A stretch of DNA of 48,171 nucleotides from Halorubrum tebenquichense DSM 14210. Lineage in GTDB: Archaea; Halobacteriota; Halobacteria; Halobacteriales; Haloferacaceae. Of the stretch, positions 1-48,171 are shown piece after piece; position 1 is the stretch's first letter, and each line of letters opens with the position of its first letter. Made by a program: the position numbers and the translations under genes. The stretch is from NCBI RefSeq assembly GCF_000337415.1, contig NZ_AOJD01000031.1:4592-52762 (forward strand), given 5' to 3'. Under the pieces are notes generated by a model. It saw only the letters and a list, made by a program, of their open reading frames with translations. It had not been told where the DNA came from and did not search any database.

Positions 1-262
1 GCGGTGGCGCGTGCCTGCGAGCGTGCCGCCGAAGGCGGCCGCGAGGCAGCACGCGCGAGGGAGTCAGTCGCCGAGCGAAGCGACGGCGACTGACGAGGCT
101 GGGGAGGCGTGAGGTGCTGTGCGGTCGCGGGTGGGACTCGAAGGGGCAGCCGTGAGGCGGACAGAGGCGACGTAAGCACTGGAAGGAGCGAACGAAGTGA
201 GCGACTGAAGCGCGCAACGAGCGTCCGTCCGCCTCACGGCTGGGGCTTCGGCAGTCTCGGTC
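1..262 (+). repeat. Structured intergenic repeat, copy 1 (possible ncRNA)
   Basis: No protein is supported here. The segment matches two others at 13612-13878 and 25245-25500. Visible helices: 7-18 with 46-56; 25-30 with 34-39 (GCCGCC/GGCGGC); 63-72 with 85-94 (10 bp, perfect); and 147-162 with 227-242 (16 bp, perfect). Blocks shared with the other copies lie in the linkers: gaggctggggaggcgtgag at 94-112, gggactcgaaggggcag near 133-149, and tggggcttcgg at 241-251. The loop of the last helix holds microrepeats of the type gagcgaacgaagtgagcga. Base changes between copies keep the helices paired, which favours a folded RNA or cruciform DNA. The copy starts at the window edge, so its 5' end may be incomplete. 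Confidence 0.75.
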
Positions 263-382
263 ACGGAGCTACTCTCGGCGAAACCGATCACGCACGGCCG
301 AGCGACGTTACCGAAAACTCCCACCCAATCAGAGCCACAGATTATCCACCAGACATATATGTTCACTCGGTGAAAAAAGCGT

Positions 383-589
383 ATGAATACGCTGTGGTGG
401 GCCGGATCCGTCATAGCCGTGGTCCTCGGCCTCGCCTACGTCGTCCTTCCGAAGAGAATCCACGCGTTCGGATTCGAGTTCCTCCGGCGGTCGTCTTCCG
501 ACCGATCCGAGGAGTCCGACACTCCCGTCTGGCTGTATCGCGGGTTGGGTGTGCTGTTCTTGTGTATTGGTGTAACGGGACTCGTCTGA
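383..589 (+). CDS. Small two-helix membrane protein, unknown function
   Basis: A 68-residue protein with two hydrophobic stretches (about residues 4-23 and 50-67) joined by a polar, Arg/Ser/Asp-rich loop (about 30-48), so it is probably a two-pass membrane protein. An AT-rich acatatatg stretch at about 353-361 lies 22-30 nt upstream of the ATG and fits a TATA box for a leaderless transcript. It runs convergently with the Nudix gene that follows. I recognise no named family. It is called real because of its composition, its promoter, and the lack of a better frame. Confidence 0.65.
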   Translation: MNTLWWAGSVIAVVLGLAYVVLPKRIHAFGFEFLRRSSSDRSEESDTPVWLYRGLGVLFLCIGVTGLV

Positions 590-616
590 ACGGTGGTTCA
601 ACAGAACGTATAACCC

Positions 617-1216
617 CTATATCGGCAGTTCCGCGTCCGCGCCGACGACGCGGTCGGGTTCCGCGGGGGCGCGCCAGTCGGTCGTGCGCTCCAACAGCTG
701 GACGACCATCTGGCCCGTCACGCCCCAGACCGTGTAGCCGTCGACGTGGAAGTAGTGGACGCGGTGGTCGCCGTACTCCGGGTGGCCGACCCGACGCTCC
801 GACTCGTAGTTCGCGGGGTCGGTGAGCGCGTCGACGGACAGGACCGCCACCTCCGCGACTTCCGACTCGTCCGGGATGTACTCGCGGTCGGGCGCGACCC
901 CCACGAACGGGCGGACCGCGTACTTGCTCGACGTGCGCGTGTCGTCGATCCGCCCGACGACGTCGACCTCGTTCGGTCGCATCCCGACCTCCTCGTCGGC
1001 CTCGCGTAACGCGGTGTCTGTCAGCGTCCGGTCGATCGGCTCGCGGCCGCCGCCGGGGAAGCTCATCTGGCCCGGGTGTTCGCCGAGGTGGGCGGCCCGC
1101 TTGGTGAAGAGGAGGTGGGCCTCGCCGCCGCGAGCGATCACCGGTGCCAACACCGCCGCCTCCCGCCGCCCGGCGAGCGACCGCGGGTTGTGCCGGCGCA
1201 GCCCCGACAGGTCCAT
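617..1216 (-). CDS. Nudix hydrolase, CoA pyrophosphatase-like (NudL type)
   Basis: Predicted to hydrolyse a nucleoside diphosphate linked to another moiety; NudL relatives cleave CoA and its derivatives. The protein (199 residues from the chosen start) carries a Nudix box of the NudL form: an FPGGG turn, then TALREADEEVGM with the REXXEE metal-binding core. The C-terminal part (HVDGYTVWGVTG) also matches the NudL pattern. The ATG at 1214-1216 is preferred over an in-frame ATG at 1282, because the upstream 22 residues are not acidic and family members begin with this DL-type helix. It is divergent from proS. The exact substrate cannot be read from the sequence. Confidence 0.85.
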   Translation of the reverse strand: MDLSGLRRHNPRSLAGRREAAVLAPVIARGGEAHLLFTKRAAHLGEHPGQMSFPGGGREPIDRTLTDTALREADEEVGMRPNEVDVVGRIDDTRTSSKYAVRPFVGVAPDREYIPDESEVAEVAVLSVDALTDPANYESERRVGHPEYGDHRVHYFHVDGYTVWGVTGQMVVQLLERTTDWRAPAEPDRVVGADAELPI

Positions 1217-1334
1217 GGGCGAGGTAGGCGACGCGAGGGGGTTAACGTTTCCGCGGATTCCGCCCGCGCGGGACGTGAACATTTAACGGGGCGGCGGAAG
1301 CCCCGAACGGCGACGCGGCGGTCGGGTTCGGACC

Positions 1335-1340
1335 TTTTAA
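1335..1340 (+). promoter_or_regulatory. TATA box of proS
   Basis: TTTTAA centred about 29 nt before the proS ATG at 1367. The spacing fits a leaderless haloarchaeal transcript and supports that start over further upstream in-frame ATGs. Confidence 0.6.
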
Positions 1341-1366
1341 GCCCGCGACACCCGCTTTCGGGAGTA

Positions 1367-2842
1367 ATGAGCGACGACGACCAGGAGCTCGGGATCACCG
1401 AGTCCAAGACGCACAACACCGGCGAGTGGTACGCCGAGGTCGTACAGAAGGCGGGGTTAGCCGACTACGGGCCCGAGGGGATGAGCGGCTTCATCGTCAC
1501 CCGACCGCGGGCGTACGCGGTCTGGGAGCGGCTCCAGGGCTTCCTCGACGCGAAGTTCAAGCAGACCGGCGTCCAGAACGCCTACTTCCCGCTGTTCATC
1601 CCCGAGTCGTACCTCGAACGCGAGAAGGACATCGTCGAGGGGTTCGACCCCGAGGTGGCGTGGGTCGACGAGGCCGGCAACGAGGAGCTCGAAGAGCGGC
1701 TCGCGGTCCGGCCCACCTCCGAGTCGATCATCACGCCGTACATCTCGCAGTGGGTGCGGAGCCACCGTGACCTCCCGCTGCGCGTGAACCAGTGGTGTTC
1801 CGTCGTCCGGTGGGAGGCGACCGAGACGAAGCCGTTCTTCCGCACGAAGGAGTTCCTCTGGCAGGAGGGTCACACCGCGCACGCGACTCGCGAGGACGCG
1901 TGGGAGGAGACGATGACGCGGCTCGACCAGTACGAGTCCGTCTACGAGGACCTGCTCGCGCTGCCGGTCCTGAAGGGACAGAAGCCCGACCACGACAAGT
2001 TCCCGGGCGCGGACACGACGACGACCGTCGAGGCGCTGATGCCCGACGGGAAGTCGGTCCAGGCGGGCACGTCCCACCACCTCGGCCAGTCGTTCGCGGA
2101 GGCGTTCGACATCACCTACTCCGACGAGGACGAGGAGGAGCGGACCGCCCACACCACCTCGTGGGGCCTCTCGTGGCGGGCGCTGGGCGCGCTGATCATG
2201 ACCCACTCCGACGAGCAGGGGCTCGTTCTCCCGCACACGGTCGCGCCGACGCAGGTCGTCGTCGTCCCCATCTGGCAGGAGGACACGAAAGACGACGTGC
2301 TCGACTACGCCGAGGGCGTGGCCGACGACCTCGACGACGCCGGGATCCGCGTCGAACTCGACGACCGCGACGAGCGCAACCCCGGGTTCAAGTTCAACGA
2401 ACACGAGCTGAACGGGATCCCGCTGCGGATCGAGATCGGCCCACACGAGGTCGACGACGAGGAGCTCACCCTCGTACACCGGCCGGACGGCGAGAGCGTC
2501 GAGGTCGACCGCGACGGCGTCGCCGAGACCGTCCGCGACCAGTTCGACGAGGTGTACGCCAAGCTGTACGCGACCGCCGAGGAGACCCTCGATGAGGGCG
2601 TGCGCGAGGCCGACGACCGCGCCGACATCCTCGGGACGCTCGGCCAGCACGGCGGCTACGTGAAGGCCCCGTGGTGCGGCGACGAGGCCTGCGAGGAGCC
2701 GATCAAGGAGCCGCTGGCCGCCGAGATCGTGATGGTCCCCTTCGAGGACGACGACCCCATCGCGGACGGCGACGGCGACGAGACGTGCGCGATGTGCGAC
2801 GACGACGCCGAGCGGACGGCCTACTTCGCGAAGACGTACTGA
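1367..2842 (+). CDS. proS: Prolyl-tRNA synthetase (archaeal/eukaryotic type)
   Basis: Charges tRNA-Pro with proline in the cytoplasm. The 491-residue protein shows class II synthetase architecture: an N-terminal motif 1 region (around GFIVTRPRAYAVWERLQ), motif 2 (RVNQWCSVVRWE followed by FFRTKEFLWQEGHTAH), motif 3 (GLSWRALGALIMTHSDEQG), an anticodon-binding domain (VVVVPIWQ onwards), and a C-terminal domain with Cys pairs (PWCGDEAC and CAMC) ending in Tyr, as in archaeal/eukaryotic ProRS, where those cysteines bind zinc. It lacks the bacterial editing insertion. Start chosen at MSDDDQ because of the TATA box about 29 nt upstream. The downstream T-rich run near 2861-2870 (cctcttttcc) may terminate transcription. 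Confidence 0.97.
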   Translation: MSDDDQELGITESKTHNTGEWYAEVVQKAGLADYGPEGMSGFIVTRPRAYAVWERLQGFLDAKFKQTGVQNAYFPLFIPESYLEREKDIVEGFDPEVAWVDEAGNEELEERLAVRPTSESIITPYISQWVRSHRDLPLRVNQWCSVVRWEATETKPFFRTKEFLWQEGHTAHATREDAWEETMTRLDQYESVYEDLLALPVLKGQKPDHDKFPGADTTTTVEALMPDGKSVQAGTSHHLGQSFAEAFDITYSDEDEEERTAHTTSWGLSWRALGALIMTHSDEQGLVLPHTVAPTQVVVVPIWQEDTKDDVLDYAEGVADDLDDAGIRVELDDRDERNPGFKFNEHELNGIPLRIEIGPHEVDDEELTLVHRPDGESVEVDRDGVAETVRDQFDEVYAKLYATAEETLDEGVREADDRADILGTLGQHGGYVKAPWCGDEACEEPIKEPLAAEIVMVPFEDDDPIADGDGDETCAMCDDDAERTAYFAKTY

Positions 2843-3001
2843 CCCCGCGACGCCTCTCTCCTCTTTTCCCCCTCGGCTGCGGCGCGGGACTCGCGTCGGC
2901 GTCCGATCGCGTCCATCACCGCCGCGTCCGGCGATTAATCCGCGTTGATCCGGCTTAACGGAGTTCCGGGTATATGGGCGTCGAGCGTGTACGGGTTGGT
3001 G

Positions 3002-4222
3002 ATGAACCGATGGATCGCGAGTCTCCTCGTCGCTCTCGTCGCCGCGGCGGTGGTCGCCGGGGCCGCCGCCGCCGCGCCGGGGGGCGCGGTGACCCCACAG
3101 ACCGATCCGGGAACGAACGCGACCGGGAACGAGAGCGGCGCGAACGGGACGGCCGACCTCAGCCCCGGCGAACGGCTCGCCGGCGTGGTCGGCGTTCAGG
3201 GTGCCGAGATCGACGGCGAGGTCGAGTCGCGCGCCTTCGAGGTCGCGCTCCGGGAGTCGGAGAGCAACGAGAGCCGCGCCGACGTCGTCGCGGACCGACT
3301 GAACCGAACCGAGGAGCGGCTCGCGGAACTGGAGGAACGGCAGCGGGAGCTCAAGGAGCGGCGCGACGCGGGCGAACTCAGTCAGGGAGCGTACGCCGCG
3401 CGGATGGCGTCGACGACCGCCCGGATCGAGTCGCTCTCCCGCGGGCTGAACCGGACCGCGAACGCGTCCGCGTCGCTCCCGACCGGGGTCCGCGAGGAGC
3501 GCGGCGTCGACGACGAGCGCCTGGCGACCCTCCGAGAGCGCGCGGACGAGCTCCGCGGTCCCGCGGTCGCCGCCATCGCCCGCGGCGTGGCCGGGCCGGG
3601 CGTCGGGGGGCCGGTCGGACCGGCCCGCCGCGGGCCGCCGGGCAACGGGACCGAGCGGGGACCGCCGGGAAACGCCGGGTCCCCGGGGAACGGTCCGTCA
3701 GGTAACGGTCCCGGGAACGGGTCCGCCGGACCGCCGGGGAACGGGTCCGCCGGACCGCCGGGGAACGGATCGGTCGGACCGCCGGGGAACGGGTCGGTCG
3801 GAACGCCCGGAAACGGATCGGTCGGACCGCCCGGAAACGGATCGGTCGGAACGCCCGGAAACGGGTCGGTCGGAGCGCCTGGACCGGGCTCCGGCAATGA
3901 GTCGGCCGGCCCGCCCGGAGGCAACGGTCCGCCCGAAGGGACGGGCGGAGACGGCTCAGACGCCGCGAACGGCTCGGCCCCGTCCGACCCGCCGGGAGGC
4001 GGTAACGCTGCCGGCGGGTCGGACGGGTCCAGCGACGGGTCAAGCGGTGCCGGTTCCGGGGGTTCAGACGGTGCCGGCACCGGCGATTCCAGGGGTGCCG
4101 CCCCCCGCGGTTCGAACGGTTCCGGCTCCGACGGGACGGACGGCGACGACGCCCGCGCGTCGGTCGATCGCGTAACGGTCGTCTCGACGGTGGCCCTCGG
4201 CGGGCCGCGCCTCAGCGCGTGA
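3002..4222 (+). CDS. Secreted protein with helical N-domain and Gly/Pro/Asn-Ser heptad repeats (DUF7096-like)
   Basis: 406 residues. A signal peptide (MNRWIASLLVALVAAAVV..., about 1-27) precedes a Thr/Asn-rich linker, a charged helical domain (about 45-190, coiled-coil-like around ERLAELEERQRELKERRDAG), and a long Gly-rich tail. The tail contains about eight imperfect copies of GPPGNGS(A/V) near 3700-3880, each holding an Asn-Gly-Ser N-glycosylation sequon. No C-terminal transmembrane or PGF-CTERM segment is seen. The N-terminal block (ERLAGVVGVQGAEIDGE) looks like the haloarchaeal DUF7096 family as I remember it; function unknown. ATG at 3002 begins a clean signal peptide; a gggtatatggg TATA-like stretch lies about 30 nt upstream. 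The next gene encodes a membrane-bound HTH protein. Confidence 0.75.
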   Translation: MNRWIASLLVALVAAAVVAGAAAAAPGGAVTPQTDPGTNATGNESGANGTADLSPGERLAGVVGVQGAEIDGEVESRAFEVALRESESNESRADVVADRLNRTEERLAELEERQRELKERRDAGELSQGAYAARMASTTARIESLSRGLNRTANASASLPTGVREERGVDDERLATLRERADELRGPAVAAIARGVAGPGVGGPVGPARRGPPGNGTERGPPGNAGSPGNGPSGNGPGNGSAGPPGNGSAGPPGNGSVGPPGNGSVGTPGNGSVGPPGNGSVGTPGNGSVGAPGPGSGNESAGPPGGNGPPEGTGGDGSDAANGSAPSDPPGGGNAAGGSDGSSDGSSGAGSGGSDGAGTGDSRGAAPRGSNGSGSDGTDGDDARASVDRVTVVSTVALGGPRLSA

Positions 4223-4291
4223 GCGACGCCGGACGGTGACCTCGGGCGGAGATCGGGCCCGGGGTGCGGCGTGGAGTCGGGTCGGTAGCGG

Positions 4292-5593
4292 ATGGGAAGG
4301 AATTTCACGACGGCTCTTGTGACTTCGGCTGTGCAGCGAGCGTCGGTCGTTCTCGTCGTCGTCGCGCTCCTCGGAGCCGCCGGGCTGGCGTTCGGAGCCG
4401 GCGGCGCGGGCGCGGTCCCGTTCGAGGGCGGCTTCGCGCAGATGGACGTCGAGCCGGACGACGTGTCGATGGAGGTCGCCGTCGAACGGGACGGCGACGC
4501 GCGGTGGACCGTCGAGTACCGGATCCGGCTCGCCACCGACGAGGAGGAGCGGGCGTTCGAGGAGCTCCGCGCGGACGTCGAGAACGACACGGAAGCGTAC
4601 ACGAGCCGCTTCCGCGACCGGATGGCCTCGACCGCGGCGACCGCCGAGGAGGCGACCGGCCGCAACATGACCGTGTCGAACGCGACCGTGACGGCCGAGC
4701 GCCGCGAGCTCCCGCAGTCGTACGGCGTGTTGACCTACCGGTTCGAGTGGACCAACTTCGCCGCGGTCGACGGAGACCAGATGCGTATCGGCGACGCCGT
4801 CGACGGCCTGTTCCTCGACGACTCCTCGTCGCTCATCCTCTCGTGGCCGGAGGGGTACCAACTCGCGGAGACGACCCCGGAGCCGAGCGAGGTCCGCGAC
4901 CGGTCGGTCGTCTGGAACGGCCCGGTCGACTTCTCTGCCGGCCAGCCGCGGATCGCGGTCGCCCCCGCGGGGCCGCTCGCCGGAGCCCCGACCGCCGGAC
5001 TCCTCGCGCTCGTCGGCGTCCTCGTCGTCGCCGGCGGAGCCGTCGCCTACCGCCGCCGGATCCGCGACGGCGGCGAGGGCGCAGGAGTCCCGGCGGCCGG
5101 CGCGAGCGGCGCGGCAGCGAGCGACGCCGCAGCGGACGACGCGGCGGCGAGCGGCGCGGATCCGAGCGTGGACGAGACGGCGGGCGCGGGAGCGGCCGCC
5201 GCGGATGACGACTCAGCCTCTGACGAGGAGGAGGACTCGGCCGAGTCGGAGGACGCGCCCCCGGTCGACGGCGACCTGCTGAGCAACGAGGAGCAGGTGC
5301 TTCGGCTCGTCGAGTCGGAGGGCGGCCGGATGAAACAGAAGCGCGTCGCGGAGGAGTTGGACTGGACCGCCGCGAAGACGAGTCAGGTGGTGACGGGGTT
5401 ACGCGACGAGGGCGACCTCGACGGGTTCCGGCTCGGCCGCGAGAACGTCCTCTCGCTGCCGGACTACGACCCGGAGGGCGACCCGAGCGCGAACGGAGAC
5501 GAGAGCGACGGGGACGAGAGCGGCGAGGGAGACGGCGGATCCGAGAGCAACGACGACGACCCGGGCGAAGCCGACGCTACCGGGACCGACTGA
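4292..5593 (+). CDS. Membrane-anchored winged-helix protein (DUF7345/DUF7343-like)
   Basis: 433 residues. Domain order: an N-terminal signal or signal-anchor (about 12-40), an extracellular beta-rich domain (about 45-220, with possible N-glycosylation sites), one transmembrane helix (about 231-252, LLALVGVLVVAGGAVAYRRR), a low-complexity acidic/Ala linker (about 258-325), a cytoplasmic winged helix-turn-helix (about 330-395, LLSNEEQVLRLVESEGGRMK... then TAAKTSQVVTGLRDEG), and an acidic tail. This layout suggests a one-component regulator that passes an outside signal to DNA-bound genes. The partner could be the secreted protein encoded just upstream; that is inference from adjacency. Confidence 0.8.
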   Translation: MGRNFTTALVTSAVQRASVVLVVVALLGAAGLAFGAGGAGAVPFEGGFAQMDVEPDDVSMEVAVERDGDARWTVEYRIRLATDEEERAFEELRADVENDTEAYTSRFRDRMASTAATAEEATGRNMTVSNATVTAERRELPQSYGVLTYRFEWTNFAAVDGDQMRIGDAVDGLFLDDSSSLILSWPEGYQLAETTPEPSEVRDRSVVWNGPVDFSAGQPRIAVAPAGPLAGAPTAGLLALVGVLVVAGGAVAYRRRIRDGGEGAGVPAAGASGAAASDAAADDAAASGADPSVDETAGAGAAAADDDSASDEEEDSAESEDAPPVDGDLLSNEEQVLRLVESEGGRMKQKRVAEELDWTAAKTSQVVTGLRDEGDLDGFRLGRENVLSLPDYDPEGDPSANGDESDGDESGEGDGGSESNDDDPGEADATGTD

Positions 5594-5629
5594 GCGGAGC
5601 GGTCGCGGCTCGGGAGCGACCGACGCCGG

Positions 5630-5761
5630 TCACAGGTCCCGAGAGTGGCCGATGTGGAGCAGTTCGCCGCCGCACTCGCACTGGCCGGGCGAGTCCGTCC
5701 GCCGGCCGCATTCGAAACACTCGTACACTTCTTCTTCGACGTGGTCGGTCTCTGGTCGCAT
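5630..5761 (-). CDS. Small rubrerythrin-like zinc-ribbon protein (43 aa)
   Basis: A short gene that is easy to miss: ATG at 5759-5761, TGA at 5630-5632, 43 residues. It has two Cys pairs, ECFECGR and CECGG, forming a four-Cys zinc ribbon, and an acidic N-terminus. Haloarchaea carry many such rubrerythrin-like or DUF7129-type mini-proteins; this resembles them. An AT-rich taatattcc segment at 5801-5809 (TATA-like when read on the minus strand) lies about 40 nt upstream of the start. Function unknown. Confidence 0.8.
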   Translation of the reverse strand: MRPETDHVEEEVYECFECGRRTDSPGQCECGGELLHIGHSRDL

Positions 5762-6061
5762 ATCAGTCGCTACGTGCCCATGTCACATAGTCGCACGCCT
5801 AATATTCCTATGAGAGTATGATCACGATCAGTCAGATCGGTGGACGAATGATCGGTATCGTCGACGGTAGGTGCGATCAGGACGGAACGCGGAAGACAAA
5901 CGCGGGTGTACCCGCGTGGATCTCGTCAGAGCACTAGTCAGCGTCAGGGGTTCGAAGAAGTAAGCCGGACCAGAGGACTGTGAACCACGGTCGTTCCGCT
6001 TCGCTCTCCCTGATTTAAATCTCTCCCGCAGCTCTTCGACTCCACGTTGTTCCGTCAGAAG
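5762..6061. other. Intergenic region with a strong hairpin
   Basis: No gene is supported. A near-perfect palindrome at 5900-5917 (ACGCGGGT-GT-ACCCGCGT) could be an operator or terminator hairpin. A palindromic gatttaaatc lies at about 6011-6020. The remainder shows no reading frame with haloarchaeal composition. Confidence 0.5.
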
Positions 6062-6134
6062 AGCCGGAGGAGGGATTTGAACCCTCGACCTATTCCTTAC
6101 GAAGGAATCGCTCTGCCAGCTGAGCTACCCCGGC
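6062..6134 (-). tRNA. tRNA-Thr (anticodon CGT)
   Basis: On the minus strand a complete 73-nt cloverleaf is visible. The acceptor stem GCCGGGG pairs with CTCCGGC (one G-U). The D-arm is GCTCAGCTGGCAGAGC. The anticodon stem ATTCC/GGAAT encloses the loop TTCGTAA, giving anticodon CGT, which reads ACG (Thr). The T-arm is GAGGG-TTCAAAT-CCCTC, and the discriminator base is T. CCA is not encoded and no intron is present. An AT-rich ttatttttcc stretch upstream (minus strand, about 6155-6165) is a plausible TATA box. Confidence 0.97.
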
Positions 6135-6697
6135 GCATCGAATAATTCCCGGACGGAAAAATAAGGGTTCCGAAACGGGGACGGGACGGGGATCACTCCC
6201 ACCGTCCGCGAGGGCAAAACCCGGCAGCGCGACCGCGATCTTCAACATGTTCGTCACAGGAGCAGCGATATTCTGTGTGAACACGCCAAAGAAGTTCGAA
6301 TACAATGGCAGAATATAAGGAAAAAGACTAAATACCTGTTCGGACCTCATTTTGAGCGTGATGACACCGCCCGCGTGCCGAGACGGCGGGGATCGACTCC
6401 CCCGGCGGTGCGTGCCCGGTCGAAGCCCGTACCGGGCGACGAAGGCTCAGCCGGTCGCCTCCCCCACGGCGACCCGGCGCGGCCGTCATCCCCATCAGCG
6501 TTCCGTCGCGGCGACCGCGAATCGCGTCTCCGACGCGCCAAGCGCAGAATCGCCTCTGGCCCGACGACTTCCGCCGCGACCGCTTGTCATGTGACGGGCC
6601 CCCAGCCGCTCCGCCCCGACCCCCCTCGGGACGGCGCGGCGGTTTCGCTGTCTCGACGTCCTCGCGAGCGGCGGCGACGGTCCGCGAGGGATCTACG
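6135..6697. other. Gene-free interval with inverted repeat and structured segment
   Basis: About 560 bp without a convincing gene; frames that stay open are poor in Asp/Glu and one runs through the tRNA. An imperfect inverted repeat lies at about 6248-6285 (tgttcgtcacag ... ctgtgtgaaca). The AT-rich stretch 6300-6336 includes a TATA-like gactaaata. After it comes a GC-rich block with consecutive hairpins, listed separately. Confidence 0.5.
6355..6600 (+). ncRNA. Candidate structured RNA (unidentified); 3' end uncertain
   Basis: Begins about 25 nt after the TATA-like gactaaata (6326-6334). Three consecutive stable hairpins are visible: an outer stem 6365-6371/6404-6410 (CACCGCC/GGCGGTG) enclosing 6388-6392/6398-6402; 6414-6420/6431-6437 (GCCCGGT/ACCGGGC); and 6453-6459/6468-6474 (GGTCGCC/GGCGACC), extendable with a bulge. 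I looked for hallmarks of SRP RNA and RNase P RNA and did not see them. It could instead be the regulatory 5' end or a degraded stretch. Confidence 0.3.
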
Positions 6698-7105
6698 TCA
6701 CCTGAACAGCCGCTGCGCTCGGCGCACCGCCGCCGAGAGGCCGCCGTAGCCCACGCCGACCGCCCCCGCGAGCCGCAGCTCCGCCGGGGCGACGCCGAGG
6801 CGGTGCGAGAGCGGGCCGGGACGCGCGTCCGCCCCCGCGACGGCGACCGTGCGGCCGCGGACTCTGACCTCCGCGGTGAGGCCACCGCGCACGAGTTCCG
6901 CGACCGCGCGGTCCGAGACGGCGTCGTCCGGGAGCCGACGGGCGACGCGGAGGGCTTCGCGGACGCTATCGACCTCGACGAAGATCCGGTGACCCGTCGC
7001 GTGGACCGCCGCGTCGACGCCGTCGACCGACAGCGTCAGGTCCTCGGTCTCGACCGAGAGCTGCCGCGCCGACTCACTCCGATTCACTCGTCGTGACCCG
7101 GACAC
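6698..7105 (-). CDS. Conserved-looking hypothetical protein
   Basis: About 135 residues, with alternating beta/alpha character and acidic composition (for example LSVETEDLTLSVDGVDAAVHA and VFVEVDSVREALRVARRLP-like helices). No recognised motif. The ATG at 7105 overlaps the preceding gene by 32 nt; a GTG at 7087 would overlap by only 14 nt and may be the true start. It is probably co-transcribed with the upstream 73-aa gene on the minus strand. Function unknown. Confidence 0.6.
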   Translation of the reverse strand: MSGSRRVNRSESARQLSVETEDLTLSVDGVDAAVHATGHRIFVEVDSVREALRVARRLPDDAVSDRAVAELVRGGLTAEVRVRGRTVAVAGADARPGPLSHRLGVAPAELRLAGAVGVGYGGLSAAVRRAQRLFR

Positions 7106-7295
7106 CGCCGTCGACGCGCCACTCGGCGTGCTCGGCGTCCTCGCCCGTGCCGCTTGGCACCTCGACTGTCATGTCCTCGAACTGGTAGTGTATCTCCGCG
7201 TTCCGGCCGGTCAGCCGGTCGTACAGGCCCATCGCCAGCTCCGGCCAAGTGGTCGTCTCGTCGATCCGCTCTTCGGGGTCTTCGGCGTCGCTCAT
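7074..7295 (-). CDS. Small acidic hypothetical protein (73 aa)
   Basis: ATG at 7293-7295, stop at 7074. The sequence is typical haloarchaeal (many Asp/Glu), with a helix (TTWPELAMGLYDRLTG) followed by beta strands (EIHYQFEDMTVEVPSG). It resembles a widespread small haloarchaeal protein I cannot name. It overlaps the next minus-strand gene, suggesting translational coupling. A gene-free 120 bp separates it from trm5. Confidence 0.75.
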   Translation of the reverse strand: MSDAEDPEERIDETTTWPELAMGLYDRLTGRNAEIHYQFEDMTVEVPSGTGEDAEHAEWRVDGGVRVTTSESE

Positions 7296-7417
7296 ACGAG
7301 TGTATGACAGAGAGTAACACTCATAAGTGAACGCCCTGACGTGTCTGTGCCCGCGTCGGAAGGCGAGCGAGGAGAGAGCGGAAGAAGTGAGTGGAGATCT
7401 GCGAGGGGGAGAGCGCG

Positions 7418-8413
7418 TCAGTCGCCGGTCCGCGTCAGTCGGACGTCGAGACAGACGTTGTGCTCGTGGGGGGCGTACGACCGGACGACGCGTTCGGTCT
7501 CGACGGCGACCGCGTACTCGTCGCCCGCGGCGGCCTCGATCGCGCGGCGACCCGGGCCGAACGGGTCGTCCTCGTGCTGGATGTCGTAGTAGTGGACCAC
7601 GCAGTCGTCCCCGGCGAGCGCGACCGCGGTGTCGACGAACTCGTCCGCGGAGTGCGGGAGGTTCATCACCAGCCGGTCGGCGGTGTCGGCGTACTCGTCG
7701 GCGATCTCCCGCACGTCGCCCGCGAGCGCGGTCACGCGGTCGGCGACCCCGTTCCGCTCGGCGTTCTCGCGGAGGTACTCCACCGCGCGCTCGTTGAGGT
7801 CGCAGGCGACCACCTCCGCGCCGCGGGCCGCCATCGGGACCGCGTACGGGCCCACGCCGGCGAACATGTCGATCGCCGACTCGCCCGCCGCGACCTGCTC
7901 GGCGACGCGGTGTCGCTCGGTCGCGAGCCGCGGCGAGAAGTACACCGCGGCCACGTCCAACAGGAACTCGTGGCCGTACTCGCGGTGGACCGTCTCGGTG
8001 CCGTTCCCGGCCAGTACGTCCCACTGCCGGACGCGCAGTTCGCCCTCGATCGGCGAGGCGCGGTTGAGGACGGTGTCGCAGGGGAGGTCGGCCGCCATCA
8101 CGGCGTCGGCTATCTCGCGGGCGCGCTCGTCGTCGTCCTCGTCGACGATGACGATGTCGCCGAGCCGCTCCAGCGAGGGCTCGAAGCCGAGGATCTCCGC
8201 GGGCGTCGTCGGTCGGTCCCGCGCCGCCGGGTCGCGCTCGACGATCCGGTCCGCGAGGTCGGCGGGCACCCGCTCGCGGCCGACGACGGGGATGTAGATC
8301 GTGTCGCCGTCGACGGCGATCTGGTGGTCGCCGTCGAGGGCGTCGGCGTCGGCGAGGCGGCTCCGGACGGTCTCGCCGCGCTCGCGGGCGACGGCGACGC
8401 AGGGGACGCTCAT
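7418..8413 (-). CDS. trm5: tRNA (guanine(37)-N1)-methyltransferase Trm5
   Basis: Methylates N1 of G37 next to the anticodon using SAM, which prevents +1 frameshifting. The 331-residue protein has the archaeal Trm5 layout: an N-terminal recognition region, the FSPRLATER stretch (159-167), a SAM-binding loop DMFAGVGPY (182-190), DLNERAVEYLRENAERNGV for the adenosine pocket, and the catalytic NLPHSADEF (251-259). ATG at 8411-8413 is followed by a conserved-looking N-terminus (MSVPCVAVAR). It is on the minus strand and apparently monocistronic. Confidence 0.94.
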   Translation of the reverse strand: MSVPCVAVARERGETVRSRLADADALDGDHQIAVDGDTIYIPVVGRERVPADLADRIVERDPAARDRPTTPAEILGFEPSLERLGDIVIVDEDDDERAREIADAVMAADLPCDTVLNRASPIEGELRVRQWDVLAGNGTETVHREYGHEFLLDVAAVYFSPRLATERHRVAEQVAAGESAIDMFAGVGPYAVPMAARGAEVVACDLNERAVEYLRENAERNGVADRVTALAGDVREIADEYADTADRLVMNLPHSADEFVDTAVALAGDDCVVHYYDIQHEDDPFGPGRRAIEAAAGDEYAVAVETERVVRSYAPHEHNVCLDVRLTRTGD

Positions 8414-8480
8414 CGTCGGAGGGAGGCGGGCGAGCGAATAAACGGTGACGCTTCGCGGGTCGCACGCGGCGACCCCGCCG

Positions 8481-9806
8481 TCACTCCTCGAACGCGGTCG
8501 CGACCGCGTCCAGCAGGGCCGCGTCGTCGACGTCGGCGGGAACGCGGACGAGGCGGTCGGCGGCCGCGGCCACCTCGGCGTTCGGACCGGGGGTGTCCCT
8601 GGATTCGTCGGCCCCAGAGGCGTCCGCGCCGACCGCGACCGTCGCGTCCGCGCCGGCGGCGAGGTCGCGCGCGGCCGCGACCGTCTCCCCGGTCGGTCCC
8701 TCGAAGGGCGGAGCCGTCACCGCGGTCGCGCCCGCGTCCGCGGCAGCGCCGGCCGCCGCGTCGCCCGCGGGCACCACGCCGACGGAGGGATCGTGGCCCG
8801 CGGCGGCGAGCCGGGCGACGACGCGGGCGGCGGGGCGGCCCGTGCCGACCACATGGACCCGGCGGGCCGAGACGTCGCTCTGGGGGAACGCCGTGACCGC
8901 GGGCGTTCCCGTCGCGGGGTTGCGCCCGACGAACGCCTCCGCGTCGAAGGCGGCACCGACGGCCGAGGCGGACAGCACGGACTCGGGCGGCCCGGCGGCC
9001 TGGACGCCCCCGTTCGCGAGGACGACGACCTCGTCGCAGTACCGCGCGGCGGCGTCGAGGTCGTGGATCGCGGCGATCGCCCCGCGCGCCCCCTCGTCGA
9101 CGAACGAGCGCACCAGCTCCAACGTCTCGACCGCGTGGTTCACGTCGAGGCTGGCGGTCGGCTCGTCCAAGAGGAGGAGCGGGGCCGCCTGCGCCAGCGC
9201 CCGCGCGAGCAGCACGCGCTGGCGCTCGCCGCCGGAGACTTCGGTGATCGACCGGTCGGCGAAGCGCTCGACGTCCGCGGCCGCCATCGCGGCGTTCACC
9301 GCGGCGTCGTCTTCGACGCCGTGGGCGTCGAACCGCCCGAGGTGGGGCGTCCGGCCCATCTCGACGACGTGGCGCACCCGGAAGTCGAACGCGAGGTTCG
9401 TCGCCTGCGGGACGCTCGCGACCCGGCGGCCGACCTCGCGGGCCGACAGCGACGCGGCGGGGTCGCCGCCGATCCGGACCGTCCCCGCGTCCGGCTCGAC
9501 CGCGCCGGTCGCCGCGCGCAACACCGTGGTCTTGCCGGCACCGTTCGGCCCGACGAGGCCGACGAGCGAGCCGGCCTCGACCCGGAGGTCGACGCCCGAG
9601 ACCACGTCGACGTCGCCGAAGGAGACGGCCACGTCCGAGAGCGACAGGAGCGGCGCGTCGCCGAACGAGAGCGACGTGTCGGGGGCCGACTCGGGGTCGA
9701 CGGCGGGTCCGTCGGCGGGCGGCGATGTGGGATCGTCTGCGGACGGCGATCCGGAGCCGTCCGCGGCCGGCGAACCCTCGCCGTCACCGGGGCGGTCGGC
9801 GCTCAC
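8481..9806 (-). CDS. btuD: ABC transporter ATP-binding protein, cobalamin uptake
   Basis: 441 residues from a GTG at 9804-9806. After a disordered Asp/Pro/Ser-rich N-terminus (1-50) comes an ABC ATPase: Walker A GPNGAGKT (86-93), Q-loop ASVPQATN, signature VSGGERQRV, Walker [13 protein letters not shown], and switch His in AIHDLD. A C-terminal extension of about 150 residues (from [16 protein letters not shown]) has a Rossmann-like look and is seen in haloarchaeal BtuD proteins; its role is unclear. The GTG overlaps the btuC stop by 4 nt (GTGA), so translation is coupled. B12 versus siderophore specificity is inferred from similarity to haloarchaeal BtuCDF. Confidence 0.88.
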
Positions 9807-10966
9807 AGCTCCGACACCTCCCGGGTCACGAGCAGGTAGACGAAGAAGGGCGCGCCGACCGCGGCGGTGATGATGCCGACCGGGTACTCCGCGGCCGCCG
9901 AGCGCGCGACCGTGTCGGCGGCGACGAGGAAGGTGCCGCCGGAGAGCGCCGCGGTCGGGAGCAGCACCCGGTGGTCGGGGCCGACGACGAGCCGGAGCAT
10001 GTGCGGGACGATGAGGCCGACGAACCCGATCACGCCGGCGAACGCGACGCCGGCGGCCGTGACGAGCGCCGAGGCCGCGAGCAGGATCCGCTTGGTGCGT
10101 TCGACCGCGATGCCCAGCCCGCGGGCCTCCTCCTCCCCGAGCAGGAGGACGTTGAGGTCGCGGGCGTACGCGAGCAGCACGGCGAAAAGCGGCGGGACGA
10201 CGACGGCGGTGACGGCGACCTCGCTCCACGCGGCCCCCGAGAGGTGGCCCATCAGCCACGCGACGATCTGCCGGAGCGACTCGCCCGCCTGTAGCTGGAG
10301 GTACGAGACGACCGCGCCGAGGAACGTCTGGACCGCGACGCCGGCCAGAAGCAGCGTCGCGACGGGCGTTCGACCGCCGCGGGTGGCGATGGCGTACACG
10401 CCGAAGGCGGCCGCGAGCGCGCCGACGAACGCGAACAGGCTGGTCCCCGCGCCGCGCGAGAGCGCCACCTCCACCGAGCCGACGAGCGGGAGCGCTATCG
10501 TCGTCGAGAGCGCGACGGGGAAGACGATGAACGCCACCGCGCCGACCGCCGCGCCCGAGGAGACGCCGATGATCGAGGGGTCGGCCATCGGGTTGCGGAA
10601 GAAGCCCTGCATCACGGTGCCGGCGGCCGCGAGCGCGAACCCGACGAGCGCGGCCAGCAGGATCCGCGGGAGCCGCACCCCGACGACGATCTGCTGGTGG
10701 ACGGCGTCAACGGGGAACGCGAACGGCGACGCGAACGCGAGATCGAAACCGGGGAGCGTGAGCGGGCCGACCCCGGGCACCGACAGCGGGCCGACGCCCC
10801 CGGTCGTCTCGATCCCCGCCGGCACCGCGAGCGCGTTCAGTACCGACTTCACGACGGTCTCCGGCGGGATCCTGACGGGGCCGATCGCGGCGCTGACGAC
10901 GACGACGACCGCCAGAAGCGCCGCTATCGCCGCGGACCACGCCGCCGACCGGACCCAGGGTCGCAT
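9803..10966 (-). CDS. btuC: ABC transporter permease, cobalamin uptake (FecCD family)
   Basis: 387 residues and about ten membrane helices, with the FecCD/BtuC signatures [35 protein letters not shown] and a late [14 protein letters not shown] block. An extra outside loop (about residues 45-75, [18 protein letters not shown]) enlarges the first periplasm-side segment. The start at 10964-10966 gives a clean first transmembrane helix; upstream in-frame codons are Arg-rich and unlikely. It forms an operon with btuD and is divergent from btuF. Confidence 0.9.
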
Positions 10967-11028
10967 ACGTTCCCCAACACAACTTGTAGTAGGTAAGTAC
11001 TTATTGGACGAAGCCGGTCGTCGATCCG
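10967..11028. promoter_or_regulatory. Divergent promoter of btuCD and btuF
   Basis: Only 62 bp separate the two start codons. The palindromic core aagtactt with flanking AT (gtaagtacttattgg, about 10994-11008) can serve as TATA element in both directions at about 25-35 nt from each start, so the transporter and its binding protein are likely switched together. Confidence 0.55.
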
Positions 11029-12255
11029 ATGCGAAACAGCTTCGCGATAGCGATGGCCGTGCTGGTGACGACCGCCCTGCTCGGCGGCGTCGCCGGGACG
11101 GCCGCGGGCGCACAGCCGACGGTATCGACCGACGGGCCGACCGCGGGCGCGGGCCCGGCGGTCGGGGCGGTCGGGACGGCGGACGCGTCGGCGCAGACCG
11201 ACGACGACGCCTGCGGGTTCCCGGTGGAGATGACCGACGCGACCGGGACCACGATCACGCTCAACGAGTCGCCCGACCGGATCACGACGATCAACCCGTC
11301 GGCTGCGCAGACGCTGTGGGAGCTCGGCGAGCAGGACCGCGTCGTCGGCGTGAGCCAGTTCGCGCTCTACCTCGACGGGGCCGACGAGCGCGCGAACGTC
11401 TCCGCCGAGTTCGGCGCGAGCGTCGAGCGCGTCGTCGACACCGAGCCCGACCTCGTGTTAGCGCCGAACTCCTCGTCGGCCGACGTGGAGCCGCTCCGCG
11501 AGCAGGGCCTGACCGTCTACCACTTCCCGGCGGCGACCTCCATCGACGACATCGCCGAGAAGACGGAGGTGATCGGTCGACTCGTCGGGGCGTGCGACGC
11601 CGCGAGCGAGACCAACGCGGAGATGTACGACGCCGTCGACGCCGCCGAGAACCGGACCGCCGACGTCGACCGCCCGGCCGCGCTGTACCCGCTCGGCGGC
11701 GGCTACGTCGCCGCGAACAACACCTTCATCGACGCGATCATGACCGCCGGCGGCACCGACAACGTCGCGGCCGAGTACGAGGCGTACCCGGAGCTCTCCG
11801 ACGAGGTGATCCTCGAAACGAACCCCGAACTACTGTTAGTCACCGACTCCGAGGCATCCATCCTCGGTCAGGAGCCGTACGCCAGCACGACGGCGGGGAC
11901 CGAGGGCAACTACGTCGTGATGAACCAGAACTACCTCAACCAGCCGGCACCGCGCAGCGTCATCGAGTCGACGACGACGCTCTCCGAGGCGGTCGTCGAG
12001 ATTCAGGCCGACGGTGAGGGGTCGACCGACCAGTCGAGCGGCGACGCGGACGGCGGTGAGGACGGCTCGACGACCGACGGCGACGACTCGTCGGGTGACG
12101 GCGAGGACGGTTCGAACGACGGCGAGGACGGTTCGAACGACGGCGGCATGGAAGACGAGACGGGCGGAGACACCGGCGCGGAGTCGCCCGGGTTCGGCGT
12201 CGTCGCGGCCGCCATCGCCCTGCTCGCGATCGGCCTCCTCGCGCGGCGCGAGTGA
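11029..12255 (+). CDS. btuF: Cobalamin-binding ABC transporter protein with PGF-CTERM anchor
   Basis: 408 residues. Signal peptide (1-28), a linker, then the BtuF/FhuD-type periplasmic-binding fold: [58 protein letters not shown], and the C-terminal lobe [11 protein letters not shown] Ser/Asp/Gly-rich spacer (about 327-385) leads to the C-terminal [18 protein letters not shown] plus RRE. This is a PGF-CTERM signal expected to be processed by archaeosortase A and lipid-anchored outside the cell. It feeds BtuCD, encoded divergently. Confidence 0.9.
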
Positions 12256-12288
12256 ACTGACCGCCTTCTTCTCTGACCGACCGCCGTT

Positions 12289-13536
12289 TCAGATCCCCTG
12301 TCCCATCAGGTGACTGCGGAGGACGTCGGGCGTCTTGAGCCCGGCGTCGCTGTTGAGTAGCACGACGGTCTCGTCGCCGTCGAAGAAGCCGTCCTCCGCG
12401 AGGGCCCACGCGCCGGCGGGGGCCGCGCCGCCCGTCGCGCCCATCTCGACGACCTCGTTTTGCGCCACCGCGACCGCGCTCGCGAGGATGTCGTCGTCGT
12501 CGACGCCGACCGCGGTCCCGCCGCTCTCCTCGACCGCCTCGACCGCCGCGCCGCCGCCGGCGGGATCGGGAATCTCCAGTTCGCCGCAGATCGTGTCCGG
12601 CGTCTCCCACGGCTCCGGCTCCGCGAGGCCGCGCTCGACGGCGGCCGCGATCGGGGCGCAGCCCGACGCCTGCGCGGCGACGACGCGCGGGGTCCCGTCG
12701 ATCGCGCCGATCCGGTCGAGTTCGACGAACCCCTTGTGGACGCCGGCGACGACCTCGCCCGAGCCGGTCGGGACGACCACGACGTCGGGGGCGTCGCCGA
12801 GGTCGGCGACGAGTTCGAACGCGACGGTCTTCGCGCCCTCGTGGCGGTACGGCGTGACGAACTCGCCGAGGTCGGTGTACTCCGTCTCCAGTTGCTCGTC
12901 GACCGCGGCGGCCGCGTCCGGGAAGCGCCCGCCGACCACGCGCATCTCGCCGCCGTGGACGTTCGTCATCGACTTGTTCGAGAACGCACAGCGCGAGGGG
13001 ACGAACGCGTACGAGCGCAGGTCCGCCCGGCCCGCGTACGCCGCCATCGACTGCCCGGCGTTGCCGGGGCTCGCGCAGACGAGCGGCTCGACGTCGGCCC
13101 CGTCCGCGACCCGCTTCGCCACCGCGGTCATCGCGAGCGAGAGGCCGCGGTCGAGGACGGTCCCGGTGGGGTTCCGGCCCTCGTCTTTGACGTAGACCGC
13201 CTCGACGTCGAGTTCGTCGGCGAGCCGGTCGGTGGCGACGAGCGGCGTGCCGCCCTCGCCCGCGGTGAGCGCGTCCTCGGCCGAGAAGGGAAGCAGCGCG
13301 TCGAAGCGCCAGTGGCCGCGGGCGGTCGCGGGCGCGGTCCGGGCGTCGCCGCTCCCCCCGCGGGCCGCGGGGTCGAACAGCGCGTCCGGGTCGACCGCGT
13401 CGTAGTCGTACGCGGGGTCGAGTCCGCGCGCCCGCTCGTCGGCGTCGACCGCCGCCGCGTCGGCGGTCTCGTGAACGCGTCCCGACGCCCGACTCTCCAG
13501 CCCGCGAAACGCCGGCGTGGTCTCGAAGTCAGCCAT
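12289..13536 (-). CDS. Threonine synthase-like PLP-fold protein lacking the usual lysine
   Basis: 415 residues with the fold type II (threonine synthase / tryptophan synthase beta) layout: GEGGTPLVATDRLADELDVE, VKDEGRNPTG, the phosphate/substrate loop SPGNAGQSMAAYAG, VVVPTGSGEVVAGVHKG, and the C-terminal LLNSDAGLKT. The expected (S/T)-x-K-(D/N)-R-G motif that carries the Schiff-base lysine reads TVLDRG (residues about 137-142): the codon is CTC, Leu. So it may be a non-catalytic paralogue, a regulatory protein, or an enzyme using another lysine. It sits alone on the minus strand beside btuF; no pathway partner is adjacent. Confidence 0.8.
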   Translation of the reverse strand: MADFETTPAFRGLESRASGRVHETADAAAVDADERARGLDPAYDYDAVDPDALFDPAARGGSGDARTAPATARGHWRFDALLPFSAEDALTAGEGGTPLVATDRLADELDVEAVYVKDEGRNPTGTVLDRGLSLAMTAVAKRVADGADVEPLVCASPGNAGQSMAAYAGRADLRSYAFVPSRCAFSNKSMTNVHGGEMRVVGGRFPDAAAAVDEQLETEYTDLGEFVTPYRHEGAKTVAFELVADLGDAPDVVVVPTGSGEVVAGVHKGFVELDRIGAIDGTPRVVAAQASGCAPIAAAVERGLAEPEPWETPDTICGELEIPDPAGGGAAVEAVEESGGTAVGVDDDDILASAVAVAQNEVVEMGATGGAAPAGAWALAEDGFFDGDETVVLLNSDAGLKTPDVLRSHLMGQGI

Positions 13537-13611
13537 ACCGAACCTTGCGGCGGCGGCGACTAATCGCTTCGCACTCGGCGGCGGACCGCCGTCGGACTGA
13601 CTCGCCGAAAT
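13537..13611. other. Short spacer upstream of repeat copy 2
   Basis: Holds the presumed promoter of the PLP-fold gene on the minus strand; an inverted repeat (ggcggcggaccgcc, about 13577-13590) is visible. No gene. Confidence 0.4.
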
Positions 13612-13878
13612 GCGGTGGCGCGCGCCTGCGAGCGGCCGCCCTCGGCGGCCGCGAGACAGCGCGTGCGAGGGAGCGGTGAGGGCTCATAGAGCGCGAACCG
13701 CGAGGCTGGGGAGGCGTGAGGCGCGGTTGCGGTGCTGGGCGGGACTCGAAGGGGCAGCCGGGAGGCGGGCGCAGGCGACGCAAGCACCGCAACGAGGGAG
13801 CGAACGGAGTGAGCGACCGAGTGAGGCGCACAGCGAGCGTGCGCCCGCCTCCCGGCTGGGGCTTCGGTGGTGTCCGTG
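13612..13878 (+). repeat. Structured intergenic repeat, copy 2 (possible ncRNA)
   Basis: Same order of blocks as copies 1 and 3. Helices: GCCGCC/GGCGGC near 13636-13650, and the long terminal helix 13755-13773 with 13840-13858 (CAGCCGGGAGGCGGGCGCA, 19 bp perfect). Compared with copy 1, paired G-T/A-C positions have become G-G/C-C, a compensatory change. The unpaired blocks gaggctggggaggcgtgag and gggactcgaaggggcag are kept. Directly after it, tcgatcggcggcttataaac (13879-13898) resembles the 3' flank of copy 3. Confidence 0.75.
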
Positions 13879-14029
13879 TCGATCGGCGGCTTATAAACAA
13901 AAACGCGGTCGCACGGCCGAGCGGCTGGGACTTCGGAAACGGGCCCCTCGATCTGCGATATATATACGGCGGCGGTCGCGACCGGTCAATCATCCACCGC
14001 TTATAAGCGAGCCGACCGAACGATCGCGC
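13879..14029 (+). promoter_or_regulatory. Spacer with repeat remnant and promoter of the FAD oxidoreductase
   Basis: Contains a TATA-like cttataaac (13890-13898), a fragment reading ggctgggacttcgg (13923-13936) that resembles the 3' end of the structured repeat, a gatatatata run (about 13957-13967), and TTATAAG at 14001-14007, which is 23-29 nt before the ATG at 14030 and fits a leaderless promoter. Confidence 0.55.
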
Positions 14030-15352
14030 ATGAACGGAGACGCCACCGTCGTCGGCGGCGGCCTCGCGGGACTGGTCGCGGCGCGGCGGCTCGCCGAGGC
14101 GGGCGCGGACGTGACGCTGTACGAGCGACGGCCCGAGGTCGGCGGGCGCGTGCGGACGGAGACGGTCGACGGCTTCACGCTCGACCGCGGCTTCCAGGTC
14201 CTCTTCACCAGCTACCCCGCCGTCGAGCGCGAGCTCGGCGCGGACCGCCTCGACGACCTCGACATGCGGACGTTCGCGCCCGGCGCGACGATCTGCCGCC
14301 CGGGGTCGCGCTCCGTGCTCGGCGACCCGCTCCGCGACCCGCTGTCGGCGATCCCCTCGCTCCTGAACGACGAGGTCTCCTTCTCCGACAAGCTCCGCAC
14401 CCTCGCGCTCCGGTACGACCTCTCGCAACGCGATGAGGGCGAGTTCTTCGCGGGCCCCGACGCGCCGATCCGCGAGTACCTCCGCGACTGGGGGTTCGCC
14501 GGCGACTACGTGACGAACTTCGTGGAGCCGTTCTACGGCGGGATCACCTTAGACCGGACCCTCTCGACCTCGAAGCACGTCTTCGAGTACACCTTCCGAG
14601 CGATGGGCCGGGGGTCGATCGGCGTGCCCGCCGACGGGATGGCGGCCCTCCCCGCCGCGCTCGCCGACCGCGCCCGCGAGGCCGGCGTCGAGATCCGGAC
14701 CGGCGAGGACGTGGAGTCGGTCCGGGTCGCGGGCGGGGGGCGGATCCCGTTCCGGACCGGCCGCGGCGAGGCCGAGGGCGCGACCGTCGAACTGGCGGAC
14801 GGCTCGACGCGCGAGACGGACGCGGTCGTCGTCGCCGCCTCGCCGCCGGAGGCCCGCCGGCTCACGGGCGTCGAGTCGGTCCCGACGGAGGGAGTCCCGA
14901 ACGTCACCGGGTGGTACGCGCTCCCCGCGGGCGAGTCGTTCGAGACGGGCGAGCGGATCCTGCTCAACGCGGCCGGGGAGTCGCCGAACGCCGTGGTCCC
15001 GATGTCGGAGGTCGCGCCCGAGTACGCGCCCGACGACCGGGCGCTGCTCGCCGCGACGTTCCTCGGCGAGGGGTCGCTGGAGCGCGACGACGCCGACCTC
15101 CGCGACGACGTGCGCGACGCGCTGGCGGCGTGGTACCCCGACCGCGACTTCGGCGGGCTGGAGACCGTCGACGTCCACCGGATCCGGTTCGCGCAGTTCG
15201 CGCAGCCGCCCGGCGTCCACGCCGGCCTCCCGGACCCGGACGACCCCGAGGGGCCTGTGGTCCTCGCCGGCGATTACACCGAGTGGTCGTCGATACAGGG
15301 CGCGTTGGAGAGCGGTCGGACGGCGGCCGCCGCCGCGGGCGACTACGTATAA
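14030..15352 (+). CDS. FAD-dependent amine oxidase / protoporphyrinogen oxidase-like protein
   Basis: 440 residues. An N-terminal FAD-binding Rossmann motif (VVGGGLAGLVAARRLAEAG, ending in the Glu of YERR) is followed by GGRVRTE, as in the HemY/CrtI/amine oxidase superfamily. The C-terminal FAD contact VVLAGDYTEWSSIQGALESG is typical of the same group. Haloarchaeal homologues are usually labelled NAD(P)/FAD-dependent oxidoreductase; substrate unknown. The start is set by the TATA box at 14001-14007. It is convergent with the E1-alpha gene with an 18-bp gap. Confidence 0.85.
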   Translation: MNGDATVVGGGLAGLVAARRLAEAGADVTLYERRPEVGGRVRTETVDGFTLDRGFQVLFTSYPAVERELGADRLDDLDMRTFAPGATICRPGSRSVLGDPLRDPLSAIPSLLNDEVSFSDKLRTLALRYDLSQRDEGEFFAGPDAPIREYLRDWGFAGDYVTNFVEPFYGGITLDRTLSTSKHVFEYTFRAMGRGSIGVPADGMAALPAALADRAREAGVEIRTGEDVESVRVAGGGRIPFRTGRGEAEGATVELADGSTRETDAVVVAASPPEARRLTGVESVPTEGVPNVTGWYALPAGESFETGERILLNAAGESPNAVVPMSEVAPEYAPDDRALLAATFLGEGSLERDDADLRDDVRDALAAWYPDRDFGGLETVDVHRIRFAQFAQPPGVHAGLPDPDDPEGPVVLAGDYTEWSSIQGALESGRTAAAAAGDYV

Positions 15353-15370
15353 GCGGACGGCTCGGTCCCC

Positions 15371-16534
15371 TCACTCCTCGCGCAGGAACGCCTCTTCCCC
15401 GTGTTCCTCGACCGCCGCGAGGAGTTCGTCGCGCTGGCGGCGGACCTCGGGCGGGAGGTCGGCGTAGGCGTGGTCGAACATGTCGCTCGGACCGGCGTCG
15501 ACGGACTCGGCGAAGTCGATCGCGGCGGCGACGACCTCGTCGGCCTCTTCGCGGGCCGCGGCGACGCCCGCGTCGTCGATCCGACCGGTCTCGCGGAGGA
15601 ACGTCTCCATGCGGTCGACCGGGTCGAGCGCGCGCCACGGGTCCACGTCGCCAGGGTCGCGGTAGGCGCTCGGGTCGTCGGCCGTGGTGTGCGCGCCGAA
15701 CCGGTACTCGACGAACTCGATCAGCGTCGGGCGCGGCGCGTCTCCTCCCGGCTCGCCTCTCCCCGACCCGTCTCCGTCGCCGCCGCCCGTCGCTCTCGCC
15801 CGCTCAGCCGCCTCCCGCGTGACGGCGTAGCTCGCGAGCGGGTCCATCCCGTCGACGCGGACCCCGTCGAAGCCGTAGGCGGTCGCCTTCTGCGCGAAGG
15901 TGTCGGTCGCGGTCTGGCGCGACTCGGGGATCGAGATGGCCCAGCCGTTGTTGTGACAGCAGAAGAGGGTGGGCGTGTCGAACACGCCCGCGAAGTTCAT
16001 CGCCTCGTGGAAGTCGCCCTCGCTGGTCGCGCCGTCGCCGAAGTGGCAGGCGACGACCCGGTCCTCGTCCCGGTGGTCGAACGCCCATCCGGCTCCGACC
16101 GCGTGCGGGAGGTGCGCCGCGATGCCGATGTTCAGCGGAAAGACGTTCCCGTCGGCGATCGCCTCCGTCCCGGACTCGTGACCCATCCAGTAGGGGAGGT
16201 ACTCGGCGAGCAGGTCGCGGACGACGACCGCGCCGTGCTCGCGGTACTGGTAGGATATCAGGTCGTCGGCCGCGAGCGCGTGGGTCGACCCGACCGCCGA
16301 CCCCTCCTGCCCCGCGCAGGGCGCGTACGTCCCGATCCGCCCCTGTCGCTGGAGGCTGACCGCGCGCTCGTCGAACCGGCGCGTGGTGACCAGATCGCGG
16401 TAGATCGCCCGGAACTCCTCGTCCGAGAGGTCCGGCACCGTCGCGTCCGGCAGGGGCCGCCCGTCCGCGTCGAGGACGCGATAGAGGTCCTCGTCGGCGA
16501 GGGGGTCGGCGTCGTCGGGACTGGTCTCGCTCAT
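15371..16534 (-). CDS. Thiamine-dependent 2-oxoacid dehydrogenase, E1 alpha subunit
   Basis: 387 residues. E1-alpha would decarboxylate a 2-oxoacid with thiamine diphosphate and pass the acyl group to E2 lipoate. The TPP motif runs from GDGATSEGDFHEAMNFAG to HNNGWAIS, with the metal-binding GDG...NN ends intact. YAPCAGQEGSAVGS and YREHG match the family. The phospho-loop region YRFGAHTTADDPSAYR is present, with a Gly/Asp-rich insertion just before it (about 255-275). The partner E1-beta, E2 and E3 genes are not in this window, so it is an orphan paralogue; substrate (pyruvate, branched-chain or other) is open. Confidence 0.9.
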   Translation of the reverse strand: MSETSPDDADPLADEDLYRVLDADGRPLPDATVPDLSDEEFRAIYRDLVTTRRFDERAVSLQRQGRIGTYAPCAGQEGSAVGSTHALAADDLISYQYREHGAVVVRDLLAEYLPYWMGHESGTEAIADGNVFPLNIGIAAHLPHAVGAGWAFDHRDEDRVVACHFGDGATSEGDFHEAMNFAGVFDTPTLFCCHNNGWAISIPESRQTATDTFAQKATAYGFDGVRVDGMDPLASYAVTREAAERARATGGGDGDGSGRGEPGGDAPRPTLIEFVEYRFGAHTTADDPSAYRDPGDVDPWRALDPVDRMETFLRETGRIDDAGVAAAREEADEVVAAAIDFAESVDAGPSDMFDHAYADLPPEVRRQRDELLAAVEEHGEEAFLREE

Positions 16535-16585
16535 GCGCGTCCGGTGTGTCCCGAACTCACAAGGAGGTAGCGGTCGCGGCCGCGC

Positions 16586-17059
16586 TCACGGGGCGGCGGT
16601 CTCGGTCCCCCCGCCGCCGACCCGTCGCCGGACGTACGCGAGCGGGACGCCGACGAGGAGCCCGGCGACGGCGGCGAACCCGAGGGTCAGGCCCACGATC
16701 GACAGCACGGGCCCGGCCGCGAGCAGTTCCACGCCCCAGACCGCCACGAACCAGCCGGTCCAGAGGGTCCCGGTACCCAGCGCCGTGAGCAGGCCGAAGG
16801 CCGCGCCGGCCCGGTAGGAGAACGCCTCCCGGCGCTCGACCAGCCGCCACCAGCACGGGGGGCCGACGACGAGCGCGGGGGCCGCGAGCAGCGGGACCGG
16901 GAATACAGACGGGAGGCCGGCCACGTCGACGAAGAGGCGGAGCATGTCCGACAGGAGGACGGCGACGAACGCGCCGCAGGCGAACGCGTAGCCGCCCGCG
17001 AGCAGCGCCCACCCCCGCGGCGACGGGAACCCGGAATCGGACGGGTGAGAGTCGTCCAT
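16586..17059 (-). CDS. Four-helix membrane protein, unknown
   Basis: 157 residues with four hydrophobic segments (about 16-36, 48-68, 84-108, 116-140) and a short polar N-terminus. No named family recognised. It lies between the E1-alpha and alcohol dehydrogenase genes on the same strand, with gaps of 51 and 64 bp, so it may or may not share a transcript. Confidence 0.7.
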   Translation of the reverse strand: MDDSHPSDSGFPSPRGWALLAGGYAFACGAFVAVLLSDMLRLFVDVAGLPSVFPVPLLAAPALVVGPPCWWRLVERREAFSYRAGAAFGLLTALGTGTLWTGWFVAVWGVELLAAGPVLSIVGLTLGFAAVAGLLVGVPLAYVRRRVGGGGTETAAP

Positions 17060-17123
17060 GTCGGACGGTCGCGCTCCCGGGACAAAGCGGTTGGCGTGGG
17101 TGAAACGCGGACTTGCGCCTTCC

Positions 17124-18164
17124 CTACGGCCTGATGACGGCGCGGCCGTCGATCTCCCGGTGTTCGAGTTTCTCGGCGACCGCGTTGATCTCGCCGAGGT
17201 CGTACCGGCTCGTGTGGAGGTCGACGTCGCCCTGCTCGACGAGCGCGACGAGCTCCTGAAGCTCCGCGTACCGGCCGACGATGTTGCCGACGAAGGAGAA
17301 CTCGCCGTTCACCAGCGCCTGCGACGGCTCGTGGACGTGCCCGCCGTAGCCGATGATGTGGTGGTCGCCGCCGGCGGCGGTGATCTCGGGCGCGTAGCCG
17401 GTCGTCACGTCCTCGCCGACGAAGTCGAGCACCTGCGCCGCCCCCGTGCCGTCCGTGATCGCCTCGATCTCGGCGGGCACGTCGTCGTCGGACGGGTTGA
17501 CGAGGTGGTCCGCGCCGTAGCTGTCCGCCAGGTTCAGCGCCGACTCCTTCAGGTCGACCGCCGTAATCCGCGCCGCGCTCATCGCGTCGAGACACTGGAG
17601 GCCGATGTGGCCGAGCCCCCCGACGCCGACGACGACCGCGTGGTCGCCGGGGTTCAGCTCCGCGACCGCCTTCTTGACCGCGTGGTACGCGGTGATGCCG
17701 GCGTCGGCGTGGGGCGCGATGTCGACGGGGTCGACGCCGCTCGGTAGCGGGATCACCGAGCGCTCGCTGGTGTGGAGGTACTCGGCGAAGCCGCCGTCAG
17801 TCGTGAGCCCGTTGAACGCGTCGTTCTCGCAGTGCATCGTCTCGCCGAGCCGGCAGGGGCGACACGTGCCGCAGGTCTGGACCGGGTGACAGATCACCGG
17901 GTCGCCCGGCGACACCAGGTCGACCTCGTCGCCCGTCTCGACGACCGTGCCGGCGTTCTCGTGGCCGAGCGTCATCGGGAGCTCCTGCGGGACGTACTCC
18001 GCCCACATCCCCTCGATGATGTGGTTGTCCGTCTGACACCACCCCGCCCCCTCGACCTCGACGATCACGTCGTCGGGTCCGGTCGCCGCCGGCCGGTCGA
18101 CCTCGTCGATGGTGAGTCCCTCGCTCATGTCGTCCGTGTACTCGTGGAGTCTGGCTGCTCGCAT
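17124..18164 (-). CDS. Zinc-dependent alcohol dehydrogenase (MDR family)
   Basis: 346 residues. Oxidises an alcohol with NAD(P). Catalytic zinc ligands C43 and H68-E69 (GHEN) are present; the structural zinc has its full set C98, C101, C104, C112 (TCGTCRPCRLGETMHC). The cofactor loop GVGGLG spans 180-185, and an acidic residue after the second strand (AVDLKES) suggests NAD rather than NADP. The pattern, including HTSRYDLGEINAVAEKL near the C-terminus, matches the alcohol dehydrogenases found in bacterial propane monooxygenase clusters. Its divergent neighbours (amidohydrolase, DUF59) fit that too. A short-chain secondary or primary alcohol is the likely substrate; inference. Confidence 0.92.
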   Translation of the reverse strand: MRAARLHEYTDDMSEGLTIDEVDRPAATGPDDVIVEVEGAGWCQTDNHIIEGMWAEYVPQELPMTLGHENAGTVVETGDEVDLVSPGDPVICHPVQTCGTCRPCRLGETMHCENDAFNGLTTDGGFAEYLHTSERSVIPLPSGVDPVDIAPHADAGITAYHAVKKAVAELNPGDHAVVVGVGGLGHIGLQCLDAMSAARITAVDLKESALNLADSYGADHLVNPSDDDVPAEIEAITDGTGAAQVLDFVGEDVTTGYAPEITAAGGDHHIIGYGGHVHEPSQALVNGEFSFVGNIVGRYAELQELVALVEQGDVDLHTSRYDLGEINAVAEKLEHREIDGRAVIRP

Positions 18165-18345
18165 GTGACCTATTCTCTCACACCCTTCATCATAAACGTT
18201 CGTTGTGGTTTCGTCTCCGGCGCGATCGGCCGCGAACGCGCCCCCAGAAGGGATCTGCGGACCGCCGACTAAACGCGAAAACGCGGGAATAATTTACCTG
18301 AATGATCCTTATAGTTATATGGTATCAACCCACATACCAATTCGT
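18165..18345. promoter_or_regulatory. Divergent promoter region of adh and amidohydrolase
   Basis: On the minus strand a gtttatgatg element (about 18187-18197) lies about 27 nt before the adh ATG. On the plus strand cttatagttatatgg (about 18308-18322) precedes the ATG at 18346 by about 30 nt. The gcgggaataattt tract lies between. Sharing one short region suggests co-regulation. Confidence 0.5.
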
Positions 18346-19407
18346 ATGTACGAGATGGACGGCGAGGAGATATTCGTTATCGACGGCCACGTTCACCTGT
18401 GGGACGCGCGGCAGGAGAACATCATCCACGAGGGGGGCGAGCAGTTCCTTCAGTGCTTCTACGACTACCACACCGGGTTCACGCCGGAGGAGGAGCAGTG
18501 GGACATCGACACGTATCGCCACTACGGGGCCGACAGGATGACCGAGGACCTGTTCGGGAACGCGACGGCCGACATGGCGATCTTCCAGCCCACGTACCTC
18601 GACGACTTCTACGACGAGGGGTTCAACACGACCGAGCAGAACGCGGAACTCGCCGAGGAGTATCCGGAGCGGTTCGTCCTGAACGGAAGCTTCGATCCGC
18701 GGGACGGCGAGGAGGGGTTACGGTACCTCGAACACCTCAAGGAGGAGTACGACATCCCCGGGGTGAAGCTGTACACAGCGGAGTGGCGCGACGACTCGAA
18801 GGGGTGGCGTCTCGACAGCGACGACGCCTTCGAGTTCTTGGAGAAGTGCGCCGACCTCGGCATCGAGAACATCAACGCCCACAAGGGGCCGACGATCCGC
18901 CCGCTCAACCGCGACGCGTTCGACGTGAAGGACATCGACGACGCCGCCTCCTCGTTCCCGGAACTCAACTTCATCGTCAACCACGTCGGTCTCCCGCGGC
19001 TCGACGACTTCTGTTGGATCGCCGCGCAGGAACCGAACGTGTACGGGGGGCTGGCGGTCGCCTCCGCGATGACGACGAACCGCCCGCGGAAGTTCGGCGA
19101 GATCATGGGCGAGCTGCTGTACTGGCTCGGCGAGGACCGAGTCCTGTTCGGCTCCGACTACGCCCTGTGGAACCCCGACTGGCTCGTCGATCAGGTGATG
19201 AACGCGGAGCTCACCGACGAACAGCGGGACGAGTACGGGGTCGAGCTCGACGTCGAGACGATGAAGAAGGTTATGGGCGAGAACGCCGCGGAGCTGTACG
19301 ACATCGACATCGAGGCGAAGAAGCGGCAGTTCCGCGACGACGACATCACCGAGCGGTTCGACCTCGGCACTCACTACGGCGGCGACGCGGGGGCCGCGGC
19401 GGACTGA
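18346..19407 (+). CDS. Amidohydrolase (TIM-barrel metal-dependent hydrolase) of the propane monooxygenase-associated type
   Basis: 353 residues. Begins MYEMDGEEIFVIDGHVHLWD, with the first metal-binding pair H15-x-H17. Further expected ligands are in INAHKGPTIRPLN, IVNHVGLPR and LFGSDYALWN (Asp). The sequence strongly resembles, from memory, amidohydrolase-2 proteins located in Rhodococcus and Mycobacterium propane/acetone monooxygenase operons (shared blocks DMAIFQPTYL, GFNTTEQNAELA, GVKLYTAEW). Its exact reaction in those clusters is not settled. The start at 18346 is supported by the TATA box about 30 nt upstream; alternative ATGs lie at 18319 and 18355. The stop overlaps the next ATG by one base (TGATG). 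Confidence 0.88.
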   Translation: MYEMDGEEIFVIDGHVHLWDARQENIIHEGGEQFLQCFYDYHTGFTPEEEQWDIDTYRHYGADRMTEDLFGNATADMAIFQPTYLDDFYDEGFNTTEQNAELAEEYPERFVLNGSFDPRDGEEGLRYLEHLKEEYDIPGVKLYTAEWRDDSKGWRLDSDDAFEFLEKCADLGIENINAHKGPTIRPLNRDAFDVKDIDDAASSFPELNFIVNHVGLPRLDDFCWIAAQEPNVYGGLAVASAMTTNRPRKFGEIMGELLYWLGEDRVLFGSDYALWNPDWLVDQVMNAELTDEQRDEYGVELDVETMKKVMGENAAELYDIDIEAKKRQFRDDDITERFDLGTHYGGDAGAAAD

Positions 19408-20315
19408 TGTCGGGGAGCAGCGCGGACCCGACGAGCGGCCGGGGCGGCGACGCGTCGGACGACCTCGCCGGCGACCCCGTCGACCCCGCGGACGACGAGC
19501 GAGGCAGATCGGCGGTGAGAGACCGACTCGACCGGGTCGAGGACCCGGAACTCGCCCGCTCGATCGTCGAGCTCGACTACGTCGACGCGATCGACATCGA
19601 CGGCGACCGGGTCGAGGTCCGGTTCACGCTCCCGACCGCGTGGTGTTCGCCCGCGTTCGCGTGGATGATGGCGACCGACGCCCGCGACGAGGTCGAGGGG
19701 CTCGACTGGGTCGACGAGGCGCGGATCGAACTGTGCGACCACATGCACGGCGAGGAGATAACGACCGGCGTTAACGCGCGGGACACCTTCGGCGAGACGT
19801 TCCCGGACGCGGACGGCGGGGTGGCGGAGGTGCGCGCGGCCATCGCCGACAAGGCCCGCGTCTCGACGCAACGCGACGCGATACGCGCCCTGCTCGACGC
19901 CGGCGTCGACCCGCAGCAGGTCGTCTCGCTCGACCGCGCGGACGTGGCGGTCGCCGGCGACGAGGCACACGTCGACCTCGGGGGCCTCTCGGTCGTCGTC
20001 GACGCCGAACCGGTCGCCGACTACCTCGACCGCGTCGAGACGAGCGGCCACGTGACCGCGGGCGACGACACCCTGTTCCTGACGCCGGAGGGCGACTCAA
20101 TCCCGGCCGAGCGGCTGGACGTGGTCCAGAAACGCTCCCGCCTCGCGAGCGTGAACATGGGCGGCCAGGGCGCAGTGTGCGACGCGCTCCACCGCGCCCG
20201 CCACGGCCCCGACGGCCCGGACGGATCTGGGGTATCGTACCTCGGGGAATCGGGCGAGTACGACGGTGACGTCGACGAGTTCACCTCGACGTGGACGCTC
20301 GACGCCGACGACTGA
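19407..20315 (+). CDS. DUF59/MIP18-domain protein (iron-sulfur assembly-like) of the same module
   Basis: 302 residues. After an acidic, disordered N-terminus (1-35) comes a MIP18/PaaD-type domain (about 36-100): ELARSIVELDYVDAIDID, RFTLPTAWCSPAFAWMMATD, with Cys in the TAWCSP motif, and ELCDHMHGEEI. The C-terminal half has no motif I can name. Members of this family help mature metal centres, and this long form is found beside amidohydrolase and diiron monooxygenase genes in bacteria. Translation is coupled to the amidohydrolase (TGATG). Here a metal-centre maturation role for an enzyme encoded elsewhere is inference. Confidence 0.8.
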   Translation: MSGSSADPTSGRGGDASDDLAGDPVDPADDERGRSAVRDRLDRVEDPELARSIVELDYVDAIDIDGDRVEVRFTLPTAWCSPAFAWMMATDARDEVEGLDWVDEARIELCDHMHGEEITTGVNARDTFGETFPDADGGVAEVRAAIADKARVSTQRDAIRALLDAGVDPQQVVSLDRADVAVAGDEAHVDLGGLSVVVDAEPVADYLDRVETSGHVTAGDDTLFLTPEGDSIPAERLDVVQKRSRLASVNMGGQGAVCDALHRARHGPDGPDGSGVSYLGESGEYDGDVDEFTSTWTLDADD

Positions 20316-20358
20316 GCCGCATTCGACCGGTCGGGCGACTCGGCGTCGGCCCCGGACC

Positions 20359-20559
20359 TCACCGAACCGGGCCGAGACCGCTCATTCCGCCGCCCGCGTC
20401 GCCCGGTCCGTCCTCCTCGGGCTCGCCGTGTCCCTCCTTCTCCAGCCCGTGGCGGCCGCTCGCGGCCCACTCGTCGCGGTCCCAGCCGCACTCGGGGCAC
20501 TCTCCCTCTCCCCAGTCGAACGGCTCGCCGCAGCCGAGACAGGCGTTATCCGTGTTCAT
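20359..20559 (-). CDS. Small zinc-ribbon protein (66 aa)
   Basis: Two Cys pairs, CLGCGE and CPECGW, separated by 12 residues form a zinc ribbon at the N-terminus; the tail is acidic and Gly-rich. The composition is haloarchaeal. It lies 32 bp upstream of the phosphoesterase gene on the same strand and could be the first or last gene of a short operon. Function unknown. Confidence 0.75.
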   Translation of the reverse strand: MNTDNACLGCGEPFDWGEGECPECGWDRDEWAASGRHGLEKEGHGEPEEDGPGDAGGGMSGLGPVR

Positions 20560-20591
20560 AGGTCACGATACGCACGGGCAGACAAAAGCGT

Positions 20592-21419
20592 TCACAACAG
20601 CTCGTCGAACTCGCCGAGCGGGGGGAACCGAAGAGCCGTCTCCGCGTCGCCGCCGTCGCGGCCCGGATCGACCACCACGGGCGCGAGGCCGGCCGCGTCG
20701 TCGACGAGCGGGGAGTCGAGCCCGGCGGTCGCCGCGTCGTTGACCGGGACGCCGGCGGCGAGCCGGGTGAACGCGGGCAACAACAGCACGTCGGCCCCGC
20801 GGTACGTCCCGGCACCGCAGAGGAAACAGGGCCGGCGGTCGCCCTCGATCTCGATCGTCGGATGGACGTGGCCGATCACGTACCGGTCGGCCGCGACCGA
20901 CGGGAGTTCGTGGCCGTGACAGACCGCGGTGGTGCGCGTCTCTTGGCCGTCCGCGTCAGTGTGCGTCTCCGAGCCGTGCGCAGTGGCGCGCGTTCCCGAT
21001 CCTCCCGCGACCGCCTCCTCGACGACGTACGCCTCCCGGACGGTCCCGTCCCACGCGTCCGCGAGCGCGGCGTCGTGGTTGCCGGCGACGAGTTCGAGGG
21101 CCGCCCCCCGGTCCGAACACGCCCCGCGGAGGGCCTCTACGGTCTCGACGGCGCGGTCGGTGACCCGGTCGAACGCGTGGACGACGTCGCCGGCGACGAC
21201 CGCCGTCGCCGGGTCGAACCGGTCGAGGAGCGCGCCGAACCGGTCGCGGAGGTCGTCGCGCTCGCCGAGCGGGAACGAGACGGCGGACGCCTCGCCGCGG
21301 CCGACGTGGAGGTCGGCGACGACGAGCGCGTCGGCCGCGGGAAGGTAGACCGCCCGCTCCGCGAAGGCGACGTCCGGGAACGCGGTTCCGGCCGCGGCGT
21401 CGGCGTCCGACCCCGTCAC
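20592..21419 (-). CDS. Metallophosphoesterase (archaeal ICC/SbcD-related)
   Basis: 275 residues from a GTG at 21417-21419. Calcineurin-like metal motifs in order: ADLHVG, AGDVVHAF, GNHDA, CHGHELP, GHVHP. This set and the spacing match the archaeal SbcD-related phosphoesterases, which are single-domain and lack the Mre11 capping region. Substrate unknown. The start overlaps the stop of the J-domain gene by 4 nt (GTGA), so the two are translationally coupled. Confidence 0.88.
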   Translation of the reverse strand: MTGSDADAAAGTAFPDVAFAERAVYLPAADALVVADLHVGRGEASAVSFPLGERDDLRDRFGALLDRFDPATAVVAGDVVHAFDRVTDRAVETVEALRGACSDRGAALELVAGNHDAALADAWDGTVREAYVVEEAVAGGSGTRATAHGSETHTDADGQETRTTAVCHGHELPSVAADRYVIGHVHPTIEIEGDRRPCFLCGAGTYRGADVLLLPAFTRLAAGVPVNDAATAGLDSPLVDDAAGLAPVVVDPGRDGGDAETALRFPPLGEFDELL

Positions 21420-22180
21420 CGGCCGTACCCGGTCGACCGCTCGCGGCGGCGGTCGGCCTCGCGGTCCGCCGGACCGCCGTCGGCGTGCTTGCGGGCGGTC
21501 GCGTACGCCTCGCGGACGCGCCGGAACGACTCCTCGTCGCCGCCCTGGTCCGGGTGCGTCTCCTTGACGCGCTCGCGGTAGGCACCCTTCACCGCGTCGA
21601 CGTCGGCGTCGCGGTCGAGCCCGAGTTCGTCGAAGGCGTCGCCGACGGGGTCGGCCCGCCCGCCGGGGTCGGCCCGCCCGCCGGAACCGCGGGCGGTCGA
21701 CCGTCCGTCCCCGAACCGGTCGCCGCCGAAGCGCCCGGACGGACCGCGGCCCGCGTCGCTCGACTCGTCGGTCGCCCAGTCGGGCTCGTCGACGTCGAAC
21801 GGGAGCCGGCGGCCGAGCCCGCGTCCCGGCATCTCGTGTTCGCAGAGGACCGTGTAGACGCCCTCGCCCTCCAGCCGGAAGTAGTCGTGCGCGTCGAAGG
21901 TGATGGCGACGCCGCGCTCGGGCAGGTAGAAGGGGATCGAGACGCCGTCGAACGCGTGGTCCTCGTGGAACCGTTCGCCGGCCGCGTTCAGGTACGTCCG
22001 GATCTCGCGGCGGCGTCGCTCGTCGCCGGCGGCACCGCGGCCGCCGGTCGCCGCGGCGCGGGGCGGGGCGAACCGGTCGCCGAGGTAGAACGCGAGCGCG
22101 ACGACCGCGGTGGCGACGACTCCGAGACCGATCCCCCAGAGCACCCACCGCGGCAGCAGTCCGGTGAGGTCGGCGAGCAC
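21416..22180 (-). CDS. Membrane-anchored J-domain protein
   Basis: 254 residues. An N-terminal transmembrane helix (about 12-35), a middle domain (about 55-125, beta-rich, IPFYLPERGVAITFDAHDYF), a Gly/Arg/Asp low-complexity linker, and a C-terminal J domain (about 175-240) with the HPD tripeptide in KETHPDQGGDEESFRRV. J domains stimulate Hsp70 (DnaK) ATPase; the anchored form may recruit DnaK to the membrane. It is coupled to the phosphoesterase downstream, a pairing seen in other haloarchaea as far as I recall. Confidence 0.85.
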   Translation of the reverse strand: MLADLTGLLPRWVLWGIGLGVVATAVVALAFYLGDRFAPPRAAATGGRGAAGDERRRREIRTYLNAAGERFHEDHAFDGVSIPFYLPERGVAITFDAHDYFRLEGEGVYTVLCEHEMPGRGLGRRLPFDVDEPDWATDESSDAGRGPSGRFGGDRFGDGRSTARGSGGRADPGGRADPVGDAFDELGLDRDADVDAVKGAYRERVKETHPDQGGDEESFRRVREAYATARKHADGGPADREADRRRERSTGYGR

Positions 22181-22287
22181 ACCCGCCGTAGCGGCTCCGC
22201 GGTAATCAAGCTCCCGACGGCCTCTCGGCTACGAGGCGTCGAGCACTACGTGTCGGCGGTGAGAAGAGTGGCTCCGGCGCGACCGAC

Positions 22288-22545
22288 TCAGATCATTCCC
22301 TTCGCTTCCAGCCCGTCGAGGATGTCGTCGACCAGCTCCTCGGCGGTGTCGTAGGGGAACTCCTGTTCGCTGCCGAGCTTCGCCGCCATCTCCATGGCGG
22401 TGAAGCTCACGTCGCCGGCCTCGAACTTCGTCCCCGGGCCGTCCGGCAGCGCCGGGACGAGGTCCATCTGGTTCTCGACGGGGAAGTCTGCGCCGCCGAA
22501 CGCGTCCATGAACTGTTCGCGGAGTTCCGCTCTCACGTCGCTCAT
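22288..22545 (-). CDS. MTH865-like family protein
   Basis: 85 residues from ATG 22543-22545 (MSDVRAEL); an ATG two codons upstream is also possible. The small helical protein matches the MTH865 family pattern: FPVENQMDLVPALPDG, then a KFEAGDVSFTAMEMA stretch, then FPYDTAEELVDDIL near the end. The family has a solved structure but no known function. Confidence 0.8.
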   Translation of the reverse strand: MSDVRAELREQFMDAFGGADFPVENQMDLVPALPDGPGTKFEAGDVSFTAMEMAAKLGSEQEFPYDTAEELVDDILDGLEAKGMI

Positions 22546-22682
22546 ACACACGACTTCCCGCGAGCGACCGCAAAAGGGTTGCGGAACAACGGTAAACTAA
22601 TTGAGCGTTTCAGCGGGAGGCGAAGCCCGACGGCCGTGCCGGATCCTGCGGACCTTTGTCGCTGGCGCGGACAGTGACGGAC

Positions 22683-23741
22683 ATGGCACGCGAGTTCGAC
22701 TTCGAGTTCGACCTGCTCCGAGAGCTGACCGAGGCCCGCGGCGTCCCGGGCTACGAGGACGACGTCCGCGAGGTCGTCCGGCGCGAGTTCGCCGACAGCG
22801 TCGACCGCGTCCGGACCGACGCGATGGGCAACGTCGTCGGCACGATAGAGGGCGACGCGGACTACTCGGTGGCCGTGGCAACGCACATGGACGAGATCGG
22901 GTTCATGGTCCGGCACGTCACCGACGACGGGTTCGTTCAGGTTGACCCCCTCGGCGGCTTCGACGCCCGCGTGTTGCGCGCACAGCGCGTCACCGTCCAC
23001 GGCGACGAGGACCTGACGGGCGTCATCGGCTCCGTTCCGCCCCACACGCTCACGGAGGAGCAGCGCAAGAAGGACGACGAGGTAAAAGACGTCTTCATCG
23101 ACCTCGGGCGCGACGCCGAGGCGGTCGACGACCTCGTGAGCGTCGGCGATCTGGTCACCCTCGACCAGACCACGACCCGGATGGGCGACCGGGTCACGGG
23201 CAAGGCGCTCGACGACCGGATCTGCCTGTTCGCGGCCCTGGAAGCCGCGCGCCGGATCGAGGACCCGGACGTGACGATCCACTTCGCGGCGACGGTCCAG
23301 GAGGAGGTCGGGCTCCGGGGGGCGAAGGCGCTCGGCGTCGACATCGATCCGGACCTCGCGATCGCCTTGGACGTCACCGTCGCCAACGACGTCCCGCAGG
23401 TCGGCGACGCGGCCGACGCCGTCACCGAACTCGGCGAAGGCACCGCGGTGAAGCTGAAGGACTCCTCGGTGATCACCAGCCCGAAGGTCCACCGCCGCCT
23501 CACCGACGTGGCCGAGGCCGAGGGGATCGGCCACCAGCACGAGGTGCTGCCCGCGGGCGGCACCGACACCGCGGGGTTCCAGAACACGGCGGGCGCGAAG
23601 CCCGTCGGCGCGATATCGATCCCGACCCGGTACCTCCACACCGTCACCGAGACCGCCGACGGCGGCGACGTGGAGGCGACGATCGACCTGCTGACGGCGT
23701 TCTTGGAGTCCGAGACGGGCGAGCACGACTACACGCTCTGA
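22683..23741 (+). CDS. M42 family glutamyl/leucyl aminopeptidase
   Basis: 352 residues. A co-catalytic metallo-aminopeptidase, probably a cytosolic TET-type dodecamer. Metal ligands are visible: H68 and D70 in ATHMDEIG, D in GKALDDRIC, E-E in QEEVGLRG, D in IALDVTVAND, and the final H in RYLHTVTE. The start MAREFDFEFDLL at 22683 is preferred to an ATG nine codons upstream. It is convergent with the MFS gene. Confidence 0.93.
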   Translation: MAREFDFEFDLLRELTEARGVPGYEDDVREVVRREFADSVDRVRTDAMGNVVGTIEGDADYSVAVATHMDEIGFMVRHVTDDGFVQVDPLGGFDARVLRAQRVTVHGDEDLTGVIGSVPPHTLTEEQRKKDDEVKDVFIDLGRDAEAVDDLVSVGDLVTLDQTTTRMGDRVTGKALDDRICLFAALEAARRIEDPDVTIHFAATVQEEVGLRGAKALGVDIDPDLAIALDVTVANDVPQVGDAADAVTELGEGTAVKLKDSSVITSPKVHRRLTDVAEAEGIGHQHEVLPAGGTDTAGFQNTAGAKPVGAISIPTRYLHTVTETADGGDVEATIDLLTAFLESETGEHDYTL

Positions 23742-23777
23742 TCGGGCTCCGGCGTCGTCGCTCCGCGGCGGCCGGGA

Positions 23778-25079
23778 TCAGTCGTCCCCGGGCGCGACCG
23801 GCCCCGGATCCCGTCGGGCGCGGTGGGCCGCCCGCGCCTGCCACGCGAAGCCGGTCGTCGCGAACGCGATGAACCCGGCCGCGAGCAGGAACCCCGTCTC
23901 GGTCGTCGTGAAGTCCATCGTGCTGCCGACCAGCACCGGACCGACCACCTGCCCGACCTTCCACGACACCGAGCGGAGGCTCATCGCGCTGGCGACGGAG
24001 TCGTACGCCTCGCCCTCGCTGACGAACAGCGACATGCTCGCCGGCAGCCGGATCGAGTCGGCGATCCCCAGAAGCGAGTAGGCTCCGAACAGCGCGAAGA
24101 AGGCCCCGCCGAGCGTCTGCGAGTCCCCGAGGTAGGAGACGGTGACCGGCGGGACGGTCCCCTCGAAGTACGCCGCGAGGGGGACGGCCGCCGTCCCGAC
24201 GCCGTACAGCAGCGCGCCCACCGCGACGAACAGGTAGGTGCGCTCGTAGCGGTCGGTGAGGTCGCCGACGAACCCCTGCGTGAGCGCCTTCGTCAGCTTC
24301 CCGCCGGCCATGATCCAGCCGATGGCGAACGCGGAGATGCCGAACGTCGTCCGCGCGTAGATGGGGAGGAAGATGATCACCGCCATCTTGCCGACGCTGA
24401 ACGTGAACCGGAAGAAGACCAGCGCGCGCAGCATCGGCAGGCCGAGCAGCGACCGGAACGTCTCGATCCCGCCGGCGTCCTCGGGGTCCTTCCGGCCGCC
24501 GGGGTTGTCGCGGAGGAAGGCGTACACCAGCGCGAACGCGGCGAGCGTGACGAGCGTCAGGACGAGGTACGTCTCCGAGAACCCGTAGGCGTACAGCAGG
24601 TAGCCGCCGACGAGGTCGCCGGCGAGCGACGAGAAGGAGGCGAACTGGTTGTACGAGCCGAGCCAGCGCCCCCGCTCGTCGTCCGGGCTGATCTCGCCGA
24701 TCACGGTCGCGCCCGTGATCCAGAGGACGCTCGCGCCGAGCCCCTGGACCATCCGCACGAGGATGATGTGGACCGAGCTGTCGACCAGGGAGAAGCCGAC
24801 GAAGACGGCGACGTTGACGAGGAAGCCGCCGAGCAGCCACCGCTTCGCGTTCCCGGTGTCGACCCACCGGCCCAGCGGGAGGACGATGACGAGCTGGACG
24901 ACGGCGAAGGCGGTGCCGAAGAGCCCCTCGACGAACCCGGTGGTGCCGAACAGGTCCGCGTACAGCGCGAGGGCGATGAGGATCGTCGAGTACGCCTGAC
25001 TGCGCGCGAACGCGGTCCCGGCGAGCGCCGCGAACTCCCGGTCCCCGAGCAGCCGTACCGAGTTGCCGAACTTCGCCAC
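23778..25079 (-). CDS. MFS transporter
   Basis: 433 residues with twelve predicted membrane helices. Major facilitator features include the loop PLGRWVDTGNAKR after helix 2 and the repeat VGDLTDRYERTY after helix 8. The hydrophilic linker between halves is NPGGRKDPEDAGGIETF. A drug or metabolite exporter is likely, but the substrate cannot be read. The start MAKFGNSVRLL follows a short polar N-terminus common in haloarchaeal members. Confidence 0.88.
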   Translation of the reverse strand: MAKFGNSVRLLGDREFAALAGTAFARSQAYSTILIALALYADLFGTTGFVEGLFGTAFAVVQLVIVLPLGRWVDTGNAKRWLLGGFLVNVAVFVGFSLVDSSVHIILVRMVQGLGASVLWITGATVIGEISPDDERGRWLGSYNQFASFSSLAGDLVGGYLLYAYGFSETYLVLTLVTLAAFALVYAFLRDNPGGRKDPEDAGGIETFRSLLGLPMLRALVFFRFTFSVGKMAVIIFLPIYARTTFGISAFAIGWIMAGGKLTKALTQGFVGDLTDRYERTYLFVAVGALLYGVGTAAVPLAAYFEGTVPPVTVSYLGDSQTLGGAFFALFGAYSLLGIADSIRLPASMSLFVSEGEAYDSVASAMSLRSVSWKVGQVVGPVLVGSTMDFTTTETGFLLAAGFIAFATTGFAWQARAAHRARRDPGPVAPGDD

Positions 25080-25244
25080 GGTCGTCTCGGCTCGGCGCTA
25101 AGAGCGTCCCGGGAGAAAAGCCCCGCAGATCCGGCGGTCCGCGTGGGGTTATCGTTTCAGACGGACGAACAGATCGCTGGAACGACCGCAGCAAGTGTTT
25201 AAAAACGCAAGCGGGGTGACGACGACGATTTATAAACAGAACGC
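25080..25244 (+). promoter_or_regulatory. Spacer with TATA element ahead of repeat copy 3
   Basis: Contains atttataaac at 25228-25237, ending about 10 nt before the first helix of repeat copy 3, a promoter-like position if the repeat is transcribed to the right. The segment also holds the presumed minus-strand promoter of the MFS gene. No gene is seen. Confidence 0.45.
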
Positions 25245-25500
25245 TGCGGCGCGCGCCTCTGAGCGGTCGCCCCCTGGCGACCGCGAGGAGCGGCGCGCGA
25301 GGGAGTCGGCGGTCCGAAGCGAAGCGGAGGGCCGCCGACGAGGCTGGGGAGGCGTGAGGTGCTGTGCGGGGCGGGACTCGAAGGGGCAGTCGCGAGGCGG
25401 GCGCAGGCGACGTAAGCACCGCAAGGAGTGAGCGAAGCGAACGACTGAGGAGCGCAGCGAGCGTGCGCCCGCCTCGCGACTGGGGCTTCGGGAGTGTTCG
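25245..25500 (+). repeat. Structured intergenic repeat, copy 3 (possible ncRNA)
   Basis: The clearest copy. Helices: 25265-25271 with 25276-25282 (GGTCGCC/GGCGACC); 25305-25315 with 25329-25339 (11 bp, one G-T); 25387-25405 with 25464-25482 (CAGTCGCGAGGCGGGCGCA, 19 bp perfect). Compared with copy 1 and copy 2, several paired positions have changed on both sides. The conserved linkers gaggctggggaggcgtgag and gggactcgaaggggcag, and the tail tggggcttcgg, are unchanged. It is flanked on both sides by gatttataa. Confidence 0.75.
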
Positions 25501-25559
25501 TATCGATCGGTGATTTATAAGACCGGCACGCGCACTCCCGGCTCCGCGGCCGAGCGTAT
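25501..25559. other. Spacer between repeat copy 3 and purNH
   Basis: Carries tcgatcggtgatttataag (25503-25521), the same kind of flank found after copy 2. No gene. Confidence 0.4.
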
Positions 25560-27164
25560 CTAGTCGTGCCGGAAGCAGCGCGACCCGGTGAACGCCATCG
25601 CCATGTCGCGCTCGTCGGCGGCGGCGATCACGTCCTCGTCGTTGACGGAGCCGCCGGGCTGGATCACGGCCTCGATCCCCGCGTCGGCCGCCTCCTCGAT
25701 CGCGTCCGGGAACGGGAAGAAGGCGTCCGAGGCCATCACGGCCCCCTCGGCGGACTTGCCCTCCGCGTCCTTCTCGGCCTTCATCGCCGCGAGCGTGACG
25801 GCGTCGACCCGCGAGACCTGTCCCATCCCGACGCCGACCGTCTCGGTGCCGGTCGCGAACAGGATGCCGTTCGACTTGACGTGTTTCAGCGTCTGCCACG
25901 CGAACAGCATCGTCTCGACCTGCTCGTCGGTCGGCTCGCGCTCGGTGACGACCTCCAGGTCCTCGGCGGTCGGCGACTGCCGGTCGCGCTCCTGAACGAG
26001 GCGGCCGCCGACGACCGGCTTCTCCGTGAACCGCTCCGAGAACCGGTCGTCGCCCTCGCCGAGCGGCCCCACGTCGAGCACGCGGAGGTTCTTCTTCTCG
26101 CGGAGCACGTCGAGCGCGCTGTCGGTGTAGCCCGGCGCGACGACGACCTCCTTGAACGAGTCGGCGACCGCGGTGGCGGTGTCGGCGTCGCACTCGCGGT
26201 TCAGGGCGACGATGCCGCCGAACGCCGACTTCGCGTCCGTCCGCAGCGCGCGGTCGTACGCGTCCGCGAGGTCCTCGCCGACCGCACAGCCCGCGGGGTT
26301 GGTGTGTTTGATCACCGCGGCCGCGGGGTCGTCGAACTCTTTCACGAGGTTCAGCGCGGCGTCCGCGTCGTTGTAGTTGTTGTACCCCATGCCCTTCGCG
26401 CCGGGGTTCAGCTGGTCGGCGTCGACGACGCTCGCCTCCTCGCAGCCGTCGTCGACGTACAGCGCGGCGTCCTGATGCGGGTTCTCGCCGTACCGGAGCG
26501 TGGCGGTCCGCTCCTCGGAGACGAACCGCCGCTCCGGGAAGTCGCCGCCCGCGTCGCCCTCGACCGCGACGTCGACGGGGTTCCCGTCGGCGTCCCGCTC
26601 GACGGTCACCCGGTCCTCGGCGAACCACCGGACCGCCCGCGGGTAGGCGGTGAACTCGGCCTCGCGGAGGACGCGCGCCTTCAGCGAGTCGGCGTCGTCG
26701 TCCTCGTACACCGGGATCGGCTCCTGCGTGACGACCGGGCCGGCGTCGACCTCCTCGGTGACGACGTGGACCGTACAGCCGGTCGTCCGGACGCCGGCCT
26801 CCAGTACCTGCTCGTGGGCGTCCGTGCCGGGGAACGACGGTAAAAGCGAGGGGTGGACGTTCAGCGTCGTCGGGACGGCGTCGAGGAACTCGTCGGTCAG
26901 CACCCGCATGTAGCCGTCCAGACAGACCAGGTCGACGTCGTAGTCGGAGAGGCGCTCGACGATCCGCCGCTCGTGCGCCTCGCGCGACTCGCCCTCCTCG
27001 CGCTCGACGACCTCGGTCGGGACGCGGCGCTCCGTGGCGGCCTCCAGGACGGGTGCCTGCTCGCGGTTCGTCAGGACGACCGACAGCTCCGCGCCGCCGG
27101 GCGCGGCGTCGGCGATGTGTCTGAGGTTCCGTCCCCGGTTGCTCGCGAGTCCGGCGATCTTCAT
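25560..27164 (-). CDS. purH: PurN-PurH fusion: GAR formyltransferase + AICAR formyltransferase
   Basis: 534 residues, two enzymes of de novo purine synthesis. Residues 1-190 are a PurN-type GAR transformylase: NVHPSLLPSFPG (102-113) and the catalytic Asp in EEVDAG (D140). From about 205 to the end is an AICAR transformylase: RYGENPHQ (224-231), IKHTNPAGCAVG, SAFGGIVALNRE, IQPGGSVNDEDV. The N-terminal IMP cyclohydrolase domain of bacterial PurH is absent; archaea use PurO for that step. The fusion is known in haloarchaea. It is divergent from purB with 167 bp between, where a cgatataccc element on the minus strand lies about 25-30 nt before this ATG. Confidence 0.95.
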   Translation of the reverse strand: MKIAGLASNRGRNLRHIADAAPGGAELSVVLTNREQAPVLEAATERRVPTEVVEREEGESREAHERRIVERLSDYDVDLVCLDGYMRVLTDEFLDAVPTTLNVHPSLLPSFPGTDAHEQVLEAGVRTTGCTVHVVTEEVDAGPVVTQEPIPVYEDDDADSLKARVLREAEFTAYPRAVRWFAEDRVTVERDADGNPVDVAVEGDAGGDFPERRFVSEERTATLRYGENPHQDAALYVDDGCEEASVVDADQLNPGAKGMGYNNYNDADAALNLVKEFDDPAAAVIKHTNPAGCAVGEDLADAYDRALRTDAKSAFGGIVALNRECDADTATAVADSFKEVVVAPGYTDSALDVLREKKNLRVLDVGPLGEGDDRFSERFTEKPVVGGRLVQERDRQSPTAEDLEVVTEREPTDEQVETMLFAWQTLKHVKSNGILFATGTETVGVGMGQVSRVDAVTLAAMKAEKDAEGKSAEGAVMASDAFFPFPDAIEEAADAGIEAVIQPGGSVNDEDVIAAADERDMAMAFTGSRCFRHD

Positions 27165-27331
27165 ACCTGTGGGTCCGACCGATCGGGTATATCGATTGCG
27201 GTCCGCGTCGGGTAGATACGCACGTTTGCGGATCGAGACGGGGGTTCGACGCGATGAGAACGCGAGACGGATCCACGTCCGTGCGTCGCCCCATCGACAC
27301 GCTTTTGCTGGCTCCGCGGGCAGTCGCGGAT

Positions 27332-28858
27332 ATGAGAGACGACGGACGGACGGACGGCGGCGCGGCCGACGACGCCGGCTCGATCCCGGGGCTGTCCCGG
27401 TCGGACCCGCTCGCGGCCGTCTCGCCGCTCGACGGACGATACGCCGGCCGGACAGCGCCGCTGTCCCCGTACGCGAGCGAGGCCGGGCTGATGCGCGCCC
27501 GGACCCGGGTCGAGGTCGAGTACCTGATCGCGCTCGCCGACCTGGACGCGACGCCGATCGATCTCGACGAGGCGACCGAGGCGGGGCTGCGCGCGGTCTA
27601 CGAGGAGTTCTCCGCCGAGGACGCGCGCCTGATAAAGCGGCTGGAGACCGAGGGGGCCGCGGGGTACGACGCGACCAACCACGACGTGAAGGCGGTCGAG
27701 TACTTCCTCCGCGTCCGGCTCGCGGACCTCGCCGAGGGCGGGGCGGACGGGGACGCCGACGACGAGGGGTCCCCGCCCGACGCCGGCAACTCCCCGCTCG
27801 ACGACGCGGAGTCGCTGTACCCGTGGATCCACTTCGGGCTGACGAGCGAGGACGTGAACAACCTCGCCCAGCGGCTCCTCGTCAAGCCCGCGGTGAGCGA
27901 CGTGATCGTCCCCGCGGTGCGCGAGGTGCGCGACGCCCTGGTCGAGTTGGCACACGAGCACCGCGACGCGCCGATGCTGGCGCGCACCCACGGCCAGCCC
28001 GCGACGCCGACCACCTTCGGCAAGGAGATGGCGGTGTACGCCGCGCGGCTCGGCCGGGCGCTGGGCCGGGTCGTCGTCGCGAACGGTGACCTCTCCGGGA
28101 AGCTCGCGGGCGCGTCCGGCACCTTCGCGGCGCACCGCGCCGCCTACCCCGACGTCGACTGGCGGGGGTTCTCCGAGTCCTTCGTGCGCGGGCTGGACTT
28201 GGAACACACCGCGCTCGCGACGCAGGTGAACCCCTGCGACGACCTCGCGGCGCTGTTCGACGGGCTGCGCGGCGTCAACAACGTCCTCCTCGACTTGGAC
28301 CTCGACGCGTGGCTGTACGTCTCCGACCGCTACCTCGGACAGGAGGCCGTCGAGGGCGAGACCGGGTCGTCGACGATGCCCCACAAGGTGAACCCGATCG
28401 ACTTCGAGAACAGCGAGGGGAACCTCTCGAAGGCGAACGGCGACCTCACGTTCCTCGCCGACTACGTGACGAACTCGCGGCTCCAGCGCGACCTCTCGGA
28501 CTCGACCGTCAAGCGCAACGTGGGTGCCGCCCTCGCGCACTGCCTGATCGGCTACTCGAAGGCCGCCGACGGGCTGGGGACGGTCGTCCCGAACGAGGCC
28601 GTCATGCGCGAGGAGCTGGACGCGACCCCCGAGGTGATCGGCGAGGCGGTCCAGACGATCCTCCGGCGCGAGGGCGACACCGAGGCGTACGAGCGCGTGA
28701 AGGCGCTCTCCCGCGGCCGGTCCGTGACGCTCGACGACTTCCGCGAGCTGTTCGACGACCTCGACGTCGACGACGAGGTCCGCGCGGAGCTGAAGGCGCT
28801 CACGCCCGCCGGCTACACCGGCTTCGCCGACGAGCTCGTCGACGACCTCGACGCGTAG
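27332..28858 (+). CDS. purB: Adenylosuccinate lyase
   Basis: 508 residues. Acts twice in purine synthesis: SAICAR to AICAR and adenylosuccinate to AMP. Signatures: SPLDGRYAGRTAPLSPYASE near the N-terminus, ARTHGQPATPTTFGKEM, TSEDVNNLAQRLL, and the fumarase/ASL signature GSSTMPHKVNPIDFEN. The form is the E. coli-like longer PurB, with an acidic insertion (about 145-170). ATG at 27332 is chosen over one at 27254 because the upstream residues are Arg-rich and a TTTTG-rich promoter-like stretch sits about 30 nt before it. It is divergent from purNH. Confidence 0.95.
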   Translation: MRDDGRTDGGAADDAGSIPGLSRSDPLAAVSPLDGRYAGRTAPLSPYASEAGLMRARTRVEVEYLIALADLDATPIDLDEATEAGLRAVYEEFSAEDARLIKRLETEGAAGYDATNHDVKAVEYFLRVRLADLAEGGADGDADDEGSPPDAGNSPLDDAESLYPWIHFGLTSEDVNNLAQRLLVKPAVSDVIVPAVREVRDALVELAHEHRDAPMLARTHGQPATPTTFGKEMAVYAARLGRALGRVVVANGDLSGKLAGASGTFAAHRAAYPDVDWRGFSESFVRGLDLEHTALATQVNPCDDLAALFDGLRGVNNVLLDLDLDAWLYVSDRYLGQEAVEGETGSSTMPHKVNPIDFENSEGNLSKANGDLTFLADYVTNSRLQRDLSDSTVKRNVGAALAHCLIGYSKAADGLGTVVPNEAVMREELDATPEVIGEAVQTILRREGDTEAYERVKALSRGRSVTLDDFRELFDDLDVDDEVRAELKALTPAGYTGFADELVDDLDA

Positions 28859-28920
28859 CGCGGGCCGGAAGGAGCGAATCGCCACAAGAGGTTTGCCGCT
28901 CGGCGCGAGAAACCCGATCG

Positions 28921-29283
28921 ATGCCCTCCGACAACGACGAGACGGAGTACTCCGTCTTCGACGACGACGAGCTGATCGAAAACGACAGGAACGGCGACGG
29001 CGCGCCCCCCGACAGCAACGCCGCGGGTTCCGCCGCCGACGGCCGCGGTGCCCGGACGGACGACCGCGCCGCCTCGCTGGGCGGCGACGGCGAGGACGGC
29101 TGTCCGAAGTGCGGCGGCACGGCGACCGAGACCGACGAGATCGCCACCAGCGGCACGGGACTCACCAAGATGTTCGACGTACAGAACCGCAGTTTCCTCG
29201 TGGTCTCCTGTGCCGAGTGCGGCTACTCGGAGCTGTACAAGGGCCAGTCGTCCGGGAACGCGATCGACTTCTTCCTCGGATAG
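28921..29283 (+). CDS. Zinc-ribbon nucleic-acid-binding-like protein (DUF2082 type)
   Basis: 120 residues. A disordered acidic N-terminus (1-60) precedes a zinc ribbon: CPKCGG, then TDEIATSGTGLTKMFDVQNRSF, then CAECGYSELYKG, ending GNAIDFFLG. This order matches the family of zinc-ribbon proteins often listed as nucleic-acid-binding (PF09855 pattern, from memory). It is on the same strand as purB after 62 bp. Function unknown. Confidence 0.85.
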   Translation: MPSDNDETEYSVFDDDELIENDRNGDGAPPDSNAAGSAADGRGARTDDRAASLGGDGEDGCPKCGGTATETDEIATSGTGLTKMFDVQNRSFLVVSCAECGYSELYKGQSSGNAIDFFLG

Positions 29284-29368
29284 CGGACCCGAGGCGTCGC
29301 CTCCGGGTCAGCCGCCCCGCGTCGCCGGTAAGCGACCAATTTTTGTCGGAGAGCGAACCAGTCTCGGT

Positions 29369-30073
29369 ATGGTCTCCCTCCGACCGCTCGCGGCCCTCCC
29401 CGTCGTCGGCGTCCTCGCCGACGGCCGCACGTATCGCCACCTGCTGTACCTGCTGATCGCGATGCCGATCGGCTTCGTCCACTCGGGCGTGCTCTCGTTC
29501 GGCGGCACCCTCGGACTCGTCCTCGCGCCGGTGCTCGTCGGGGTGGTGTTCCTGCTCGTCACGCTCGTCGCCGTCCGGTTGTTCGCCGGGTTCGAGCGGT
29601 GGCTCGCCGACGCGCTGCTCGGGACCGACCTCGCGAAGCCGGACGACCTCGGGGACGCCGACGGCGTCCTCGGCGGCGCGAGGAAGTTCGTTGACGCGGC
29701 CTCGACGTGGCGGGGGCTCGGGTTCCTCATGGCGAAGTTCTGGGTCGCCCTGTTCGGGGTCGTCCCGCTGCTCCTGCTCGCCCGCGGGATCCCGCTCGTC
29801 ACCGCGCCGCTCCGGTACCCCCTCGTCGTCCAGTTCGGCGAGGTGAACGGGGAGCCGGCGACGTGGGCGATCGACGCGCTGCCGGAGGCGCTGGCGGCGG
29901 TCCCGCTGGGCGTCGCCGCCGTCCTCGTCGCCTGCCACCTCGCCAACGTCGCGGGGTACGCCGCCCGCCGGATGGCGCTCGCCCTGCTCGACGGCCCGAC
30001 GCGAGCCGATTCCGCTCCCGAGAGCGGGGGCGTGACGGTGGAAAGCGGGGAGAGCGAGGCGGGGGCGGACTGA
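29369..30073 (+). CDS. Sensor-domain membrane protein (putative sensor, PF13796-like)
   Basis: 234 residues. Four membrane helices in two pairs (about 24-42, 45-72, 124-145, 170-195), with the conserved-looking start RTYRHLLYLLIAMPIGFVHSG and RLFAGFERWLADALLG, as in the membrane sensor domain of bacterial and archaeal histidine kinases, here without a kinase. The C-terminus is a short acidic tail. The start at 29369 gives the proper first helix. Ligand unknown. Confidence 0.75.
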   Translation: MVSLRPLAALPVVGVLADGRTYRHLLYLLIAMPIGFVHSGVLSFGGTLGLVLAPVLVGVVFLLVTLVAVRLFAGFERWLADALLGTDLAKPDDLGDADGVLGGARKFVDAASTWRGLGFLMAKFWVALFGVVPLLLLARGIPLVTAPLRYPLVVQFGEVNGEPATWAIDALPEALAAVPLGVAAVLVACHLANVAGYAARRMALALLDGPTRADSAPESGGVTVESGESEAGAD

Positions 30074-30132
30074 CCTCGCGACCGCGGCCGATCCCCCGGA
30101 GCGCTTATTCGCCTCCGACCGTCAGGACCGGC

Positions 30133-30795
30133 ATGGCACCGACGCTCGTGACCGCGGCCGCGGGGGCGCTCCTCGCGGCCGCGCTGCTGGGGGACGCGTT
30201 CGACCGGCGCGCGGTCGCGGTCGTCGTCGCGGCCGCGCTCCTCCCGAGCCTCGACGCGGTCGCGAGCCTCGCCGTCCCGGGCGCGACGAACGCCCTCCTC
30301 CACGCCGTCTGGCTCCCGCTGTTCGCGGGCGGGCTGCTGTACTGGGACACGACCCTGCGCGAGGCGTCCGCCCTCCGCGAGCGCGGCGGGTGGCGCGCGG
30401 TGCGGACCGCGTGGGTCGCGCTCGCCGCGTTCGCCGTCGCGGGGACCGGTTCGGCGCTGTTCGCCGGCGATGGCGCGGCCCTCCTCTACCCGCTGGAGGA
30501 CGCCCGCTACGTCCTCCGGGGCCGGCTCGTGTTCTCGACGCGGGACGGGCTCGTCCAGACGTTCCTGACGCTCGGCGCGGAGGGACCGGGGGTCCTCCCG
30601 TTCGAGCGCGTCGGCGGGGCGACGGCGGACCCGGTCGCCTCGTGGGTCAACCCCGACGGCCGGCCCGGCCTCGACCCGGGAGCCGACCGGGAGTTCCGGG
30701 TCGTGGAGAACGGGTGGCAGCTGGTCGTCGTCGCCGCGGCGGCCGCGACCCTCGCGGTCCGGGCCTACTCGGGGCGGCCGGGGGTGCGTCGCTGA
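30133..30795 (+). CDS. YdjM-like membrane protein, degenerate paralogue
   Basis: 220 residues, multi-pass membrane protein in tandem with a closely similar protein encoded immediately downstream (stop TGA touches the next ATG). Shared pattern: LLAAALLGDAFDRRAVAV, LLPSLDAV, TLREASALRER, FSTRDGLVQTFL. Compared with the second copy, the metal-type histidines are mostly missing (no His in the N-terminal helix, none in the fourth helix where the neighbour has HVFAHVALDW), so it is probably not an active hydrolase. Confidence 0.75.
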   Translation: MAPTLVTAAAGALLAAALLGDAFDRRAVAVVVAAALLPSLDAVASLAVPGATNALLHAVWLPLFAGGLLYWDTTLREASALRERGGWRAVRTAWVALAAFAVAGTGSALFAGDGAALLYPLEDARYVLRGRLVFSTRDGLVQTFLTLGAEGPGVLPFERVGGATADPVASWVNPDGRPGLDPGADREFRVVENGWQLVVVAAAAATLAVRAYSGRPGVRR

Positions 30796-31476
30796 ATGCC
30801 GTCGACGATCGTCCACGCCGGCTTCGCGCTGCTGCTCGCGGCCGCGCTGCTCGACGACCGACCGCTCGACCGTCGGGCACTCGCGGTCCTGCTCGTCGTC
30901 GTCGTGCTCCCCGAGGCGGACAGCTTCCTCGGGTTCGTCATGGCCGGCGCGCACCGCACGGTCGGACACACCTTCGTGATCCCGGCGGTCGCCGCGCTGG
31001 CGCTGTTCTACGACACCCGCGTCCGGGAGTCGTCCGCGCTCCGCGAGCGGCTCTCGGACCGGTGGATCGCGGTCGCGTGGGTCGCGCTCTTCGTCCACGT
31101 CTTCGCGCACGTCGCGCTCGACTGGACGCACCTCGACGGCGTGAACGCGTTCTGGCCGCTCCGCGACCGGTTCTTCCACCTCGACGGGGAGATCCTCTAC
31201 TCGACGGCGGACGGGTTCGTCCAGACGTTCGTCGACGTTCGGATCGACCCCGAGACGGGGACGCGGACCGTCGACGCGGGCGGCGGCGGCACCAGCGAGT
31301 CCGTCCACGTCAACAACCCCGTCGAGCCGCGCGACCCCGACCTCGACGTCGAGGAGCCGGTCGACCGGCGGTTCCCGGTCGCGAACGCCGGCTGGCGGCT
31401 CTACCTGATCGGGCTGGGGCTGTTCGCGCTCGGCGCGCGGCGGCTTCAGGGAGACGGCGCACCGACCGCGGAGTGA
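30796..31476 (+). CDS. YdjM/LexA-binding-type metal-dependent membrane hydrolase
   Basis: 226 residues. Membrane helices with the family metal motif spread: IVHAGFALLL, LPEADSF, GAHRTVGHTF, HVFAHVALDWTH. The C-terminal part is a long soluble loop (RIDPETGTRTVDAGGGGTSE) and a final helix. Family members are called inner-membrane metal-dependent hydrolases; substrate unknown. It is the intact member of a tandem pair, directly adjoining the upstream paralogue. Confidence 0.82.
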   Translation: MPSTIVHAGFALLLAAALLDDRPLDRRALAVLLVVVVLPEADSFLGFVMAGAHRTVGHTFVIPAVAALALFYDTRVRESSALRERLSDRWIAVAWVALFVHVFAHVALDWTHLDGVNAFWPLRDRFFHLDGEILYSTADGFVQTFVDVRIDPETGTRTVDAGGGGTSESVHVNNPVEPRDPDLDVEEPVDRRFPVANAGWRLYLIGLGLFALGARRLQGDGAPTAE

Positions 31477-31578
31477 CGGAGCGTCGGGGCTTGACGACGG
31501 GAATAAGAGGAGGTTGGCGGTGGGGCCCAACATGGTATGACCGCAGGGTAAACCCCTCCGAGGGCGTAGGATCGGGTG

Positions 31579-33189
31579 ATGTCCACCCAACCGGACCCGG
31601 ACCTGTCGGACGCGGACGAGCCGCTCGCCGGGGAGTCGATCGCGGTCGTCGGTGCCGGCTTCGGCGGGCTCTCGGCGGCCGCCTACCTCGCCGACGCGGG
31701 GGCGGACGTGACGATCTTCGAGCGGAACGAACACCCCGGCGGGTACGCCGGCCGGATCGAGCGCGACGGGTTCCGGATCGACACCGGGCCGTCGTGGTAC
31801 CTCATGCCGGAAGTGTTCGACCGGTTCTTCGAGTCGTTCGGGCGGTCGACGGACGAGTACTACGACCTGATCGAACTGGACCCGCTGTACGACGTGGTCT
31901 GGAAGGACGGCGACAGCGCGTCGATGCCGGCCGACCGCGAGGGGCAGAAGGCGCTGTTCGAGTCGTACGAGTCGGGCGCGGGCGAGGTGTTGGACGACTA
32001 CCTCGCGGACGCCGCGGAGGCGTACGAACTGGGCATGGACCGGTTCGTCTACCCCAGCCGGTCGCGCTTGCGGGACATGGTCGACGCCGACGTGTTCCGG
32101 TCGGGCCGCGCGCTCCCGAAGCTCCGCGAGATGGACGAGTACGTCGGCGGCTACTTCGACAGCGAGAAGCTCCGACAGATCGCGGAGTACAAGCTGGTGT
32201 TCCTCGGCGGCTCGCCGTACAACACGCCCGCGATCTACACGCTGATGAGCCACGTCGACATGAACCTCGGCGTCTACCACCCGACCGGCGGGATCGCGAG
32301 CGTCGTCGACGCGATGGCGGACCTCGCGCGCGAACTCGGCGTCGAGATCCGGACGAACGAGCCGGTGACCGCGATCGAGCCGTCGGTCCCCGCGTCGACG
32401 CCGACGTTCACCGTGGAGACGGAGCGGGCCGGCGACGGGAGTTCGGAAGCCGGCGACGCCACGGGGTCGCGCGGCGGCCGGTTCGACCGCGTCGTGGCGA
32501 ACGCGCCGCCGCCGCACGTCGAGCGCGATCTCCTCCCGGCCGGAACCGTCGACCGCGAGTCGTACTGGGAGTCGCGGACGTACGCCCCCTCGGCGTACCT
32601 CTCGTACATCGGGGTCGAGGGCGACGTGGACTTGGAACACCACACGCTGGTGTTCCCGACCGACTGGCGGCCCCACTTCGAGGACATCTTCGACGAGCCG
32701 GGGTGGCCCGAGGACCCCGCCTACTACGTCCACGTCCCCTCGAAGACGGACCCGGAGGCGGCCCCTGACGGCCACGAGGCCGTCTTCCTGCTCGTCCCGC
32801 TCGCGGCCGGACTGGAGGACGACCCGGAGACCCGCGAGCGGTTCCGGGAACTGGTGTTCGACGACCTGGCCGAGCACGCCGGCGTCGACTTCCGCGACCG
32901 GATCGTCTTCGAGGAGACCGCGTGCGTCTCCGACTTCCGGCAGCGGTTCAACGCCCCGCGCGGGACCGCGCTGGCGCTGTCGCACACGCTCGAACAGACC
33001 GGCCCGCTCCGCCCCGCGCACCGCGCGCCCGGCGTGGACGGCCTCTACTACGTCGGGGCGTACACCAACCCCGGTATCGGGATGCCGATGTGCCTGCTCA
33101 GCGGCGAACACGCCGCCGAGGCGGTCGTCGAGGACGCGACCGGGAGCGGCGTACTGCCGTCGGTCGTGCCCACGTCGACGCTGCGGTGA
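31579..33189 (+). CDS. crtI: Phytoene desaturase-type FAD oxidoreductase (CrtI family)
   Basis: 536 residues. N-terminal FAD motif VVGAGFGGLSAAAYLADAGADVTIFE followed by HPGGYAG and DTGPSWYLMPEVFDRFF; C-terminal YYVGAYTNPGIGMPMCLLSGE, all typical of CrtI-type carotenoid desaturases, which insert double bonds into phytoene for bacterioruberin in haloarchaea. The usual crt neighbours (a UbiA prenyltransferase and CruF) are not beside it. A serine/glycine-rich insertion sits near residue 295. ATG 31579 is preferred over the GTG one codon earlier. Confidence 0.88.
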   Translation: MSTQPDPDLSDADEPLAGESIAVVGAGFGGLSAAAYLADAGADVTIFERNEHPGGYAGRIERDGFRIDTGPSWYLMPEVFDRFFESFGRSTDEYYDLIELDPLYDVVWKDGDSASMPADREGQKALFESYESGAGEVLDDYLADAAEAYELGMDRFVYPSRSRLRDMVDADVFRSGRALPKLREMDEYVGGYFDSEKLRQIAEYKLVFLGGSPYNTPAIYTLMSHVDMNLGVYHPTGGIASVVDAMADLARELGVEIRTNEPVTAIEPSVPASTPTFTVETERAGDGSSEAGDATGSRGGRFDRVVANAPPPHVERDLLPAGTVDRESYWESRTYAPSAYLSYIGVEGDVDLEHHTLVFPTDWRPHFEDIFDEPGWPEDPAYYVHVPSKTDPEAAPDGHEAVFLLVPLAAGLEDDPETRERFRELVFDDLAEHAGVDFRDRIVFEETACVSDFRQRFNAPRGTALALSHTLEQTGPLRPAHRAPGVDGLYYVGAYTNPGIGMPMCLLSGEHAAEAVVEDATGSGVLPSVVPTSTLR

Positions 33190-33243
33190 CGGGTCGGTGA
33201 GAGGCCGGTTTCGGGGCAGTCGGTTCTCGGAACGGCCGCCGCG

Positions 33244-33780
33244 TCAGCCGGATTCCGCTTCCGACCGGTCGATCGGTTCCGGCTCCTGTGCGGCGACCCA
33301 GTGTGTGACCGTGCCCGCGTCCCCGGACAGCGGCCGCAGCGAGACGCGGTTCGCGAACGGGGTGCCGTCCCGGCGTCGGTTCTCGAGTTCGACGGTGACG
33401 GTCGACCACGTCGACAGCGCCTCGCGGAAGTCCGCGCGGGCGTCGGGGTCGGGGTCTGGCCCCTGGAACAGCCGCGGGTTCCGCCCCCGAAGTTCGTCGA
33501 GCGCGTAGCCGGTCCGCTCGCGGAACCAGCGGTTGACGTAGACGATGGGGGTGTCGCGGTACGCCGGGCCGGTGAGCGTGAGTCCGAGCGGGAGGTCGTC
33601 GAACGCCCGGACGCGGTCGACGAGGAGCGCCTCGCGCTCCGACCGGTCGTCGGGGTGATCGGATCGCGACGGGGGCGACGCGAGGTCGAGTCCGCGGTCG
33701 TCGACCAGCGCGGAGAACCGGGACCGGAAGGCCCCGCGGTCGGCGTCTATCGCCGCGAGGACGTCGCGTCGAAGCGTCAC
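33244..33780 (-). CDS. PAS domain protein (LOV-like, lacking the photoactive Cys)
   Basis: About 178 residues from a GTG at 33778-33780; no ATG start fits without running into the lipoprotein gene, so the start is uncertain. A helical N-terminus is followed by a PAS fold: PLGLTLTGPAYRDTPIVYVNRWF, RTGYALDELRGRNPRLFQG, then NRRRDGTPFANRVSLRPL and VTHWVAAQEPEPID. In LOV photosensors the motif is GRNCRFLQ; here Cys is Pro, so a flavin-cysteinyl adduct cannot form. It may bind another ligand or act by protein contact. It has no output domain. Confidence 0.75.
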   Translation of the reverse strand: MTLRRDVLAAIDADRGAFRSRFSALVDDRGLDLASPPSRSDHPDDRSEREALLVDRVRAFDDLPLGLTLTGPAYRDTPIVYVNRWFRERTGYALDELRGRNPRLFQGPDPDPDARADFREALSTWSTVTVELENRRRDGTPFANRVSLRPLSGDAGTVTHWVAAQEPEPIDRSEAESG

Positions 33781-33912
33781 GTGCGGACTCGGGAACGGAG
33801 CGACAAACCGGTGTCGCTCCCGGAGCGCGTCGGGCGTCCGCGTTCGGTCGGTGACGTGACCGGCGGCTGAAACGAATGTTATCCGTGTCCGTCTCCGAGG
33901 GGCAGACGACAG

Positions 33913-35472
33913 ATGCGCCGCACCACCGCCGTCCTCGCGCTCGTCGTGCTCGTCGCGCTCGCCGGCTGCGGCGGGTTGGGGAGCGACGCCGCCGGACCGG
34001 GAGCGGCCGGAGCGCCGTCGCCGTCGATCGAGTCCGTCTCCGCGCCGGAGTCGCTCGGCCACGACGAGCGCGGGACCGTGGAGGCGACCGTGCGGTGGGA
34101 GGGACTCGCGGCCGACGGGGACGGGTCCGAGAGCGGAGACGGGTCGGAAGAGGACGGATCGGCGGGCGAGGGGGGTTCAAACGCGACCCTCGATCCGGTC
34201 CGGATCACGGTCCGAGTCGGGGACCGGACGCTGCGCGACGAGAACCGGTCCGTTCCGGCGAACGGCTCGATGACGGTGACGGCCGGGGTCGACGCCGCGA
34301 CGCTCGACCCGGGCGAGTACGAGATCGGAGTGACGGTCGGTGAGGCGAGCGCGACCCGCCGGATCGCGATCGAGGAGGCGCGGGCGGCGACGTTCGCCGT
34401 CTCCGAGATCGAGACTCCGGAGGAGGTGGCGTACGGCGAGGACCTGACCGTCGCGGCGACCGTGACCAACGTCGGCGACCTCGCGGGCAACCAGACCGTC
34501 GGGATCCGGTACGGGAACGGGGGGACCGCGAACCGGACGGTCGCGCTCGACGGCGGCGCGGAAACGCGGCTGTCGGTCACGTTCGCGGACGTGCGGCTGG
34601 ACGGGGGGTCGCACCCGGTGGTCGTCGCGACCGCGAACCGGACGCGGGAGCGGAGCGTCACCCTGACCCACCCGAGTCCGTACGGGAAGACGACGCTCCG
34701 GCTCCACGTCGACGACGACGCGGTCGACCGGAACGTCTCCGGGGTCGTCGCGGCCGCGACGGGGTACTGGGAGCGCACCGACGAGCGCTACCTCGGCTAC
34801 CCGGTCGCCTACGAGCGCGTGAGCGACGAGGACCGGGCCGATATCGTCTTGCGGTTCGACCGCGTGGAGCGGTGCGGCGTGGAGGACGGCGACGCGCGGT
34901 ACTTCGGCTGCGCGGACCTCCTCGAAGACGAGCCGCGGACGCCGATGACCGCGACCGTCGAGCCGAACATCTCGGACGCGGAGATGAACGCGACGATCAT
35001 CCACGAACTCGGCCACGTTCAGGGGCTCGAACACGGCGAGGAGCCCGCCGACCTGATGGCCCCGACCAGCAACCTCACGACCCACCGCCCGGTGACGGTC
35101 CACCTCCGCGCCGAGAGCGGCGACGTCCCGCGACGCGTCGAGGACGAGGTGGCCGAGGCGCTCGACTACTTCGCGTCGCGCGACATCGTCGGGGACGACG
35201 ACTTCAGGTGGGAGTTCGTCGACGGCGCGCGGGAGGCGCACGTCCAGGTCACCTACGACGACCGCGGCGACGTCTGCTTCGCCGACGGCGGCGGGTCCTG
35301 TACGGTCGACGGCGAGTACTACGGGCAAGAGGACGTGCGACTGGAAGAGTTAGACGACGAGGTCGTCGCGTGGCACGTCGGCGCGTCGTTCGCGCCGGTG
35401 CTGTTGGAGGAGGTCCCGCCGGAACTGACGGGCGAGGCGGACCGGCGGGAGCGGGAGGAGTGGCCGGCGTAG
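33913..35472 (+). CDS. Lipoprotein with CARDB-like and metzincin-type protease domains
   Basis: 519 residues. Lipobox LAGC (Cys19) after a signal peptide, so it is outside the cell and lipid-anchored. An acidic linker leads to a beta-rich domain (about 50-160), then a CARDB-like domain (about 155-255, TVAATVTNVGDLAGNQTVGIRY) and a catalytic region with HELGHVQGLEH (364-374), the HExGHxxGxxH zinc motif of metzincins, and DLMAP as the Met-turn. The C-terminal region contains a Cys pair (VCFADGGGSC). Similar proteins are annotated as peptidases or matrixin-like in haloarchaea. Substrate unknown. It is divergent from the PAS gene, with 132 bp between starts. Confidence 0.88.
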   Translation: MRRTTAVLALVVLVALAGCGGLGSDAAGPGAAGAPSPSIESVSAPESLGHDERGTVEATVRWEGLAADGDGSESGDGSEEDGSAGEGGSNATLDPVRITVRVGDRTLRDENRSVPANGSMTVTAGVDAATLDPGEYEIGVTVGEASATRRIAIEEARAATFAVSEIETPEEVAYGEDLTVAATVTNVGDLAGNQTVGIRYGNGGTANRTVALDGGAETRLSVTFADVRLDGGSHPVVVATANRTRERSVTLTHPSPYGKTTLRLHVDDDAVDRNVSGVVAAATGYWERTDERYLGYPVAYERVSDEDRADIVLRFDRVERCGVEDGDARYFGCADLLEDEPRTPMTATVEPNISDAEMNATIIHELGHVQGLEHGEEPADLMAPTSNLTTHRPVTVHLRAESGDVPRRVEDEVAEALDYFASRDIVGDDDFRWEFVDGAREAHVQVTYDDRGDVCFADGGGSCTVDGEYYGQEDVRLEELDDEVVAWHVGASFAPVLLEEVPPELTGEADRREREEWPA

Positions 35473-35719
35473 GGCCGGTCGGCGGAGCGGTCATCGGGAC
35501 AGTGTCCACGAGCGAGCGGTCACAGAGGCTAGCGTACTACTCGCGACGTTGCTCGCGGCGTAAAAACATGGACTCGCGGGGGTCCCGCGAGCGAACGAAG
35601 TGAGCGAGTGGGACCACGCGAGGGAATGACTGAGGGAACGGAGTGACCGAAGGAATGGACTCGCGGGGAGAGGCACTCCTCGGCGAGACCGCGTGACTCG
35701 ATGGGATTCTGGGTGTGGT
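35473..35719. repeat. Left junction region of the integrated element: hairpin and direct repeats
   Basis: Lies between the lipoprotein gene and the integrase. The 12-base atggactcgcgg occurs at about 35569-35580 and again at 35655-35666. At the first copy a perfect hairpin CTCGCGGG-GGT-CCCGCGAG follows. Microrepeats gcgaacgaagtgagcgag and ggaacggagtgaccgaagg fill the middle. The direct repeats look like the 3' end of an archaeal tRNA-Ala gene read backwards, but no tRNA is present. A possible attachment-site remnant; weak evidence. Confidence 0.4.
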
Positions 35720-36745
35720 TCATAGGTCCTGAATGAGTTCTCGGCGGAGCCGCATCTTCTCGCGCTCAGACCGCTCATCGTAGTGCTGCTCGATGACCTC
35801 GCGCGAACTGTTCATCCGGTCGCTGACGACCTCTTCCGGCGTGCCGTCGCGGAGGTGCTTCGTGATCGCACCACGCCGAACGCCGTGCGGAGATCTCGAC
35901 GAAGGGCACTGACTCAGCGACTCACGCTTTCGGTACTCGCACGTCTTCGGGTCCTCGTCGTGGGGACACTCGCCCCAGCGGCACGGCTGGGTCCACTTGT
36001 AGACCGTCAGCCGGATCGGAGAGTCCGACAATCGCCCCTGAGCGCTCGCGAACAGCGGTCGACGGCCGTTCTCGTCCGTCACCTCCGGTCGGTTGTGTTC
36101 GATGTAGTCCTTGAGGACGCCGACGTGGTACTCGCCCAGCGCGATCGAGCGCTCCGCGGCGAGACCGTTCTTCAACGGCGTCCCTTCATCGGGCCGGTGC
36201 CGGACATCGAGACAACGCTCGTCGGCGTCGAAGTCGTCGACATCGAAGGCGCGGAGGGTCCCGAGCCGGATTCCCGTATGCCACAGCAGCGCGAGAATCG
36301 CGTGTTCGCGAGAGGCGTACCGGAACTTCTCCAGGTACTCCAGCATCTCCTCCGCGTTCGCCTCTTCGAGCTTCTCGTCGCGGGAGATCTCCTCTGACTC
36401 CAACTTCGGGACGCGAACGCGCTCGCGAAGACCGGCCTCGACCGCGTCGATGCTGGCACAGAACTCCAAGAACACGCGAAGCGTCGCGAGGTTCCCCTTC
36501 AGCGTCGCCTTCGAGATCGGCTCGTAGTCGTCTCCCTCGCCGCCCTGTCTCCAGACGCGGTACTCGTGGATCGTCCGACCCGTGACGTCGGTCATGTCGT
36601 CGATGTCCTGCTCGTTACAGAACGCGATCCAGGAGTCGAGCCGGTAGCGGTGGTTCTCTAGACTCTTCTCCGACAGCTCCATCTCCCGGTCCGCGAGGTA
36701 GAGGCGGACGGCCTCGCGCGGCGTGATCGGCTGTAGCTCGCTCAC
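35720..36745 (-). CDS. Tyrosine recombinase/integrase
   Basis: 341 residues. The SAM-like core-binding domain (about 5-110) is followed by a catalytic domain with HTGIRLGTLRAF (R160), the PHGVRR box (H287, R290) and the nucleophile in EQHYDERS (Y322). A four-Cys insertion (C255, C260, C269, C280) looks like a zinc knuckle and is typical of haloarchaeal phage-type integrases. Its start overlaps the stop of the upstream gene by 4 nt (ATGA). It is the last gene of the minus-strand operon and lies next to the left junction, as expected for an integrative element. Confidence 0.93.
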   Translation of the reverse strand: MSELQPITPREAVRLYLADREMELSEKSLENHRYRLDSWIAFCNEQDIDDMTDVTGRTIHEYRVWRQGGEGDDYEPISKATLKGNLATLRVFLEFCASIDAVEAGLRERVRVPKLESEEISRDEKLEEANAEEMLEYLEKFRYASREHAILALLWHTGIRLGTLRAFDVDDFDADERCLDVRHRPDEGTPLKNGLAAERSIALGEYHVGVLKDYIEHNRPEVTDENGRRPLFASAQGRLSDSPIRLTVYKWTQPCRWGECPHDEDPKTCEYRKRESLSQCPSSRSPHGVRRGAITKHLRDGTPEEVVSDRMNSSREVIEQHYDERSEREKMRLRRELIQDL

Positions 36746-37050
36746 CGGCCACCTCCGAGCGCGCGTATCGCCTCGCGCAGTCGCTCCACGTCAGCGCCGT
36801 TTGCGAGCTCAACGAGCCGCCGGACCAGCATGTCGGCCTCGCTCGGATGATCCGGCTCGGGCCACGGCGTCCCCCGGACCTCGGTCCAGAGCGTGTACAT
36901 CGCAGCTTTCCCGAGCTCCACTTCGAGCGGGCCGTCGGCGGTGATCAGCGTCAGGACGTAGCCGTCGGCGGCCATCGCGGGTCCGTACGTTACCCCCGTT
37001 CCCACGCGGTCCGCCTTGACGACTCGATGCTCGACACCGCGCTCACTCAT
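36742..37050 (-). CDS. Hypothetical provirus protein
   Basis: 102 residues with beta strands (YVLTLITADGPLEVELGKAAMY) and a C-terminal helix with an amphipathic, leucine-rich face (DMLVRRLVELANGADVERLREAIRALG). No named family. It overlaps the integrase by 4 nt and the J-domain gene by 8 nt, so it belongs to the same transcript. Small proteins of this kind occur beside integrases in haloarchaeal proviruses; function unknown. Confidence 0.75.
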   Translation of the reverse strand: MSERGVEHRVVKADRVGTGVTYGPAMAADGYVLTLITADGPLEVELGKAAMYTLWTEVRGTPWPEPDHPSEADMLVRRLVELANGADVERLREAIRALGGGR

Positions 37051-37636
37051 CGAGCATCGCCTCCTTCGCCTCGTTCACGCGGCGGAACTCCTCGCGATCG
37101 CCGCCGTTGTCCGGGTGCGTCTCGGCCTGCCGAGCTCTCGCGGCGGCCTTCACCACGTCCTCGGGTGCGTCCGGCTGGATTTGGAGCACCTCGTGCGGCT
37201 CCTTCTTCTCGCCGCCGGCGACGATGACATCGTCGTCACCGCTTGGGAGTGCCTGCGTGCTCATCTCCGTCTCGACGGTCGCGACGCCGTACCGCTCGAT
37301 CGCGCGCTTCGCGTCGAGGTACTTCGCGATCGCTCGGGCGTTGTCCCGGAGGTTGTTCCACCGGTCACAGGGGACCGCGAACCGCTGCCCGTCGCGGTCG
37401 AAGTAGACCACGACGCCGGGATCGTCCGGGTCGCGGTCCTTGTACGGCTGGTGGGGTTTCTTCGTCGTGTGCGGAGCCGCCGTTTTCACTTCGACGTTGA
37501 CGGCGTCCATCTTCTCCAGCTCTTCGAGGATGCTGTCGAACGCGGTCCGGCGGTCGACCTCGAAGCCGCCGTGGTAGCGTCGGCGCTCCGACTCTGGCGT
37601 CCGGTCGAAGCCAGCAGGCCAGTCAAGCCCGCTCAC
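37043..37636 (-). CDS. J-domain-like protein of the mobile element
   Basis: 197 residues from a GTG at 37634-37636. N-terminal domain (about 20-130), with the basic patch HTTKKPHQPYKDRDPD and PGVVVYFDRDGQRFAVP, then a C-terminal J-like domain (about 147-197) with HPD in ETHPDNGGDREEFRRVNEA. Short J-domain proteins are frequent in haloviruses and proviruses, and probably recruit host DnaK or act in DNA replication; that role is inference. It is part of the integrase operon. Confidence 0.85.
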   Translation of the reverse strand: MSGLDWPAGFDRTPESERRRYHGGFEVDRRTAFDSILEELEKMDAVNVEVKTAAPHTTKKPHQPYKDRDPDDPGVVVYFDRDGQRFAVPCDRWNNLRDNARAIAKYLDAKRAIERYGVATVETEMSTQALPSGDDDVIVAGGEKKEPHEVLQIQPDAPEDVVKAAARARQAETHPDNGGDREEFRRVNEAKEAMLDE

Positions 37637-37688
37637 GCCGCGACACCTCCCGAACGCTCTTGTCGATGCTCTCCGACAGTCGGCGCAT
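37623..37688 (-). CDS. Possible 21-aa leader ORF
   Basis: Reads MRRLSESIDKSVREVSRRER plus Ala, then TGA. The ORF ends 14 nt inside the J-domain gene, so re-initiation could couple the two. Its ATG shares the CATG at 37686-37689 with the opposite-strand gene. Only weak evidence that it is translated. Confidence 0.3.
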   Translation of the reverse strand: MRRLSESIDKSVREVSRRERA

Positions 37689-37995
37689 GTCGGAGTCCCT
37701 GCCCGAGACGTGTGCGAGTTGTGGGAAGTCGATCGACGGCCAACATCGAGAGTGGATTCTCGATCCCGAGTGGCGGATGTACCTCAACGACGAACGCGAT
37801 CTCGGATGGTTCCCAACCACACCCGTCGTCATCTGCTGTTCCAGCTGCTGGAACGACCTCGATGACATCGAAAACTCGCTCTCGGAGCGGCGAGCCTATG
37901 GAAGCGACGCCGACACCAAAGCGAAAGAAGCGGAACTCAAGGAGGAACTCGACAGCCTCGCTCTCGACTCCATCGTCGACCAAGGTTCCCTCTAG
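37687..37995 (+). CDS. Zinc-finger protein on the opposite strand of the operon
   Basis: 102 residues starting MSESLPETCASCGKSIDG. Two Cys pairs, CASCGK and CSSCW (preceded by a third adjacent Cys), suggest zinc binding. The rest is acidic with a charged helix (TKAKEAELKEELDSL). It has better haloarchaeal composition than the overlapping minus-strand frames. It is the only plus-strand gene inside an otherwise minus-strand block (35720-39517), so its mRNA is antisense to any long operon transcript. Function unknown. Confidence 0.7.
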   Translation: MSESLPETCASCGKSIDGQHREWILDPEWRMYLNDERDLGWFPTTPVVICCSSCWNDLDDIENSLSERRAYGSDADTKAKEAELKEELDSLALDSIVDQGSL

Positions 37996-37996
37996 C

Positions 37997-38479
37997 TCAG
38001 GCAGCAAACCGACTCACCTCCGGATGAGCGAGACGAATCATGAGGTCGCCCGTCGGCGAGATGGAAGCCGCATTGATCACGAGCCCGTGGTCCCGGAGGA
38101 CTGAACCGATCTCTATCGTCCCCGTAGTCGGGTAATCGCCGTCGAGACGAACAGACAAAGCGCCGACTCGCTCGTTAGGCTCTCTCCTCATCTCGACATC
38201 AAGGACGGCCTCGATGTCTTTCAGGTCCGAGACAATCGCGTCCACGTCGTGATGGGCGCACATATCGACTGCCGGGGGCTCGCCGATCTCCTCCGGACGG
38301 TCGAACTCGCCGGTTTCACAGTCCAACTGGTCGAATGTCGTCACTGAGTTCGTCGAAGCACCGCAGTCGACACACTCGAACTTCGAGAGAACGGAGGTCC
38401 CGGTCTCGACCGCAATCTGACGGCAGGTGTGGCCAGCCACCTCGATCGTCTGCTCATCCTGATCGACGACCTCCGGCAT
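37997..38479 (-). CDS. Hypothetical protein with Cys pair
   Basis: 160 residues from ATG 38477-38479; a GTG one codon upstream would overlap the preceding stop by 4 nt. A CVDCG pair with two further Cys (C in LDCETG, and MCAHHD) may bind zinc. Then come beta strands with VRLDGDYPTTGTIEIGSVLRDHG. Not a recognised family. It is coupled to the upstream 148-aa gene (TGATG). Confidence 0.7.
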   Translation of the reverse strand: MPEVVDQDEQTIEVAGHTCRQIAVETGTSVLSKFECVDCGASTNSVTTFDQLDCETGEFDRPEEIGEPPAVDMCAHHDVDAIVSDLKDIEAVLDVEMRREPNERVGALSVRLDGDYPTTGTIEIGSVLRDHGLVINAASISPTGDLMIRLAHPEVSRFAA

Positions 38480-38925
38480 CACTCGTCACCCCCGTCGTCG
38501 CTGACTTTCAGGTGTGCGTTCGCGAAGTCGCGAAGCTGACGGAGGCGCTCCTCGTCAGTGAACTTCAGGTAGAGGATCTCGTCTTCCGTGAACGACGAGC
38601 CGATGTCGAAGACGACGCTCTCATCACTCCCGTGAATCCGCACCTTCGCGGGCTCGTCGGCGTTGACCTCGGGGAGATCGTCTCCCGAGTCACACCGGCG
38701 GAGCGCCTTTTCGACGGAGAGGCCGGAACGGTAGAGGTTGAGCTGTGCGTTGACCTCTTCGAGAGTCGCGGACACCACCGCGTCATCGGTCGCATCGGCG
38801 TCGAGGCAGACGTCGACCAGATCGTCGACGAGAACCTGATCCGGCGTCACCTCCCCATCATCGTCTTCGTCCTCGGCCATCTCCAGCTGCGCCGCGAGGC
38901 GCTCGGCGTGGTCGTTCTCCCCCAT
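38479..38925 (-). CDS. Hypothetical acidic protein
   Basis: 148 residues, strongly acidic N-terminus with DEDDDGEVTP, then a helical middle and a C-terminal part with DEERLRQLRDFANAHLKV. No recognised motif. ATG 38923-38925 overlaps the PadR stop by one base (TGATG; a GTG just upstream is the alternative). Part of the minus-strand operon. Confidence 0.7.
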   Translation of the reverse strand: MGENDHAERLAAQLEMAEDEDDDGEVTPDQVLVDDLVDVCLDADATDDAVVSATLEEVNAQLNLYRSGLSVEKALRRCDSGDDLPEVNADEPAKVRIHGSDESVVFDIGSSFTEDEILYLKFTDEERLRQLRDFANAHLKVSDDGGDE

Positions 38926-39272
38926 CACGCACCCCCGTCGACGGCCGCGGTCAGGTGGTCACGACGCTGCGCGAGCAGCTCGAAGCCTCGCGAGGTGACG
39001 CGGTAAGAGTTCGTCCGGTCGTCGATCTTCTTCTCGTCCTTGCCGATGAGGCCCTCGTCGGCCAGCTCGTCGAGGTTCGGGTACAGCCGACCGTGGTTGA
39101 TCTCTTCGCCGTAGATGTCCTGAAGGCCTTCCTTGATCGCGAGTCCCTTCACGTTCGTCTTCGACTGCTCCAGCCGCGCGCAGACGGTCAGCAGGTCGAT
39201 CTGGAACGCACTCAGGTCGGTGTGGTGTAGCGTGCTGTTCGTCTCGGACGTGTCGCTGGTCGTGGTACTCAT
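38925..39272 (-). CDS. PadR-family transcriptional regulator
   Basis: 115 residues. A winged helix typical of PadR: LSAFQIDLLTVCARLEQ, GLAIKEGLQDIYGEEINHGRLYPNLDELADEGLI, then KKIDDRTNSYRVTSRGFELL. The YPNLDELADEGL recognition region is diagnostic. It probably regulates the element's own operon, and such regulators are common in haloarchaeal proviruses. Start MSTTTSDTSE at 39270-39272 overlaps the zinc-ribbon gene stop by 4 nt. Confidence 0.88.
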   Translation of the reverse strand: MSTTTSDTSETNSTLHHTDLSAFQIDLLTVCARLEQSKTNVKGLAIKEGLQDIYGEEINHGRLYPNLDELADEGLIGKDEKKIDDRTNSYRVTSRGFELLAQRRDHLTAAVDGGA

Positions 39273-39517
39273 TGGATTAGGGTCGGGGTCGCACTCTCGG
39301 TCTCGGAGTCGATCGCGTCGACGAGCTCCCGCGCCGGGATACCGCTCACGTCGACGCCGCAGGGAGCGAGCGTCACCGCGCCGCCGGCGCGCGCCTCGAC
39401 CTCGTGGGTCGAGAGCGGGCGACCGCAGCCGGGACACGCGTCGCTCGCGCTGGTCAGAATCAGTCCGCCTCGGGTCGTGCCGGGAGTTTCAAGTTCCCCG
39501 GACAGGTTCTCGATCAT
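39269..39517 (-). CDS. Small zinc-ribbon-like protein (82 aa)
   Basis: Contains CPGCGRPLSTHEVEA and a lone later Cys (APCGVDV), probably an atypical zinc ribbon. Otherwise acidic, ending ELVDAIDSETESATPTLIQ. First gene of the minus-strand operon; the 139 nt to the AT-rich element at about 39656 would be leader sequence if transcription starts there. Confidence 0.65.
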   Translation of the reverse strand: MIENLSGELETPGTTRGGLILTSASDACPGCGRPLSTHEVEARAGGAVTLAPCGVDVSGIPARELVDAIDSETESATPTLIQ

Positions 39518-39655
39518 GGCTTACGTGCCTCACTCACGGAAGCCCACGCGGACCCGAGCCCTAACTCGGAGTCCGCATTCGTTTTGCGAAGGGACCCACC
39601 GCCGAGCGACGGGTCCGCGAGAGTGCTTCCGTACCAACACGTTCCGAAGGGTGGG

Positions 39656-39731
39656 AATTTAATTGTTAGGTTGTAGAACCTAACCATTACACTATATGGC
39701 CTATCAGAAGATTGGAACGATGGTTAATAAG
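39656..39731. promoter_or_regulatory. Divergent control region with perfect inverted repeat (operator)
   Basis: GTTAGGTT at 39665-39672 and AACCTAAC at 39677-39684 form a perfect 8-bp inverted repeat around gtag. AT-rich stretches flank it: gaatttaatt (39655-39664, TATA-like on the minus strand), actatatgg (39690-39698), and ttaataag (39724-39731), the last 27-34 nt before the phiH1-like repressor ATG. Probably the operator of that repressor or the PadR regulator; inference. Confidence 0.6.
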
Positions 39732-39757
39732 CCGGTTCAGACACCTTTCTGGGCCGA

Positions 39758-40021
39758 ATGCGCCCGCGTCCTCCGTGGATGACACTGAGCGATTCGATCG
39801 TGCTGGAGTTTCTCGCGAAGCACGATCTCGAACTTCCACCGAAGGCGCTCTCGGTAAATCTGAACCGACACGGGCACGATATTGGGTACTCGACGGTCCA
39901 GCTCCGCCTCTCGAACCTCGAAGAGAACGGGTACGTCGAGAAGAGCGACACCGGCTACTACGAGATCTCGGAGAAAGGCCGGAGGTGGCTGAACCACGAA
40001 CTCGACGAGGATGACATCTAA
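39758..40021 (+). CDS. Winged-helix repressor, phiH1-repressor-like
   Basis: 87 residues beginning MRPRPPWMTLSDSIVLEFL, followed by a helix-turn-helix (PPKALSVNLNRHGHDIGYST, VQLRLSNLEENGYVEKSD) and a wing (TGYYEISEKGRRWL). This pattern matches the haloarchaeal phage phiH1 repressor family. Placed divergently from the small-gene operon, it probably holds the element in a quiet state. Leaderless with TATA at 39724-39731. Confidence 0.85.
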   Translation: MRPRPPWMTLSDSIVLEFLAKHDLELPPKALSVNLNRHGHDIGYSTVQLRLSNLEENGYVEKSDTGYYEISEKGRRWLNHELDEDDI

Positions 40022-40030
40022 CCCGCATGA

Positions 40031-40351
40031 TCACGACGACCCCTCCAGCATCCGGTCGCCGACGACGTTGAGGACGCGGGCCAGCCACGTCGGGACCTCA
40101 TCGACGCGCTCGCCCTCCCGGTAACCGCTCCTGACTTCGACGTCGCCGTTGACGATCCGCGCGTCGAGCCGCCAGTCCGGAAACTCGGTGTCGGTCTCGA
40201 CCGCGATCAGCAGCCCGCCGGCTGCCTCAACCTCGGCGGTCGCGGTGACCGACTCGGGCTCGCCGGGCGAGTGGATCCCCTCGGCGATCGTGTCGACAGT
40301 GAACTCGGTAGTCTGTGCGCCGGAGCCGTGCGCAGGTGGCGATGAGGCCAT
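40031..40351 (-). CDS. Hypothetical provirus protein
   Basis: 106 residues, beta-rich (TATAEVEAAGGLLIAVETDTE, LDARIVNGDVEVRSGY) with a C-terminal helix (VPTWLARVLNVVGDRML). No named family. Convergent with the repressor. The 45 bp upstream of its start end at a tandem motif also found upstream of orc1. Confidence 0.65.
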   Translation of the reverse strand: MASSPPAHGSGAQTTEFTVDTIAEGIHSPGEPESVTATAEVEAAGGLLIAVETDTEFPDWRLDARIVNGDVEVRSGYREGERVDEVPTWLARVLNVVGDRMLEGSS

Positions 40352-40395
40352 ACCCGACCGTGGTCAGTCGTCCCTCTTGAGAGCCCCACAGGATG

Positions 40396-40472
40396 TTCCA
40401 GATGGTTCTGGATGGACACCAACCGCCAGACGTGGCCGGGTTAGACGACTTCCGGATGCTGTTCCGGATGGT
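40396..40472. promoter_or_regulatory. Repeated TTCCGGATGG motifs upstream of the 106-aa gene
   Basis: A tandem 20-bp unit ttccagatggttctggatgg at 40396-40415 and a second imperfect pair at 40450-40472. The first lies 45 bp before the start at 40351. The exact consensus (ttccggatgg twice) is found at 44717-44736, 46 bp before the orc1 start. Likely a shared operator or initiator binding site. Confidence 0.55.
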
Positions 40473-40570
40473 GGCTCTACCTACGTAATTGATAGAGGTG
40501 GTTTCGACCAATACAATGGCTGTAGTCAGTACAATAGCCTGTAAGTAAAATCAGTCTGAGACCTGCGTAA

Positions 40571-43501
40571 TTAGAAGTCGTCTAGAGTAGTGCTTTCTCT
40601 AGCCTCAGCGACACCGGGCAATTCAATGGGTTCGCCTCTCTCACTTGCCTGTCGCATACGCTCAACCAGTACGGAAGTATGCAGACCAGCAGCCATTTCA
40701 CGCGATTGTACGAGATTCTCAACCGCTTCTTTCAGCTCACCTAGGCTATCCTCCATGTCTAGAACAGATAGGACAGCACGATCGAGTTGGTCCCGCTCCT
40801 TCTCTTTGTCACCGGGCTGGGGGTCGTCTAACTCTTTTTCCTTCGCTAACAGAGCGTCGAAGGCATCAAGAATCTCCCCTCGGCTCTCCGCGGCAAGCTC
40901 CTCAGGGTCAAAGACGGGGAGTTGTTTGGTTTCGTAGACCATCGTCTGAAGTCGAGTCATCCCCTGCCCACCGGTACGTCTACTGGTCAACTCCTTCGTA
41001 AGCCAGACAAGACGAGTGTTCAGGAGTGCGCACAGTAATTTTGAATCCACATCGGGGGATCGGATACAGTGGAACTGATTCGTAGCCATAGCCTCCGCCT
41101 CGTTCCAGACCACCCGATGCTCCCGCCAGGTGAATTGTGTATGGAACATCGGCGGCGGAGTAATGTCACCAAGATCGAACCATACGTCCTTAGAGGATAG
41201 CGACGAGCGTTCATGATATTCTTCTAATTCCCCTGAGTGAACATACTCTAAGAGAGCATCGTGACCGTTCTCAGCGAGCCAGTCTTTCACCTGATCCTCA
41301 TCCGAAGCTCCGAAATCACCCTCACTTTCCTCAAGGGCGCTCTCTACCAAATCGTGGACGTCCAGCACCGCCCACTCATCTGATTCCTTCTCGGTGAATA
41401 CGACTTTATCAACCTGTCCGGTTGCTTTTAGAAGAGGAGAAATGTATGACTCTAATCCTAGATCCACCATATCTTGTGTATGGCCTGTGAAGAACGGGTT
41501 AGCACCTGTTTTAATTCCATAGCTCACATCAGCTATATCAGAGAGATTCACGATCTCCGGCTTCGCTTTTAGCTCGAAGTATAGCGGAGGTGCGAAGAAG
41601 AAAACGCTCCATTTCGGTTCGTGATGGAGAGCGGACTGCTTTCGCGTCACAACACGATACTCGTCTTGAGAAATCATCTGGTTCGGCTCGTAGTCGTCCT
41701 CAACTATCGAAGTAATCTCCTCAATATCCATCTCCTCTTTGACCCGGATAAATTTCGCCACGTTGCTGTCGCGATCGTCTCTTTCGCTCTGCTTCCGGAG
41801 AACGAGTACGCTGGAGTCCACAAGAGCGTCATCGAAAACCTGACGGTCGAACTTAATGATAGCACGTATCTCGTAGTTTTCGAGTATGAATTCCTGAATG
41901 TCTTCGCCGTATTTCGAGTCCATCCAGCGGTCGCTAGTGATGAATCCGAGGTCTCCTTCCTCAGCTAGGAATTCAGTCCCATGTGTGAGGAAATATGCGT
42001 ATATGTCTGCTCGACGTGAAATGTATTCTGCGTCGATTTCCAGACTATCAATATGGTCCCGGACGTGGTCCTTGTCATCAATATTTTCTTGCCGGATGTA
42101 AGGTGGATTCGCCACCACCGCATCGAAACCACCTATCTGCTCGGTCACTTCATCCCCATTCTCCCATTCCTCTCCGCCCGTCCCGGCAACAACACGACCG
42201 AAACGCTGGTTCCTCGCGACATTAAAGAAGTCGTTAATCTCTATGTCAACCTCATCTGTGTATGATGAGAGGTCCTGTATTGCAAGGTTGATCGCTGTCA
42301 GGTGAGCAGGGAAACGATTGATTTCTACACCGGAGAGCTGGCTGAGAATTCTGTCGTGACTACCCGCCGGCTGTGGGAGTTGGTCCCGGATGCGGTGATA
42401 GGCACTCACCAGAAAGCCACCACTACCGCAAGCCGGGTCTAGTACTGTGTCGCTCGCATCGGTTACAGTCAGCCGAGTGATCAAGTCAGTAATAGCGGGC
42501 GGCGTGTAGTATTCTCCCATCTCCCGGCGTCGCTCCGGTGGAATAACCCCTTCGTAAATCTGACCGATAACGTCGCTATCAAACTGGGTCAGGTCACGTT
42601 CATCCAGTTCTATGATGAATTCGCGGATTTTCTCATCGACGGGATCAAGTGGAATTTCGCTGTAAATAGGGTCATGATCGTAGATGGCCTCGAAATCCAC
42701 CGTTTCAACTAGTTGCTGGAAGTAGTCTTCAAGATCTTCCTGTACCCGCAATGGGCTGACCGCTAGCGGATCCACATCATCCTCGTAGGTAGGAGCGTTC
42801 TCTAGAATTTTGTAGAACAGAATCTTGTTGATGAGGAGATACGCGGCCTGCTCAGCAAACTCACGACGAACCTCTTGTTGGTCCGACGTGTCCATATCTT
42901 TGTATTCAATACCCTGTGTGGCGGTCCAAGCCGTGAAGGAGTCGCTAAAATCCTTGTCGTCCTCCAAATGTTCGGTTAACGACTCTTGTAGTCGCGGAGA
43001 GACGTACTCATGGAGCGAATTCATCCGATCGATGAACGCAGCGTCAAGAGCGTCCCACTTGGCGTCACCGACGCGTAGCCGGGCGACTTCATCTAGCAGC
43101 GTGTCAGCAAATTCCCGCACATCAGAGATGGTGTAGGACTTCGTGGACCGTTCGAGCAGAGGTACTCCCTCAGTGAATGCGTCAAAAATGACCAGCCTGT
43201 CCCGGTTGTAAGTACAGAAGAATGGGGACCCTAGATCACCAGCGTATCGGAACGCTTGTCGGATGACCGCTGGCGCATAAGGATCGATATCTCGACTTCC
43301 TCCGTCCTCAGGGCGTTTTGCTTCAACTACGAACACTGGATCATCGTTGTTATCAAAGACAACGATATCGGCTCGCCCGCTGATACCCTCGCTGTATTCC
43401 GGGCGAGCTGTTCCGTAGGTAATCCCCTCGCGGTTCGGATTCTCTTCTATTGCGTTCTGAAGATGTCGGTAGAGTTCAAAGTGTATATCGGCTTCACTCA
43501 T
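40571..43501 (-). CDS. Single-chain restriction-modification enzyme (type IIG-like DNA adenine methyltransferase)
   Basis: 976 residues. An N-terminal nuclease-like region has the PD-(D/E)xK pattern SGRADIVVFD (D45) then VVEAKRP (E60, K62). After a helical connector comes an N6-adenine methyltransferase: GEYYTP (329-334), SAM motif I DPACGSGGF (355-363), and catalytic NPPY (465-468). The C-terminal half (about 640-976) is the likely target-recognition and specificity region, ending in helices. One polypeptide carrying both activities resembles type IIG enzymes. It would protect the element and cut unmodified DNA. No separate specificity or helicase gene is adjacent. Base and codon use are noticeably more AT-rich than in the chromosome, a sign of transfer. 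Confidence 0.88.
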   Translation of the reverse strand: MSEADIHFELYRHLQNAIEENPNREGITYGTARPEYSEGISGRADIVVFDNNDDPVFVVEAKRPEDGGSRDIDPYAPAVIRQAFRYAGDLGSPFFCTYNRDRLVIFDAFTEGVPLLERSTKSYTISDVREFADTLLDEVARLRVGDAKWDALDAAFIDRMNSLHEYVSPRLQESLTEHLEDDKDFSDSFTAWTATQGIEYKDMDTSDQQEVRREFAEQAAYLLINKILFYKILENAPTYEDDVDPLAVSPLRVQEDLEDYFQQLVETVDFEAIYDHDPIYSEIPLDPVDEKIREFIIELDERDLTQFDSDVIGQIYEGVIPPERRREMGEYYTPPAITDLITRLTVTDASDTVLDPACGSGGFLVSAYHRIRDQLPQPAGSHDRILSQLSGVEINRFPAHLTAINLAIQDLSSYTDEVDIEINDFFNVARNQRFGRVVAGTGGEEWENGDEVTEQIGGFDAVVANPPYIRQENIDDKDHVRDHIDSLEIDAEYISRRADIYAYFLTHGTEFLAEEGDLGFITSDRWMDSKYGEDIQEFILENYEIRAIIKFDRQVFDDALVDSSVLVLRKQSERDDRDSNVAKFIRVKEEMDIEEITSIVEDDYEPNQMISQDEYRVVTRKQSALHHEPKWSVFFFAPPLYFELKAKPEIVNLSDIADVSYGIKTGANPFFTGHTQDMVDLGLESYISPLLKATGQVDKVVFTEKESDEWAVLDVHDLVESALEESEGDFGASDEDQVKDWLAENGHDALLEYVHSGELEEYHERSSLSSKDVWFDLGDITPPPMFHTQFTWREHRVVWNEAEAMATNQFHCIRSPDVDSKLLCALLNTRLVWLTKELTSRRTGGQGMTRLQTMVYETKQLPVFDPEELAAESRGEILDAFDALLAKEKELDDPQPGDKEKERDQLDRAVLSVLDMEDSLGELKEAVENLVQSREMAAGLHTSVLVERMRQASERGEPIELPGVAEARESTTLDDF

Positions 43502-43648
43502 ACGGATGTACCCTCATTCTACAGTCAAAATCTAATGGGTTTCAATTAGAACTTTTCATTTAATCGCCATTTCTATAATCTAAAGTCGCTGTCCAGAAGC
43601 GGGGGTTTACCGATCCACCTATTTGTACCTATTTCCGGTCTACAACAG
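43502..43648. promoter_or_regulatory. Promoter spacer of the restriction-modification gene
   Basis: AT-rich; on the minus strand gattaaatg at about 43557-43565 is a candidate TATA. No gene. Confidence 0.35.
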
Positions 43649-44671
43649 CTATACAACAACCGGATCTGACTGGATCGCAAGTCGGTATTCTTTTTTCCCG
43701 CCATGCTGCTCGACGTCGACGAGGTTGTAGTGTTCTAGCTTCGGGAGGTGATTCTCGCGCAGGTAGCGCAACGTCACCGGATCGCTGTGAGTCTCTTGAT
43801 ACCGTGCGTAGAGTTCCTTTTGGATGAGTCTACCTTCCTTCTGGAGGACTTCGTAGAGCGCACGCTGGTGCGTGTTGAGCTTCGAAATCGTCTTCTGCCG
43901 CACCTCGATCTGAGCGTCTTCGACCGCATCTTTCACGAGCCGCTTCGGGATGTTCGACAGGCCCTTACTGCTCGCCTTTCTCGCCGCGGCCCGGAGTGTC
44001 GTGATTCCCATTCGGGCGTCGCCGTCGACGAGCCGCGCGATCGTCTCGCAGACCTCCTCGCTCACAGCGTTGGGGCCGAGTCCGGAGCGAGCACGAAGCC
44101 GGACGATCTCCGCGATCGTGTCCTCACCGTACCGGTCGAACGTGACGCGGTAGCCGACTGAGACGCGAGACCGAACCCGCTCGTCGAGACCGGCGAGCAG
44201 GTCCACCTCGTCGTTCGCGATGCCGATCCACGAAAGCCCGCGGAACTCGTGGAGGTCGTAGAGCAGCTCGGTCTCGCGCAGCTGGTCGACCTCGTCGAGG
44301 ATGACGACGCCCGGGCCGTTGAAGTTGCGATGAACGCGCTCCAACAGCGTCGACGTCGACGCCGAGCGCGGGACAGCCGCACCGACGAGGTCTCGGGAGA
44401 GGCGATCGAGGACGGCGTTGCGCGTGTAGTCCCGCCAGCAGTTCACGTAGGCGTGGGGGACGTCGAGGACCTCCTTCCGGAGCTCGCGAACGGCGGCCTT
44501 CGCGACGGTCGTCTTCCCGGCACCGGAGGGCCCGAAGAGAAAGCAGTTCTCGGCGCGCTGGCCGTCCTCGATCGGCGAGAGGGCGTCGGTCACCTCGTTC
44601 ATGTGGCGGTTCCGACCGACGATCGTTGCGGGGAGGTGGTCGTCTTCAAAGACAGAGCCGTTACGTATCAC
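43649..44671 (-). CDS. Orc1/Cdc6-family replication initiator
   Basis: 340 residues from a GTG at 44669-44671. AAA+ ATPase: IVGRNRHMNEV, Walker A GPSGAGKT (47-54), Walker B VVILDEVDQL (122-131), sensor regions, and a C-terminal winged helix (about 260-340, QRALYEVLQKEGRLIQKELYARY). Orc1/Cdc6 proteins bind origin repeats and load MCM. The gene on a mobile element suggests the element can replicate on its own or did so before. A TATA element ttatatt on the minus strand lies 25-30 nt upstream. Confidence 0.9.
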   Translation of the reverse strand: MIRNGSVFEDDHLPATIVGRNRHMNEVTDALSPIEDGQRAENCFLFGPSGAGKTTVAKAAVRELRKEVLDVPHAYVNCWRDYTRNAVLDRLSRDLVGAAVPRSASTSTLLERVHRNFNGPGVVILDEVDQLRETELLYDLHEFRGLSWIGIANDEVDLLAGLDERVRSRVSVGYRVTFDRYGEDTIAEIVRLRARSGLGPNAVSEEVCETIARLVDGDARMGITTLRAAARKASSKGLSNIPKRLVKDAVEDAQIEVRQKTISKLNTHQRALYEVLQKEGRLIQKELYARYQETHSDPVTLRYLRENHLPKLEHYNLVDVEQHGGKKEYRLAIQSDPVVV

Positions 44672-44818
44672 ACCAGCGACGACTCTCGGGAGAGAATATA
44701 AAGTGAACCCCGAGTGTTCCGGATGGTTCCGGATGGCGGAAACACACTACTGAAACACTTTCACCGCGGTCACGGAAGGCTTAATAAATCATATCTGTTT
44801 AAAACCAGTAACTAACGC
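44672..44818. promoter_or_regulatory. Possible replication origin / orc1 operator
   Basis: Contains the tandem ttccggatggttccggatgg (44717-44736), flanked by gtgttccg ... cggaaacac that form an imperfect inverted repeat around it, then an AT-rich tract (ggcttaataaatcatatctgtttaaaacc, 44779-44807). Repeats next to an AT-rich region beside orc1 fit an origin, but the motif only partly matches the haloarchaeal ORB consensus I know. It also holds the orc1 promoter. Both readings are inference. Confidence 0.45.
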
Positions 44819-45105
44819 ATGACTCGTTTCACGGAAGAACGAGGGAAAATCCCCGCCCACACGGGGAGAAGACGCGTGGTTGGAGGTGTTAGACTATTAC
44901 CAACTACAAAGCGAAGGCTCGGCGGGCACAGCGGAAAGCCGAGCGCAAGGCGAAGCGCGAGATGCGAAAGGCCGAGCGAAAAGCCGAGCGAGAGGCTCGG
45001 AAATCGGAGCGTCGTCTCCAGCGCAAACTGGAGAAATGCGACGACCCCGAAGAGGCCCAGCGCATCATCCGGCGCGAGCGGAAGCGGCTGAAACGCCGCC
45101 TGTAA
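44819..45105 (+). pseudogene. Broken gene for a highly basic helical protein
   Basis: Three frames together look like one protein: MTRFTEERGKI from ATG 44819, then PPTRGEDAWLEVLDYYQLQ in a second frame (about 44853-44909), then KARRAQRKAERKAKREMRKA onwards to TAA at 45103-45105 in a third. The first is preceded by tttaaaacc (44799-44807), a well-placed TATA. The C-terminal part is an Arg/Lys-rich coiled coil, odd for a haloarchaeon. Either two frameshifts have inactivated it or the assembly has errors. A 47-aa stand-alone ORF (ATG 44962) covers the basic part. Confidence 0.45.
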
Positions 45106-45286
45106 TCCTCTCGCGTCATCTCTTTACCACGCATTTTTCCCTCGTGACATGACTGTTGTACCTATCGTGATTTAACGATACTGATAGCGACAGTCAACGA
45201 ATCTCGGACACAGCTATCTCGACAGACAAACTTCCGCGTCTCTCCTACGCTGAATATTAAGTGAACTCGGAAGAGTCGATGTTCGT
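45106..45286. other. Spacer with nested inverted repeats and promoter of the next gene
   Basis: Nested repeats: tgactgttg (45150-45158) with cgacagtca (45188-45196), and inside them TATCGT (45163-45168) with ACGATA (45175-45180). A gaatattaa TATA-like element at 45252-45260 lies about 27-35 nt before ATG 45287. No gene. Confidence 0.5.
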
Positions 45287-45724
45287 ATGGCCCTTGGTCA
45301 AAACGTAACTGTTGACGAGCTGCGAGGTCAGATTATGGATACTGTCTCCTCAGAATGGCAATACTTCGACGCACCGCCAACGTGGGTCCTTACATCAAAC
45401 CGGGATTTCTCCATTGAGATGCTCAATCGACTAGATAGTGACGAACGGAGACGTGATCAGCCAGACTGGGCCTCGATATTTCCTAACGAAACGACCCACA
45501 GAAACAGTATCAGGGTTCAGTACCGGGGAGTTCCGTTCGAACAGAAGGATGTCTTTCAACTTGATGAGTTTCGGGCTACCATTGTGATTCCGGCAAGGGA
45601 CCCTGATCCGACAGCAGGTGAACCGGAGCGATATCTCACGCCGTTCGAGAAACGAATATCCGAGATCATGTCTGGAGATCATCTCGATGGCTACTGGCAG
45701 GGGCTCGACGTACGAGTGGAGTAA
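45287..45724 (+). CDS. Hypothetical protein of the mobile element
   Basis: 145 residues, acidic, with Trp/Tyr-rich segments (WQYFDAPPTWVLTSNRD, DGYWQGLDVRVE) but no recognised motif. A TATA-like gaatattaa about 30 nt upstream and a strong hairpin just after the stop support a real transcription unit. More AT-rich than the chromosomal genes. Confidence 0.7.
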   Translation: MALGQNVTVDELRGQIMDTVSSEWQYFDAPPTWVLTSNRDFSIEMLNRLDSDERRRDQPDWASIFPNETTHRNSIRVQYRGVPFEQKDVFQLDEFRATIVIPARDPDPTAGEPERYLTPFEKRISEIMSGDHLDGYWQGLDVRVE

Positions 45725-45919
45725 CCTGCTTCGAAGGCGGTATTATCCAACTGGCGAGAAGCACCTCCTTCTCGCCCAGTTGGCGAATAGCCACTTAATT
45801 GTAGAAAGAAACGGGCTTGGTCACTCCACATTTGAACACGTTTGTTCTGTAGATACCCTTATTAGATAATACAAGTGCGGTGCTAGACACAAGGTAGATA
45901 TTTCAGATGGCGAGTTACA
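45725..45919. terminator. Convergent intergenic region with long hairpin
   Basis: CCAACTGG-CGAGAAG at 45747-45761 pairs with CTTCTCG-C-CCAGTTGG at 45768-45783 (15 bp with one bulge, short loop). It lies between two convergent genes (45287+ and 45920-) and may end transcription from the left. The downstream part is AT-rich. No gene is supported. Confidence 0.5.
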
Positions 45920-46441
45920 CTAAAAATTGATGTCCTCAAATGCGTTCTCAAGTGTTTGAAAAACTCGTGTAGTGACATGTTCATAGTATTCTTGATCTTC
46001 ATCCGATATTAACAACCACCAGTTGTGGGCGACGCTATTCCGGACACTCATCAACTTCGTGTAGGCCTCATATTCGCTGTCGTTCAGGATCCCAAGAGCG
46101 TTCGCAAAGTATACCGTTGGAGTGTTTCCTAACCTTTCAATTGCTTCTTGTTCTGAGTTGGAAAGTTCTCTACCCTGATACGATTCAATTTCTTCAATCA
46201 TCCCCCACTCAAGCAGTGATTCAACGAAAGCTGCTTGCCGGAGGATAGCAGAACAGTAATCTTTGGACTCAATGAGCTTACGCTGTTCATCAAGTTCTGT
46301 CTTAACCATCGACGGGACGAGAACATCAGCAAAGGCGCTAAAGAGATCTCCAAACAGGTCATCCAATGACGCTTCCCACTCGGTGTTCGCCGGTGTAGTA
46401 TCTACCCGCTCAGTCTTTTCATGGTAATCGTTAATGTCCAT
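45920..46441 (-). CDS. HEPN-like protein
   Basis: 173 residues, mostly helical. A helix with AILRQAAFVESLLEWGMIEE resembles the HEPN family pattern, and SVRNSVAHNWW contains the R-x4-H motif used as the active site in HEPN ribonucleases. HEPN proteins occur in toxin-antitoxin, abortive-infection and CRISPR-type defence. No obvious antitoxin (MNT-like) gene lies next to it; the membrane genes do not fit that role. A defence role for the element is inference. Confidence 0.6.
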   Translation of the reverse strand: MDINDYHEKTERVDTTPANTEWEASLDDLFGDLFSAFADVLVPSMVKTELDEQRKLIESKDYCSAILRQAAFVESLLEWGMIEEIESYQGRELSNSEQEAIERLGNTPTVYFANALGILNDSEYEAYTKLMSVRNSVAHNWWLLISDEDQEYYEHVTTRVFQTLENAFEDINF

Positions 46442-46748
46442 ACAGGTTCAGCCCGTCGCTAGGTTAATTATGACTGGGATTGCGATGGTCGCTACGATTC
46501 CTAAAGGCTGATCCCCTGATTCTATCATGTGAAACTAGGTTCAAATGTTGTGAGAGACCCTCGTGATAGGCACACATCCGATGCGTAGTAGATTGTTTTA
46601 TATATCAGTTGCTAAAATTTTCAATGGAGAGGTAGTCTTGTGTCCGAGAACTGGTGGAGGCCGGAACACCGCGGCATCTCGGAGTGAATATCTGAAGATC
46701 TAACAGAATAATATTGATTACTCACCTTCCAGAAAACCCAACCGACAG
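46442..46748. promoter_or_regulatory. Regulatory spacer with motif copy A
   Basis: No gene. A TATA-like tttatatatc at 46597-46606 precedes tgtccgagaactggtgg at 46641-46657, the first of three copies of a shared motif, 108 bp before the ATG at 46749. gaataatattg at 46705-46715 is another AT-rich element. Confidence 0.5.
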
Positions 46749-47114
46749 ATGGTTGAGATAACTAGCCCACTGAGTACGCTGTTCATCGCCGTATTCGCGG
46801 TGAGTGCCAGTATCGTACCAGCCTTCGCAATAATGAATCGTTTCATACGAGAAGAAAAGTCCAGCTGGAACATTAACCGCGGAATTGGCGTTATGATCGT
46901 TGCTGGCGTGCTAGTCAGTGGGATGATCACAGTGAATGGAATCGCCACCACCTCGTACACTCTTTTGTCGCTCGAAGCACTGCTCACTATCCTGTTCGTC
47001 CTCATCTTGGCGTTTATCGGGATGGTGGTTCTCGGCGGTGTTCTCGCGTATCCACTCCACTGGTTCTTGCGATGGCAGGAACCCCCCGACATCATCGACG
47101 AGAACCGGCCATAA
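46749..47114 (+). CDS. Four-helix membrane protein
   Basis: 121 residues with four hydrophobic segments (about 8-28, 45-68, 74-96, 98-108 less clear) and the charged loop RFIREEKSSW. The C-terminus is acidic. No named family. It has its own upstream motif copy and is the first of three membrane-protein transcription units here. Confidence 0.65.
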   Translation: MVEITSPLSTLFIAVFAVSASIVPAFAIMNRFIREEKSSWNINRGIGVMIVAGVLVSGMITVNGIATTSYTLLSLEALLTILFVLILAFIGMVVLGGVLAYPLHWFLRWQEPPDIIDENRP

Positions 47115-47299
47115 TCGTCTTATACCCCGTATAGGTGCTAAACCTCGCAAATGGGTGTACCTGATATATGTGTGTCCGGGAACTGGTGGAGAGTCGGACG
47201 TGTTCCGAGAACCCGAAAAGGAACAGTCCACTTCTAGATAGCACAACATCTATCCGAGTTTGTAAAAGGTGATATGATAGGAATCTTATTTACAGGTAG
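47115..47299. promoter_or_regulatory. Regulatory spacer with motif copy B
   Basis: Contains tgtccgggaactggtgg at 47173-47189 followed by agtcggac (a 5-bp gtccg/cggac inverted repeat), 127 bp before ATG 47300. TATA-like tcttatacc (about 47117-47125) lies upstream. Confidence 0.45.
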
Positions 47300-47752
47300 A
47301 TGTTGGAGACGGAGGAGTTGTACAGGTTATTAGAGATCGTGACTCTTCTGCTCCCTGTCGTGGCTATCCTTCTTCAACTCTCGATTCGACTCTATAGAAC
47401 GGATGAGTCGGAAATACCGATGGAAGACCGACGCGAAAGCCTTCAGCTTGGGATCTTGGGCGTAATCGCACTCTTGTTTGCCGGGTTGAATACAGTGTTC
47501 GCGCTGTCCTCTCCATTGTATCCACTTGGCGTCAACGAAACGCTCTTGATGATCGGTATTGCGCTCATCTTCATTGGAGGATCTGTAGTCACAGTGGGAT
47601 CAGACGCGCTAAGGGTCCTCGGTGGTGGTCCGATACTCCCTGAAAACTTCTCAGATGAGATTCCCGACAACAACCGAATTAAGTACGCACGGCAGAAACT
47701 TGCGAACTGGATCAAACCAGAACCCGACGACACAGAGGAGAACCCTGAATAA
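47300..47752 (+). CDS. Membrane protein
   Basis: 150 residues. Three hydrophobic segments (about 10-30, 50-68, 82-102) separated by a basic/acidic loop (LYRTDESEIPMEDRRES). The tail is soluble and acidic (ENFSDEIPDNNRIKYARQKLANW). No family recognised. The stop overlaps the ATG of the next gene by one base (TAATG), so the two form an operon. Confidence 0.65.
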   Translation: MLETEELYRLLEIVTLLLPVVAILLQLSIRLYRTDESEIPMEDRRESLQLGILGVIALLFAGLNTVFALSSPLYPLGVNETLLMIGIALIFIGGSVVTVGSDALRVLGGGPILPENFSDEIPDNNRIKYARQKLANWIKPEPDDTEENPE

Positions 47753-47952
47753 TGGATGCATCCGATGTTATAGAAATGGTGATGGCGGGGCTCGTGATCT
47801 GGGTTTTCCTCGTCGTAGCTGCCGACCTTCTACCCCAGATTTTGGACACGGCGTTCGGAAGGGAGGTTATTCAGGGAGCCATTCAGTTCGTATTCTTCTT
47901 CCTCATCGGGGTCGTCATCGTACTCGGTCTACAGGCTGTCATCGGTGACTGA
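47752..47952 (+). CDS. Small membrane protein (66 aa)
   Basis: Two hydrophobic helices (about 7-25 and 43-63) with a short polar loop containing TAFGREVIQG. Translationally coupled to the 150-aa membrane protein upstream (TAATG). Together they could form a small membrane complex; function unknown. Confidence 0.6.
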   Translation: MDASDVIEMVMAGLVIWVFLVVAADLLPQILDTAFGREVIQGAIQFVFFFLIGVVIVLGLQAVIGD

Positions 47953-48105
47953 GAGAACAGTAATCGACGCCACGATCGGAAGGCGGTCATCTTGTCCGGG
48001 AAGTGGTGAGGAGTCGGACGCGATCGGCCTCGAACCCGCCCCGATCACGTCGGGAACCCCACCCGACCCGTACCTTTTTGTCCGGTTGACGCGCCAGCCG
48101 GACGC
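47953..48105. promoter_or_regulatory. Regulatory spacer with motif copy C
   Basis: Holds tgtccgggaagtggtgag at 47993-48010 with gagtcggac after it, 113 bp before ATG 48106. A tacctttttg stretch (48071-48080) about 30 nt before that ATG is the probable TATA region. GC rises again here. Confidence 0.45.
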
Positions 48106-48153
48106 ATGAATCTCCAGCCCCACGAGGAACAGGACGGGAAGAAGGTGTGGCTC
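48106..48153 (+). CDS. Partial CDS truncated by contig end
   Basis: Only 16 residues (MNLQPHEEQDGKKVWL) before adapter sequence begins. The start is vaguely like haloarchaeal XerC/D-type integrases that begin with a ...KVWL stretch; this is a weak resemblance and could be chance. If correct, a second integrase would lie at the right end. Confidence 0.35.
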
Positions 48154-48171
48154 CTGTCTCTTATACACATC
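48154..48171. other. Nextera transposase adapter (sequencing artefact)
   Basis: The last 18 bases read ctgtctcttatacacatc, the Illumina Nextera mosaic-end adapter. Not genomic. Any reading frame that runs into it (for example one starting MYKRQ on the minus strand) is an artefact. Confidence 0.97.

Follow-up and report, generated by a model that had tools for sequence, protein, structure and literature searches.

Bacterial gene clusters for soluble diiron propane/acetone monooxygenases (SDIMOs) contain adjoining genes for an amidohydrolase, a DUF59 protein (annotated as a 'metal-sulfur cluster biosynthetic enzyme') and an alcohol dehydrogenase (PMC4428276, PMC6849523). The mim cluster of M. 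smegmatis corresponds to MSMEG_1971-1978, and the amidohydrolase–DUF59-type genes of this species are co-expressed with the Mim operon (PMC5445863). In the Amycolatopsis-type strain DSM 45062 grown on acetone or 2-HIBA, an amidohydrolase homologue makes up ~3% of the proteome, a level like that of metabolic enzymes (PMC7176365), and in Mycobacterium sp. AT1 the same three genes are located away from the monooxygenase (PMC6849523). Published propane/acetone operons leave the amidohydrolase and DUF59 genes as unnamed, unexplained monooxygenase accessory genes; the literature searched contained no functional study of either gene and no assayed member of this amidohydrolase subfamily.

We analysed a 48,171-nucleotide stretch of the genome of Halorubrum tebenquichense DSM 14210 (the window), in which an initial annotation had recognised a zinc alcohol dehydrogenase (ADH) divergent from an amidohydrolase (AMH) and a DUF59 protein, and had likened the three to the companions of bacterial propane/acetone monooxygenases. 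All three open reading frames are present as it described, and the bacterial arrangement that it named is correct (PMC4428276, PMC6849523, PMC5445863). The three genes are real, and a convergent zinc-ribbon gene had been overlooked. The features are as follows.

17124..18164, minus strand: zinc-dependent MDR NAD(P) alcohol dehydrogenase (ADH), 346 aa; PF08240 and PF00107 over cut-off
18165..18345, no strand: region between the divergent ADH and AMH, carrying two conserved blocks that resemble promoters; Halorubrum intergenic alignment
18203..20592, no strand: segment missing from a relative's empty allele; holds AMH, DUF59 and the zinc-ribbon gene
18346..19407, plus strand: amidohydrolase (AMH), PF04909, ACMSD/decarboxylase clan; E 2e-46, start set by homologues
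19407..20315, plus strand: two-domain DUF59 protein; PF01883, E 1e-14
20358..20559, minus strand: zinc-ribbon mini-protein of 66 aa with four cysteines, encoded convergently to DUF59; family survey of 292 genomes

AMH and DUF59 form a coupled pair beside a commoner ADH locus

The longest open reading frame for AMH runs from 18205, and homologues together with the upstream layout set its start at 18346 (MYEMDGE). AMH and DUF59 had been called coupled, and rightly so: one base of TGATG belongs to both the AMH stop and the DUF59 start. The spacing is tight over 123 loci, some of them non-independent, with a 1-nt overlap in 53, a 4-nt overlap in 15 and a separation of ≤6 nt in 40 more (an overlap or a gap of ≤6 nt in 108/123). 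DUF59 directly adjoins AMH in all 80 of 80 genome-contig loci, and both adjacency and gene order are conserved in haloarchaea; the initial annotation had named non-conserved adjacency as a refuting result, and this was not seen. Alignment of Halorubrum intergenic regions reveals two conserved blocks, CATAAACGTTCGTT on the ADH side and TGAACGATCCTTATAGTTAT on the AMH side, which are putative archaeal promoter elements. All three genes are under purifying selection, with Halorubrum dN/dS values of about 0.05-0.11 for AMH, 0.20-0.28 for DUF59 and 0.12-0.20 for ADH. These low ratios, the AMH–DUF59 coupling and the conserved intergenic blocks led us to reject a relic or degenerate locus.

A close relative (G006/L170) has a clean empty site in place of 18203..20592, with flanks that are 94-95% identical. 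The real unit is the translationally coupled AMH–DUF59 pair, a cassette gained and lost beside a commoner ADH locus, and in many haloarchaea the cassette also takes in the convergent zinc-ribbon mini-gene. The zinc-ribbon family occurs in 41 of the 292 genomes, 40 of which have AMH–DUF59, and in 36 cases the gene lies ≤400 nt downstream of DUF59, convergent every time.

The pair occurs without a diiron monooxygenase

The co-occurrence of AMH and DUF59 is exact: both are found in the same 87 of 292 Halobacteria and neither is found in the other 205. ADH is more widely spread (157/292 versus 87/292); 71 genomes have ADH but lack the pair, and in at least five genomes that have both the two are not adjacent, so that a common pathway is not proven. 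Because the AMH–DUF59 pair occurs alone in many lineages, the initial label of 'monooxygenase accessory module' misleads; the ADH is a separate gene. When haloarchaeal flanks were screened for recurrent pathway neighbours, only ADH and the zinc ribbon recurred, and tblastn gave no GroEL match at haloarchaeal AMH–DUF59 loci.

The initial annotation had also reported that a diiron hydroxylase is missing, which holds for the window and for the whole genome (99.7% complete), where a profile search with the SDIMO hydroxylase family PF02332 gave no match; the same search does give matches on known SDIMO plasmids. PF02332 was found in just 3 of the 292 sampled Halobacteria and in none of the 87 haloarchaeal genomes with the pair. 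The coupling protein profile PF02406 gave no match here and likewise none in the controls.

These searches bear on the idea that the trio assists, or helps to mature, a diiron monooxygenase of the propane/acetone type whose genes lie elsewhere in the genome. The trio truly matches the set that flanks bacterial SDIMOs, the arrangement in Mycobacterium sp. AT1 (PMC6849523) is a precedent for separation, and among 18 bacterial genomes with an SDIMO-free AMH locus, an SDIMO lies elsewhere in 7. However, no SDIMO was detected genome-wide in the remaining 11, which retain the pair with zero fixed differences from SDIMO-linked copies, and PF02332 gave no match in this genome or in the 87 pair-bearing haloarchaea, in a search whose controls do match. 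Barring a hydroxylase too divergent for PF02332, an SDIMO elsewhere in this genome is refuted, and we regard this explanation as highly improbable. Of the two options originally offered, an oxygenase encoded elsewhere does not stand for this genome, and an oxygenase-free job is favoured by the SDIMO-free pairs of haloarchaea and bacteria.

The bacterial copies point the same way. At least 11 SDIMO-free bacterial genomes, from several phyla, carry the pair. Of the AMH residues, 74 do not vary among the three groups (haloarchaeal, bacterial SDIMO-free and bacterial SDIMO-linked), and no fixed residue difference separates SDIMO-linked from SDIMO-free bacterial copies, which suggests that the chemistry is probably independent of the oxygenase. 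On the AMH tree, SDIMO linkage amounts to about 5 changes and the haloarchaea form one clade. Since the oxidising enzyme is missing from pair-bearing haloarchaea and from pair-bearing genomes of several bacterial phyla, the pair probably has a job of its own.

AMH has the ligands of a mononuclear metal site

The three proteins do not fall into unrelated subfamilies, as a check proposed with the initial annotation established. AMH shares 50-59% identity over its full length with SDIMO-linked copies and DUF59 25-33%; ADH is 44-49% identical to SDIMO-cluster-type ADHs compared with 29-37% to paralogues in its own genome, and its subfamily is also found outside SDIMO clusters.

Three features place AMH in PF04909: its family score, a TIM barrel and the metal and catalytic residues HxH/His/His/Asp. 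Its aligned metal ligands are H24, H26, H188, H222 and D280 (residue numbers count from the 362-aa open reading frame starting at 18319), and AMH retains a canonical mononuclear metal site. H26 is replaced by Ala in three Bacilli AMHs. The ACMSD-clan fold and the canonical HxH/H/H/D ligands are compatible with AMH being a lyase or a hydrolase.

AMH might instead belong with AibH2, PtmU3 and SfbO to the amidohydrolase-related dinuclear oxygenases (AROs), with DUF59 loading an Fe or Mn/Fe cofactor. PF04909 is common to both, structural matches include SfbO (8sm6) and DitZ (8uyr, Z 19.1), and an iron-cluster-type partner and the acetone context would fit. The AibH2 ligands are Asp25, His27, His211, Glu265, Asp337 and His340 (PMC7782822), and the SfbO site consists of three His and three carboxylates (PMC10811679). 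When mapped by motif and strand order, rather than by superposed coordinates, AMH has an invariant H24 at the position of the first Asp, H222 at that of the Glu and Ile/Leu283 at that of the last His. It thereby departs from the dinuclear set (Asp-x-His, His, Glu, Asp-x-x-His), and within the window there is no Rieske ferredoxin or reductase gene beside AMH. We consider an ARO activity improbable.

DUF59 is a two-domain protein that tracks AMH

DUF59 has a PF01883/CIAO2B-like N-terminal domain (55.1 bits versus a cut-off of 23.5) and a C-terminal domain whose fold weakly resembles that of tyrosine recombinases; for the latter domain, hhalign comparison with integrases gave P 0.004 and a probability of 3.6%. 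Alignment identifies C80, H112, K149, C258 and R265 as invariant, and C80 is kept in 56/56 sequences. Gene linkage suggests AMH as its target; structure predictions covered single chains only.

The PF01883 domain and a weak likeness to the PaaD and SufT models are what one would expect of a general iron-sulfur assembly factor whose link to AMH is merely positional. Yet the NCBIfam scores lie far under the curated cut-offs (PaaD, 34.7/180 bits; SufT, 21.2/202.6 bits), and DUF59 tracks AMH exactly (87 present/205 absent), which speaks against a housekeeping role since a housekeeping factor would not be expected to follow a single accessory enzyme. Such a role is accordingly given little credence.

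A possible role in carbonyl metabolism

In a few Bacilli and a single Rhizobium, the neighbours of SDIMO-free bacterial pairs include DJ-1/PfpI, glyoxalase I, glycolate/D-lactate-oxidase-like and 2-hydroxyacid-dehydrogenase-type genes. The adjoining DJ-1/PfpI or glyoxalase I genes, together with the patchy, accessory spread in haloarchaea (87/292), raise the possibility that the pair serves not growth but the detoxification of a reactive carbonyl, for instance methylglyoxal or a ketone adduct. In contrast, the strong induction on acetone/2-HIBA in strain DSM 45062 (PMC7176365) and the Mim-operon co-expression in M. smegmatis (PMC5445863) suggest catabolism, and we think detoxification unlikely.

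CobW-type GTPase genes adjoin the pair in Halohasta and Alteribacillus. As evidence for metal delivery they were set aside, there being two cases only.

Our preferred reading, to which we assign a probability of about 0.45, is that AMH and DUF59 act together as a single functional unit and have no need of an SDIMO. Against it stand the Ala in place of H26 in three Bacilli and the lack, in haloarchaeal flanks, of recurrent neighbours that would indicate a pathway. AMH would be a metal-dependent enzyme, either a lyase, a hydratase or a hydrolase, acting on a short-chain intermediate of the ketone, hydroxyketone or 2-oxoaldehyde type, and ADH would interconvert the related alcohol and carbonyl. 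The co-translated DUF59 protein would load or maintain the AMH metal site or be an obligate partner, a role in which the zinc-ribbon mini-protein may join it in many haloarchaea. In propane/acetone oxidisers, the pair would have been joined more than once to an SDIMO supplying the same class of intermediate. A bolder version, which strikes us as unlikely, sees the pair (with the zinc ribbon) as a metalloenzyme system that has escaped recognition and is equipped with a metal-insertion factor of its own. It would convert acetone, acetol or another C3 carbonyl related to them, and the reaction would be one not known for amidohydrolases.

On this bolder version, haloarchaea and the other phyla would have a short-chain alcohol/ketone route independent of both diiron monooxygenases and acetone carboxylase. 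Natural SDIMO-free hosts (culturable haloarchaea and Bacilli) make the function of the pair directly testable, apart from the oxygenase, and the perfect co-occurrence makes it a clean model of a DUF59 protein with a single dedicated client enzyme.

Relationship to known systems

The group-5 SDIMO clusters (prmABCD of Rhodococcus/Gordonia and mimABCD of Mycobacterium) contain an amidohydrolase, a DUF59 protein and an ADH of the same subfamilies as those of haloarchaea. The haloarchaeal locus differs in that it has no adjoining gene for a hydroxylase, a reductase, a coupling protein or GroEL, the ADH is divergent and independent, and a zinc-ribbon gene is added.

Like AMH, the ACMSD/dihydroxybenzoate-decarboxylase clan of PF04909 has a TIM barrel (3irs, Z 26.6; decarboxylases, Z about 22) and an HxH/His/His/Asp site, whereas identity is 12-19% and AMH belongs to a separate, DUF59-paired subfamily. 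AibH2, SfbO and PtmU3 share the Pfam family and the fold of AMH, which lacks three of their six metal ligands and has no Rieske partner.

ADH has invariant C43, H68, E69 and C98/C101/C104/C112 in alignment, and its closest solved structure is 1h2b (332 bits), the Aeropyrum pernix ADH. This enzyme and Rhodococcus ruber ADH-A are, like the haloarchaeal ADH, MDR zinc ADHs, with ADH-A clearly further away (about 194-199 bits). Finally, PaaD, SufT and CIAO2B have in common with the DUF59 protein the N-terminal domain fold and the invariant Cys, whereas the DUF59 protein has an added C-terminal domain, in which C258 and R265 are invariant, and is tied to AMH.

An amidohydrolase-DUF59 pair beside an alcohol dehydrogenase gene

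The initial annotation had described an alcohol dehydrogenase gene divergent from an amidohydrolase gene and its coupled DUF59 gene. All three are recovered as open reading frames, and a convergent mini-gene lies next to them:

17124-18164, minus strand, MDR zinc alcohol dehydrogenase (ADH), divergent from AMH
18346 (most likely start)-19407, plus strand, amidohydrolase (AMH)
19407-20315, plus strand, DUF59-domain protein (DUF59), directly after AMH
20358-20559, minus strand, 66 aa zinc-ribbon mini-gene with CxxC and CPxCGW motifs (four Cys), convergent with DUF59

The AMH stop and DUF59 start overlap in TGATG, and tight coupling recurs across 123 loci (some related), with a 1-nt overlap at 53, a 4-nt overlap at 15, and another 40 junctions at most 6 nt apart. 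Alignment within Halorubrum reveals two conserved blocks between ADH and AMH, one per side, which by position may be archaeal promoters. Low dN/dS within this genus (AMH ~0.05-0.11, DUF59 ~0.20-0.28, ADH ~0.12-0.20) indicates that all three genes are under purifying selection.

AMH (scored at ≥66% identity) and DUF59 occur in the identical 87 of 292 Halobacteria, and the other 205 have neither (Fisher p ~1e-76, relatedness ignored). ADH is more widespread (157/292, including 86 of the 87; in Halorubrum, 34/35 genomes against 14/35 for the pair). A close relative, G006 (locus L170), has the same gene order and 94-95% identical flanks but is missing bases 18203-20592, so that ADH adjoins a metallophosphoesterase-like gene. 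Because the ADH locus occurs without the pair and an empty site exists, the pair is best described as a cassette gained or lost beside ADH. Of the three proposed genes, AMH and DUF59 form the unit, found together in 87/87 genomes, and ADH is a separate, more widespread gene.

The segment missing in L170 also includes the zinc-ribbon gene. Its family is separated from generic zinc ribbons by a clean gap (≥61 versus ≤30 bits) and is present in 41/292 Halobacteria, 40 of which also carry the pair; in 36 genomes it lies ≤400 nt downstream of DUF59, always convergently. No one Pfam family fits all members.

Relationship to soluble diiron monooxygenase operons

AMH and DUF59 are already known as companions of soluble diiron monooxygenases (SDIMOs), with their role unexplained. 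AMH is 49-59% identical to relatives on bacterial plasmids, each with an adjoining DUF59 gene, and only ~25-33% identical to other haloarchaeal amidohydrolases, which fall outside its group in the tree; ADH shares 44-49% identity with bacterial ADHs of the SDIMO-companion kind versus 29-37% with own-genome paralogues. AMH-DUF59 lies inside SDIMO operons of Paracoccus aminophilus, Caballeronia, Aminobacter, Ponticoccus, Bradyrhizobium and Gemmobacter, together with SDIMO alpha, reductase, beta, MmoB and GroEL genes, and usually ADH. As judged by sequence and operon context, the window genes are of the SDIMO-companion types originally proposed. The M. smegmatis cluster is listed as MSMEG_1971-1978 (PMC5445863); in Mycobacterium sp. 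AT1, an amidohydrolase, an unknown gene and an ADH occupy a locus separate from the monooxygenase (PMC6849523). We also note a second DUF59-like match directly after the first in the Bradyrhizobium CER78 SDIMO locus (L111:11929-12573), possibly a duplication.

The hydroxylase profile PF02332 had no match in the whole 99.7%-complete genome, while matching on SDIMO plasmids and in 3/292 Halobacteria. The reported lack of a diiron hydroxylase therefore extends genome-wide, which argues against an oxygenase encoded elsewhere. None of the 87 pair-bearing Halobacteria has an SDIMO, and the three SDIMO-bearing genomes (G095, G216, G064; loci L051-L056) lack the pair, a disjointness not significant alone with n=3. 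A search for the coupling protein (PF02406) gave no matches, in controls either.

A scan of genome contigs gave 80 loci. SDIMO genes were present in none of the 35 haloarchaeal loci and in 26 of the 45 bacterial ones, and absent from 19, one of which ends at a contig end. For the 18 complete SDIMO-free loci, seven genomes have an SDIMO elsewhere (all records annotated Alphaproteobacteria or Proteobacteria-type) and in 11 none was found: five Bacillota loci (L090, L092, Alteribacillus, Jeotgalibacillus, Paenibacillus), Thermomicrobium SKW109, Ktedonobacterales and Ignavibacteriales MAGs, Salinisphaera, Streptosporangium and one alphaproteobacterial MAG. Isolates account for five of these 11 genomes, and MAGs among the others may be incomplete. 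In Thermomicrobium roseum DSM 5159 the module (530 kb) and SDIMO (~900 kb) share one plasmid. These SDIMO-free haloarchaeal and bacterial genomes favor the other suggestion of the initial annotation, an oxygenase-free job. We found no report of an SDIMO-free AMH-DUF59 unit, archaeal or otherwise, in the open-access literature searched.

A proposed conserved reaction and its likely chemistry

Seventy-four AMH residues are invariant over haloarchaeal, SDIMO-free and SDIMO-linked groups, no fixed difference separates SDIMO-linked from SDIMO-free bacterial copies of AMH or DUF59, and SDIMO linkage changes ~5 times on the AMH tree, in which haloarchaea form a single clade (100/98). Together these observations suggest a single conserved AMH-DUF59 reaction that does not depend on the oxygenase. 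With 2-HIBA or acetone as growth substrate, the AMH homologue of A. chiangmaiensis DSM 45062 makes up ~3% of protein, comparable to ADH at 6% and the hydroxylase small subunit at 3.8% (PMC7176365); such abundance looks like that of a metabolic enzyme. SDIMO-free pairs adjoin DJ-1/PfpI genes in Peribacillus and Alteribacillus (homologous ORFs in Jeotgalibacillus and Paenibacillus), glyoxalase I and 2-hydroxyacid-dehydrogenase-type genes in Rhizobium N324, and FAD-oxidase and Fe-S subunits of glycolate/lactate-oxidase type in Jeotgalibacillus (homologous ORFs in Paenibacillus). Given the conserved residues, the abundance and these carbonyl-type neighbors, we favor AMH as a metal-dependent lyase, hydratase or hydrolase whose substrate would be a short-chain carbonyl; DUF59 would be its dedicated partner, and ADH perhaps cooperates. 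Co-occurrence, coupling, the lack of an SDIMO and the metal site are direct observations, while the class of substrate, the part played by DUF59 and the cooperation of ADH are inferred. CobW-type metallochaperone GTPase genes adjoin the locus in Halohasta (L161:6284-7453) and Alteribacillus (L105:13412-14335).

In the predicted DUF59 structure (pLDDT 85.7), the N-terminal domain is CIAO2B/MIP18-like (Z ~12), and the C-terminal domain shows a borderline resemblance to a tyrosine-recombinase core (Cre Z 9.5 over residues 145-250). The C-terminal half (19812-20216, residues ~136-270) looks like a degenerate catalytic core of that type (hhalign P 0.004, low probability). C80, H112, K149, C258 and R265 are conserved in 56/56 sequences; C258 and R265 lie in the C-terminal half.

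AMH is predicted to be a TIM barrel (pLDDT 89.5), nearest to 3irs (Z 26.6), with the ACMSD/dihydroxybenzoate decarboxylase clan at Z ~22. Ligand residues H24, H188, H222 and D280 are conserved in 49/49 sequences and H26 in 46/49; three Bacilli (L105, L110, L115) have Ala at position 26, the second His of HxH, with the other ligands intact. The fold matches also include DitZ and SfbO, the latter an amidohydrolase-related dinuclear oxygenase (ARO); were AMH an ARO like SfbO, the module would be its own oxygenase. However, the ligands of AibH2 (Asp25, His27, His211, Glu265, Asp337, His340; PMC7782822) and SfbO (three His and three carboxylates; PMC10811679) differ from those of AMH at three positions, as mapped by motif and strand order rather than coordinate superposition, and we disfavor the ARO assignment for this reason: relative to AibH2, the first AMH ligand is His, the beta-6 Glu is replaced by His, and the last His by Ile or Leu.
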